Assembly (NCBI GenBank): GCA_947034885.2
Contig: OX344750.2
Coordinates: 15,122,053-15,186,052, forward strand
Reading direction: 5' to 3'
DNA: 64,000 nt
Source of the DNA: Thuidium tamariscinum
Taxonomy: Eukaryota; Streptophyta; Bryopsida; Hypnales; Thuidiaceae
Shown: positions 1-64,000 of the stretch, piece by piece
How the letters are laid out: every line of letters starts with the position of its first letter
Numbering within the stretch: position 1 is the first letter of the stretch
Notes under the pieces: generated by a model
Database searches by the model: none
What the model was told of the DNA's origin: nothing
Seen by the model: the letters and a program-made list of their open reading frames with translations, nothing else
Made by a program: the position numbers and the translations under genes

Positions 1-1150
1 GTCCTTCGCCTCCCCAATTCTCAGGAAGGTTTGGTACATGAATTCACGATGGGTCGAGTAATGGTTATAGACTTCCTGGGCCAGAGTCGTTTTCCCAACC
101 TCACCCATGCCACAAATGCCGAGAATCGCCACACTGTCCCCCATTTCTTCCAGATGTCCAATGGTTTTCTTAAGCAGCACCTCCCCGCCAACATTAGGTC
201 GTGGGACTGGCTGCCTCCTCTTCAAACCGTTTTGGGGTACAATGATTTCCTGCACTCGATGGATGATTTCTTTTTTGAGCTGATTTGTATCCCTGCAAAC
301 ATCAGTACATACATTCAATCCCACCGTTCAATTTTCCAGGCTAGGGTAAACTGATTGATCAAGAGAAGTTGAGCTTAAATTCAACCTTGAACAAGTATGT
401 AGAGCCTCTTGCAATCAATTTACGTTATAGCGCGAGAAAGAATCAGAGTACTGGGGTTTCGCCGACATACCCAGAGAATTTGAGAAGTTCGAATCCTTTC
501 ACATCCGCAGCATCATGAAGAGCTTTCTTCCATCCTGAGAGTCGTGCTTCCGAATATCTGCCTTCTTTCTTCTGAAACGCTTCCCGGAAAGGATTTCCAG
601 CTGCATCGGGCCTTCGAAGATCTTGAGGCTTCACGTCGTAGAAGACAGGTAGAAAGGTCACAGCGCTAGCGCTAGGATTCTTTTTGCTACATTCCAGCAT
701 AGCAACGAGCTCATCGAGGCAGTACTCCGATTCCGCGTACCCGGGAGAAAAGATTGCCAAGTGAACCGGTGTATCTCGAATCGCTGACTTGATCTCCTCA
801 AACGCATCTCTCCCCTCCACCACTGACTTGTCGACGAAAGGAGTGTACTGCTTCTCAGTGAGCGCTTCTTGAAGATGGGTAACAAACTTCAGCTTCGTGT
901 CAGGCCCCCGGTGGTTGATGAAAATGTCGTATTTGATCTGATGCTGATGAAGATATGGAGCTGCAGCAGGCGGGCTGTTCCCAGTCTCCGCATCGGGTGA
1001 ATCCTCAGAGTTTGCAGTTGGGGGAAGGCTGTGGTCGGTAGAATTGAGACTGGGTTGCTTATTGAGTAAGGGTAGATGGCTTCGAGTTCTCCAAAATCCA
1101 CCACACAACCACTCTAAGGATCTCGAAATGAAGTCTGAAATGGTATACAT
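1..1150 (-). CDS. TIR-NB-ARC immune receptor, 5' part (runs off left edge)
   Basis: This is an intracellular TIR-type NLR immune receptor, of which only the first exon and the start of the second are in the window. Exon 1 runs from the ATG at 1150 down to 471 (680 nt) and encodes an N-terminal segment beginning MYTISDFISR, a Pro/Ser-rich linker and a TIR domain with FINHRGPD and the YCLDEL box that carries the Glu needed by plant TIR NADases. The donor at 470 reads GG|GTATGT. The acceptor TTTGCAG leads into exon 2 at 292, giving GDTNQLKKEI and then a P-loop, GMGEVGKTT. The paralogue at 45574 has GMGGVGKTT at the same place. Exon 1 has the same length in both copies despite small compensating codon gains and losses, which suggests selection on the frame. 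The ATG is chosen because it is shared by both copies. Whether the remainder is intact cannot be seen. Confidence 0.88.
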
Positions 1151-2290
1151 GCTGATAATTATCAAGGCTTCGGTGAAGTGATAATTGAATGTGTACTATG
1201 AGGTGAAAGCTCGCAATTCTTGGATTCTTGACTGCTACTTAGGGTTTCTGAGACTCTTGCAACGAAGGTTTCGGCGTTTCGTACTCTAGAATATCCGGGC
1301 GTTCATAAGTTTAATACCGTTTGTTTGGCTGTGTAATCCATCCTGCCAGGCTAGCTAGCTTCCCGTTGCAACGTTGGTGACGTTATCATTTCCTCTCCAC
1401 CTCTCAATCCAAACCATTCAAGCACGCTGTTGAAACAACTGATTGACCCAAGAAGAACCCAAGAGTAGTGATTCAAGCTAAAGGCGCGCGTGCATGCAGG
1501 CACTGAGAGGAGGTGCTCAACCAAGTCAATGTGCTCGATCTGTAACTCTATGAATTGCGACTAGCGAGCTACGTCCTGGATGCCAAGACCACTCTATGTA
1601 CTACATGTTTAATAATGAAATCTTCAAAGAGATTCGATCCCCAGTTAATTGAGCCTATTCACCACAACTGCAGATCGAGCATGTCACCTACTCACTCTGT
1701 AGTTTGAACCTTTACTTAATGCGGGAAGGTCTGATCGATGTGAAGCTGTGCAGATGAATTTGTACGAAATAAGCTAATATAAGAGGCCGTTAATTTTACC
1801 ACAAAGCTCTAGCTCTGCATGTGCCCATGCCAAGCACTACTGTATGTCTTCCTCGTAATCGATCGGCTCTTAATTCAGGGAGTTGTAGATCGATCATATC
1901 GATCGATCGCTGCAAGGAACGTACACGTACCACTAGAATCCTGGAGCCTGAAGATTATGAGACTCCCGGGTGGAAATCAACCACACTGAAATCACTAATC
2001 AGCAATGATCGATCAATACTAATTAATGAGCAGCCTGTTCTACGCCGCGCGCTAAAGATGCCAACATGCAAGTTAGGCATGCAAACAACTCCGAGTTGGA
2101 ACTAATTTCTAGCTGGAAGCCAAAATTTCTGTATACCAACGGACATTCGCCAAGAAATTAAATACTGATCGACTGGTGGGTATTTTGCGAGGAGGTTGCC
2201 TCTAGGTCGATCGATAGCTTCGCTCCCCTCTCCGCGTAACCCTGGAAGGACGCGGGGGGTCTCTGGTATTCATCATTTCTAAAACCGTGG
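1151..2290 (-). promoter_or_regulatory. 5' flank of the left receptor gene, conserved inverted in the right copy
   Basis: About 1.1 kb upstream of the left TIR gene is readily alignable by eye, in inverted orientation, with 44510-45573 upstream of the right copy. Shared landmarks include the GCTAGCTAGC palindrome (about 1350-1362 and 45174-45181 or 45369-45378), a block around 1960-1980 matching 44845-44885, and a block around 2060-2110 matching 44610-44680. It also contains several GATCGATC runs near 1890-1910. No convincing TATA box or start site could be assigned. The region presumably contains promoter and 5' UTR. Similarity stops near 2290, where the repeat-filled stretch begins. Confidence 0.5.
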
Positions 2291-2736
2291 GAATCATTAG
2301 GCCCGCGCATATACAGCTCCGTGAGGGCTCCGTCTGATCTGCATGGCCTGAGGCGGGCCCCACCCCACAAGCTCGACCCTGCCCAGCGCCTGCGGCCCTT
2401 TTCCCACGGCGCTTGCTGGCTTGGGAAAAAAAAATAGGAAGTCACATAAGGGAGAGGCACACCTGTAGCCAATGCCGTCCATTTCTACAGCAGACAATCA
2501 TTTCAGGCTATAAATGTAGGTAGGCAGTACATGGCTTATTGCTTTTGACCTAAAACGATAAGCAGTCTACAATCCCGCTACATTTTTGTTATAGAATGAA
2601 CAATTGACTTAGAAATGGATGGCATTGGATGTAGGTGCGCCATTGGGTGCCTCTCTTGTGAGAGGATTTTTGTTAGTTTAGAAAATTGTGAATTCCTGGA
2701 CTGTGAAAATTTGCTGAAATCTGCCACACAAGTGAT

Positions 2737-4562
2737 GGGTCGTTGCAAGAAACACTTACCGGTTTTGGCTCAAAATGGCTCAAAATTAGTGAGTCCTATG
2801 AGTCCTATGATCCTTTGGAATAAAGTTTTTTTAAACTGAAAAAAATACGAATAATTTGAAGATCAATGAGAATATTATGTCTCTTGAAATTCAGACCTAA
2901 GAAAAAAAAATTCTTAATGTTATAGACAATGGAAAATACAATGAAAGGGTGAATGCAAGAAACACTTGTACTATTTGTTGCGTTTCATCACACCCTATTT
3001 TTTTCTTTTTCTTTTAGCTATAACTTTTGTGTTTTAGCTCCAAATGACTCAAAATTTATAGGGAAGCTACTCATGGATATTATATATCTAAAATGAATTT
3101 TGGAGATTTTTCAAAAATAATTTATTATTTTTAAATAGCCCCGAAAATTTCTCACAGTACTCAATTTAAGGGTTTTTAGCACCTCGTTTCTCCAAAAAAA
3201 CGAATTTTGACCTAAATTTTGGAGAACATGGTCTCCTAGTAGACATATACCTACTGTCCAAAGGAATTCTAAAAATACTTATTTTTAAGTGTTGTAGAAG
3301 TCTACAAAGAGAGCTTCATTCTGCATTTTTTTCCAAAGGTATAAAACATTATTTTGGTGAGTTTTTTGGTCAAATCTCATAACCAAAAAGTTTTTTCAAG
3401 TTTTGAATTTTTATGTATTTTTCAAAAAAATAATACTATTTTTAACAAATTAAAACGTCACAAGTTGTATTTTCTTCACTAGAACTTTGGACATAGAATT
3501 CTCATAGAATTCCGGTGAAAAAAATACAACTTGTGACATTTTAATTTGTTAAAAATAGTGTTATTTTTTTTTAAAATACATAAAAATACTGAACTTGAAA
3601 AAACTTTTTGGTGATGAGATCTAACCAAAAAACTCACCAAAATAATGTTTTATACCTTTGGAAAAAAATGCAAAATGAAGCTCTCTTTGTAGACTTCTAC
3701 AACACTTAAAAATAAGTATTTTTAGAATTCCTTTGGACAGTTGGTATAAGTCTACTAGAAGACCGTGCTCTCCAAATTTTAGGTAAAAATTCGTTTTTTT
3801 GGAGAAACAGGGTGCTAAAAACCTTTAAATTGAATATTGTGAGAAATTTTCGGGGCTATTTAAAAATAATAAATTATTTTTGAAAAAACTCCAAAATTCA
3901 TTTTAGATACATAATAGCCATGAGTAGCTTCCCTATAAATTTTGGGTCATTTGGAGCTAAAACACAAAAGTTATAGCTAAAAGAAAAAGAAAAAACTAGG
4001 GTGTGACAAAAGGCTTTAAGTGTTTCTTGCATTCACCCGAAAATAGCTCTTTTTTCACTAATTTGGTGAAAATAGTAAAAAAATTCAAAAAATGAAAATG
4101 AAAAATTCATTTTTTTTCCAAGTAAAGGTCTTTTTTTTCCAACAAATTTCATCTTTGGAAAAAATTAATTCTATTCTCTACACTTGCACAAAGTCAGCCA
4201 CTTTGACGACATGTGGAGGTTGAACAGTATAGTATTTTCAAAAAATCTCTTTGTGGTCTTGTATAACTTTAGATGAGGTCCTTGCATGCCAATTTTCAGC
4301 TCAAAATTTACATTTTTGGGTCAAAAATAGGACTAAAACCCCCCCAAAATGGCCAAAGTAGACATCCAATCGGGGGCAGTTTAAAAATAGTAAACTAATT
4401 TTGAAAAAATTGAAAAAATTACACAAAATGTGAAACTTTTGTAAGCACTTTAATTTCAAGTTTCAAATCAAATGAACAAAAGTTGCAAAAGTTATGAGCA
4501 AAAAACTACCTACTAAAGGTCAAGGGGATAAAAAAAAAGACAAGTGTTTCTTGCAATCACCC
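2737..4562. mobile_element. Foldback-family DNA transposon, outer copy with a nested copy inside
   Basis: Ends are GGGTCGTTGCAAGAAACACT on the left and the inverted counterpart AGTGTTTCTTGCAATCACCC on the right. Flanks are TGAT and TGAC, an imperfect 4-bp target duplication. Removing the nested element at 2947-4038 leaves about 730 bp, the same length as the copy at 34949-35671. No coding sequence is visible, so it is a non-autonomous element. Confidence 0.65.
2947..4038. mobile_element. Foldback element: two ~530-bp inverted arms, nested in the outer copy
   Basis: Left arm 2947-3480 and right arm 3514-4038 are near-perfect reverse complements around a spacer of about 33 bp (about 3481-3513). 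The termini are GGGTGAATGCAAGAAACACT and its complement. It is flanked on both sides by GAAA (2943-2946 and 4039-4042), an apparent 4-bp target-site duplication. There is no ORF. A transcript across it would fold into a very long hairpin. Confidence 0.85.
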
Positions 4563-5325
4563 TGACATGATGTGGCCAATAGACTGCTACATCAAATAAT
4601 AATACTTTATTAATATCTTATTAATATTTTTTTAAATCAAAAAATTAAAAAATCATAAATTTTTTATATTTTTATTTTTATTTTTAAGAATTTTTTTTTA
4701 AAAATTTAAAAAAATCTAACCATCATTGATTTATTCACAGATTAGGGAACAAGATTGAAACAATCTCTTAGTGCCCTAAAAAATCCTCTTATGAAAGAGA
4801 AACGAAGTAGAGAAGCATGATCCCTTCTACGGTTTGATAGACCTTTTTTTTGGCTCCCTTTATTCACCTTGCAAATAAAACTTTGAGGTAAACAAACAGT
4901 GGGGGTTCAAACCCCACGTCTTTATGAACTCTGCTCCATTAGGGCTGGGTTGAACTAACCTACACTTCAATGCCCTCATATTTGATGTTACATGCCTTTA
5001 ATTTGCTTCATGTACAAAGGCCTATTGGTAATAAAATATTTTAAGAAATTCATTTGAAGTCATAAAAACTATAGAAGATCTACATTTTCCACTCCTAAAA
5101 TCAAGGATTAATGATTGCGTTTGTCTCCTACATGGGAGAATTCCTAATCATTCATCAGACCATTCTGGTTTGCAACATCGTTACAAAGTTAAAATAGCTT
5201 GTATGTATTTAGCCCATGCTCCAAATACTCCTTGTAGATTATACTATAAATTTTTACACTAAGAATGAAAAACTATCCAATAGGGGGGGGGATCACAGCA
5301 CCTCCATCCAAAGCCCTTTGCATTC
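4563..5325. other. AT-rich intergenic, degenerate repeat debris
   Basis: The first part (about 4563-4793) resembles the family at 6582-6885 and 7011-7291: an AT-rich core bounded by GTGGCCAATAG-like sequence and AAATCCTCTTATG. The rest contains poly-A/T runs and no recognisable gene. Confidence 0.35.
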
Positions 5326-5330
5326 CCTAG

Positions 5331-6059
5331 GCAATTGCAAGAAACACTTGTCCTATTTTCTGTCACACCTAGTGTGCTGATTTGTTTTTTGGCCATAACT
5401 TCTATGTCTTGTCTCCAAATGACTCAAGATTTGTAGAGAAGGTACTCATAAATATCATACACCTTCCCTAATTTTTTCATAATTTTCAAAAATATTTCAC
5501 TATCCAAAAATAGCCCCCAATTGAATGTCACACTTAGTAGTAGTTAGGGAGTTTTAGTACTATGAAATACCTTTTCTTTTTAATGATTTTGAGATTAAAT
5601 TTGGATGAGATGGTCTTCTAGTAGACTTACAACTCTCCAAGTGAGGGATTTTGAAAAACATTATTTTTATGTTGTGTAGAAGTCTACAAAGTGAGCTTCT
5701 TTCTGCTTACATTTTGAAACCTATAAAGTATTATTTTAGTGATTTTTTTGATGAATGACTATCTCCATAAAGTTGTTGCAAATAGATAGTTTTGATTTTT
5801 TGAATTTACATAATTTCTCTATTTTTCCCTAATTAAAACATCAAGATATGTATTTTCTTAGGACTTGGCACTTTTCTAGTTCTCCTACTTAGACAATTTT
5901 TCTATGCAATTCCTTTTATGGGTACCTTCATTTTAAAGGTGTATATAGAAGTCATATTTTTTAAATTTAAAAAAATTAATTTTCTAATTTGAAAGTACTT
6001 CTAAAGAATGAGCCAAATGCAACAAAATCGGTAGGTGTTTCTTGCAATCACACACACCC
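5331..6059. mobile_element. Foldback-family element, degenerate copy
   Basis: It begins at CAATTGCAAGAAACACTTG and ends at GTGTTTCTTGCAATCAC, with an interior similar to the other copies: the side-by-side block on a change of colour in the alignment is the GTAGAAGTCTACAAA stretch near 5685 and the ACTTGGCACTTTTCTAGTTC stretch near 5870. Its length of about 725 bp matches the family. The terminal GGG/CCC bases have decayed and no target duplication could be recognised. Confidence 0.6.
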
Positions 6060-6581
6060 ACACCCCTGAGAATGACCATGTGGTGTGCATTGGTAAACCA
6101 TAAGTGAAAGACAAAGTTGAAATTCTTGGAGAATTTGGAGTGCCTTTATTTCTCTTCCACGGGTGAAGAAACGGCACTTAGAACTGTAAAATCTCTCAAG
6201 GCAATTTTTCAAAGTGCATACTTAGCCAAGTACAGCTTGTGGAGCTACTAACTTACCCAGCTTTGCAAGCCAAGAAAACCTAGAGAATCACTCCTATCAA
6301 GCAAAAAGGAATGTCACATACTCACGATTGGCCCTACTTTTCTCTCGCTAAATTTTCTCCAACTTCAAAGAAATCTAGTTCATCCAATTCTCACAGGAGG
6401 TGTGACTACCAACCCTTATTGATTGATGAGAGTTCGTGCTAATTAATTTTTTTATTGTAAACCGTTGCACAATTAATTTTCTTGGTTGCTAGACTTTTAT
6501 AGTGTGCTACGGGATGAAAAATGCCTCTACACCAAGGCTTTTCTTCTTTCATTTATGAAGAAGTGTCATAGTGGCGAAATA

Positions 6582-6885
6582 CATTAGGAAGGATTTGAGG
6601 GCTCCCAAGGGCCATTTTAGGGGCTGTTCCTAAAATTGTCAGGAGAACTCTTGGTTGTTGTCAATCGGCTATTAACCTAAAAATAAATAAATAAAAATTT
6701 TGGATCTTGAAATATGAAAAAAGGTCCAAAATTTTATTTTACTTTTTCAAGAAAAACAAAAATCTATAATGTGGCACTCGCTCGACCACGTAGGATTCTT
6801 ACAAAACTGCGTTCACACGACAGATTCTACATTTTCAGATTGTAGGAACACGTAGTCTCCCGGAGGCTTCAAATCCCTTCTAATG
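6582..6885. mobile_element. Small MITE-like element, CATTAG..CTAATG ends
   Basis: The termini are inverted: CATTAGGAAGGATTTGAGGG on the left, with the complement of CATTAGAAGGGATTTGAAG on the right. The interior has an A-rich block and a GTGGCACTCGCTCGACCACG block. It shares its plan with 7011-7291, so the two are members of one non-autonomous family, about 280-300 bp long. No ORF is visible and the superfamily is unassigned. Confidence 0.5.
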
Positions 6886-7010
6886 AAATGTTGCAGTGGT
6901 GCTCGAAATTGCAACATTCATCCACTTATTGGATGTATAGTACAGTTTTCATCTACAATTAGGCAATTTCATCTAATATTTATTATTAATTCAAAGTTGC
7001 CTAATAATAT

Positions 7011-7291
7011 TAGAGGGGATTTGAGGCCTCCAAAGGGCCGTTTTCGGGCTATTCCCCAAAACTGTTCCTGTAACTGCTGGCCGCTATCAGGCCAACATTT
7101 ACCAAAAAAAAAAAAAAAAAAATTGGGTTCCTGAAATATGAAAAAAATCCCCCCCAAAAAAATTTAAAAAAAATTAAATTAATGACGTGATACTCTCTTG
7201 ACCACGTTGGATTTCTGTTCACGAGGCAGAAACTGCGTTCCCGTAGTCCGGGAACCCGCAGTCTTCTAATGGCCTCAAAAATCCTCTAATG
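7011..7291. mobile_element. Small MITE-like element, second copy of the CATTAG family
   Basis: It starts TAGAGGGGATTTGAGGCC and ends GGCCTCAAAAATCCTCTA, an inverted terminal pair. It carries the same A-run followed by a CTCTTGACCACG segment as the copy at 6582-6885, and CCGGGAACCCGCAG before the right end. A related degenerate copy lies around 62800-63085. Confidence 0.5.
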
Positions 7292-7450
7292 TTTTGGATA
7301 TTTTTCAGCCAAATTATTTTTTCTGGTGCAATTTGGCATTAAAAGCCACAATAAAAGCCCCGCTATACTCTCTCTTTCATGCAATGGTTCACCATTTTTT
7401 TAAAATTTTTTAAATTTTTTAAAAATGTCTGCACTCTGCTTTGCAAATAA

Positions 7451-7832
7451 GGGAGAAACACCCATTTCTGTCCCTGTACCTATTCCTGGTTCCTAGAGTG
7501 TCACTAAATCTGTCCATAAGCATCCATTAAAGTATCTAACAAATGTTTAACTCTAATTTGCTGACGCAGTTGTAACAGACATGTATAATTTTCATTCACT
7601 GACAACTGATTTCAGCAGAGTTCAGTTTAGGATACACCTATAGGACGGTTCCAGTGATCTAGGGAGCCAACTCTTTGAAAATTTGTAGAAATTACATACT
7701 GATTCCGAAAAATTAAATTTTTTTTGAATATTCATTATTTTCTCTCGTTAATACTAGAAAAATATCAATTTTAGAAAAAGATGCCTCCAACCATGCTGAA
7801 TTCCTTATTTGGACGGTTTTGGGTGTTTCCAC
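7451..7832. mobile_element. MITE-like element with AGAAACACCC termini
   Basis: The left end GAGAAACACCCATTTCTGTCC is an imperfect inverted match of the right end GGACGGTTTTGGGTGTTTCC. The interior is shared with 21771-22153, for example TCTAGGGAGCCA near 7665 and GCTGAATTCCTTATTTGGAC near 7795. It is about 380 bp and non-coding. Confidence 0.5.
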
Positions 7833-7864
7833 TGTATGATGGGTCAGTTCTTAAAGGCCCGGCT

Positions 7865-10800
7865 GCACTCACATGGACTTCGTATATATATGTAATTATG
7901 GGTTTCTAAAGTGTCTGTAACTTACTGATGGCCACTCGGGAGCCTTGGTTGCGTGAGATTCCCGGAAACGCTTGTCACGCGAAAACGGGAATGGCCGACC
8001 TCAGTCTGACAGCCCACAAGAGAAACCTGCCTGGGGAAGAAATCAACCAGTTTCATTCGCCGGAGCCTCCAACCAAAAAATGACTAAGTTATGGAGGGTG
8101 GCAGATAGAAAGCCATGATAGAAACTCCGGTCCCAAGAAGACGGAGGTCGGTGTGATTAAAGAGTGTATGTTTGTTTAGACAATGAGCTACTGCGGGTAG
8201 TCACGGCTTCTTTCAGCAACCAGATTTTGCAGAAGAATGAGGGAAAATAGGGACCAATCTAGGGACGATCAAGGCGAAGGAGTTGTGACACCCCTCTCCG
8301 ATGCAGTGAGGCATGAAGAATCGAAATCTTGCGAATGCAATTACCAGTGTTTACTTCATCGGTGAGATCGACAACTTCGACAGTGCGATCGGCAGCTTCC
8401 AGAGCAGAAGATCGAAGTTGGGGTAACAACTTCGCTCGTGAACGATTCTGCACACCCGTTATTCACCTTTGGAGCAGAATAACGAAAGTTGTGAAGCCTT
8501 TACAGAACAAGAATATTCGTTACCGAGGGTCGCGCGAACAGCCAACCATCCAGTGCTAGGACGTGATTTTTGTGTGAAGTTTAGCACAGTGAAGAAGGTG
8601 TAACAACCCCCATTGCCCACCGGACAAAAGGCCATTGAAGGAGGTCAATGTACATAACATTCAGTAGCATCAAGGGACTTTGCCTTCTGGAGGGTGTAGA
8701 ATATTCAACACTCCAACAGTGTTTCATCACTAACTGACTAAAGGAAGTGGACTTGTGGAGGATGGAAAGGATGTTGGGTGTGGAATCACTACAGTAGTAG
8801 AAAATCTGTCAAATTTTGTTGTTTTGGTTGGGTTGATGATCAACAAATTTTTGTCAATCAAACAAATTTGTTGATCATCAACGGAACTAAAACAACAAAA
8901 TTGGAAAGATATGTCACATCCTTCACTATAGAAAGAAGGCAGAGCCATAACGTGCTACTGAATGTTATGTAAGTTAGACTATTTGTCAATCTCCTTGCTT
9001 AACCACTCCAAGTAATTCCAAGGGGACATTGGTACAAGTGAAACAAAAAGCCTCCTGTTTTGTACTTAACTAATTTACCTCATACACTTTTGCTAATTGA
9101 TCGGGGGCCTCATATTGCAAATATAGTTCATAATTTAAAAAAAAAATTATTTGCAAAAAAACTAAAAAAATTTCAGCGTTTTTCCAAGTGGCCGAGTAAA
9201 GGTTTGGTTCACCCTAGCCATTCGGGAGGGGGTGGCATATAATCAATGATCTCTTACTTTAGTGAATGAACCATCTAAGGCAAGAATGTCCTCTATAGGG
9301 AAAAGAATGGTGGATGAGACTTTGTTATCAAATCTTTAAGGAGGGAAAATTCGAGAGGTTTCAGGGCCAATTTTCAACATAATTTTGTGAGTTATTGTGA
9401 TTTATTTACGCTTAATCAAAGTTGAAGATCAAAGTGTAGGTTGCTAATAGTGGTCTTAGGTAAGAGCATAAATGAAGCCCCATAGCAATGAAAATAGTGC
9501 ATGTCAGTTCAAAAATGCATGAAGACCATATTTAGGATGCTCCTCCTAGAGTCTTAACCTTGTAACTTTGGTGATAGCATTTTGTGGCATTTGGATGACA
9601 TTACAGATAGAAGAGGATTGAAAGCAATTTTTCATCCATTTCTTTTTTCTTGACCTTTCACAAAAGATTATAAAGAGCACCTAATTTTTTTTGTAGTCTT
9701 GTGACTATTATTTTTATATGATTAAGAAATTTGTAAAAAAAATTGGATCCCAACATATGCTATTTGCAATGTATTTTGGGAAGTTGTGGCTCTTTGCTTT
9801 AAAGCTGAAATTTCTTTGCAAAAATGATATTCTTAAAATTTGAGCCCAACTAACAAAATGACGGTCATCTATTGTAATTTCAACTCCAATTGGAATTTTG
9901 AAAAAATTGTAATATTGAATATTGTATTGCAATTTGAACTTCCGATATATTTTTGATGTCTTCTATACTCTAATTATAGAATGACAAGGCATTCAAGTTT
10001 ACACCATCATATTTGTTCCTATAATTTACATCCATAGTGTAATTTTCAGATTTTTTGAAATAATTCTCTATTTCATATGATTTTCCTTCACTTTTTCTTA
10101 AGATATTCTTATAAAAAACAATTTTTTTCAAAAAAAACCCTGAAAATTTCATAAAGTCAAGAAGACATCTTTGAAAAATAAAAAATGGGAATGAATTGAG
10201 TGATGGGAATTGAGGTTGAAAATCACTGGTTATAGGTCCGGTGTTTTAGGGTTAAAAACATGCACCAAATTATTTTAAATTACTCTACAAAAGTGACTTT
10301 ATTAAACAATTCTTACTTTTAAATGGTGCTTCCAAATTAATGGCTTTCCTACAAGCATGCACTGCATATGTTTATTCAATTCACTTCCCACTTTCATAAA
10401 AATATTAGTGCACTTCATTAAGTGCACCTCGCCTCTTTCTACTACGAATTTCATTTCTATTTTTAGCAAAAACCAAACCATACAATTAGGAGATCTATAT
10501 GCTGTAAACTCATAATTTACTCACACTATTCCATTGTCAACGACAACAAAAACTTATTTTCTTACAATCAATCTTCTATATAATTTTTGAAACTTCTATA
10601 GGACAGTTTCAAATGTCTAAACAATTTTCGAACCTTTTTGCATAAATACCCCACACAAAGGTCAGATTTGGTAAAAATTAAGTCATTTTTGGAAGAAAAA
10701 AAATGACACATGTCATCTTGTGAATGTTTTACAATGACATAGATCCTTGAAAATCTGACATGGAAATTCTATTTTGGTACTCAATTGCCAAATTAGACCT

Positions 10801-11417
10801 TCATGTATAGTATCAAGTGCTACTTTTGAATCATGTCTAACGTCCAAGACTTGTGGGTTGAACAAAGGGCTCCAATTGAGCAATAGGATTATCAGTTCCA
10901 ATCTAAGTCTAATCTACCTATTTATATTATCCCTAATTGCCCAAGCTATAAATACATATTCCATTTTAGAAGTCAATTATATTATTGTTGACAACACATT
11001 TTTAATCTAGAAAGAATACAAGGCAATAAAAAAAATTCCTTCTTGTCTAACTTGTTACGCAATTGCTACCTTGTTTAAAGCTTTCAAATGAAATATTTCA
11101 ACTCTTCTAGATATGGAAGTAGTCACTTTGGGCTATTTGGGCAAGTAGAAGTTGTTTTGATATTTGAGATGTCCCATACCTTAGTTGAAAGTCTTGGTTG
11201 TTGATTGCACTAATAAATGTAGCGATGCTATTGCAAATATTTTTAGGCAATTCTAAACTATTGACTTTTATTGTCAAGCTAGTTGAGTTGACAAATGTTC
11301 AAGGGATTGAGTACAATTTGTTTTCACTATCTAAAGAATGAAGGGTTTTCCACACTAGGATAGTCACACCTTCTTCATTGCTTACAAATTCTCTTGGAAA
11401 TGGAGATGTGGTAGTTT
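7865..11417. other. Intergenic stretch within the left duplication arm; no gene recognised
   Basis: It contains duplicated segments (7865-8190, 9225-9255, 10655-10960, 11040-11410) that pair with the right arm. A short hairpin at about 8810-8912 has arms around TTGTTGATCATCAAC. The moderate-GC stretch 8220-8640 has short open frames on both strands, none with recognisable protein similarity. Segment 9290-10600 has no counterpart in the right arm, so it is an insertion here or a deletion there. Confidence 0.4.
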
Positions 11418-11633
11418 CACTAGTAGAAACCCCCATTTAATATGACAAGACCTAATTTTTCTTGACAAATTTTGTTAGACATCAAATGTAACAACCTGTA
11501 TTTTTATGTTAGCATTGATGTTATGTTGAATGTTTTTGTTGACATAAAAACATGGGTTGTTACATTTGATGTTTAACAAAATTTGTCTAGAAAAATTAGG
11601 CCTTGTCACATTAAACAAGGGTTTCTACTAGTG
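11418..11633. mobile_element. CACTA-type MITE
   Basis: It has 15-bp inverted termini, CACTAGTAGAAACCC and GGGTTTCTACTAGTG, and is flanked by TTT on both sides (11415-11417 and 11634-11636), a 3-bp target duplication as expected for CACTA (CMC) elements. Most of the 216 bp folds back on itself. The corresponding place in the right duplication arm (near 40960) reads through without it, so it inserted after the duplication. Confidence 0.8.
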
Positions 11634-11639
11634 TTTTCA

Positions 11640-12532
11640 ATTGGCTTTTAGTTGGCTCTCCAAATGTGAATATTCTTGTTGGGTGAAGAATTCTTTGTGA
11701 CCATTATTCTCTTTCTTAATCCTCTACTAGTTCCTTGTATTACACAATGTGCAATGTGGCGAAAAGAGGCAACACAACTTGTTTCCAACTTCCTTGCCCC
11801 CCCCCACCCCCTTCATTGGAAAATCAAGAGCTCTTGGATTTGAAATCAAAAAAATTCCACCCCCTTCTAAGAAAAATCAAAAGCCATGAATTACATATAC
11901 TAAATACATATACGGATATTAGATACAAATATTGAGTATAGTTACATCAATGCAAATATTGAATATGGATACTCATACTAAATATGGATACAAATACTAA
12001 ATACAAATACAAATGCCATTCTCTTATCCCATACTAATTGTATGGAGACCCACCCTCTCAAAATTATAAGAACAGGTGGGGGTCGGGTGGGACTCAAAAT
12101 TAATAAATTTTTCATATTTAAATTTTTATATTTGAATCAGATTGGGGGGTTGGAAATAGTTAAAATTTTAAAATTTTAAAATTTTAGAGCTCATTGTGAC
12201 AGTTTGTCACAATCACAATGACAATGAGCTCAAAAGAGGCAGTAACTACTTCAATCACTATATTACACTATATTACTTTTATACAATTTTTAGCATCTGC
12301 AGGTCCATTCTTTGTTTCCATTGTCCACTCATGAGAAAGGGATGTTACATACACCTTCAAAAATTCAAGCTTTCCATTCGTTGCTCATTTTTCTTACTCT
12401 TCATAGAATTTGCAAGCAATGAAGGTTTGACTATCCCTATTGCTATGCATTAGCATTTTTCCATGAGCACATAAAGTCTAATGTCATAACATTGTTTTCA
12501 TGAGAGTCCTTAGCCTTGGAAAAACTTTGGAA
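11640..12532. other. AT-rich intergenic; no gene recognised
   Basis: The first ~90 bp pair with 40845-40950 in the right arm. After that come degenerate GATAC/AATAC-rich sequence (11890-12010) and unique AT-rich DNA. Short open frames show no protein similarity. Confidence 0.3.
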
Positions 12533-13912
12533 TTTGGATTACTAAACCCGGGAGATTACTCATGATTTTTAGAAAACTATGTGAGTTAAAAGATAGGGTC
12601 TATTTAATTCAAAGGGGATAAATTTTATATATATGTAGAACTACTATAGGGTTCTTGAAATGTCACATATCCTATTATATATAAATTAGGCTATGTATAA
12701 ACATTATTTAATAGAAATTTTTATTAATAAATTAGCTTTTACAAATAGGGTTCATATAAAAAGTTTGTAGTACAATGAGTATAGATGTAAACAAACTTTT
12801 TTAATTGAATGATAAAACTTACACAATTTAATAAATCTAAGGATGTTTTTCAGGAGATTTGTTGTTATCATCAAATAATTCTAGCCTGTACATACAAATC
12901 TTTCATTAAGTATACCAATTATGTAACAGCATGTAAGAATCTACTGTTCCAAGATAAAAAAATTGAGCTATAAATTTACAATGAAGTTGTACTATGAAGA
13001 TTTGTATTCACACAAAGTACCCATTAAGAAATTGGTGTAGAGTATGCAACATTTGCATGGAATCTTTTCTATACTTTGACACTACAAACTCTAGATTTGC
13101 CTCAACTACTTGAACATATACTTGTAGATGTTTAGAATCATCTTCTTTTTACTAGTGTTTAGTAAACACTTTTTTATTTTTTGATTCTAAATTCAAAACC
13201 ATTGTAAAAAATATGTAAAAATAAAATATATAGTCTCTATATTACAGTAGAGGTCATATTCTTGGGTTAATCTACAATGTTTTTAGAGTGTCAATTTCTT
13301 ATATTCTTCATGTTATATTGCTAATATTGGTGTTTTTCTTAGTTTTAGTATCATAACTATATTTAATGTTTCTATGATGTTTATTATTCACCATATTAGG
13401 TTGTTTAGAATACATGGCATAGAATTTAGAATATTTAAAACTATTATTGCATTTTACATTTTTATTTGTCATTTGAAATTGTACTATAATTGTCACTACA
13501 AGAAAAGTAGACCCTAATCAACAATCTTAAGTTGATTCGTACATCTTGATTCGGCAATTTTAAACATAGTTGTGTTAATTTGGACATTTTGTGTTGATTC
13601 GGACATCTTGATTCGGGCCCTATTTTCTTGTAGTGCTACAATACAAGTAGTACATATATTAAAAAAATAGTGTATATGTAAGACACTACTTTTATAGTGT
13701 GTTGTAAATGGATATGAAAAAATTAGACATATAAATTTTGTATATAAGATAGCTTAACTATAAAAACCAAATGATTGAATTTATATGTAAAAATATGGTC
13801 ATTTTAATTACTAAAATGAAGGTAAATAGCCCTATGTTAAATACCTTCTTAACTCAGGTGTATGCTTAAAATTACAAGGAGTGATCTCCCCGGGTTACTG
13901 AACCAAAATTAG
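12533..13912. mobile_element. Possible ~1.4-kb inverted-terminal element
   Basis: The left end near 12533 (TTACTAAACCCGGGAGATTA) is an imperfect reverse complement of the right end near 13885 (AGTGATCTCCCCGGGTTACT). Weaker matching continues inward for roughly 80-100 bp. It has no coding sequence and carries a CACTA MITE inside (13494-13635). The boundaries are approximate. Confidence 0.35.
13494..13635. mobile_element. CACTA-type MITE
   Basis: The terminal inverted repeats are CACTACAAGAAAA and TTTTCTTGTAGTG, the canonical end sequence of many plant CACTA elements. It is 142 bp with two internal TTGATTCGGACATCTTGATT-like units. A clear 3-bp target duplication is not seen (TGT against CTA). 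Confidence 0.8.
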
Positions 13913-16900
13913 CCCAAGATATGAAGGTATAAGTGGTATATAGAATTGATTCAAGATAAAACAAAAGACATGTCTTATATACAAAATCTTATCATGTAGA
14001 AATAAAACAACCTCAATATCCAAATATGTACATATATATAACTTTATATCCAAGGTATGTAAATATAATGTATCAGTTGTTCAAAATGATGTGTGAAAAT
14101 AAAAAACATTTTCATTCATAGATTCTATATATATATACTATGTACAAATATTGTATAGATGTAAACATAAGTATACATAAAACTACAAATATATATAAAA
14201 TAATTGTATAAAAATCATATATATATTCAAGTATAAATACTAAAAGGGTTGTATAAAATTCATATACATAATGTACAAAGCAAAAATCTTTTACAACACC
14301 ACTTGAAGTCATAGTCAAACTTCAAGTGAGTACCATAGTCATTCAACAATTCCAAATCTCAAGTACTTTAGATTTATAAAAAGCTAACAAAATTTAGAAC
14401 AACCTCTTTAGACTTTTAAAAAAAATGACTATCTAGATTTTGTAGCTTATTGTAGTTTACACCATCAAATTCAATGGCAACAATACATACCTCCACTCTA
14501 AAATGCAATTCAATCTCATAAAAGCTCCAAATGATTCAAGACATTTCTCTTTTTTAAAAGTAACTTTATAAAAACACATTCTTTTGAAATCTTAACTTTA
14601 AAACATTCAAATCCTACCTCCAATACTTGATCAAAATTGAATTGGTTCTCCAAGTCTTGATTTTGACAACAAAACTATACTACTTCACTTTTACTTCTGT
14701 AACTTCTTTATAAAAACATCAATCTAAGAGTACTATAACTTTTTTTAAAGCTAATAGCTTCATATTCAAACCATCTAAAATTCAAAGGTAGAAATTCCTC
14801 AATCAAATATCTATAAATCCTCAAACACTTAGCTCTCAAAATTAAGATGCAACAAACCTCAACTCACTTACACAAGCATAACTTCTTCATAACAACACCA
14901 AATGAAGCAAATCATAGTTTCTTAAAATTACAAAATCAAGAAAAATATTTCTCCAAATTTTCATTAAAAAAACTTACAATACACATTATGAAACTTTTCT
15001 TCAAACTCATCACAAACTCTAATAAAACTATGAAGGAGGAGGAAGATGACCCCAATTTCGCTTATCCTTCTTAAATGTGCCCCATTAGCCCATACTTAAG
15101 CCACATGGACCTTAAAATTTAATTGGTTATTCTTTTTGACTTATCTAACACCTTATCTACTTGTTCATCTTAGTAGTAATGTCCCTTTTAGTTCACAAAA
15201 GGCCAAACTATTTCCATCATTTTATTTTTCATTTCCTTATATACAAACTAGAGTTTGAAAGTATTTCAAAAACAAAACTAAAGAACTAGGCCTGTATTAC
15301 TTGTCTAATAGAGGGGAAAAAATAGAATTTCGAGAAGGGCTTCACTCCATTTACAAGAATTTGAGAATTTATTTGACAATAGTTATAACGTAATACACAC
15401 AGTTCGTATTAGTTAAATGATTGACCAATCCTTCTAACTAGCATTGGTAGCTACAACTCTTTTTGATGAGTTTAACCATGCAATTATATTGATCATCATT
15501 CAAACCTTTAAAACACCCTTCAAAAGTGATTTAATGGGTATTAGGCTCAACATGTCCAATTTGTAATAATATTACCAATGCTCAAACATCACCTTTGAAG
15601 ATTTTCATATCATTGTTGCTCCACGCATGGTTGCTTTAGCAATTGAGAAGATTTTACTTCACCTTGAAGTCATTTGTGTAGCAACATTAAACCTAACAAT
15701 AAAAAAGATGGATTCAACATTTGTAAAAAGAAAACTCATATTGAAGATTTGATTAAGATTCTTCAATTGGAAACTTGGAAAACTCCTTCAATTCAACATA
15801 GTGAAATCTAAAACAAAAACAAAGGAAATTACATAAACTAAATAAAATTCTAAAGTGGTTATCTTCCTTATTATGATGATCAAATTTCACCAAATTCTAC
15901 CAAATAATTCGTAAACACATTATTTATATAATGTGTGGTTTTACTCCATGACAACTCTAGAAAAAAAAGGGGAAAACAAGCATTGGAGATGATTTTTTGA
16001 TGGTTACATTGGTTTGAGTACATGCAATGGACCATTGGCAAAGTCAAATAGGAACCTAAACTTCAACAAAATTGTAGACTGTAATTCTTTTGTTCAAACA
16101 CACCTGAACTTAATGACTTATAGGCAAGGCTTCAGATTCAACACGTGCATACATTTATTTATTGAATTTTCAAGTAGTAAAGATTATAAATAGCTAGTAG
16201 AATTTTCTAACAATATAAATGCTTCTAAATATTAAAAGACCTAAGTTAATCATAGCCAAACAAGAAGTGAATATCTTTTTTATTGGATTGGAGGGATATA
16301 TGTGGATGAATGCTTTAAACTGTTGTATTTGAGGTTGATTCAAAGTATCTAACTCCTAAAAATTGACATACAAAGTACATATGGCTACTCAACCAACAAA
16401 TAGCATATAAATAGAATATGGGTATATCATTAATAGTCTACATTGTTGTACATAAATAATTATATTTAATTTTTTAAATACAAGATGATAAATAAAAAAT
16501 AATAACCTTCATGATAGATTCTATTTTCTTCAGTAGATGATTTTGTAGATGATTCTATAGGGTCTATATGTCTTGTTTTCAATTTAATTATAGAGTGCTC
16601 CTATGTCAAATTTTTGAATGTTGTATAGATTGAAAATGAGATTTCCTTCTAATTACAATTTGGATGGAAGTCATCCAAATTTATTTAGGTAAATTATGAT
16701 GTTGTGGTCTTATTCAAGGGTTGGATTTGGTGTTACTAGAGCACATATTTAAAAAAATTATAAATGTGGAAGTATGTCAAGTAGCTACTTTGTGTTGATT
16801 CTAGTTCAAATTTGGAATTGTAGAAATAAGGTCATAGAATCAAAGAACACAAAAATTCCAAAAAATCACAACTATTAAGTGAGAACTTCAATTCAAATCC

Positions 16901-17390
16901 ATTCCAACAAATTTTATTCAAAAAATAACAATATTTTGGATGTAATTGAATTTCTTCTTTCAAAATTTATAGAAAAATATTGGTGATAGCATTGGTGAAT
17001 CTAATCATATGGATATAATCTAAAACTCAACCCCTACAATTTTTATTTGCATCTCAATTCCAAATTGTTTTTCGAAATAGTACTTTATGATGATTTTGGA
17101 AAAATCATCAATTCTAGAGATGAGTCTAGATGCTTAGGTGTTAAGCTACATAAATTATGCAAAGTAATAGTTATTGTTTTTCTTGACATTAAATGAAGCT
17201 TTTCATAATAATAAACAATTCATAATATCACGTACTAAGAATATAAGATATAAGATTTGAACAACAATTTAAAAGGCTGATTTTGCTCACATGATTTTGC
17301 AATGGATCTAGTTCTTTATAGAGCAAGGGCAAGAAGTTGTCTAATATATTCTTGTTGTCATTAGTAGATGAATTTACAAGTCCATTTTCG
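13913..17390. other. AT-rich intergenic, about 3.5 kb, nothing recognised
   Basis: Very AT-rich, with short open frames on both strands and no splice-joined coding potential, no conserved motif and no clear terminal repeats. Probably decayed transposon sequence. Confidence 0.3.
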
Positions 17391-17397
17391 AACGGCA

Positions 17398-17482
17398 TCC
17401 CCCTATGAAGATACGTTGTTTGTTTGTTTGTTTGTTTGGATGTTTGTTTGTTTGGATGTTTGTTTGTTTGGATGTTTGTTTG
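17398..17482. repeat. (GTTT)n microsatellite with GGAT interruptions
   Basis: Runs of GTTT interrupted at regular intervals by GGAT lie directly beside the duplicated unit that begins near 17483. Confidence 0.8.
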
Positions 17483-17965
17483 TTACGTTGAGATCTCCCG
17501 GACCGTGAGTCCCCGGGTGCGTGTTTGGTACCGTCGGAAAGCCCTCGGCGAGGAGGGGTGCACGGGCTTGGTTTTGTAGCGTTCCGACATACAGTGAGAA
17601 AGTTATTGAATTTCAAAGTATTTATGGTTCTCAAAAATTAGAAAATTACTTTTACTTTAGTTCTGACTGTGGCATCGGCACAAGGCACACTAGTCCCTTA
17701 TACATTGTTTGTTTGTTACGTTGAGATCTCCCGGACCATGAATCCCCCGGGTGCGTGTTTGGTACCGCCAGAAAGCCCTCGGTGAGGAGGGGTGCATGGG
17801 CTTTGATTCATGGTGTTCCAACCTACAGCATGAAAGTTATTGAATTTTAAAGTTTCTATACATTAAAAAAACTAGAAAATTGATTTTGACTATTAATGTT
17901 ATCTTTTACTTTCTTAATTGTGGTAGTATATATTAGCATTTCTTTAAGACCGTGGCAACGGCACG
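17483..17965. repeat. Tandem pair of a ~233-bp GC-rich-headed unit
   Basis: The block GTTACGTTGAGATCTCCCGG followed by GGGTGCGTGTTTGGTACCG begins near 17483 and again near 17716. Each copy is followed by GAAAGTTATTGAATTT and ends near a TGGCA(A/T)CGGCAC motif (about 17670 and 17953). The second copy ends roughly 20 bp before the presumed Y14 5' region. No ORF of note. Confidence 0.7.
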
Positions 17966-18207
17966 GGCCACCCTAGTCCAAATATATGATCTAACTTCAT
18001 TCATCCGACAGTTCTCATCCGACTGTTTTCATCCTTCTCTCAGTTCTAGGTTTGGCAGAGTTGTTTTTCGAGCTCTAGGGTTTCACCATTGTTTCTCTGC
18101 GATTGTGTTTCGCCATCGCTGGTTTCGTCGTGTGTTTCCTTGCTTGCCTATTGTATTTCGCTCATTACTCCAAGAGCTTGATCAATCATTTTTTCAAGTC
18201 TCGGAAA

Positions 18208-20395
18208 ATGACGACGGCAGAGGTGGTGGACGCGGTGGACTTCGAGCCGGAGGAAGATGATCTCCTTGACGAGGACGTGGCGATGGAGGATTTGGAAACG
18301 CCTCCCGCGCCTGCACCTGCACCTGCTCCGGCACCCAAGCTCAAGTCCACCATCATCACGAGTGGCACTGGGGGAGGAGGCTCCCGTGGAGCTCCTGCTG
18401 CTGCGGCAGCGGCGGGGCGGAAAACCAAAGGGCGAGGGTTTCGAGAGGAGGCTGACAATGATCGCTCGCAACGGTACATGAAGGATTTTGATTCCCTGGA
18501 TTCGGGTGGCGGACCTGGTCCTCAGCGATGTATCCTCTTATGACTCTCTTTGAGTTTTTTCTTGTTTCTTGAAATATTTTGGGGCTTAGGATTTTATCTG
18601 AGAATTTCAATCTGTAGATAAGTGTAATGATGCATATTATCTCACAGGCGCTTTAGTGGATGCCGTGATATTTAATATGCGTCGTTGTATATCTTGTAGA
18701 GCGCTTTGAACTCTCTAGCGTTCCGGACCTGTTCGATGTTTTTCATTTTGTTGTTTAATGTATCCTCTTTCGATCGTTCTTCGTTTTTTATTTTGTTTTC
18801 TCGACATTGCCTTTCTACGTCAACATTTTCGGTGATTAGAGTTTTATGTCAGAACTACGGCTTGAAGGGAATTTATGCGTTACACTAGCGCATAAGTGGA
18901 TCCCTGATTTGCCTGCAATTTTTTACAGGACTTAGTAGGACGTTGGAAGGTGTGGGAAACCTTCAGTGTGGGTACAATAGTGTTCCAGACTTACTCGGTG
19001 TCTTTCTTTGAGCTACCTTTGTGTATTTGCTGTAATTTTACACTTCCTTGTTAGAATTTAGGAGAAGGAAGCTCTGTTTTTTTGCTTCTGCCGCTACTTT
19101 TCCTTTCTTCTACCTCGTTTATCGGACGTGAGCAATGTGTCAGTTGTCGGTGAGAACTTCTGTTTCAAACCAGAGAAAGTTGTTGAAGTGAACTGGTTGT
19201 TTTGAGCCTGTAAAGATATGTCCCGCATTTTCTGTTCTGCATGGGGGTTGTGGTAGAGCAGAATTAGCCTTTACATTGAGCACTGGGCTGTACCTGATCA
19301 TAATATTACGAGCTCAAGAGCTTGTATTTTTAGTAACACTGACGCCCTCTGGCTTTGGCGTAACTTATTACCACTGTTTGAGAAAATTTGATATTTGTTA
19401 TCAGTATTCGGGCTAAACCCTTGTTTTAGTAAGAGACAGCACGCAGCTGACGATTGAAATACTGGAACTCTAGGCGTTGCTGTTTTATACTACAAATCTT
19501 TTTAGGGTTTGAAGGATCCGAGTGTCTTAAGTTATGTGTGCCAATTCTTTTTCTTTCTCTTCATTCCATCCTTAAGAAACCTACTCTTTTTTTCTCGGAA
19601 CAATTTTCAGTTGTCTTCTTGACTATCTACCACCAGCTGTTGAGGGTTGGATTATTCTGGTTACTGGTGTCCACGAAGAAGCTCAGGAGGATGATCTACA
19701 CGAGACTTTTTCCGAGTATGGAGAGATCAAAAACTTGCATCTCAACCTCGACCGGCGGACTGGATTTGTCAAGGTTTGTTTCAAGTTTAATAATCAATGT
19801 ACCCTTTTTTGCGTTGTTCGAGGTTCAGATCCTGCTTTATTGGATGCAAATAGTAATAATAATGTATCTGTTAAGTATTGTGAGTATCCTTGATGTTCTA
19901 TCATTTTAGATAATGTAATTATCACTTTTAGCACGAATTGTAGAATGTGCATTTGAATTTAAGAAATTTGTCATTGATTTTGCTAGTGTTTTGCTTGCAG
20001 GGTTATGCACTAATCGAGTATGAAATGAAAAAGGAAGCTCAATCAGCAATTGATAATTTGAATGGAAAGCAGTTGCTTACGCAAGCCATATCTGTGAACT
20101 GGGCGTTCAGTAGTGGCCCACTCCATCGCCGCAATGTTCGGAGAAGGTGGGACGTTCATTATTGTTTGTGTTGTAATCGTCCTTATTTGGTGTCTTCGGT
20201 TGCAGCGCTCGTTCATTTGTAGTCTTGCTGTAGTGGTTTCTGTTACTTCTTGTGAAAGCTTTGAATGGTGCTACCAGTATCAGCAATGCCATATGCCGTG
20301 CAATCGACGTCTGGAGGCTAATGTTTACTCCCCCCACTTGCAGATCGCCTCGAGGCGGGCACAGGTCCCGGAGCCCTACTCGAAGACGTTTTTGA
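18208..20395 (+). CDS. Y14: RNA-binding protein Y14 (exon junction complex core)
   Basis: Y14 binds MAGO in the nucleus and locks eIF4A3 on spliced mRNA as part of the exon junction complex, affecting mRNA localisation and nonsense-mediated decay. Four exons join in phase: 18208-18529, 19637-19773, 20001-20146 and 20344-20395, all with GT-AG borders, giving 218 residues. The N-terminus is acidic ([16 protein letters not shown]) and is followed by a Pro/Ala-rich linker. A single RRM spans about residues 111-187, with RNP2 ILVTGV at 114-119 and RNP1 KGYALIEY at 153-160; [18 protein letters not shown] is the hallmark sequence. An Arg/Ser tail ([17 protein letters not shown]) ends the protein. 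The length is close to other plant Y14 proteins. The ATG is the first in frame that leads into the typical MTTAEVVD-type start. It appears intact and single-copy here, in the spacer of the inverted duplication. Confidence 0.96.
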
Positions 20396-21507
20396 GTTCC
20401 AGGTATATCTCGATACGATATATCGAGAACGGTTAGCTCCCTGTGGAATCACTTCAGTTGTATACGGAGACAAAAGAAGAGAGGCAGTCGCCATTTACCG
20501 GAAAAGAATCTTAGTAGGATGATCACAAAAATTCATTACGAGGTAGTGGACTCCCGTTTGTATATGGAATCCTAGTTTTCTCACTGTTTTCTGGGTACGT
20601 GTTTTCTCTTGGTGAAATAGATATTTCATTCTCTATTTTGTGTATTGTATACACACTTTTGTACTCTTGTTTCGCTTATAACGTCGGTGCTGAAATTGAA
20701 GTGGCTCATTGCGGTGGTTGTATTCTGCAATGTTTATTTCTTCCTTGATTTTGATGCTGCCTTTGAACTGAGGAATGTGTGAGCCATTTCCTACTGCAAT
20801 GGGAAGAAGGCTTTCATTTGATGGCTTTGTAGGCCAGTTTACGGTAGTCTGCTCTAAAAGCCAATGGACTCTATAATTAGGTCCAAAATGGACATGAGGC
20901 CGTCCTAAAATCAATATATGAACTCGGCATATGAGAAACAATGAATGGACTGAGGATAATGTGGGAGTGCATGAAAGTAAGGGAGGAGGCTCAGAAACCG
21001 CTCATTTAAGAGCTGATCTCCCTTTTCATGTATTTCTTTTGATGCAAACATTTTGAACTTATTTTTTTGTCAAAGAAAAATATTCTAGAAATCTAACACA
21101 AGTTTCATATTTTTTGAAGCATTACTGAATTAGTTATGAATTTTCAAACACAGTCTGGCATAGGGCCCTATTTGAGATCAGTAGGCCTCACAAATTCATA
21201 CATGCACAGTTTGGAAATAAATCTGGCTTTGTTCAAGACCTAGCATTGCAACATGGAAAAAGTAATCAAGGTGGTTTCTAAATGCATTCCTTTCTAAATG
21301 CTTGAATTAATCATTATTTCAGATTTTGTAACACTTGTAAGAAGGGAGTTCAACAACCAAGTCTTATTTTATTCACTTAGTTGAGAATGAAGCCATTGTG
21401 GCTCTGAAACCATCCATTGAAGAAGGAAAAAACAAACTCTTATCATGCTTCAATGTAATTGGAAATTCATTTACCCACAATCAAGTTCCATTTCACAGCC
21501 TCCTACT
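20396..21507. other. Y14 3' flank and intergenic
   Basis: The 3' UTR of Y14 presumably occupies the first few hundred bases. An AATAAA occurs near 21217 but is far downstream and may be chance. Short open frames on both strands have no recognisable similarity. Confidence 0.35.
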
Positions 21508-21729
21508 GGATGGTTGCAAAAGCCTGGGCGATTTCAGAGCCCTCTCCTATATGTCCAACAAAGAATGGATTGGGGATAAAGTGAGAGTACTTTAAAGTAT
21601 GTTAGATGTTTGATTTAAGGATGGTTGTAAAAGCCTGGGTGATTTCAGAGCCCTCTCCTATATGTCCAGCAAAGAATGGATTGAAGATAAAGTGAGAGTA
21701 CTTTAAAGTGTGTCAGATGTTTGATTTAA
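21508..21729. repeat. 111-bp tandem duplication
   Basis: Two head-to-tail copies (21508-21618 and 21619-21729), each starting GGATGGTTG and ending TGTTTGATTTAA, differ at only a few positions. A small ORF over the first copy (21398-21595) shows no recognisable product. Confidence 0.85.
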
Positions 21730-21770
21730 GGTTCAACCTCTGATCACCTGAAGTCCAAATATTCCTCATA

Positions 21771-22153
21771 AGGTAGAAACACCCATTCCCATCCATGTAC
21801 CTTGCAGTGGAGCGTAGAGTCATTCAAATATGTTCCTAGAGTGCAATTAATGTATTTGTCACATGTGTGATTGTAATTTGCTGACACAATTGAAGGACAC
21901 ATAGGAAATCTGGTTGGTTGAGTGCTGATTTTTGCAGGGTTCAGTTTTGGGTGCACCTATTGCACACTTTCAGTGGTCTAGGGAGCCATCACTTCAAAAA
22001 AATATAGAAATTACATATAATGTCCGAAAATTTTATTTCTTTTTTTGAATATTCATGACTTTCACTCGCTAATACTGGAAAAATATCAGTTTTAAGAAAA
22101 TCTCCCTCCAACTATGCTGAATTCCTTATTTGGACGTTTTTGAGTGCTTCCAC
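21771..22153. mobile_element. MITE-like element, second copy of the AGAAACACCC family
   Basis: It runs from GGTAGAAACACCCATTCCC to GAGTGCTTCCACC and shares interior blocks with 7451-7832, including TCTAGGGAGCCA and GCTGAATTCCTTATTTGGAC. Its right end also forms an inverted pair with 23106-23151. Confidence 0.5.
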
Positions 22154-23151
22154 CATAGCATCCTTGCTTTTCAAGCTTTAACCCCTAAAGTCCCAAAGTC
22201 CCCCCGAGGGACACTTGGGATTTCGGGCAGGCTCGTGTGAACTGAAATTTTGACTTGATTTTTTGAAACTTTTTTTAAAGATAGGGAATCACATCAGCTT
22301 TCTAAAAATATAGTTTTTTTTTTCAATCAGTGCTTGGGAGTAGAAGTTTTGCCATCCGAAGTCAAAAAAGCAGTTCGGCGGGCAGAAAAAAAAAACACAA
22401 AAAAATGAATTTTTTTTTTCAATTTTTTTTCTGAAAGATTATGTTTTTGTTTACATTTGAAGCTTTGATTCATCCTATTTGGACTAATAATGAAAAAGTT
22501 ATGGACAATCTTGTTTTTCGGGCAATCTAAGCATCTTCTTCAAAAAAAAAACTTATAGAATTCATTTTTGAATGCAATTTTCAATTTTTTTCAATTTTTT
22601 TTTTTGAAAAGGTTAAGTTTTTTTTCAAGAACAATCCCACCATTGGGATTATGATTTTTTAATTCCATCTAAAGGCTATTAACAATTTAGTATTTTGTTC
22701 AACTTTGGACCTACTTCTACTTAACAATTTATTTATATGTGAAAATCAAGTTTTGACATTCTGAAATTTTTTTCCCCAACTCTCAACTCAAATGTTCAAG
22801 ATAAAAAATTTTAACCTTATGGTGTGTAGTGCAAAAAAATCCACAAATGGCCGTCAAAGTCACCTGAAATTGCAGGCAGCAGTTGAATTTTTTTTTTCAA
22901 CTTCAAATGCTAATATCTTCCAATCCGTACGGTCAAACTTCATGAAATTCTTGCCACATGATTTGAGACAAGTGAAGTACAAGATCCTACGGTTAGATTC
23001 TAAGAAAAAAGTTTTTTAGGTTTCTTGAGTGATTGTAGCAGAAATGGCAGTTTTCAATTGTTTCAGAGCTAGAAAATGCCTTGGTAATGTAGGGGTTAAC
23101 ATAAAAGTGTACGGTGGAAGCACCCAAAACTGTCCAAATAAGGAATTCAGC
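22116..23151. repeat. Inverted-repeat-bounded block, ~1 kb
   Basis: GCTGAATTCCTTATTTGGAC at 22116 recurs as its reverse complement at about 23132-23151, with matching continuing inward over roughly 75 bp (GTGCTTCCACC and GGTGGAAGCAC, then TTAACCCCTA and TAGGGGTTAAC). The interior is extremely A/T-rich and non-coding. It may be one element bounded by two copies of the AGAAACACCC end. Confidence 0.45.
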
Positions 23152-24370
23152 AAGTATTATTGAATTCGGACAAGTTGTAAATACACTAGTGAAAAAAAAT
23201 TCATTCAATTGACTCATTGTCATTGTGTTTGCAAAATGACTTTGTAATGTAAGAGAAAGGAAAAAAAGCACTAGGCAAAAACTAGGGCCTCTGGAAGACC
23301 TCTTCCCATTGAAGAATTGGATTCAATAGTGAGAAATGGAATTCAGCACTAAACAATGCTGGCTAGAGTCTTAAAATATTAAAATTTCATTTTTTCATTT
23401 TTTTCATTAAAAATTTAAAAAAATTTCAGTCCTACATAACAGAACATCAGCCACATTGGATTGCAAATGATTTTAAAGAGAAATGAACTTTTTCATTTTT
23501 TCCCCCCTGTTTTGCAATTATTTTTATAAACTCAACAGTTAAAATCCAGTTTCCTATGGAAAAGTGGAGGCCTCTTGGAGGCTCCATTTTTGGCCTAATG
23601 GATGAAAGAAAACGTATCTGTTATTGAACCTCTTACTGATAAAAACGCTTCTCTGTCACTCATAACTTCTTGGATTGATATGAATTTTAGACACACAAAC
23701 TAAACTAGAATGTGCAATTTCTCTCAAAAAATTAGTAGAAATAGACACTATATGAAGAAGAAAGAAGTCGCTAAAGTTTACTGTGATTCAAAAATGTCTA
23801 GTTTTTGAACTTTGAATTGCTCTCAAACATTCAAAGCAACTTAGATTGCCATGAAAATTCAACTACAATAACTAGACTTTTGAACAAAGATAACTCAATA
23901 AATTTGATTGAAAAAAAACATTGGATGAAGGAGATACAAGCCCCCAAAGTTGCAGCTCTCAATTACAATTTGGTGAAGTCAATTTGAACATGTGAACTTT
24001 GATTGGCTCCCAAATAATTTTCACATCTTGGATTGATTTGAAAATTTTACCAATGATGCTAGTATGTGAGCATGAATATGCGAGCATGTGAGCTTCTAAT
24101 ATGTATATAAATAGATATCCTACCACCTTTGAAGGTGTTTATAGTAAAAATACCTATAATATAGGTACCTATAGTATAAGCACCTATACTATAGGTGCAT
24201 CATCTTTGAGGCTCATAAACTTACACTTTTACGCTCACATACTAGCAACCGTGAAATTTTTACCACACAATCTAGACTAGTATGTGAAACTTTTCCAACA
24301 AGTTTTTATTGAATTTGGACATTGGATGCCAAAGTTATAGCACTTTGAATCAAACTAACAAACTATGCAA
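23152..24370. repeat. Dispersed direct repeat, uninterrupted copy
   Basis: Segments match 34760-34948 and 39319-39770 in the same order and orientation: TTCATTCAATTGACTCATTG near 23205 and 34795, GATACAAGCCCCC near 23930 and 39528, and CTTTTCCAACAA near 24290 and 39325. The other copy is split by a foldback element and a long LTR. A cluster of short palindromes built on CCTATA(A/G)TATAGG lies at 24155-24202. Confidence 0.6.
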
Positions 24371-26424
24371 GAACACGGTTCATCTCTTTTGGCAATGAGT
24401 GGTTAAGCATGGATGGTAAAAATGGACACAAAATCCTCCATTTAGAGTGGGCCTAGTAGGGTGAATTTACCTCCAGAGAAATGCAAGAATTTTTTATTTT
24501 TTGCACATAATTTTTTTTGCAATATTTAATTTCATATTTGCAATCAAAGACTCCAAATTAGCTGGGGGAGATCTTGAACATACATTTAACATGGTACAAA
24601 ATATGGGGCTTTTAATTTATCCTATTGGGCCCACTTTGAATGGAGGATTTGGTGTCCTGCAATAAAAACATGTGTTGGATTTATTTCTATCTATAGTGAC
24701 AAGTGAAAATTGATGTATTGAAATTGAAAATTGGCAAGTCAACAACTTTATAATAGAGTATGCAAAATCTTTGAAATTAAATTGACATAATAATGGGTCA
24801 TTAGTTGGGTTTAGGAACTTTATTGGTTACTTATTGCAAGTCTTCATGTTTCTTCTTGGATTCCCTATGTCTTTAAACCACTTATAGGTGGATTGCCTAA
24901 GCATTTTCAATTGCCTATATATAAGTGACAAAAAAAGTGCATGGTAGCTTCAAAAGTAGACAAAAGTTTTGTCATCAGTGAGTGTCATGACATGTGAGTA
25001 GTTTCAAGATCAAATGTGGGGTAGTATAGTGTTTGATTTTTACTAATAATTGTGTTTTGAATTTCTTTTAACGTAAAATATACATTCATGTACTTGTGCA
25101 TGTTAAAATTCAATTTACAAATGCCAAAGACTTGAATGAAAATGTGATCCATATTTTTGCTATGCATTGTATACATAAAGGACCTTCATAAGCATTTTCA
25201 ACTTTGTATTTAATGATTTTAGGATTGACTTGTTCTATTCAAATGCACTTTGCATTCATTACAACTCCAATCTCTGAGTATAAATATCAACCTATAAACC
25301 TTTCACTTTGAAAAATCATATGTAATTCATTACAACAACCTTGAAATTGTCAATTGAAATTGCCGCTCAACTATTTTTCATTTCTCTTTCTACCAAAAAC
25401 ATGTAAATATAAAGATTTTGATAGATAGATTTTTCTATAAATTTTTTTTTCTTTAGATGGACAATTTAGGAGCCTTATGCCTTCTACTTGTTAACATATT
25501 GCATCTATTTTCATTTGTCTAAATAATGAGCAAAAAATCTTCTAGTCTATAGAAATTGACAAAAGAAATCATACCAATCCTAAAATGATGACTTCTAAAG
25601 CAATGAACGGGGAGTACTGGCATTTAATTACAAGTTAGCCGGTTGAAATCCAGAATTTCCAAATGAAGTTTAAAGTTTTAGGAAAAAAATTGATCATTTT
25701 AGAGGGAAAAAAAAAGAATATTCCTTATTTTCTTAAGGCCTAGCCGGGAGTATTCTCCAAGCAATTGGTTGGTATAAGAAAATGTAGGATTTTAGCTCGT
25801 TAAGCTTTAAATTTCTTCCCAAACTGTGTTCTAAAGCAAACCATCCTTTAATGAAGCAATTACTATTCTTTGCTTAATGTGATAGGATACTTATAGTATG
25901 TTTAATCCTTAAAAGGTGTAATGGGGACTATATGTTGGGTCTTGCATTTTATTATTAGAGTATGAAATATACACTAAAATATATAAGATATGCATTGATA
26001 GATTGGAAATTTGATAACTAACATTTGTCATTTATGAGTCATTTTAATATCTCAATTTTTGATATATTCAAATATGGCTCTAGACATATTGAATACATGA
26101 CTATTTTTTAAATCCTTAAACATATAAGCTATGTAACAATGATCTAAATGAGAAGAGTCATATGTCATTGAATCTAGCTCAACATGAGAAAAAACTTTTG
26201 TAACTCATGTGTTCATGCATTTTGTATGTCAAATACACAAAAATATTATTCTATCATCATATTTTTATGCCAAAATTACTAGATAAATCATATATAGAAA
26301 GTATGCTCAAAACCAACCAAATAAAAAATTTGTCACTATATACATGAATCCTAGGGATGTCAAAAGTATAACAATTGAACATATTTTTAGTTTTCAATGA
26401 ATGCACGGTTGGCTTGAGGTGTTA
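24371..26424. other. AT-rich intergenic, about 2 kb, nothing recognised
   Basis: No coding sequence, structured RNA or clear element ends were seen. Confidence 0.3.
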
Positions 26425-26573
26425 ACCCATTAAGGACCAAGTCGATGATTGCAAATGAATATCTGGTTGGAAATGACATGTTTTCATTAATAGCTAAAGT
26501 GACTACTAATGAAAACTTGTCATTTTCAGCTACAATCATCAACTAGTCGTCAACCTGGTCCTTAATGGGTTAA
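26425..26573. mobile_element. Small hairpin element (MITE-like)
   Basis: AACCCATTAAGGACCAAGTC on the left is the imperfect inverted counterpart of the right end CCTGGTCCTTAATGGGTT. Inner segments GATGATTG/CAATCATC and ATGACA.GTTTTCATTA/TAATGAAAAC.TGTCAT also pair, so nearly the whole 149 bp folds back. Confidence 0.6.
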
Positions 26574-26797
26574 CTCTTTAAGGTTTGAGAAGGCCAAAGT
26601 ACCCAATCACTTGTGGAGTTATTTGAAGTGGTGCTATGAGCCTTTTAAGGGATATTTGTTCATGGATGTAAGACTTTGCCTTCTATTTTGAATCATTGAT
26701 TTTGTACATCATCAACTTCACCCAATTAATTTTGGGTCCAAGTATGAAATCAAAATTTTCAAATTTTATCATCCATAACATATAATTTGATCCTATT

Positions 26798-27017
26798 CAC
26801 TATAAGACTAAATCCATGTTTTAGTTGACCAATCCAAATTTTTTTAAATGAATTTTAGGTGACATCTCATGCAACAACTCCATATTTTTATGTTAGCATT
26901 GATGTCTCGTTGGACATTTTTGTTGAAATAAAAGCATGGAGTTGTTGCATTTGACATTACCTAAAATTCATTTAAAAAAATAGGACTTGTTACCTAAAAT
27001 GTAGGTTTCTTATAGTG
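26798..27017. mobile_element. CACTA-type MITE, same family as 11418-11633
   Basis: The termini are CACTATAAGA and TCTTATAGTG. The core ATTTTTATGTTAGCATTGAT is shared with the element at 11418-11633. It is about 220 bp; no clean 3-bp duplication is visible. Confidence 0.65.
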
Positions 27018-27466
27018 ACATTCTTTTAAGTAGTTTTTTTGGAACAAAAATGTATGTATATTTTTTCTCTCTTAAATAAGACTTGTAGCTCTAATATAGT
27101 GAATTTTCCATCAAAAGAGATCATAATTATGGAAAACGAAGGCCCGCCAATGAAATTGGAAGAGAAATTTAATTTTCATAATGCTATAGGTAAAAAAGGC
27201 TTTACATCATTAGATATTTTTTTAAGACTTTGGCAAACTATTTCAAATTGTTCCTATTATTGGAAATAATTGCATTGTTGCCAAAATATTAAAAAAAAAA
27301 CCAAAAAAAACCCAGATATTTAAAATGTATTGATTTGTTTATTAAATAATAGTTTTTAATGTAGCAATTTCTTGACTACATCAAATGGTGATGTAATTAA
27401 GTTCTCAGAGTTTCCCATTGTCTAGAATTTGTAGTCATATTAAAGCTCCAAGAATATTTAATGGAC

Positions 27467-27467
<1 letters not shown>
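27018..27467. other. AT-rich intergenic; nothing recognised
   Basis: One 76-codon open frame (27039-27269) has no recognisable similarity. The region includes an A-run near 27290. Confidence 0.25.

Positions 27468-27535
<68 letters not shown>
27468..27535. repeat. (TA)n microsatellite, about 33 units
   Basis: An uninterrupted alternating TA run of roughly 67 bp. Confidence 0.98.
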
Positions 27536-27539
<4 letters not shown>

Positions 27540-29890
27540 ATGTACCTTATTCAAAAAGTGTATCCATGTTACAAGAATAAAGTCAATTATGGTATTTCTC
27601 ATGTATTAGATGAAAGTACTGTGCATTCCCCCTTGTACAAAAGTATGTGGGGACTTTTAGAAGGGCACTTCATAATACATTGTATTGAGGCTTAACATTC
27701 AAACCTCTTCAATTCCTAAACTCATTGAAGGGAAGGAACCTAAATGCATTTGAATAAAATTTTGGCTATGGCTTCTATTATGAAATTGTAGAAATTTTAT
27801 TAGGTTTTATTGGTAGTTGAAAGGGGATTCTAGATTCTCTAAAAATGCATTTTTTGGACTTTGTATGAATAACTTATGAATTCATAAAAGTGTTGAAAGT
27901 AGATGTATCTAAAATTGATCCTAAGCACTCATGTATAAAGGCTGTTTTAGACAAGAATCTAAATGGGATAATTTTAGCAAATGACGCTTTTTAATGTGAA
28001 GCTCTATTCAAATATAAAGTCCTCAATTTTATTTGTAAAGGAATATTTGAATTATGAGACTCACATCCTATCAAAGCACTTTACCAAAAGTTCAAAGAGT
28101 CTTGAAAAAAATCTTTTACTTTAGTTTAATTATTCTAATCTCTGATAGATTTTGACCATAGACTACGATTTTCTTACTATGTGACTTGAATACTTAGTGT
28201 TACAAATTCTAAAAAAAGAATTGGTTTTTAGGCTTAAATTTTAAAAATATTAATTTTTGCAATTTTAGAAGTGTTTTGCAATTTTTGACTAAGAAAAACT
28301 ATATGAGTTTAAGTGACCTCCAAACAACATTTTGTAACATCTGACATGCTTTAATATTCCTTGTAAGTGAAGGAACAATGTCATTGATCATGGTATATTT
28401 GTCACCTGTTCAAATTATATTATAGTTAGTTTTTATTATGTAGGAGACTCTATATAATCTCATGAAAGTTATAAAAGTACCTTCAAAAATATTTTATTGG
28501 AAGACATTATATGTTTTTTTAATCTTCTTATAGCATTTTGGAGCTTCTTTGGATACAATTTATAGTAGAAGTACCCATAACCAATAAAATAAGCACATTT
28601 GGACATGGTCTAGGGTAATGCAAGGCAAAGGAAAAAATATCAGAGGTGCATTGACATAAATAATGGGGATTGCAAAAAATTTGGTAGTTTTATTTCTTGA
28701 ATTGAAATCACTATGAATTTTAAAAGGCAGAAGTTGGGCTTGACCTATAACCAACATCTAGAGTCATCCAATTTCGATCATTCAAAAACTACTTTCCCAC
28801 TAATTACTTCCTAGTTTTGTGCTCACTTATGTATCATTAACTCAAAGGTCCAAACCTTGAAAAAGTAAAGTAGAACTACCTATTCCAGATCAAAGACCCA
28901 TATCCAACCTATAGGTAGCATCTATTTCCAACGAAGGTTAAAAGAGATTTGCAATCAAAGCTTGGAATGTACTTTTTCCCCATTTTCAAGGTTGGGACTA
29001 ATAAGGTCATGACACATGTCCCAAAGTATCTTAAAGTGTGTGGAAAATACCAAGTAGGAAAGTAGTCTCAATTTTGATCTAGATTGAAAGACTCTAGACA
29101 TTGGTTGTGGGTTCAATGCACTTTTTGGCTTCTAAAAATCATAGTAATTTCAGTTTTGGGAATAAAATTACAAAAAATTTGCAATCCCTACATTTCCTAT
29201 CTTTCTACGTGGAAAAAGTGAGCATAGACTCATAGTCCTTATCATTTGTTCTAGAATTGTTTAAAGTGATCTGGTATAGGTGGTTCTACCTTACAAAGAC
29301 GTACATTCCAAGAAAAAAATCCGGAAATCCATTCCAATCTTGGTTGGAAGTAGGATGCCCTATTTATTATTGATGGATGTGTATTAATAAAACTACAATA
29401 GGTACCTCTACCACAAACAGTAAAAAGTTTCAAAACTTTAATGAATTCTAGCTTTTAGAGGTCCTCAACTCTTTAGTCTTTAAAGCACTTACCTTTGAGT
29501 TCAAATTGTAGATATGACAAATCAGTTTGAATGGATGTAGCATTGTAGCTAAGTAAGCGTAAACTTTTTCATTTATCCATTTCCTAGGAAATTTTTATAG
29601 GAGTATTTTTCTCTTTTGGTGGGAGATGTAAAGCTATATATGAATGTCTCAAATTTCATTGATGACTTTTATGATGGAATTGTTTTAGTTGATTTTGATG
29701 TATATAAAGAGATTTATACTTTATTCATGTAATGTATTGATGAATATATGTTCTGGTCAATGCTATGTGGCAAGGTGTTACAATTTTCAATTTAGAGGCA
29801 TGATAATTCTAGTGTCATATCTAAAGCCCCAGTTCTTTTGGAATCATTTTTGTCTATTTTTTTATGAACCTTTGGGCCTTAACCCCTAAA
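27536..29890. other. AT-rich intergenic, about 2.3 kb
   Basis: No gene recognised. A weak inverted pair exists between about 28866-28985 and 29245-29400 (shared GTAGAAC.ACCTAT.CCAGATC and GGAATGTAC blocks), possibly decayed element ends. Confidence 0.3.
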
Positions 29891-29894
29891 TGCC

Positions 29895-30290
29895 CAAGAA
29901 ACCAAAATTTGGTGATTGCAAAACTTTGAAGTCAAATAAAACCTAACAAAGTTGCTATTTTTAGTAGTTTATATTTTTGAAAAGTTCTTTTTGAAGTCTA
30001 GTTGTAGGGTCAAAAATCTAGTTAGGAAAATAAATGATAGGGATTTTTCTATTCAAGATTTTGTGGGAGGGTACCCATTGCAATCTTGACTTTTTGTGGT
30101 GTTGAAAGCTCTTGAAAATGAGCCTCAAATACACTAGGTCTTGGAGAAAAAATCAAATTCAAAATTCATTTACAAAATTGTAAAGTAGATTTTGAGAAGC
30201 CATAAATTGATTAGAGCTATAGGTCCTTTAACTCCATATTTTTTTTGGTCACCAGCTTTTGAGATTTGACTTGGAGGGAGGGGGCACTAT
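29895..30290 (-). repeat. Dispersed repeat, three copies in the window
   Basis: The reverse complement of this stretch matches 55560-55890 and 63300-63690: shared AATGAGCCTCAAATACAC against GTGTATTTGAGGCTCATT, ATTCAAGATTTTGTG against its complement, and a sequence on TTGGTTTTATTTGA. Non-coding. Confidence 0.6.
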
Positions 30291-30727
30291 GTGAAATATA
30301 TGAGGAGATAGGTAGATACAATGAGTATTTTTTAGGGAGTATTATATTTAAAAAAAAATTTAGGCATGCTATCATCATCTAATTATCTACTTTGAGGCAT
30401 TAAATAGGGGGCTTGTATTACTTATAGTTTTCAAATGCCGTGAATAAATCATATGTTATAGTAGTTCATATACTTTTTTCCAAGACATTCCTTGCTACAT
30501 TATTTTCTTATACTGATTTTCTTAAAGTACTTTCTATTTTAATTTCACATTTTTTTCAAGACATTGCTTCTTATATTCTTTTCCTTACACTAAATTTTTT
30601 TGAACTACCTTCCTCTTTTACTTCATAAATTTTTGTTCAATACTTTTATCACTACATTTTTTATGTTGTACTTGATTTTTTTGAACTACTTTCTATTTTT
30701 AGTTCACATTTTTTTTCCAATACATTG

Positions 30728-33700
30728 TGTAGGTGCTTTATTCCCACCCTTGGAATCAAGCGATCACAACCAGACTTTAGTACTATTAACTCCTATTACC
30801 TATGAGTATCTAAGCGTCAATCCATTGTGCCTTCCAAGCAATGGATCTTTTTACTAACCTACCTATTCTAATACGTGATTTAGTTCTACTTTGAGCGTTA
30901 TTCCTTTCCTACCTAAGTGGCTTAATTTCCTCTACTTCATGTGTTGGTGCCCCTTTCTTCTTATTCTAATTGTATATATTTGGTTGTTCCTATTGACCGT
31001 GACGTATTAGTTCCTTGACCCCGCTTACTTAAGTATTTACTCTTCTACTCCACTAGTACGTATTATGCTTTCCTACCTCTATTTTATGGGGCTTCTACTT
31101 CTACTCTACGTATTATACTTTCCTACTTCTACTTTATGTATTTGAGGCTTCTACTTCTACTCTACATATTATACTTTCCTACTTCTATTTTATGTATTTG
31201 GGGCTTCTACCTCTATGTATTGTATTGTTTAATCTTTATTTGTTCCTTCTAACCTAGGTTGCTCCCTCCTATCTATGGTTGTTCCTTTGGTCTATCCCAT
31301 AATAGCTAATCGTCGGCCCCAATCATAATTAGCTTGCGGGCCCTTTGATCCTAACTGCTTCCTAATTGCCTACTTGGTCTAAATAATGTATAAAGAAAAG
31401 GGTATGAATTAGAGTTAGGAGCCCACCTCCAACGCGTGTGTGGTGGCGCCCTCTAGTCTTGCTTTGTCCCACGCCATGTCCACCGGAGCCCTTTGTTGGT
31501 TCAACTTGGTTCTTAGGTCACACTCCCCCTAATTATTCCCCTTTTGACTATATTTTGTCTTCCTAAACCATTTTCCTAAGCTATCCTTTTAATTGTTTTC
31601 TACTTCTATACTATTTTCCTAGCTATCCTTTTAATTGTTTTGTTTTGTCTTAGAACCTAGTCTTAATGCCCCTGGATCCCGATGTTGGAGTGCCCGGCTA
31701 CAGTGCTCGGTTGGATTGTTGGCTGGGGTGCCCGTTGAGGTGCTTCAGCTGGGTGCTGGACTGAATTACTTAGAGGTGCAACTAAATCGCTATACAAAGG
31801 GTTAATCCAAGGTGTGGCCTAATGTCTATTCTATTCAAGAAACCCACTAACATTACTTTGTTGGATGCTAAACATTGAATTAGTTCCAAACATATTGGAC
31901 ACTAAACATTGAGACTACCTTAAGGGGGGTTGCTTTTGACACCTTGCTGAAACTTAGGGGGTTCAAAGCTTTGCCACGAGAGTGATACTTTTGACACTTG
32001 ACTAAGACTTTTGCTTTTTTAGGGACATAGGGGAGTCAAAGCTCTGCTGTCCCTCATGGGACTATTGTAACTCCGTGAACAAGAGAAGAGGGAGAAGAGA
32101 GATTGTACAAAAAGCAGCATACACTCTTAAGCCACCTCACTAGTTAATCCCTCGGTTCCTCCCAAGTCTCTCTCACAACAACATTCAATGATTCCGCAAC
32201 ACCAAAAGTCACCCAATATCAAGTTGTATAAATACCATACAAGTTTGGAAGGGTTTCAAGTCCCCAAGGTGCAAATCACAAGTGACAAGGGTGTACAACC
32301 CCCCAAAACCATCAAAGGCTTCTTTGGCATAACAAGCCAAAGAAAATCCTGCATAACCTGGGCCCAATAGTACTCCCCCTAAAATGTGGGGAGTGAAAAA
32401 GAGAGAGAATGAGAGGAGAATGCTTTCCCTTTTATACCCAAAAGGGAGCGACTCCCTCCCTTAATCTACTAAGAAAAATTAAATAAGGAAAATAAGATGG
32501 GCCGTACATGTGACCTTTCTCCAAATCTAACTATTGACTTAAGATCTACGTAATTTGAATTTAGAATTCAAACCTTACCTAATCCTTACAAAAACTTGCA
32601 ATCTACCTACTTTTACTTTCCCAAAATTTACAAATTCCCACATGGGAGTGGTTCTCATGTGTTCCTGCCTACTTTTTACTTCAAATTCAAATTTACTTAC
32701 ACCAAGCACTTGGAGCTTCCTTCACTTTCTTTTTGAGGTTGTACTTGCTCTCACATACGCCCAAATCTCCCTACACGTTCTCCACATGATCTACGCCCAT
32801 TGGGGCCCACATCCTCTAAATTTCCATTAGGGGGTCTTAAACCCCATTTCTTCCACCATGTATTGTCCCAAAACTCTAACATTTGGAGTTTGACTCCAAT
32901 TTGTAAACGAATTAGGCCGTTGGGTCCGGGAGGCCATAATTAGTCTAGGAAACACCTCAAACCCTTTAATCTATGCCTTAAATCTCAACGAAACCTAGTA
33001 TAGGTTGGGGTCAAAGTTAGGATAAATTTCCAACTTTTGGAGTTTGACTTTTTTGGAACCCATTCCTTCACCAAGATCTCAAGTAGATATAGGGGGGTAG
33101 GAATAGATCTAAATTAGGTCCCGATACAATGTCATATGCTCCCGATACGCCGGTCAACTTTCAATACCGTCATTTAAATTGCCAATTGTTGAGGAAGGTT
33201 GCCAATTTGGGGTCTTCTGCCTATCAATATGTCTTGAAACTTGGGGGAGTTCTCCATTGGTGTGAGATCGCTTAGACGGATTTTTAGTGGGATTTTTAAG
33301 GCACCCTGGGATATTCTTACAAATTTCCATCCAAAGACTGATGCGGTTGACCACTTGGGAAAATATCCATAATCCTTTGGAAAATTCCCAAACTTTGGAA
33401 GGGACCTCCCATAGGATCTTCCAAGTGTATGTGGACTTACATCCCCACTGCGTGCGCCAAGAAATAGGGAAACGCCCGATACCTACAATTTAAGGTTAAT
33501 ATTCTACCCCGTATTTTCTTCGATGCTATGGGGAGTAGGGAATCTCATCCTAGATTTTCCTGTGGGGACTTCCTAACCCAACAAGGCCCTTTTTAGGCTT
33601 CTCACCCTAAAACCCTGCATTACTCTCAAATTGTCGTTTGTTTGACCAAAGCAAGACCCATTTGAGATACAAACTACCCTAAATCCCTTCTATTGATCAA

Positions 33701-33837
33701 ATGGCATATTGACATGTAGGATGCCAATATTGGTTTTATTTTCTTTTATGGGTTCTATGGGCCTAATTATGCCTTGGATTGTATAGGAATCTAAAAAACA
33801 AACCCGTGAGTCCCCGGTGACAAATCGGGGGTTCACA
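30728..33837 (-). mobile_element. Long solo-LTR-like unit (LTR retrotransposon fossil), copy 1
   Basis: The unit is 3110 bp, begins TGTAGG and ends TTCACA (TG..CA), and is flanked by CATTG on both sides (30723-30727 and 33838-33842), a 5-bp target duplication typical of LTR retroelements. It is related over most of its length to 35684-39313 in inverted orientation. By comparison with that copy and its TATA-like box, the transcriptional sense is minus (TATA-like box near 32429-32437). No gag-pol coding sequence lies inside, so it reads as a solo LTR left by recombination. The superfamily cannot be assigned without an internal region. Divergence from the other copy suggests it is old. Confidence 0.78.
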
Positions 33838-33842
33838 CATTG

Positions 33843-34944
33843 CTTGCTAGATTCTTCTTATTGGACTAAATATTTGTGAACTACTTTCTTCCTTGACAAT
33901 TGGCACTAGGGATAACTTAAAACTAGTCTTGGTGAAACCAAAAAGATAAAAGCAAAATACACACACAATTACACTTAGAACAACAATGTGTACATGACTA
34001 CATGTGAGTATTCATGTCTTATATTTTTTGAAGTTCTATACTTGTAATGTTCATAGAGAGGGTGAAGGCATTGTCATGTCCAATACACTTGTCAAAACAC
34101 ATTGAATTCACAAGATACACAATATATTAGAACAATATATTTTTGTACAATCATGCTCATATAAACGTTACTATAAAATATTATGGAAGAATGCAACAAT
34201 AGTACAAAATAAAATGCCTACATTGTGTTTATCTTAGGTATTTATAAACATAAAGAGTCAAAAAAATGTGCATATCATGCAAAGTTTGTACAAGTTTTGG
34301 ACATACTAACAAAACTAAGCCTATACAATTAAGGCCAAACATACACTATTGTAATTCACCTACATCCGAAAATCAATCACAATCTTTCATAAATGAGTGA
34401 AATGCATTTCCCTCATTTTATCAATCACATATAGTTACCACAAGTCTTGAATACTAAGTTCACCCTTCATTGCCCAAGGCCTAACCATGTCAAAAAACAA
34501 CCTTGTTTTTCAAGTGTTATAAGTCTAAATATGAGTAAGGCAGAAAAATCTCAACCATACAAGCTTGTAGTGTGCATATTGTAGATGATGTCGGTCAAAT
34601 TTGGGATCATTTGACCATATAGAATGAAAGATTATAATGTTTTAGTGTTGAAAAAAGATGCTCATATTTTCCTAAAAACACATTTAGAGGTGAAATTCAA
34701 TTTCTTAACTTACTCAAATGAAAAAACTTTAAACTACAAAGTGATTCAAAACCAAAAGAAAGATACTTTGGTGGGATAAAAAAATCATTCAATTGACTCA
34801 TTGCGTTTGCAAAATTGTTTTGAAATATAAAAAAACAATGAAAAAATAGCAAAAAAACACATCTATGGCTTAACCTAATTCTACTAAAATGATTCTTAAT
34901 CAATCACAACTTCTTGGATTGATATAAAATTTTACCACAGGAAC
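33843..34944. other. AT-rich intergenic between two retroelement remnants
   Basis: No gene recognised. From about 34760 onward it matches 23160-23280 (dispersed direct repeat). Confidence 0.35.
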
Positions 34945-34948
34945 TAGA

Positions 34949-35671
34949 GGGTGATTGCAAGAAAGGGCTGTCCTTTTTGGCGTCACAATGGAAGTGACTT
35001 TTGTGCCATTGGTTATAATTTTGGGGGTATTAATCCAATGTACTTGAAATTTTTATTGAAGATGTCCAACTTGATATTAAAGAAATTCCTCATTTTTCAA
35101 AAATTTCCAAAAAACATTTTCTAATTAAATTTGAATTTACCTAATTTGTCACACTTTGCAGTTTAGGGGTTTTTAGTACTGTGGAGTATCCAAAATTAAT
35201 GATGTAGACTTGAAATTTGTGTGGTCTATTTATGCCCTAAAGATTTATGAGTTGACGAAAAATATTTCTTAAAAACATTATTTTATGTCCTCTACATTGA
35301 TGCAAATAGAGGCCCCTTGCGCATACAATTCTGAACATCAAAAATGGTTTCAAAATAATTCTTTTGGTGAAAACTCATCATCATCAATCCTTCCCAAATT
35401 TCCAATTTTTAGTTTTTTTTAAAATTGATTTTCCTATTTTTTACAAATTAAAATGTGAAAGTACCCCTTTTTCTGAGAATTTGCACTTTTCTAGTTCACC
35501 TAGTTAGAAAATTTTCCTACACTTTTCCTTCATATGGGACCTTCTTCTTAAAGGTATATGCACTAAACATATTTTTCACATTTTCTTAAAATTATTTTTC
35601 TAATTAAACAGTACTCCCAAAGGAAAAACACAAACGAGACAAAAAGTGAGAGGCCTTTCTTGCAACTACCC
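34949..35671. mobile_element. Foldback-family element, 723 bp
   Basis: The ends are GGGTGATTGCAAG and CTTGCAACTACCC, with TAGA duplicated on both sides (34945-34948 and 35672-35675). The interior carries the family blocks, such as GCACTTTTCTAGTTC near 35487. It sits in the dispersed repeat whose undisturbed version is near 24260. Confidence 0.8.
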
Positions 35672-37414
35672 TAGACCAGTATGTGTGAGTCCCCGATTCG
35701 TCACCGGGGACTCACGGGTTCTTTTTTCGCAATTCCTACATAAACTAAGGCGTATTTGGGCTTATAAAACCCACAAAAGGGCATTAAACCGGTATTGGCA
35801 TTACACATACCAATGTGCCATTTAGTCATTAGGTGGGATTTATGATAGTTTACATCCAAAACGGGCCTGGTCTTAGCTAAATAGATGCCAAACTGATAGA
35901 GATGTGCAGAATTAGCGTAAAAAGCCTAAGAAGGCCCTATCTAGGCTAGGAAGTCCTCGTAGGGGGATCTAGGAGGAATCCCCCACTCCCCATAGCATTG
36001 AAGAGAATACGGACGAAATACTAACCTTGAAATGCAGGTACCGGGCGATTTCCTAATTCTAGGAGCACGCAGTGGGGATGCAGATTTGCATCCAAGTGGG
36101 GGGATCCCATCGGTGGTCCCCTCTAAAGTTTGGGAATTTTCCGACATTGTTTGGATATTTTCCCAGACGGTCAACTGCGGTGGACTTTGGGTGGGAATTC
36201 GAAAGAATATCCCAAAGTGCGGTAAAATCCCACTAAAAATCCGGCGAGGCGGTCTCACACCAACGGAGCGCTTCCCCAAGTTTCAAGACAAAACGATAGT
36301 TGGAAGATCCCGAATTGGCAACATTCCTCCCCAACTGACAAATTAAATGACGAAAGCGGCGGTTGACCGACGTACCGGGGCCATACGACATCGGAACGGA
36401 GCCTATCTTGGGTCTATTCCTACCCCCTTCCATCTACTTGGAAGATTGGTGAAGGTTTGGGGTCCAAAATTGCTAAACTCCAAAAGTTGGGAATTTATCC
36501 CAACTTTGATCCTAGCTTACGCTAAGATTCCTTGGGAATTTGGACATAGTTTAAGGAGTAAGAGGTTCTCCTTAGGCTAATTGTGGCCTTCCGGAGCCAA
36601 TGGCGCAATCCGTTTGCCAGTTGGAGCTAAACTCCAAAAGTTAGCCTTTTGGGGACAGCACATGGAGAAGAAATGGGGGTTTTAGGCCCCCCAATGCTTT
36701 TTTGGGGAGTTTGAGCCCTATTAGCCGTGGGGAACGCGTAGGGAACGTGTGGGGAACTCCGGGCACATGTGGGAGCAAGTACCACCTCAAAAAGTTAGTG
36801 GAGGTGGCTCATGTGCTTTGGTGTAAGTAATTTCAAATTAAGTAGGTGGGAACACATAGGAACTTCTCCCATGTGAGAACTTGTAAATTTTGGGGAAGGT
36901 AAATTAGACGGTTTTGCAAGTTCTTGTAAGGTTAGGTAAGATTTGAATTTCTCAATTCAAATTGTGTAGATTTTAGGTGGATAATTAGATTTGGGATGGG
37001 TAAACATGTACGGACCTCCTAAATTCCCTCATCTAGTTATTCTTAGTAGATTAAGGGGGGGGGGGTTGCTCCCTTTTGGGTATAAAAGGGGCGGCATTCT
37101 CCTCTCATTCTCTCTCTTTTCTCACTCCTACCCATTTAAGGGAGGAGGACTATTGGGCCCGGGTTATGCCGGATTTCTTTTGGTTTTTGATGCCAAGGGA
37201 GCCTTTGATGGTCTTTTGGGGTTTTTACACCCTTTGGTAAGTGTGGTTTTTTACTTGGGGACTTGAGCCCCCCCCCAAGTGTTGAAACTTGTTGCAATCT
37301 AAGCTTGATTACTCATTGTATTGTGCACTATTGAGAGTTGTTGTGGGAGAGTCTTGTGAGGAACCGAGGGGTAACTTGGGAGGTGACTTCGAGCGTATGT
37401 TTGCACTTTGTACT

Positions 37415-37780
37415 ACTCTCTTCTCCCTCTTCTCTTAGTCACGGGGTTAATTTAGTCCCATCGGGAACGGCAAAACTTTGAACTATAGGACTAGATAAGT
37501 GGTGTGGACACTCTCTTCTCCCTCTTCTCTTAGTCACGGGGTTAATTTAGTCCCATCGGGGACGGCAAAGCTTTGAACTATAGGACTAGATAAGTGGTGT
37601 GGACACTCTCTTCTCCCTCTTCTTTTAGTCACAGGGTTAATTAAGTCCCATAAGGGACGGTGAAGCTTTGAACTATAGGACTAAATAAGTTGTGTGGACA
37701 CTCTCTTCTCCCTCTTCTCTTAGTCACGGGGTTAATTTAGTCCCATAGGGGACGGCGAAGCTATGAACCCCCACCCTTCC
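37415..37780. repeat. Tandem array, 95-bp unit, four copies
   Basis: ACTCTCTTCTCCCTCTTCTC recurs at 37415, 37510, 37605 and 37700 with strict 95-bp spacing, each followed by AGTCAC.GGGTTAAT.. It lies inside the long LTR-like unit. Confidence 0.92.
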
Positions 37781-38186
37781 TAAGAAACCAAAGTCTTAGC
37801 CACGTGTCAAAATGCCTCACTCTCACGGCGAAGCTTTGAACCCCCTAAGTCTTAGTGGGGTGTCAAATAACCTTCCCCTTGAGTTAGAATCAACGTTTAG
37901 TGTCCAACATGGTTGGCACTAAATCAACGTTTAGCATCCAACATCCATTGGGTTAAAACCCTTGGGCTACATCAATTGTTCTTTTGTTAGGAGGTTCCTA
38001 GTTCCACTCAAAAAGCCAAAAATTGCAAGTCTCCAAGTGTTGGACCAACCAGCCAGCCAGAGCCCGCAGCCCAGCCAGTCGGGTCCCGCGGCCGGGTACC
38101 GCAGCCAGCCAGCTGGGTCCGCAATCGGGTACCGCAGCCGGGGAGGGGCCAGGGTTCGGGGAGCTAGGGGTTCTTGCACAAAATGA

Positions 38187-38415
38187 ATAGAAATTAGTTG
38201 GAATTAGGGGTGGTATAGAAATTAGTTGGGATTAGGGGTAGTATAGAAATTAGTTGGGATTAGGGGAAGTATAGAAATTAGTTGGTTTAGGAGGTAGTAT
38301 AGGAATTAGTTGGGTTAAGAGATAGTATAGAAATTAGTTGGTTTAGGAGGTAGTATAGGAATTAGTTGGGTTAAGAGATAGTATAGAAATTAGTTGGTTT
38401 AGGAGGTAGTATAGA
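38187..38415. repeat. Tandem array, ~28-bp unit, about eight copies
   Basis: Units of the form ATAGAAATTAGTTGG..TTAGG.GGTAGT repeat head to tail. Located inside the long LTR-like unit. Confidence 0.85.
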
Positions 38416-38709
38416 GATTAGTGGCGCTAAGAAGTCTTGCAAAAAAGACCTAATTGTAAGAAGCACCCGGAAGGGAATAATTAAAAGAGCCGGGGCTAAG
38501 ACATGGCAATGATGGACGTGGCGTGGAGCGAAGAGGACCGGATCCACGGAACGGAGGTGGGCCTGTAAACCCTCCTTTGAGTTGAATTAATTGATGCAAT
38601 AGGAAATTAGTTAGTGGAAAAGTCTACATCCCAAGTAGGATTAAGGTCCAGTGATTAGCACTCCCGAATCGGAAGACAACCATAAAGAAAAGGAAAATAA
38701 TGAGTACCC

Positions 38710-38975
38710 AAATGTAGAAGTAGAAGAATACATAGAGTAGAAGGAGACGTAGATTAGACTAAGCCAAATATAAGTATGTATAGTAGAAGAATACATAGAG
38801 TAGAAGAAGACATAGATTAGACTAAGCCAAATACAAGTACGTATAGTAGAAGAATACATAGAGTAGAAGAAGACGTAGATTAGACTAAGCCAAATACAAG
38901 TACGTATAGTAGAAGGATACATAGAGTAGAAGAAGACGTAGATTAGACCAAGCCAAATACAAATACGTAGAGTAG
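38710..38975. repeat. Tandem array, 63-bp unit, about four copies
   Basis: TAGTAGAAGAATACATAGAG recurs at about 38719, 38781, 38844 and 38907. It creates an apparent repetitive open frame on the minus strand that I do not regard as a gene. Confidence 0.88.
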
Positions 38976-39318
38976 ATTAAAACCAAGACGAATACGTAGA
39001 GTAGGATAAAAATACAAAGACGTAGAGACGGGGTAGGAAATACCATAAGTAAAGTGGGCTAAAACAAACCCAAACACGTAGAAGTAGGATAAACGAGAAC
39101 GAAGCATAAAAGTGGGACAAGAGAACGAAACACATAGAGTAAGCAGCAACTAGAAGTAGGACAAGAGAACGAAACAAACCCTAGGTAGGATAGTAAAAAA
39201 GATCCATTGCTTGGAAGGCACAATGGATTGACGCTTAGACACCCGTAGGTAGTAGAATCGTTAGAGCTTGGTTGTGATCGCTTAATTCCAAGGGTGGGAA
39301 TGAAGCACCCACAGTATG

Positions 39319-40140
39319 CGCAACTTTTCCAACAAAATTTATTGAAAGTAAACTCTGTCTAAAGAAGTTATAAGTCAACAAAGTTCATTGTAATGCAAAA
39401 ATGTCGGATTTTGAACTTTGAATTTATCCCAAGCATTCAAAACAACATGGATTGACATGAAAAATTTACCACAATAAGTAGACTTTATAAGAAAAAAAAA
39501 ATTCATTGAAAACTAACATTTGATGAAAAAGATACAAGCCCCCGTAGTTGCAGCCATTTCAATTTAGTGTGGTGAATTCAAATTGAACTTGCAAACTTTG
39601 AATGGCTTTTAAAAACTTATTACATCTTGGATAGATTTGAATTTTTTTTCAAAAGAAACTAAACTAGAATGTACAACTTTTCCAACACATTTTGTTGAAT
39701 TTAGACATTGGATGCAAAAATTACAACACTTAGAAGTTGACTGCTAGATTGTGTGAGGATACTTTTGGTCCCTTTGGGCGGTGAGGGGTTAAACCACCAA
39801 ATCACCAATCTAATGGCCAATCGGCTATTGGTAGCCAACAAATGTCTTGAAATTTATTATTGTACACAAATTTATTGAGCGATTGGAATATGTCACTGAC
39901 AAGGCAACCCTAATTTAGACTTCTAGTGAAAAAAAAGAATATAAAGTGAGGTATCCTAGGCCTAATTTTTTGCTAATGGGACTTAATTTTCTATAACCTA
40001 TAGTACTTTGAAGACAAATACTAGCATTTCTGTACCCTATAGTATAAAAAACTAAATTATATTTTTTATCTTTTTTTTTCCAGGCATCCTATCATTCAAT
40101 CACACGTCAATAGTTACTCCTACCGCTCATTGCCCCCCCC
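39319..40140. other. Right half of the dispersed direct repeat, then unique AT-rich DNA
   Basis: 39319-39770 continues the repeat interrupted by the LTR-like unit (match to 23700-24370). 39770-40140 shows nothing recognisable except a C-run near 40130. Confidence 0.4.
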
Positions 40141-40769
40141 CCTCGAAGGATTATAAGAAAGATACTCACGGCTATTATACACCTTGCCCAATTTTTGTGT
40201 TATTTAAGAAAATAATTAACTATCCAAAAATAACCCCCAATTGAATGTCATACTTGCCAAATTGGAGTTTTTTAGTACTATTTAGCACCTAAAAAAACAA
40301 ATTTTGAGCCTAAGTTTGGTGGAGACAACCTTCTAGTAGACTTGTAGCTAATGGCTGAATTTTTTTCTTGAATAATTATTTTTTGTGGTGTAGAAGTCCA
40401 CAAAGTGAGCCTCTTTCTACTTGCATTTGAAACATGTAAAAAATGATTTTGGTGAGTTTTTTGGTGAATGACCATCATCATAAAGTTGTTGCAAATAGTC
40501 AATTTTTATTTTATTGAAATTTTTTTCCCCTATTTTTCCCCAATTAGAACATCAAACTATATATTTTCTTGAGATTTGGCACTTTTCTAGTTCTTCTACT
40601 TAAAGAATTTATCTATAAATTTCCTTTAGTGTGGTTACCTTTGTCTTAAAAGATGTATATGTTAATCATATTTTTAAATTTTAAGAAAATCATTTTTCTA
40701 ATTTTAAAGTATTCCCCAAAAAATCATGAAAATGCAACCAAATTGGCAAGTGTTTCTTACAATCATCCT
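40140..40769. mobile_element. Foldback-family element, 5'-truncated copy
   Basis: The right end GTGTTTCTTACAATCATCC matches the family terminus, and the interior closely parallels 5400-6050 (GTAGAAGTCCACAAAGTGAGC, GGCACTTTTCTAGTTC). The left terminus is not recognisable. Confidence 0.6.
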
Positions 40770-41976
40770 CTCATGAGCAAATAATGAAAATGGAGAAAAG
40801 ACTTGCAAATGCTAAAAGTTGTATAAAAACAACACAACATAACATCAAGAACCAACAAACAATCAACAAAGAGAATAATGGATGCAAAGAACTCTTCACA
40901 AAACAAGAATATTTATATTTAGAGAGCCAACTGAAAGCCAATACAAAATTGTCATGTCCTCATTTGCAAGAGAATTTGCAAGCACTCAAGGTGTGAATAC
41001 CCTAGTGTGAAAACCCCTCATTCTTCAAATAGTGAAGAAAAATTGTACACAATTTCTTGAACATTTGTTGATTCAAGCAACTTGACAATAAAAGTTATTA
41101 GTTCAAAATTGCTTTAAACATTTGCAATAGCATCACTACATTTATTAGTGCAATCAATAGCAAAGACTTTCAATTACAATATGGGACATCACAAACATCA
41201 AAACAACCTCTACTTGCCCAAATGGCCCAAAGTGGTTGCCTCCATATCTAAAAGAGTTGAAATATATCATTTGAAAGCTTCAAAGGAGGTAACAATTGCG
41301 TGGCAAGTTAGGGAGAACGGAAAAAACAAACAAATCATTGCCTTGTGTTCTTCAAAATGTCCTTTGAAGGTCATATTCGTTATATTGAAACTTTTCTCAT
41401 TTTTATTCTTGACTCAAGGATAAACCTTTTTATCTCTTCACTAGTATTTTTTTTTGTAAATAGTTAACAACACCAACTCTTAGAATTTCATTATAGAATC
41501 ACTATTGAGCATTATTTATTTTTGATTTCACATACTATTTTTTTAAATGAATTTCAGTTTAATAATTAGCATCCTCTCTCAAAATCTGCAAAAAATCTCA
41601 ATATAACAAATATGGCTTTTTGAACAATATTGTAATAGAATTCTAAAACAAAATATCTATTTATAGCTTAGACAATTAGGGATAACATGAATTGGTGGAT
41701 CAAACTTGGATTGGAACTGATTACCCTACTAATCAATTAGAGCCCTTTGCTTAACCTACAAATCATAGGCGTTAGACATGATTTAAGAATAGCACTTGAT
41801 ACCATATATGAAGATCTAATTCAACATCCAAAGTACCAAAATTGAATTTTCATGTCAAATTTATAAGGGGCCATGTCACTTCAAACCACTCACAAGATGA
41901 CTTGTGTTACTTTTTTTCAAAAATGACTTAATTTTTGTTAATTTGACCTTTATATAGGGAATTTATGCCCAACAAC

Positions 41977-42110
41977 CACTACAAAAAAATGGGGGTATAA
42001 ATGACTAGTTTACAATGACCAGTTGATAACAATGTCTGCAAAATGACTAGAAAATGATTGTTTTACAGTCATTGTGGACAAGTCATTTATAACCCCATTC
42101 TCTTATAGTG
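41977..42110. mobile_element. CACTA-type MITE
   Basis: The ends are CACTACAA and TTATAGTG, with inner pairs GGGGTATAAATGACT and AGTCATTTATAACCCC. AAC is duplicated on both sides (41974-41976 and 42111-42113). 134 bp, non-coding, and not found at the matching place of the left arm. Confidence 0.78.
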
Positions 42111-42236
42111 AACTTTCTCCAACCTCACAACTTTTGATTGTCATCTACGTTAGTCTTCATCAGTAAATTAGTCAATAAAATAAGAGATCATTGATCATAT
42201 GCCACCCCCCTCTAATGGTCTTTTGAGTGTGCTTAT

Positions 42237-43280
42237 GGGTGATTGTAAAAAATACTTGTATTATTTGTTGTGTTTTTTTTATCTCTTTAAGAAGGCTCTA
42301 ACTTTTGAATTATAAACTCAATGCAAAAAAAAAAAATTAGATATCTTAATTGCAATTGATATCCTTATTTTTCAAAAAAATTAAAAATTCATTTCATATT
42401 TAAAAGTCAATTTTATTAACTTGTTACACATTCCAATTTAGGAATTTTTAGTATTATTTTGAACCCAGAAAAATGAATTTTGAGGTGAAATTTAGTTATG
42501 ATGGTTTCAAAATATACTCATAGCTATTAACCAAAGGAATTTTAAAAATAGTTAATTTTATATGGTGTAGAAGTCCACAAAGAGACCTTTGTGTTGCTTG
42601 CTTTTTGAAATGTATGAAACATTATTATTATTTTTTGTTCAAATCTCTTCACAAATAAGTCTTCTAAAATGGCCAATTATTAGATTTTTTTAATTTAGCT
42701 TTTCTTATTTCTTACAAATTAGAATGTCAAAGTTGTATTTTCTTCACATAGAAATCTGGTGAAGAAAATAGATACTTCAATGTTTAAATCAATGAAAAGA
42801 AGGAATTTTTTTTAAAAATAAAAATAAAAATAGACCATTTGAAAAGACTTTTTGGTGATGAGATTTGAACAAAAAACCACCAAAATAGTGTTTGATACAC
42901 TTCAAAAAGCAAAGAACACAAAAGTCTCTTTGTGGACTTTGACACCACATAAAATTAACTATTTTTAAAATTCCTTTGGTCAATAGCTATAAGTATGTTA
43001 AAAAAACATCTTTTCAAATTTCACTTGAATTTTTTTCTTGGGTTCAAATATTTAGTAAGAAAATCCTAAATTGGAATGTGTAACAAAACATTGGGGGTTG
43101 ATTAAAAATAGTAAAATATATTTTTTAAATCTTCAAAAAATAAAAAAGATATATAATAGTTATGAGTATATTGCTTGTAAATTTTGAATCATTTGGAGCC
43201 AGAAACAAAAGTTATAGCCAAAAAAATAGTCACCAAAAATGCATCAGTGAAAATAGTATAAGTGTTTCTTACAATCACCC
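42237..43280. mobile_element. Foldback-family element, 1044 bp
   Basis: The ends are GGGTGATTGTAAAAAATACT and AAGTGTTTCTTACAATCACC. Flanks TTAT and TTAC are a near-perfect 4-bp duplication. The arms pair over several hundred bases, for example AAAGAGACCTTTGTGTT near 42575 with AACACAAAAGTCTCTTT near 42915. Absent from the left arm. Confidence 0.75.
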
Positions 43281-43566
43281 TTACATATTGGCCCAGTGCA
43301 CAAGAACACTATGCTTTCTAGCAATAAGACAAAAGAAGCTTCACCGATTGTCTTGCCACGGTGGGCAAATGGAAGAGGAAGACTTGAAGAAATTTCACTC
43401 GTTTTCTATGGACAATCTCACTAGTGAAGACTTAACAAGCTTAAAAGAATCAGATGTGAGTGCTTTTCTAATCATATCCCTCCCACCCACCCACCCACCA
43501 GGTCCACGTAAAAGTGCAAAGACTACTTTTCCCTGTAGCACTCCTCGTAAAGTTTCAGTGCCCACA

Positions 43567-43841
43567 TAAGGTGGGTACACCCAAAATTGCACCTCACCTA
43601 AAAGTGCCATCTATAGTAGTTGTACATTTCTGAATTTCAGTATGTACCTGTTTGGCTGGAGCGCTTTTAGAAACAAACTTTGAACCTTAATAAATTTCGC
43701 ATACTGTATCCAAATGCTGCGTTTTTTGGTGCATTGGAACGTGCTTTCACTTGCCAAGAAGACTATATGAAAATTTATCAGACCAATAACAGTTACTAGG
43801 CGGAGTACCAAAAAGTGGCGCTTTTAAGTGTACCCACCTTA
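43567..43841. mobile_element. TA-flanked MITE (mariner/Stowaway-like), copy 1
   Basis: The inverted ends are TAAGGTGGGTACAC and GTGTACCCACCTTA. Reading the outer TA as the target duplication fits a Tc1/mariner-type origin. The interior is shared with 63682-63958, including GCTTTCACTTGCCAA and GCGCTTTTAGAAACA. 275 bp, non-coding. Confidence 0.65.
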
Positions 43842-43869
43842 TACATGTAAGGAGGCCCTTGGTCCCGTG

Positions 43870-45573
43870 GGCAGTGGTTCATTGTCTAGATAAAGACACT
43901 CTTTATCTTTTCACACCGACCTCCCATCTTTTTGGGACCCAACTGTTTCCCTCATGACTTTACATTTGCCACCCTTCAAGTCTTTTTTTCTAGAATTTTT
44001 GGGAGGCGCTGGAGAATCAAAGCGTACCTCTTCCCCACTTTTGCCATTCCCGTTGTCGCGTGACAAGCGTTTCCGGGAATCTCACGCAGGAAAGACTCTC
44101 GAGTGGTATTGTGTACGTACAGATATGATTGAAACCCATAATTATATATACGAAGTCTATTGATGTGCAGACATTTACAAAAACTATGGAGTATTATATT
44201 TGCAAGGCAGAGTACAGACAGTTTTGAACATCCCGTAGCTTACTGTAGAAGTCTAGCAACCAAGAGAATTGTGCACCGGAAACGAAAAATTAGCCCCAAC
44301 TCATGAATCATTGGATACCGGTTTTTCATTCTTACTTTCGATCTCAACGAGACAAACAAAGAAAACAAACTAGCTGTCTTAAGGTATAGATTGTAACAAT
44401 TTGTAGTATAATCTACAGACAGTAAGCAGTTCCTGGAGCCCGAGTCTTGGAGCCGAACACGAGACAGGAAATCAACACGCTCTTCCCTTTGGAGTTCGAC
44501 GCGGAGAAGGGAAAGAGCGAGTGAGCGAGCGAGAGGCAACCTCTTCGCAAAGTATTCACCAGTCTGTAGCTATTTAGTTTCTTCGCATGTGTCCGACAGT
44601 TTACAGAAATTTTGGTTTCTAGAAATTCGTTCAAACTCGGAGTTGTTTGCCTAGCTTGCATGTTGGCATCTTTAGCGTAGAATTGATCGAAGAAGAGGCT
44701 GATCAATATTAGTAGTGATCGATCATTGCTGCATGATCAGTGATCTCAGTGTGGTGAAGCTGATCGAGGTACGCTGAATTGAAGACTGTGTCGCGCCATT
44801 GATATTTTACTTTGCTTGCCTGTTTTTCAGGTTGATTTCTACTCGGGGGTTCTCATAGTCTTCAGGCTCCAGGATTCTAGTGTTCCTTGCAGCGACTGCA
44901 ACTTCCTGAATTAAGAGCCGATAGATTATGAGGAAGACATAGTGCTTTGGCACATGCAGAGCTAGAGCTTTGTGGTATAATTAACGTTGCAAGAACCTCT
45001 TATTTCGCTTCACATCAAACCTTCCCGGCGCATACATGTGCACCTTGAGTAAAAGTACAGTAAGTGATATGCTCGATCTGCAGTTGTGGTGAATAGGCTC
45101 AACTGGGGATCGAAGCTCTTCGTAGATTTAATTATTAAGCATGTAGTGTCGTGGTCTTGACTTCCAGGAGGTAGCTAGCTAGTCGCAATTCATAGAGTTA
45201 CAGAGCTAATTGACTTGGTTGAGCACCTCCTCTTAGTGCCTGCGTGCGCCTCTTGAATCCCTACTCTTGGGTTTTCTTGGGTTAATCAGTTGTTTCAACA
45301 GCGTGCTTGAATAGTTTGGATCGAGAGGTGGAGAGGAAATGATAACGTCACCAACGTTGCAACGGGAAGCTAGCTAGCCTGGCAGGATAGATTACAAAGC
45401 CAAACAAACGGTATTAAACTTATGAAGGCCCGGATATTCTAGAGTACGAGACGCCGAAACCTTCTTTGCAAGAGTCACAGAAACCCTTAGTAGCAGTCAA
45501 AGAATCATCCAAGAATTGCGAGCTTTCACTTCATACAACCCAACTATTACTCCACCGAAGCCTTAATTTCAGC
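43870..45573 (+). promoter_or_regulatory. 5' flank of the right receptor gene, conserved inverted in the left arm
   Basis: Upstream DNA of the complete TIR-NB-ARC-LRR gene. Segments 43870-44165 and 44510-45573 match the left copy's upstream DNA. 44165-44500 has no left counterpart. An open TTG-initiated extension upstream of the chosen ATG (45466-45573) is not conserved in the left copy, supporting the ATG at 45574. No TATA box could be assigned. Confidence 0.45.
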
Positions 45574-48500
45574 ATGTATACCATTTCAGATTTCATTTCG
45601 AGATCCTTAGAGTGGTTGTGTGGTGGATTTTGGAGAGCTCGAAGCCCTCCCCCGATTCCCCCCTCACCTACTAAGCAATCCAGTCTCAATTCCACAAACC
45701 ACAGCCCTCCCTCAATTGCAAGCCCTGAGGATTCACCAGATGCGGAGACTGTGAACAGCCCTCCTGCTGCAGCTTCATTTCTTCATCAGCATCAGATCAA
45801 ATACGACATTTTCATAAACCACCGGGGGCCTGACACGAAGCTGAAGTTTGTAACCCATCTTCAAGAAGCGCTCACTGAGAAACAGTACACTCCTTTCGTC
45901 GATAAATCAGTGGAGGGGAGACATGCGTTTGAGGAGATCAAGTCAGCAATTCGAGATACACCGGTTCACTTGGCAATCTTCTCTCCCGGGTACGCGGAGT
46001 CGAAATACTGCCTCGATGAGCTCGTTGCTATGCTGGAATGTAGCCAAAGGAATCCCCGCGCTGTGACCTTTCTACCTATCTTCTACGACGTGAAACCTCA
46101 AGATCTGCGAAGGCCCGATGCAGCTGGAAATCCTTTCCGGGAAGCGTTTCAGAAGAAAAAAGGCAGATGCTCGGATGCACGAATCTCAGGATGGAAGAAA
46201 GCTCTTCATGATGCTGCGGATGTGAAAGGATTCGAACTTCTCAATTTCGCGGGGTATGTCGACGAAACCCAGATATCACATATTGTGCACAATTGAAATT
46301 CTCGTTGTTTTGCAGTACTCCAGAAGATTCTTTCCCGTGCTATAATTTTAATTGATTACAAGAGGCTCTACATACTTGTTCAACTGAAGGCTGAATCAAT
46401 CAGTTTACCCTAGTCTAGAAAATTGAACGGTTGGATTGAATATATGTACTGATAATTGCAGGGATACAAATCAGCTCAAAAAAGAAATCATCCATCGAGT
46501 GCAGGAAATCATTGTACCCCAAAACGGTTTGAAGAGGAGGCAGCCAGTCCCACGACCTAATGTTGGCCGAAAGGCGCTGCTTGAGAAAACCCTTGGACAT
46601 CTGGAAGAAATGGGGGACAGTGTGGCGATTCTCGGCATTTGTGGCATGGGTGGGGTTGGGAAAACGACTCTGGCCCAGGAAGTCTATAACCATTACTCGA
46701 CCAGTCGTGAATTCCTGTACCAAACCTTTCTGGATATTGGGAAGGCGAAGGACATGAGCCACTTGCGAGAACAGGCCCTCCGTGATCTTCTCAACAAGAA
46801 GGAAAAGAACTTGGTGGAAAGGTACGCAGATAGTTTCGAGAGTCTCGCTGGAGTGAAAGTGCTGGTGGTCATTGACGACATCTCCAACGCGGCCCATTTC
46901 AAAGAACTGGTTCCGAACATGAAGAAGTTGGGAGCAGGAAGCCGAATCATATTAACTTCACGTCGAAGGGACACCCTGAGGACAGTGATGATCGAAGCCC
47001 CTCGCTTTGCTTCGTATTTGCATGAAATGAAGCAGTTAAACGACGCGGATTCCTTCGAGCTTTTCTGGTTCCACGCGTTCCAGAACCAAGAGCTCCCGAA
47101 GAAAGTCGAGGACGTCTTCCGCCCTCTGGCACTGAAGGTGATCGGTTTGTGTGGGGGTTTACCGTTGGCGTTAAAACTTATTGGACAACATTTGTTTCAA
47201 AAGCCGGAGAAAGTGTGGACAGACGCCACCAAATCGATGAGGGATAGACCCGATGTCATCGATGTTCTTAGTATCAGTTACCATGGTCTCGATAATCCTT
47301 CGGACAAGCTGATGTTCTTAGATGTCGCTTGTCAAATGGTGGGTTTATTAGAGGAGGATGCAATCGACATCTGGAAATCTTGTGAATCTTGCCGTATCGG
47401 GCACTGTATGACCTCCAAAATGGTCCATGATTCCTTGCAAATCCTAAAAGACAAGTCTCTTGTAGAAGTGGACAAAGACAACAGATTGGCCATGCATGAC
47501 CTCCTCCAAGAGATGGGCAGAAAGATGGATTTTGATGACAAGATAGGCAGAAAGAAAGGAGGACAACATTGCCACTTGTGGGATCCTCTGGAGGCTCACG
47601 ACATCCTGAACGAACTCGAGGTTTGTGCGTTTGAAACATTTTTCATCTGGTTAAAATCAAGAAATTATTGAAAGTTTAGTGACTTGATCGGTAGGAATTG
47701 ACTTCGAATCTGTTCCCATTTCATTTATATCAGGTTCTTGAATAGAACATGTGATCTCTCTCTACTGCGAGTCTCTACAATGATGTGTTTAGATATTTCA
47801 GATTGAATTACAACGGATGTTTACAAACATGTCTCAGAGGCACGTGTTTATAATATTTTTGCTTCGTGATGTCGGCTATGGCAGGGGACCAAGGAAATCA
47901 GGGGTCTGTCGCTGGTTGGGCTTCAAAGCAGCCACAACACGTCGGCATTTCAAACGATGCCTGAGCTTCACTTACTGCAATTGGATGGAGCTCGCATCGA
48001 GGGCAACTTCTCACAACTGTCCAAAAGGATTCGATGGCTGCAGTGGAGATCCTCGTTTCTCACAAACCTGCCTTCTCAATTGCAGCTGCAGGATTTGATA
48101 ATCCTGGATCTCTCCGATAGTAGCACCCTAACTCGACTTTGGTCAGACGGTGACACACAGGTAAACAACAAAACACTGAGCCTGTGTTTGATTCCGATTC
48201 CATCTCTATGAAAATTGAAAGAGGGTAGACGCATTAACAACGCTAATATAGAGCAAAATTATCGACATGACAATACATGGTTCAATTAAATGCAAACTAA
48301 AACACTCAAGTCTCAAGCGGAACGAACTTGTTGAGGGCCAAATAATATTAAATTTGAAGATGCACTGTAACCAGGTTTGAATCTGGATTGATCATTATCA
48401 AAGCTTCAGCAAGTCTACCGAATGTGCTGGAAAATCAGCTTCTGCTTTCCTGGTGCTTCTGTCGCGATTTCGATGTATCTTACCATGAATGTGTCCGACT

Positions 48501-51500
48501 CAGGTTCCCAAACGGCTTCGAGTTTTACACCTGCAGAACTGCACTGCGTTGGAGGAGATTCCGGAGACTATCAAGTTTCTGACAACGCTAAGAACACTGA
48601 ACCTCCAAGGGTGCAAGAGTCTAAAAGCTCTACCCCACTCTCTGGGCGAGCTGCAGACCCTCCAGGATCTCAACTTGAATGAATGTGAGAGTTTGGAGAC
48701 TCTTCCCGACGGCATGGTCAACTTGTCCAAGCTCAAGAGATTCTCCATGAACGCTGGCAGCAAAATCACGCAGTTGCCTTCGAACTTTGGAGAGCTGGGA
48801 ACCAATCTTGTTTTTTTCTCGGCTCAAAACGCTTCGAGTCTCACTTGTCTCCCAGAATCCTTCTCCAGGTTATCTTGTTTGGAGGAGCTCTCGCTCTCGG
48901 ATTGCCAGTCCCTCACCGAGTTCCCCAAATCTGTCAAGGATCTCGTCAAGTTGAGGGTGATCCGTGTGCACGCCACGGGATTGTCGCAATTACCCGAGGA
49001 TTTTGGAGACCTACGAAGCCTCGTTGAGCTTGAGATCACCGAATGCAACTCCTTACAAAGCCTTCCTGAGAGTTTTGGGAAGCTCGCGCTACTGAAGATT
49101 CTCAGCTTGGAGAAATGCAGGAAGTTCAGGAAGCTATCTCGCAACTTCGGACAATTGCAAAGTCTTACCGACTTAAACCTCGAAGCTTGCCCCATTGAGG
49201 ACGGCGATTTGCCTCTTGGATTTGGAGGCTTAAGAAGGTTAAGCACGCTTCTCATGCAGGAGAACAAGATGATCACGTTGCCAGAGAGTTTCAGGGATTT
49301 GACAACCTTGGCTCGCTTGAACATGCGAGGTAGTCCAGATTTGGTGGATGTCGAAGCATTGCCTGCGTTCATGGAAGAACTGGAGTTGGGCCATTGCCCC
49401 AAGTTGATTGCTGTCAACCTCGTGGGGAAGCTAATGAAACTAAGAAAACTCATCCTGTGCAACTGCACAGGTTTGACTAACGTGCAAGGTCTGGAATCCA
49501 CGGAAATTCTGAACCACATCAACGTCAGTGGATGCAGCAGTTTGTCGAGTCTCTACGAGAATCTTCTCTTCAAGCCGACGGTGAAAGAATGCTACTTGAG
49601 TGGAAGTGGTGTAAGCCTGAAGTACAACAACGATTGGTTACAGGTATGGAAATTAATCAAAATTCTCAGAGTTCTTGCAGAATTGAATCTTAAGCTTGTG
49701 GATGATTATACTGTCCATGCATGCTACCGTGCAATGAAACCGTAAACCCTAAAATCAACCGAATAAGCAATTCTACAGGGTTCGCGTTACTATATTGAAA
49801 AACTTTTTGTGGGGCCCATTTGGTATTCAAAAGGGGTTCTAGATTTCCTTGGAATGCAATTTTGGGACATAGTATGAACAAACTGTGAATATTCTAAGTG
49901 CTGCAAAGAGGGGTTTCGAAAATCAAAATTAAACTCTCATGAATAGTGGAAGTGGGTCATTGCAAGAAACATTGGTCCTATTTGTTGTCACAATGAAAAC
50001 GACTTTCTTCTCTTGTAGTATAACTTTTGAGTCCAAAAAGCTTTGACCTTGAAATTTTTATTGGATATAACTAACTTCAAGCTTAAGGGTTCTATATTTT
50101 TTTCAAATTTTGGAAAAAACTTTTTGTATTTAAAAATTCATTTTGTCCACTCGTCACACATTAGGTGAATAAGGATTCACTACTTTCGTAGTAATCAAAA
50201 TGAATGCTTTTGAATTGATATTTTGGTGGTGTGTTCTTCTACCAAATAAACTTATGAATATGGTTTGGAATATAATTTTTAGTTATTTTTGGATGATATA
50301 TATGCTACATAATATAGCTCAATGGCGCACACATTTACAAATTCTAAAAATATTGTGACTCTAATTTTTTTAGATGAAAGTGATGATAAGGAGATTTGAA
50401 AAAATGGCCATAATTAAAAATAAATAAATAAATCACTTTTGATTTTTTATGAATTAATATTGGATCACTGTATTTTTTGAAAAAAACTGCAATCTTCTAC
50501 CGCATAGTACTGCTACGTGGACATAATACTCCCACATCTAACTTTAATCCCATATTTGCCCACTTGTCAAACTTTTTTAATGATACAATATGTAAGATAA
50601 TGTCATTCAATGGCCGCATTGACTCCTGACTCCAGTACACATGTCAAAAGCACAATACATTGGCAGTTTAGTGATAGTACTCGTAGTACTGACAATACTA
50701 TGCGGCAAAAATGCAATCCCCAATAAAACACTACGAAAAGTGAACAGTGTTTCTTGCAACCACCCAAGTACATTCAGACAAGAATGTGTAGGGGTCGATT
50801 TTAGATGTAGTTACATTAACTCTCCCACTTTCTAAAAATTATTTGCCGATAAGTTATCTCATGAAGAATTGATCGAGCGCTTTCAATTTACTGTTCCTTG
50901 AACCTTGCCTGCACATGAAATGGTTTTGTCAGGCCGGAGCACCAAGTTCCCAAGTGGTTAGTTACTACGACCACGCCATCGGGTTCGTTGACAACACGAT
51001 GCCGAGAAAGATTTGTTCCATGCAACATGCGAATGAGCTTTGCATGGAGAAGAGAGTTTCGAGCATGGAGAGGAGTATTGAAGCCGTTGTCATCACAGTA
51101 ATTGCCCATGACCAAGGGTGGTCAGACTACCCTCACGTACACGGCCAATACAACGGCAACTGCAACATCGAAGCAGGCATTGTACGATCCGATGGGGAGG
51201 TGCCCGTGTTTTCCAGTCAGTTACTTGCATTGCGACATGCCGATTATCGAGACCAAGTCTACATTTGCACATTACGGAAATCTCACCCTCTCGTGGAAAG
51301 ACTGCAAGATGGAGACAGGATTTGCGTCTTTGCTCGATCCAGGTACTTAGAATGGAGAATCACAGTTATGCAAGGGAGCATCTGCGTTGCTTACGACAAG
51401 CCGGCCGACTTGGAATTCAGATCCGCTGCTGTCGAGGAATTCTTTGTGAAAGACGGGGTGAGCAATACCCGCAACAAGTTTCGAGCGGAACCGTTTCCAT

Positions 51501-52271
51501 GCGTCCAACAAGCATTTACCTTCCCTTCGCGTGTCCCAGTCATCGAAGAAAGCAGTGATGGTCGACCTTCTCCGCTTTCTCAAATGATCGTTCGATTCGT
51601 TTCCCGACCAATGTCGAATCAACTCAACCCCAGGGAACTAGTAGGCAACACAGTAAGTAACTAGTAATTTGATACAGCTACGAGCTCTGTCTTGGTTAGT
51701 TAATTAATGCTGGTCTTGGTTGATTGATTAATTTTTACGATCTGCACTACCACAAATGACCCCTACATGAAGTATCATGGTCATATTAAATTTTTCCTTA
51801 CTAATCAACAAAACTAAGTTATTACGTACTGTTCAACTTCCAACATATTCTACTGAATCTTTGAAGCAGTGTGAGTTCTACTAACCTCAGTGGGTTCCTG
51901 TTGTGCAGGTGTGCTCCCCTTGCCATCGATTTTGTGATCCTGTTGTGCAGGTGTCCCCTTGCCATCGATTTTGTGATCTGTGCACAATCCTCATCAGTTC
52001 TCAGCGTGGTTGGCATTGCAACACATGTTACGACTTCGACATGTGTCAATCTTGCTTCACGAATTCAGAGAATGGCACAACACTCGAGCTGCTGCCTCCA
52101 CCCCATCAGTCAGACCATCCCATGTCAGTATTTGAACCACCCAACCCACATGAAATTAACAATCCAATTATGATGCCGTATGAGCATGGTGTAGATCAGC
52201 GGCATTGGGGATATGTGGTGTACGATCACCCAATTGTGCGATGGAGTGAAACTTTTGACTTCATTCGCTGA
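45574..52271 (+). CDS. TIR-NB-ARC-LRR receptor with C-terminal DQGWS-type domain and ZZ zinc finger
   Basis: An intracellular immune receptor in which TIR domains make NAD-derived signals once NB-ARC is activated. Six exons join in phase: 45574-46253, 46462-47620, 47885-48160, 48504-49643, 50933-51652 and 51909-52271, giving about 1445 residues. TIR is at about 77-222 (FINHRGPD; YCLDEL with the catalytic-type Glu149). NB-ARC is at about 228-613: P-loop GMGGVGKTT 288-296, kinase-2 VLVVIDDI 360-367, GSRIILTSR 386-394, GGLPLALK 458-465, MHD 571-573. Residues 614-1085 carry roughly 15 LRRs of the LxxLxLxxCxxLxxLP type. Exon 5 adds a non-LRR region with HDQGWSDYPHVHGQY (about 1144-1158) that resembles, from memory, a domain of fungal ankyrin-repeat proteins. 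Exon 6 adds a ZZ zinc finger (CDLC, CNTC, CQSC). No break is seen. Intron 4 holds a foldback element. The gene is divergent from its partial paralogue at 1-1150. Confidence 0.92.
49954..50765. mobile_element. Foldback-family element inside intron 4 of the receptor gene
   Basis: 812 bp, from GGGTCATTGCAAGAAACATT to GTGTTTCTTGCAACCACCC, flanked by AAGT on both sides (49950-49953 and 50766-50769). It lies wholly within the 1289-bp intron 49644-50932 and leaves both splice sites untouched. Confidence 0.82.
51886..51977 (+). other. Duplicated 3' splice site before the ZZ exon
   Basis: A 39-42 bp unit CCTGTTGTGCAG|GTGT..CCCCTTGCC..TTTTGTGAT occurs twice head to tail (51897-51938 and 51939-51977). 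Each unit has a CAG acceptor (exon starts 51909 or 51951), and a further acceptor CTCAG ends at 51890. All three starts are in the same frame, so isoforms differing by 14 or 20 residues just before the zinc finger are possible. Confidence 0.7.
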
Positions 52272-53575
52272 GACGAAATGCTTCCCCAACCAGTGAGTGG
52301 TAAAATTCGACCTGTGAGAAAAGTATGGTTCAAGTCTGTACAGAGAAGAACTTGAAAGTTGCGTGGTACAGCCATAGCAGAAACTTGTGGGTTACAAATC
52401 ATTTGTCGTGTGTGAATCATACTATACTGAAGAAAGCTCTGGCTTCTACAAGTAGAGCATTTGTAATATAATAGAGAACTTCTATTGAAATTGTACTTGT
52501 ATTGTCTGTCTATGTTCAAGTTCATAAATCACTTTTTGATTCCCTCTGGTCTCACAACGAGACCAATCTCAAGTTCAGGAGTTTCTTTTCTTCATTTTCT
52601 GGAGAGGAGAATTATGCTGCACTATTTCTTCTAATGCATGTCATTTGTGTCGGAGAGCTCGAAAACATAACGAGTGTTACAAGTATCTAACAAGGTTAAT
52701 GACTGTATTATTGTTGCTACCAGTATCATCACACAAGCAATATGAAATGTGCAAAATTCGGAAAACTTGAGTTAAAAAAACAAGAAAGATGACTGACAAT
52801 CTTGGCTTGCATACCAATTGGCGCCTGTCGTGGGCATCGTGCTCAGATCTATTCCTCTCTCGCTTTGGTCTCCCCTGCCAATGCCACTGCCACTGTTGGC
52901 ATCACACTCCAAAACAAGTTACGGAGGAAATGGACAAATGCCAATGCTTGTACATCACTTGCGCCAAGAGAGTAACTTAGCTTGTACACATCAGAATTCT
53001 CGAAATTCAAGAACGTCTCTCTTCGCAAACAACAATCTGTGGCTATTGGACGACAGATAGAAAACTTTCCGACCCTTTCGATCACCCTCCTCAATATTCC
53101 CACGTTTGAACTCGGCAGACGAACAGAAGGTGGCGCCTTCAGAACAATTTCAAACGAAAGTGTAATCACACGAAATAATGCAATAAGAAACTTCACATTC
53201 TCCGATAACAAACATCTGGAATCCATGTTTATTTCTATCATTAGAAATGGTGCTTGCCTGCATGATAAATTTTACAAAGCAAAGGCTACCTTTGAGTTTA
53301 CATCTGGACTAAGCGACAGCCTCTAAGGTGCACCTTGCGTGGGGAATCGTATATGACAGGCAGACAGACCTCTTTCTATGACGATCAGGACTCCAAGTTT
53401 TACCTTGCCCAGTTTCTGTAGGAAGCAACGGAAACAACTGGAAAGCAATCGTCATTATCAACTGTCCGAATAGTTAACCATTGAGCTGGCATTGTAGGAC
53501 TCGTGAAGACGCCACACGGAGATGGCAAAGGGATTTGTCGAAAAAATGGGAAAACAAGAATCCAAATAACTGCCA
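52272..53575. other. Convergent intergenic region between the receptor and mS34-like genes
   Basis: It holds the 3' UTRs of the two tail-to-tail genes. The receptor 3' flank to about 52900 is duplicated at 61840-62570. Overlapping open frames on opposite strands (52849-53241 and 52982-53326) have no recognisable similarity. Confidence 0.5.
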
Positions 53576-55225
53576 CTAAGCTGAGACCTCTGTCTTTGCT
53601 TTCTCGACAACCAGATTCTTCTTTGAAGCTATAGATTCCCAAGTTCGTGCAGGCCCATCTTCTACGTACTTCCAACACCGTTTATTTGCTCCACTGATCT
53701 TCTGTAACTTTCCTGCCTCTACACCTGCGCATATTCAATGATCAAGATAGAATGCCAACGTCACGCCCAGCATGATTTAGGTTGACCACTTAAATTGATC
53801 ATATAAAATTTTTGATGCTTTCATGTACTGCAACATGCTAGGCGAGATCTTATAAAGCGAACCATGTACCAGCTTCTTCACACAAGTCGAGTTTAATTTT
53901 GATTCTACAAGCAAACAGTCCTGACGAATCTTTCATTTCACGACCATACCATAGCCTCTCACAAGAGATTGGCAGTTCTCTCAACCTCACATCTTATTGT
54001 GCCACTAAGAGCAGTACCTTTTGGAACTCAATACGATATTTTCACAGAAAACAAGAATAATCCAATGTTGTTTCCCGACGTCCAGTGAGCATTACATGAA
54101 AGCGTCACCCCTTTCTATCACTCTGGTTCTTTGTACTACCGACTAAATAGACAGTCAAATGAGATAATACTTGCCTCCTTCGTGATATATGCCCCATGCA
54201 GCTCCATGGCCGGCATCCTTGAAGAAAAAAAAAAAAAAACTGCGTCAGATTTGCTACGAACTACAAGAAATAAAATGTTCTTAAAACCCTGGAATCTGCT
54301 GCTGGATGAAGCGCACCTTTCGAACATTGTAAAATTCACAGAAACGATCGGTAATCTGATGATGGCACGCTGTTCACAGCGTAACCATTCCATTCTTAAT
54401 CTATATAACTAAAGCCTTGATGTTCCTCAAACGCATCTCGATTGCAATACCTTAAATCGGCCTAACACTTGAAGCTGACACGCCTCGTGAGACGCCATTG
54501 CCGACCAAGTTTGAGGAACAAAACTAAACAGAAAAGATCATTCGATTCTGAGACAAAATCTTCAGGAGAAGAGTGTAATTCGTGTACAAGATATGCGACA
54601 TTGCTGGCTGCATTGCCATGCACAACCAAAAACTCAAAGCAATAAATCTACTCTCTCACAAGTTTACCGCTGATACATGAACTGGGTAATTAGAAATGCT
54701 TCGAATTCATAAACTAAAAATGCTGTACTAGAATAACCTCAGACATGAATAACTTGAAACACATAAAAATCCAGCAGTCAATTCCGCCAACCCAGTTCAG
54801 AATTGATACCCAAAATCTCTACAAGAATGCGATAAGAGAACGAAAACCTGTAGCGCTCAACGTCCGCTGATGATCGAGCACAAACCAACACCTGAAGCGG
54901 ATGAAGCTAAATTCGATACTTACAAAATTCTTGTGACTCCATAGTTAGGCAACCAAAGACCTCGATCAAAATCCAAGAGGACCCATCAATGTACCTTTCG
55001 CAACTTAATGTCGTAGAGCTTGTAATATGTCTGAGGCTTCCAATGCGTCTTGGCGACTTTATGGCCGACGCCCCAGCCAGGAAGTAACCTTGCGACATCA
55101 AACACGTTCTTCTCCTTCGGATGCCCGGTCCCTGGCTTCTTCTTCACAACTTCCGCAACAGGTTTTGCAGCTGTCGCCATTGCCCGCCGCAGCAGGAGCA
55201 TCGTGGCCGAGTTCGCCATCGCCAT
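53576..55225 (-). CDS. Mitochondrial small-subunit ribosomal protein mS34-like
   Basis: Likely a component of the mitochondrial ribosome small subunit, matching the mS34 (MRPS34) family as I recall it. Three exons on the minus strand: 55225-54995, 54217-54175 and 53724-53576, about 140 residues. Exon 1 begins with a Met/Ala/Arg-rich stretch typical of a mitochondrial presequence, then GTGHPKEKNVFDVARLLPGW and GVGHKVAKTHW. Exon 2 gives DAGHGAAWGIYHEG, corresponding to the HGKAWGIL segment of animal mS34. Exon 3 gives KISGANKRCWKYV and ends TEVSA. The first intron is GT-AG. The second keeps frame only with a GC donor (GGAG|GCAAGT); using the nearby GT breaks the frame. An upstream in-frame GTG is ignored in favour of ATG 55225. 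It is convergent with the receptor gene, and its first exon is copied at about 62590-62740. Confidence 0.82.
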
Positions 55226-55904
55226 CGCCTCTCTCACCACTATCCCAACCGAGTCTCAGGTTCTGTAAACCCAAAACCCCTGAACCCCTTTCTGTCTCGA
55301 AGCAAGTCGAAGTCAGAGAGCCACTAAATCCCCACTGAGGTCTTTTTTTTTAACTTCTAGGAATTTGCTCTAAATTGAACAAAAAGCCAACTTTATGATG
55401 AGCTTTTTCAGGGTTTTTTTAATGTTATCGTATAAATTCAAATTAGACATGTTAGAGATCATGGAGGAAAAGAAAATACAACAATATGACTTACAGATTG
55501 AAAGATTATAATGTTTGATTATGAGGGTGTTAAACTACAAAAGTGACTTGAAGTCTTTCAACTTTCTTTTCACATGTCAAGTCTAAGAATTTGGTCACTG
55601 AAATTTGGTGAAATTTGATGAAATTTGATTTAAAATATGAGGTTTGAGGGTCTAATATATATAACCTCAATCAATTTATGGCTTCTTAAAAACTACTTTA
55701 CAATTTTTTTAAGTGAATTTATAATGTGTTTTGTCCTCAAAAATCTTGTGTATTTGAGGCTCATTTTCGAGAACCCTCAACAATATGGAAAGTAAAGATT
55801 ACAATGGCCCCCCTTGCACAAAATCTTGAATAGAAAAATCATAACCAATCATTTTGAAGATGGGATTTTGTAGGCTTAAACTAGACTTAAAAAGGATCAT
55901 GGCA
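55226..55904. other. mS34-like 5' flank and dispersed repeat
   Basis: 55226-55340 is presumed promoter and 5' UTR, duplicated near 62690-62790. 55340-55890 matches 63090-63690, and its second half is the repeat also found inverted at 29895-30290. Confidence 0.5.
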
Positions 55905-56415
55905 AAAAACACCAATGACTTTTGTAGGGCTCTGCAAAATTAATTCTTGTCTAATGCTATAACTTTTGATTGATAAATTTGATATCCGAACGAAAAAAAC
56001 TATTTCTAGAATTTTTTATTGCAATCATATTCTATATTTTTCAGAATTTAAGAAAAAACATTTTATATTTAAATGTTATTTTTATTAATTTGTCACACTT
56101 TCAAGATTAGGATTTTTTTATACTATTGATTGGTTTAAATTAATTATTTTTGGTTGAAATTTCTATGGTATGTTATTATAGTAAGTAGACATGTCCCTAC
56201 CAAAGGGCATTTAAAAAAACATTATTTTATAATCTCTACATTAGTGCAAACAAGCCTCTCTTGCACGCACACTTCAAAATAATAGAAATGTTTTTGAACT
56301 CATTTTTTTAGTCAAACCTCATTACCTAAAAGTCTTCTCAAATTGGCCAAATGGTCAATAATTTGTTTAGTTTTGTTCAAAATTGTTTTTCCTATTTTTT
56401 ACAAATTAAAATGTC
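55905..56415. mobile_element. Foldback-family element, partial copy
   Basis: The interior parallels 35000-35460 (CCTCTACATT.GTGCAAA, CTCTTGC.CGCA, CCTATTTTTTACAAATTAAAATG). The left terminus is decayed and the right part is missing. Confidence 0.5.
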
Positions 56416-57116
56416 TATGTATATATTCATTCTTTATCAATGTTGGTTTAATCATACCAACAATACTATAACATTAAGCTATTAATACTAAATTAAAATA
56501 TCTAATCTTTAGATAAATTCACAAATTGTTAAAAATACCCAATCTCTAAGATTTATGCACTTCATTCTACTCACTCACTAAATATTTCCACACATTCTAT
56601 TGCAAGCTAGAAGCCATGAGTTAATCTCCTGAGAGCCCAAAAATTGGTATTTTACCGCGAAATTTTTACCACAACATTATCTTTAAGTTAATTATATGCA
56701 AGATTAATTTCAAGGCCAAAAAATTCACAAAAAAAAAGTTATTCAAAATATACCAACATGGGTAGTGGTGAGAAACATTTCACTACTTTCAACTTTGACA
56801 CCTTCCTAAAGATTGAATTTTTTTTTTTGCCATGAAATTTTTGTAATGAAACAATATCTATGTTTTAAATATGAATAAAAAAAATTCAAGGTAAATTTTC
56901 TTTTTTAAGAAGATATTTGAAATCTCTCAACAGGTGTAGTTTTGAGATAAATTTTACAATTGCCAACTTTGACACCCTCCCAAGGGCTATAAAATTAGTT
57001 TCTTACCATGAATTTTTTTGTGTGAATCCATCTCTATTTTGATAATATGTTCTCTAAATTTCAAATTCAAATGAATTACCAAAAAAAAGATATTCAAAAT
57101 CTCCCAACATGTGTAG
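56416..57116. other. AT-rich intergenic with weak internal repetition
   Basis: Three degenerate segments built around a CATGAAATTTTT/CAACAT..GTAGT theme (near 56640, 56800 and 56990) suggest an old duplication. No gene. Confidence 0.3.
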
Positions 57117-57410
57117 TTGACAGGACGCCCGAATGTCCAGCGTCAGGTTTGGACGTCCCGCAACAGCATCCATGGCCTTCTAGACATCATTTGACATTTG
57201 ATAAATTGTCCATCCAACAATTAGAGGGATGAGCGGTCAAGCAAGGGCAGACGAGCTGTTGGTCAGATGGTTGGATGGGCGGACACATGGTCAATAAGCG
57301 GACGAGCAGATAGGTAGACACGTGGATGGGCGGGCAGACATGCATTGTAGAAGACATAATATTGGGAGGTAAAGGCCAGAAGATTGGATGGACGGATGTC
57401 GCTATGAGAT
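57117..57410. repeat. GGACGG-rich degenerate short-repeat block (left)
   Basis: Many units of the form GGATGGGCGGAC, GGACG and GGGCAGACG in an otherwise AT-rich setting. A block with the complementary composition lies at 58825-59160, facing it. Confidence 0.6.
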
Positions 57411-57639
57411 GTTGTAGGAAGTAGAATAGAATGCTTAAAAACTTGAAGAAATCAATTCATAAAAATGAATAAATTAAACTTCAAGAAGGGATATTTTCAA
57501 CATCAACAAACAAACTCATATTATAATGTAAATCCCTTGACTAGAAAATTTTCAAAGATTTTGTACATTGTAATTGGGGTGATTGATGCCCCTTTTAGAC
57601 AATAATTACATCACTTAAAATCCAACAAATCTTCTACAA

Positions 57640-58560
57640 TTCTACCTCATTAATTCAAAAAATGTAGAAGACATTTACAAAAGTTGCAAAAAATCCTAAA
57701 TAAGCATACTAACAAATGAAATCAAACAATTCAACTCTTCATTTATTTATTTATTAGTAATAAGTTAAAACAATCAAAAAATTGCAAAAAATTCCAAAAG
57801 TGTCCAATGCTTCCAAAAATTTGCAAGTAGGTTTCCTACATAATGCCAAGCATACATTAAAAAAATTTTAAATTTTTAGTTGCCCATGCAAATATTGTGA
57901 CCAATTTACTTAATTGTGACTAATGTAATTAATGCCCCTCAAGAACATTAGTCACATTAGTCACAATTGAACATATCTCCCAAATTCCTTGCCTTTTTTA
58001 TTTCATTCTTTTTAAAATTCCCAAATAATTTCAATGCATCCTAATAGAGCATATTATCATTTGAAGTTCGACATGCTACTTGTAATTTTAAAGAAATTTT
58101 GATTGTAGGTGAAAACAATAAAAAAAATTGCAAAATTTTCTAAGAGTGTCCTATGCTTTTGAAAATTTGCAAATAGGTGTCTTACATAATGCCAAGCATG
58201 TAAAAAAAATTAGGATATTTTAGTTGCCTATGCAAAAATTGAGGCCAATTTACAAAATTGTGACTAATGTGACTAAATGCCCTTAAGGGGCATTAGTCAC
58301 ATTAGTCGCAATTGAGTAAATCTCCCAATGTCCTTGCTTCTTCTATTGAAATTTTTTTGAAAAATTCTTCAATAGATGCAATGCATCGTAATAGAGCATA
58401 TTTACATATGAAATTAGACAAGTCAACTTTAATTTTATTTATTTTTGGATTGAAAGTTAAAACAATGAAAGAATTGCAAAAAACTCTAAAAGTGTCCAAT
58501 GCCTCTACACATTTGTAGGGAGGTGTCTTAGATTATGCAGAGTATATATAATAGTTCTTA
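57640..58560. repeat. Tandem array, ~345-bp unit, two full and partial copies
   Basis: The block AAAACAAT.AAAAAATTGCAAA..AGTGTCC(A/T)ATGCTT recurs at about 57767, 58111 and 58459. Each full unit contains a palindrome on GACTAATGT..ACATTAGTC (about 57925-57965 and 58260-58305). AT-rich, non-coding. Confidence 0.8.
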
Positions 58561-58824
58561 TGTATTTTCATTACAAAAAAGCTCCAATGAATACTTACAA
58601 ACATGTTTATTACTTTAACTTAGAGTACTATTGGATTTGTAGGCATTGATTGTAGTTAGCCGAGTTAATTCATTCTTTGATATTAAGCATGAAGATTAAA
58701 GAACAAATTACAAGATAAGAGTAAAATTCAAAACAAGAAATAAACTATAGAGGCCCAAAGGGCTACATGTGAAATAGTGAATTCACCCTAGGCCTAGATA
58801 CTTTTTGAATTTTTTTCCCATTCC

Positions 58825-59160
58825 ATCGCTTGCCCACCTACCCATTTGAAAGCTTGTCCAAACGCCTAAATTCTAGCAAGACTATGTCTACGCCAATGTA
58901 CTCGTCCAAAAGCCCGTCTAAAAGCTTGATTGTTCACCCCATTTTAGCCATCCGCCCACCCGTCCTATCAGAGCCATCCAAATGCCCATTCCCCACTATG
59001 TAGGCGTCCGCTCGTCCGCATGTCCGCCCTATTAGAGTTGTCTGAAGGCCTGTCCGCCCAATCTTATGTCCTCTACAATGTATGTCCACCCGTCCTCCCG
59101 TCCTCCCACGCATCCGTCGGGCCGTCTAACACTCCGACCTCTAGACGGCATCTATCATTC
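58825..59160. repeat. GTCCGCC-rich degenerate short-repeat block (right, inverted)
   Basis: Repeated CCGTCC, GTCCGCCC and CACCCGTCC units, the reverse complement in character of the block at 57117-57410. Together they bracket the tandem array, a layout reminiscent of foldback elements with short-repeat termini. Confidence 0.6.
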
Positions 59161-59506
59161 AACAACCACTACGTCTGCTATTTTGTAGCATTTGGACATC
59201 CGTATTTTGGACGTGATTTAGCCCCAAACATGACAATTTGTCAACTTGGTGTATACTTATTAAAAATGGGGCTAACAAAACTTTCAAAAAGCTAGGAGGT
59301 GTGTCAAGGTATGTTTTAAACGCTAGGAAGACTAAGCCAGGTTTTAGAGGGTAGAAGAGGCGGTCAACCTTATGGAGAGGGAACCGTATTTGAAACTTTT
59401 CAGTGGGAAGTTGGAAGAGAAGAAAATGAGTAGTAGCCTTGTTCATATCAAATGTAAAGAGGCGGCTTGGAATCAACGAAGAATGATCCCCTGTCATGCA
59501 AGATGA

Positions 59507-60212
59507 TTGAAGGTTAATGTCGTATGTATTGATGAGAGTTGTGAAACTAGAAGCAAGTTCTACAACTTCGGATATGTGCAGGATGAGTTTGGGTGGTGCT
59601 TTACTAAGCTTAGTAAGGTTGACATAGTGGACTTTTTGCATAGTTATGCCTTTAAAGATGATGGGAATATTTATGGATACATTTTTAAGTTGATTGCACA
59701 TCAAATTATGCAACGAGGGAAAGACTTCCCAATAAAAAGAGTTGGGTTAAATGGTGTTAAAATTTATGTCGAGCTAGAGACTAAATTAAAGCTGTCATAT
59801 GGAATGCGAGTTGTTGAATTTGCGAGTGTAAAGGAATTGGCATCAATGTCACCAAATACATACTATAAGCCTCGCACTCCGAACTTTGAGAGTGTTGATG
59901 CTATAGTATATCCTAATATTTTGCTCCAGATCTTTTAGCTCCCAGAGAGGAATACATGGATACAAGGTGAATGGGCTGAAGGCTTTACACAAGCAATTAA
60001 AGCAAACTAAGTATAAACTATGTTCATGTGTGCTTGTAGACAATTTCAAAAGTACTGGTTTTCAAAACTGGTTGAAGTCAGATAAGACCAAATACTTAAA
60101 GGCGGACACGTTGCTGCCTAGGAGGTGCACTCCCTATTTCTTTGATGTCAATGTGCGGGTAATTTTAATTGCGTTGGAGGTAAACTTTATACAACCCTTC
60201 AAAATAAATTAG
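59507..60212 (+). pseudogene. Fossil resembling the Crinkler (CRN) / RHS-type family
   Basis: Conceptual translations across this stretch show the pattern I associate with the C-terminal part of Crinkler and retrotransposon-hot-spot proteins: PNFESVDAIVYPNILLQ followed further on by a GLKALHKQL segment and a hydrophobic CSCVLV strand. The reading frame is broken (at least one or two breaks) and no complete gene is present. The identification rests on remembered motif patterns and is tentative. The fragment stands alone between the two receptor-end duplicates. Confidence 0.45.
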
Positions 60213-61516
60213 CATCCATGTAATGAGCTTTTAGACTTTAAATATAATGAAAGGTATACAAAAATACTAAAATTTATTAATTTTTTTTCTTAAGTAGCCC
60301 CGCCAAAATTCCTCTCCAAAAATTTGAACTTTTGATAGTATGCTTAGTACAGTTTTAATCTATGAGGTCCACATTAAAATCACACTGAATTCACAAAGGT
60401 ATTGAAATTATGGTTCACTAAAGGATTAAAGGAATCCCAAAAGTTTGCTGTACCGAGAAATTAAAATCTAGATGGATGATATTTGCAGCCAGGCAACTGG
60501 TTTAGTTCAATCACTAATAGACTAAGTGGTAGGGTGAGTTCATTGAATTTTTGTGAACGTTGGGGTTTAGGGTAGCTGGACTGGAGTTTTTTCAAATTGT
60601 TTGAATCTGGGTTTTTTGAAGTGTTCAAAGATTCAAAGTTTAGTATTCTCTTCCATTTTTTTAATCTTTGTAAATGTTGTGTGTTATGTATTTCTTAACA
60701 CATAACCACAATTTTATACATTGCCTTGAGACATCAAATTAAAACTTGCATTGTAATGTCGATGTTTTTTTCACATAGTATTGGTTTTGGTTTTTGTGCT
60801 TCATTGCTTCATAAGCTTTGGTACTAGTTTTTGAATGTGCTATAATTTTGTGTTTTTGAGGTTTGATAGTTTGCAAATATACCATTTAGGATTATACAAA
60901 GTATACTATAATTGTCTGTATGACTTTCTATTATAATGTATTTATAATGAACATAGTGTATAATTAATTAGCACCAAAAAAAATTTAACTAAAGAACAGG
61001 GTATATGAAATAGGCATCTTTTAGAAATTTAGGTAAATTAAGCCCCCCTAAAAAACCCAAAAATCACCTACATAGCCCCTCAATAATAGGGGCTTGTTCT
61101 CACATGATCAATGAACTTCCCGAATAGTGCACCCCCCAAGCGTCGCTGAAAGCAGATTCACTGCTACAATTGATGGACCAATATGTAGTCGAGGCGGACC
61201 ACAAGAAGTTCAGCTAATGTTGAGAGGTTTGTATTTCTTGTTGTTTGTATGTACAAGGGAATGTATGGTGGTAAATTATGATATAGGGCATATTGTTGGC
61301 AAGGATATGAACCTCTACTTTCTTTGTTTATTTTGTGTTTTGGAGCTAAATGTAGGTTTGGAGAGAGGGATATGTGTAGGGAGGTTTGAAGATGTGGATG
61401 TCTAGGGTTGAAAGATGAGAAACAACTTATATCAAATTGGCCTCACGGCAACAGTCGCCGGCAATAGTCATGGCAATATTGAATCAAGTCTACCCTTGGA
61501 AACTTGTATGGACAAA
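60213..61516. other. Intergenic, about 1.3 kb; no gene recognised
   Basis: A 92-codon open frame at 61127-61405 has no recognisable similarity. The rest is AT-rich without visible element ends. Confidence 0.3.
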
Positions 61517-62580
61517 TTTGATACCGCTACAAGCTCTGTCTTTGTTAATTAATTAATGTTGGTCTCACAACTTCATTTCTATGAACTGCACTAAGTTAAA
61601 TGATTGACCCCTAAATGAAGTATGATGGACATATTTCCTTACAAATCAACAAAACTAAGTTATTACGTACTATTCAACTTCCAACATATTCTACTGAATC
61701 TTTGGAGCAGCATGAGTTCCCAACCCACATGGAATTAATAGACCAATTTTGGTGGCGTATGAGCGTGTAGATTAGTGGACTTGGGGATATGTGAATTACC
61801 CAATTGTGTGATGGAGTGAAACTTTTGACTTCATTCGCTGAGACGAAATGCTTCCCCAACTAGTGAGTGAGAAAAATATGGTTCCAGTCTGTAGAGAGAA
61901 GAACTTGAAAGTTGTGTGGTACAACCATGGCAAAACTTTATGGGTTACAAATCATTTGTCGTGTGTGAATCATACTATACTGAAGAAAGCTTTGGCTTCT
62001 ACAAGTAGAGCATTTGTAATATAATAGATAACTTCTATTGTGATTGTAATTGTATCATTTGTCTATGTTCAAGTTCATGAATCACTTTTTGATTCCCGTT
62101 GGCCTCGGAACGGGAACAATTTTGAGCTCACGAGTTCCTTATCTTCATTTTTTGGAGAGGGGAATTATGCTGCACTATTTTCTCTAATGCATTTCATTTG
62201 TGTCGGAGAGCTCGAAAACATAACGAGTATTACAAGTATCTTACAAGGTTAATGACTATATTATTATTGCTACCATTATCATCACACATGCAATATGAAA
62301 TGTGCAAAATTCGGAAAACTTGACATCTAAAAACAAGAAAGATGACTGACAATCTTGGCTTGCATACCAATTGGCGCGTGTTGTGGGCATTGTGCTCAAC
62401 AGTGATCCCAAAACTGGCTAAATTTCGCTCATTTTCTACATAATTTTTTCATGCCCTTTGTAGAAATTTTTAAAAATCTTCCAAAAAATGAATATTTGGC
62501 TAAAAACCTTGAATCTGTTCTGAGATCATTGGTGCTCAGATCCATTCCTCTCTCACTTTAATCTCTCCTACTAATGCCAC
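61517..62580 (+). pseudogene. Duplicated 3' end of the receptor gene (degenerate)
   Basis: Matches 51671-52900: the last intron, a piece of the final exon and the 3' flank. The zinc-finger part of the exon is missing: the match jumps from the region of 51872 to that of 52139, so no ZZ domain can be encoded. Shared landmarks are TTATTACGTACT.TTCAACTTC, GAAACTTTTGACTTCATTCG and GGAGAGCTCGAAAACATAAC. There is no upstream receptor sequence, so it is a dead fragment. Confidence 0.85.
62400..62531. mobile_element. hAT-like MITE inside the duplicated segment
   Basis: The ends are CAGTGATCCCAAAAC and the complement of CAATGATCTCAGAAC, with 8-bp flanks GTGCTCAA (62392-62399) and GTGCTCAG (62532-62539). 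The original copy near 52847 reads GTGCTCAGATC with no insert, giving a direct empty site. 132 bp. Confidence 0.78.
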
Positions 62581-62790
62581 TGCCCTTGGCTTCTTTCTTC
62601 TTCACAACTTCTACACCAGGTTTTGCAGTCGTGACCATTGCTCGCCGCAACAGGAGCATCGTGGCCGACTTCGCCATCGCCTCTCTTACTACTCTCCCAT
62701 CCAAGTCTCAAGTCTTTTAAACCCAAAACCCTTAAACAATTGAACCCCTTTCTCAAGCTGAAGTCAAAGAGCCAGAAGTTAACCACTAAA
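62570..62790 (-). pseudogene. Duplicated first exon of the mS34-like gene (truncated)
   Basis: On the minus strand it retains a recognisable MLLLRRAM..AKP..EVVKKK segment and its 5' flank. It lacks everything after the lysine run, because it is joined directly to sequence from the receptor 3' flank (52890 equivalent). Exons 2 and 3 are missing, so it cannot make the ribosomal protein. Confidence 0.82.
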
Positions 62791-62799
62791 TGCCCAAGG

Positions 62800-63085
62800 C
62801 ATAAGAAGATTTTTCAAGGCTCTAATAGACCATTTTAGCCCTGTTCCCAGTCTCTAAACCAGTCAGATTAAATAATAATAAAAAAATAATTTTTAAATTT
62901 TTAAAAAAAAATATTAATATTAAAATATTAAAATATTCCAAACCTTTTTAAATTTTAAATTAAATATTATTATCTAATGTGGCAGTCTCTTGGCCACATC
63001 AAATCGCCTCTATGGCAGCTTTGAGCGAGTTCCCACAGTCCGGGAACTTGTAGTCTTCTACACTAGTTTAAAATCCTCTTATGTC
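62800..63085. mobile_element. Degenerate MITE-like insert of the CATTAG family
   Basis: Bounded by GGCTCTAATAGACC and AAATCCTCTTATG, with an A/T-rich core, CTTGGCCACATC and TCCGGGAACTTGTAGTC like 7011-7291. The original duplicate near 55335 lacks it. Confidence 0.45.
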
Positions 63086-63681
63086 TTTTTTGACCTTTTA
63101 GGAATTTGCTCTAAATTGAACAAAAAGACAACTTTATGATGAGCTCTATCAAGTTTTTTTAAATGTAACAATAAACATTCAAATTTGACATCTTAGAAAT
63201 CATGTTGGATAAGAAAATACCACAATATCACTTACGGATTGAAAGATTATAGTGTTTAATCATGAGGGTTTTAAATTATGAAAGTGACTTGAAGTTTTCA
63301 ATCCTCTTTTCACATGTCAAGTCTAAAAATTGGTCACTGAGAAAAGTATGAGATTTGATTATCTAACATACAGTTAGATAACTAACTTCAATTAATCTAT
63401 GGCTTCTTAAAAACTACTCTACAAATTTTTTAAATGAATTTATGATGTTTTTTTTTTCAATATCTAGTGTATTTGAGGCTCATTTTCAAGAACCCTCAAC
63501 TATAGGGAAAGTCAAGATTACAATGGCTTCCCTTGCACAAAATTTTGAATAGAAAAATCATAACCAATCATTTTCAAGATGGAATTTTCGATGCTTAAAC
63601 TAGATTTCAAAAATAAGTTTCTTAAAATATAAATTACTAAAATAGAAACTTGGTGAGGTTTTATTGAACTTCAAAATTTTG

Positions 63682-63958
63682 TAAGGTAAGTACACCTAAA
63701 AGCGCCCTGTTCCTAAAAGTGCCATCTACAATGCACATACATTTTCAAAATCAGTCATGTTCATAGGCTGTAGATGGCGCTTTTAGAAACAGACTTTGGC
63801 CATTAATAACTTCTGCATACGGTATCCAAATCCTACGTTCTTTGGTGTGTTGGAACATGCTTTCACTTGCCAACAAGACTGCATAGAAATCTAAACTAGC
63901 TAATAATAGGAACTAGGCATAGTATGAATAAGTGGCACTTTTGGATGTACCTACCTTA
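63682..63958. mobile_element. TA-flanked MITE (mariner/Stowaway-like), copy 2
   Basis: The ends are TAAGGTAAGTACACC and GGATGTACCTACCTTA. Length 277 bp and interior (GGTATCCAAATCCTACG, GCTTTCACTTGCCAA) match copy 1 at 43567-43841. Confidence 0.65.
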
Positions 63959-64000
63959 AACAGTAGATTTTGGTACATTGGGCATTTAAGAATTAAGGAA

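What the first reader, a model, noticed from the sequence alone, without database searches (positions are those of the whole stretch)
50933..52271. TIR-NLR with a C-terminal DQGWS-type domain plus ZZ zinc finger
After the LRRs, two further in-phase exons add a region with HDQGWSDYPHVHGQY and then a ZZ-type zinc finger. Plant NLRs sometimes carry integrated decoy domains, but I do not recall this pair. All five splice junctions keep frame over 1445 codons, so the fusion looks genuine. It could be a new integrated-decoy architecture or a bryophyte-specific receptor class.
Basis: partly seen in the sequence, partly recalled or inferred. Interest (0 to 1): 0.78.

Follow-up and report, generated by a model that had tools for sequence, protein, structure and literature searches.

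The report
Moss immune receptor with ZZ bait
This is a plant (probably moss) immune receptor whose tail carries an unnamed domain and a small zinc finger that resembles part of a cell protein that reads protein ends for degradation, suggesting that the receptor may watch that machinery for attack.

Summary
The window carries a six-exon TIR-NB-ARC-LRR gene of 1445 codons with open frames and GT-AG introns, ending in a region unknown to Pfam (exon 5, HDQGWS) and a ZZ zinc finger (exon 6). Copies elsewhere in the same genome test the fusion: in two paralogs on another contig, exon 5 and the ZZ form one uninterrupted 379-codon frame, so these two parts belong together without any splicing argument. 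The exon-5 domain also ends two other TNLs that have no ZZ after it: it is a post-LRR domain of part of this clade, and the ZZ is a separate addition (or was lost elsewhere). The ZZ is closest to that of BIG/UBR4, which binds N-terminal arginine; eight zinc ligands and two alpha-amine-type aspartates are kept, the arginine-contact serine is not. Other NLRs of this genome end in a different, PRT1-like, zinc-degenerate ZZ. Best reading: an NLR with an integrated ZZ bait of N-degron-reader type. ZZ in Physcomitrella NLR-like genes was already mentioned in print in one line, so this is a new variant of a known kind. Fold of exon 5, transcripts and ligand remain untested.

The parts
45574..46253 (+). 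exon 1: N-terminal tail and TIR domain (residues 76-230 reach just into exon 2); CLDEL at 146-150 with the presumed catalytic Glu
   Evidence: the role of that Glu is recalled
46462..47620 (+). exon 2: NB-ARC and winged helix; P-loop GMGGVGKTT 288, GLPLAL 459, MHD 571
   Evidence: motif names recalled
47885..48160 (+). exon 3: start of the LRR region (residues 614-705)
   Evidence: an LRR match covers 680-742
48504..49643 (+). exon 4: LRRs
49644..50932 (+). intron 4, 1289 nt; 184 nt in copy B, 191 nt in C and D, so about 1.1 kb was probably inserted in this copy
50933..51652 (+). exon 5: unnamed post-LRR domain (conserved core residues 1-157 of the exon) and a variable linker
   Evidence: no Pfam family over a cut-off and no credible PDB match; six-copy alignment
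51107..51151 (+). HDQGWSDYPHVHGQY motif; HDQG invariant in the six aligned copies
51909..52271 (+). exon 6 with the proximal acceptor; alternative in-frame acceptor at 51951
51972..52118 (+). ZZ zinc finger, C1347 to H1395: ligands C1347, C1350, C1362, C1365, C1371, C1374, H1391, H1395; alpha-amine-type aspartates D1348 and D1369
   Evidence: ligand assignment from the ZZ pattern (recalled), aspartates by alignment to PRT1
470..1150 (-). paralog B, exon 1 (divergently oriented near-copy of the gene, continuing upstream of the window)
1..291 (-). paralog B, start of exon 2
61719..61838 (+). relic of the end of exon 6 (65% identical over 43 aa, with stops)

Best explanation
The gene encodes a TIR-NLR whose C-terminus carries (1) a post-LRR domain found in part of this TNL clade and (2) a ZZ zinc finger nearest to the N-degron-reading ZZ of the giant ubiquitin ligase BIG (UBR4). 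Shown: architecture, the exon 5-ZZ fusion, relatedness to BIG's ZZ, zinc ligands and NLR motifs present. Inferred: the ZZ is an integrated bait (decoy or sensor). A pathogen molecule that targets the ZZ of BIG, or that changes the N-terminal peptides it binds, acts on the ZZ of the receptor instead; the exon-5 domain, placed where C-JID sits in flowering-plant TNLs, helps to pass this to the LRR and NB-ARC; nucleotide exchange lets the receptor assemble and the TIR domains signal (mechanism of known TNLs, not tested here).
For: Fusion: C and D hold exon 5 and the ZZ in one open frame; C is open over 1450 codons with A-like junctions; intron 4 keeps its sites and phase in A-D and is only 184-191 nt in B, C and D. 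ZZ type: best PDB matches are the BIG ZZ (1.8e-10), then KCMF1 (2.1e-4); of eight other ZZ peptides of the genome compared, the nearest is that of its own BIG (61.6 bits, next 41.2), a locus identified as BIG at 1.5e-210; they share LPPPH..(D/E)HPM. Pocket: D1348 and D1369 align with D312 and D336 of PRT1, which hold the alpha-amine (PMC11668491, passages; PRT1 sequence). BIG ZZ binds N-terminal Arg in a crystal and by ITC (PMC7618180, passages). Recurrence: other NLRs of this genome end in a different ZZ. Immunity link: prt1 mutants show raised defence (PMC6933115, passages).
Against: No transcript, protein or effector data. The serine of the BIG ZZ that touches Arg1 is Thr in A, Glu in B, Ala in C and D, so arginine reading may be lost. 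Copy D and broken copy G lack the second aspartate. Exon 6 is the least constrained segment: dN/dS 0.52 for A-C (interval to 0.99), 0.69 for A-D, 2.04 for the few C-D changes; this fits a fast-evolving bait but also relaxed constraint. Of the four TIR-to-ZZ copies only A and C are open with the shared junctions: B has a frameshift in exon 5, and D is open only with a donor 4 nt further on, because of a 1-nt difference early in exon 2. The near TNLs L053, L058, L059 show no exon-5 domain in about 6 kb downstream, so its history is not simple. BIG affinity rests on about 55 residues and few ZZ domains. On PRT1 an earlier report, cited in PMC6933115, found the opposite phenotype.
Confidence: 0.5

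Rival explanations
1. The ZZ is not bait but a working part: it controls the receptor's own turnover or docks it onto the N-degron/ubiquitin machinery (a self-regulatory or signalling tail).
For: Zinc ligands and the two aspartates are kept in A, B and C; an N-recognin-type protein, UBR7, regulates immunity by the TNL N (title and abstract start of PMC6642208 only).
Against: No RING or other ligase domain among the Pfam matches shown for the gene (25 of 28 listed). The Arg-contact position varies among copies and exon 6 is the least constrained segment.
Confidence: 0.2
2. The exon-5 plus ZZ tail is neutral or decaying baggage left by a recombination event.
For: Higher dN/dS than TIR, NB-ARC and LRR in A-C; copy B has a frameshift in exon 5, copy D departs from the shared reading frame at exons 1-2, copy G is broken, decayed exon-6 fragments lie elsewhere and in the window at 61719-61838.
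Against: The exon-5 to ZZ stretch itself is open in A (spliced), C and D; dN/dS is below 1 in exon 5 (0 of 2000 resamplings reach 1) and at the edge in exon 6 (2.4% reach 1); zinc ligands are present in A-D.
Confidence: 0.15
3. Exons 5-6 form a separate small gene behind a TNL that ends after exon 4.
For: An ATG lies in frame just upstream of exon 5 in A-D (MKWFCQAG or MVWLCQ), and exon 4 read on reaches a stop at 49745.
Against: Donor, acceptor and phase of intron 4 are kept in A-D; only 184-191 nt separate exons 4 and 5 in B, C and D, little for an intergenic region, and the stretch differs by indels like an intron. The exon-5 domain follows a TNL LRR in the six copies A-F; the searches found it elsewhere only in a broken copy that also follows LRR remains.
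Confidence: 0.07
4. Exon 5 is a plain C-JID (the known TNL post-LRR domain), merely diverged, followed by the ZZ.
For: Same position after the LRRs; a strand-rich pattern in a model too poor to trust.
Against: No C-JID match over the cut-off in the whole genome (one match, 19.8 bits against 24.1, on another contig); the first C-JID motif P-x-[YEW]-F as given in PMC8813719 is absent from the end of exon 4 through exon 6.
Confidence: 0.15

Closest known systems
Plant TIR-NLR (TNL) immune receptors such as RPP1 and ROQ1
   Same: TIR, NB-ARC with P-loop, GLPL and MHD, ROQ1-type winged helix, LRRs, then a post-LRR domain
   Different: The post-LRR domain is not recognised as C-JID, and a ZZ follows it
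NLRs with integrated domains (Pik-1 and RGA5 with HMA, listed; RRS1-WRKY, recalled)
   Same: A host-type domain fused in frame to an NLR
   Different: The fused domain is a BIG-type ZZ; no effector or ligand is known
ZZ-bearing NLR-like genes of Physcomitrella patens (PMC7145615, one sentence)
   Same: ZZ PF00569 in moss NLR-like genes
   Different: The passages seen give no architecture, kind of ZZ or post-LRR domain; those genes could not be compared here
ZZ of BIG/UBR4 (PDB 9lgr, 9lgs, 9qt9; PMC7618180)
   Same: 46-47% identity to the ZZ of the genome's own BIG, zinc ligands, two aspartates, LPPPH..HPM tail
   Different: Arg-contacting serine replaced; sits in a receptor, without the ligase
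ZZ of PRT1 (PDB 8zg8-8zgb)
   Same: Closest PDB match of the other NLR-ZZ genes tested here (C3 and C6), with HERC2 close behind
   Different: Not the type found in the window gene; those NLR copies lack the middle CxxC

Membership tests
TIR-NLR | TIR domain | tested here: met
   Pfam TIR 2.4e-25, residues 76-230
TIR-NLR | NB-ARC with P-loop, GLPL, MHD | tested here: met
   Pfam 2.7e-31; motifs at 288, 459, 571
TIR-NLR | LRR region | tested here: met
   LRR_14 4.9e-28 and others
TIR-NLR | NADase activity and cell death on activation | not testable with these tools
   needs experiments
NLR with integrated domain | non-NLR domain in the same gene | tested here: met
   open splice frames in A; exon 5 and ZZ in one frame in C and D; no RNA
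NLR with integrated domain | domain related to a host protein | tested here: met
   nearest to BIG ZZ in the PDB and among eight other ZZ peptides of the genome
NLR with integrated domain | domain binds an effector or its product | not testable with these tools
   no binding data
ZZ zinc finger PF00569 | score over the curated cut-off | tested here: met
   window gene 22.8 and 26.3 bits against 21.4; copy C 28.9, copy D 21.2, just below
ZZ zinc finger PF00569 | six Cys and two His zinc ligands | tested here: met
   present in A, B, C, D
N-degron-reading ZZ (BIG, p62, PRT1 type) | two alpha-amine-binding aspartates | tested here: met
   D1348, D1369 in A; kept in B and C; the second lost in D and in broken copy G
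N-degron-reading ZZ (BIG type) | serine contacting Arg1 | tested here: not met
   Thr in A, Glu in B, Ala in C and D; that it is the serine after CDGC is inferred, as it is the only serine in the aligned BIG stretch
N-degron-reading ZZ | binding of N-terminal peptides | not testable with these tools
   needs ITC or a crystal
C-JID PF20160 | profile match | tested here: not met
   no match in exon 5; none over the cut-off in the genome
C-JID PF20160 | first motif P-x-[YEW]-F after the LRR | tested here: not met
   absent from residue 1071 to the end; motif from PMC8813719
C-JID PF20160 | jelly-roll/Ig-like fold | tested here: inconclusive
   single-sequence model pLDDT 33; second job interrupted

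The most novel reading that the evidence does not exclude
Moss NLRs have taken up at least two kinds of N-degron-reader ZZ (BIG type and PRT1-like type) and use them to read protein N-termini directly, so that they sense the products of pathogen proteolysis, or attack on the N-degron pathway, as a danger signal.
Probability: 0.12. Interest if true: 0.87.

Novelty: new variant of a known kind. Interest (0 to 1): 0.55.

Why it matters
Integrated domains point to what pathogens attack. A BIG-type ZZ in one TNL clade and a PRT1-like ZZ in other NLRs of the same genome would point to the N-degron machinery as a target, in a plant lineage whose pathogen effectors are little known, and would give a small, expressible domain to fish with. 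The unnamed post-LRR domain could show how TNLs without a recognisable C-JID complete their recognition surface.

Tried and rejected
Bacterial or viral origin of the exon-5 domain: one scan each of genome contigs and viral contigs with an alignment of the domain found no relative. Own-genome searches with exon 5 of A and of F gave seven loci, A-F and broken G (single-sequence searches, so diverged copies may be missed); a weak hit on C8 (E 0.137; 10.5 bits with the profile) was taken as chance. PDB matches of exon 5 (best E 0.59 alone, 0.79 as a profile) and weak Pfam matches of copy F and of single alignment members (HD-CE, best E 0.021, 15 bits against a cut-off of 27; DUF3459, DUF5606, DCP1) were judged chance. 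I recalled that a DQGWS-type region occurs in fungal proteins; no tool here holds fungal proteins, and a paper search for DQGW gave nothing relevant, so this is only a lead. A sensor/executor pair with B was considered: A and B are divergent, but 44 kb apart and near-identical, so not supported.

Not done: of 109 TIR matches the 34 strongest (E <= 3.7e-16) were taken as canonical; 22 of these went into the tree (copies A-F and 16 others; 12 not fetched). Two further rows made, the C6 and C3 NLR-ZZ genes, were left out of the tree (one without a TIR match, one without any match to the queries). The downstream DNA of only 3 of those 16 was read. An alignment A4 was made and not used further. No other bryophyte genome could be searched.
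Full report
What is there. The window is a stretch of contig C2 of a 363-Mb genome in 19 contigs; size and content suggest a moss, perhaps Ceratodon purpureus (recalled, not tested). It encodes TIR, NB-ARC, a ROQ1-type winged helix, LRRs and, at the end, a ZZ zinc finger above the Pfam cut-off. Exon 5 matches no Pfam family over a cut-off and nothing credible in the PDB. A near-perfect tandem repeat at exon 6 provides a second in-frame acceptor 42 nt on, so two products are possible.

Is the fusion real? Copies of exon 5 were found at seven loci. B lies in inverted orientation, 44 kb away, and is 98% identical in exon 4, but has a 1-nt frameshift in exon 5. C and D on contig C4 have the same gene with exons 5 and 6 in one open frame of 379 codons, with no intron between. 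C is open over 1450 codons with junctions like those of A. D is less sound: with the shared exon 1-2 junction it runs into stops, and it is open over 1451 codons only if the exon-1 donor is shifted by 4 nt. Its exon 5-ZZ stretch is open all the same. So exon 5 and the ZZ belong to one gene. Intron 4 is 1289 nt in A but 184 nt in B and 191 nt in C and D, with the same phase: an insertion of about 1.1 kb in A explains the distance that might have raised doubt. An ATG just before exon 5 leaves a small chance of a separate gene. dN/dS between A and C is 0.14 in TIR, 0.29 in NB-ARC, 0.25 in LRR, 0.40 in exon 5 and 0.52 in exon 6, the last with an interval up to 0.99; exon 6 gives 0.69 for A-D and 2.04 for the few changes between C and D.

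What is exon 5? E and F on contig C3 are TNLs whose LRRs are followed by the same domain (34-37% identity over the exon, 39-45% in the core) and then a stop; no ZZ. In a tree of TIR plus NB-ARC (22 of the 34 strongest TIR matches), A-D form one clade (100/100), E and F another (99/96); E and F join L053, L058 and L059 (96/93), and all nine stand together (100/99). In about 6 kb downstream of those three I found LRRs but no exon-5 domain. The domain is thus a post-LRR domain in part of this clade, gained once and lost, or gained twice, and the ZZ marks A-D. The genome holds no C-JID match over the cut-off.

What is the ZZ? By sequence it is nearest to BIG/UBR4: PDB 9lgr/9lgs at 1.8e-10, KCMF1 at 2.1e-4. 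Among eight other ZZ peptides of the genome compared, the nearest is that of its own BIG, identified by a match to 9qt9 at 1.5e-210. The eight zinc ligands are present in A-D. PRT1 uses D312 and D336 to hold the alpha-amine (PMC11668491, passages read); in the PRT1 sequence shown the numbering, which also fits Tyr317 and Ile333, places them in CDSC and YDLC, so they correspond to D1348 and D1369 here. A, B and C keep both; D has Ala and broken copy G has Asn at the second. BIG ZZ binds N-terminal Arg, with a serine on Arg1 (PMC7618180, passages read). In the aligned BIG stretch the only serine follows CDGC; A, B, C and D have Thr, Glu, Ala and Ala there. So the peptide pocket is partly kept and varies where specificity is read.

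Other ZZ-NLRs. Of 13 ZZ matches at E <= 0.01, four are A-D, one is G, two lie in other NLR genes, one (C6:18259979) is a short frame like one of these, and the other five are BIG, an ADA2-type ZZ, two RING-ZZ frames like PRT1, and one unassigned. The other NLRs are an NB-ARC-LRR gene on C6 whose 1138-codon LRR frame ends in a ZZ and a TIR-LRR-ZZ gene on C3 whose P-loop region matches NB-ARC only below the cut-off (19.6 against 23.5 bits). A like gene on C8 has a TIR match and a weak ZZ match (E 0.018); its frames were read by eye only. In the PDB the ZZ of the C3 gene is nearest to PRT1 (8.8e-8, HERC2 9.4e-7) and so is that of the C6 gene (1.9e-7, HERC2 1.4e-6). The four ZZ copies of this type that were read (C3, C8, two on C6) lack the middle CxxC. 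So at least two kinds of ZZ sit in NLRs here; the counts are lower bounds.

How it most likely works. Shown: architecture, fusion, relatedness. Inferred: an integrated bait. I put 0.5 on the bait reading, 0.2 on a self-regulatory tail, 0.15 on baggage; the flaw in copy D, found in a late check, concerns the front of that copy and did not change these odds. Loss of PRT1 raised defence in Arabidopsis in one study, which itself cites an earlier report of the opposite (PMC6933115, passages read); this makes N-recognins plausible effector targets, no more. One narrow search showed no effector against BIG or PRT1.

Novelty. Integrated domains in non-flowering NLRs, zinc fingers included, are known, with an expansion in mosses (PMC11218826, passages read), and ZZ is named for P. 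patens (PMC7145615, passages read). I found no description of a BIG-type ZZ or of this post-LRR domain in an NLR in the searches (open-licence papers only; I saw listings, and passages of eight papers: and, by abstract start, PMC6642208; supplementary tables could not be opened). Verdict: a genuine fusion, a new variant of a known kind.

Noticed in passing
L038:200-4866 (G000:C6:17901099-17905765): NB-ARC-LRR gene with a very long regular LRR array whose reading frame ends in a ZZ lacking the middle CxxC; closest PDB match PRT1.
   Followed up: partly
L039:364-4559 (C3) and L064:71-4528, minus strand (C8): Two genes with TIR, a P-loop region, LRRs and a PRT1-like ZZ at the end, followed by a second partial ZZ-like stretch (by eye); a further NLR-ZZ family. 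The C8 copy was read by eye only.
   Followed up: partly
window 49644-50932: About 1.1 kb of AT-rich DNA with inverted repeats, present in intron 4 of this copy and not in B, C or D; looks like a mobile element.
   Followed up: partly
window 51895-51978: Near-perfect tandem repeat over the exon-6 acceptor, not seen in B, C, D; gives two in-frame acceptors and an extra CxxC-like peptide before the ZZ.
   Followed up: partly
L009:9441 (G000:C2:15118440): Paralog B has a 1-nt frameshift in exon 5, after the conserved core; would end before the ZZ.
   Followed up: partly
L013, start of exon 2 of copy D (contig C4): Copy D departs by 1 nt from the shared frame early in exon 2; open only with a shifted exon-1 donor, so it may be damaged.
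   Followed up: partly
window 61719-61838; L036:2290-2541; L037:2112-2352: Decayed exon-6 fragments; no NLR part was seen next to them in what was read.
   Followed up: partly
L019:5319-6662, minus strand (C2:35.9 Mb): Broken copy G of exons 5 and 6 next to LRR remains.
   Followed up: partly
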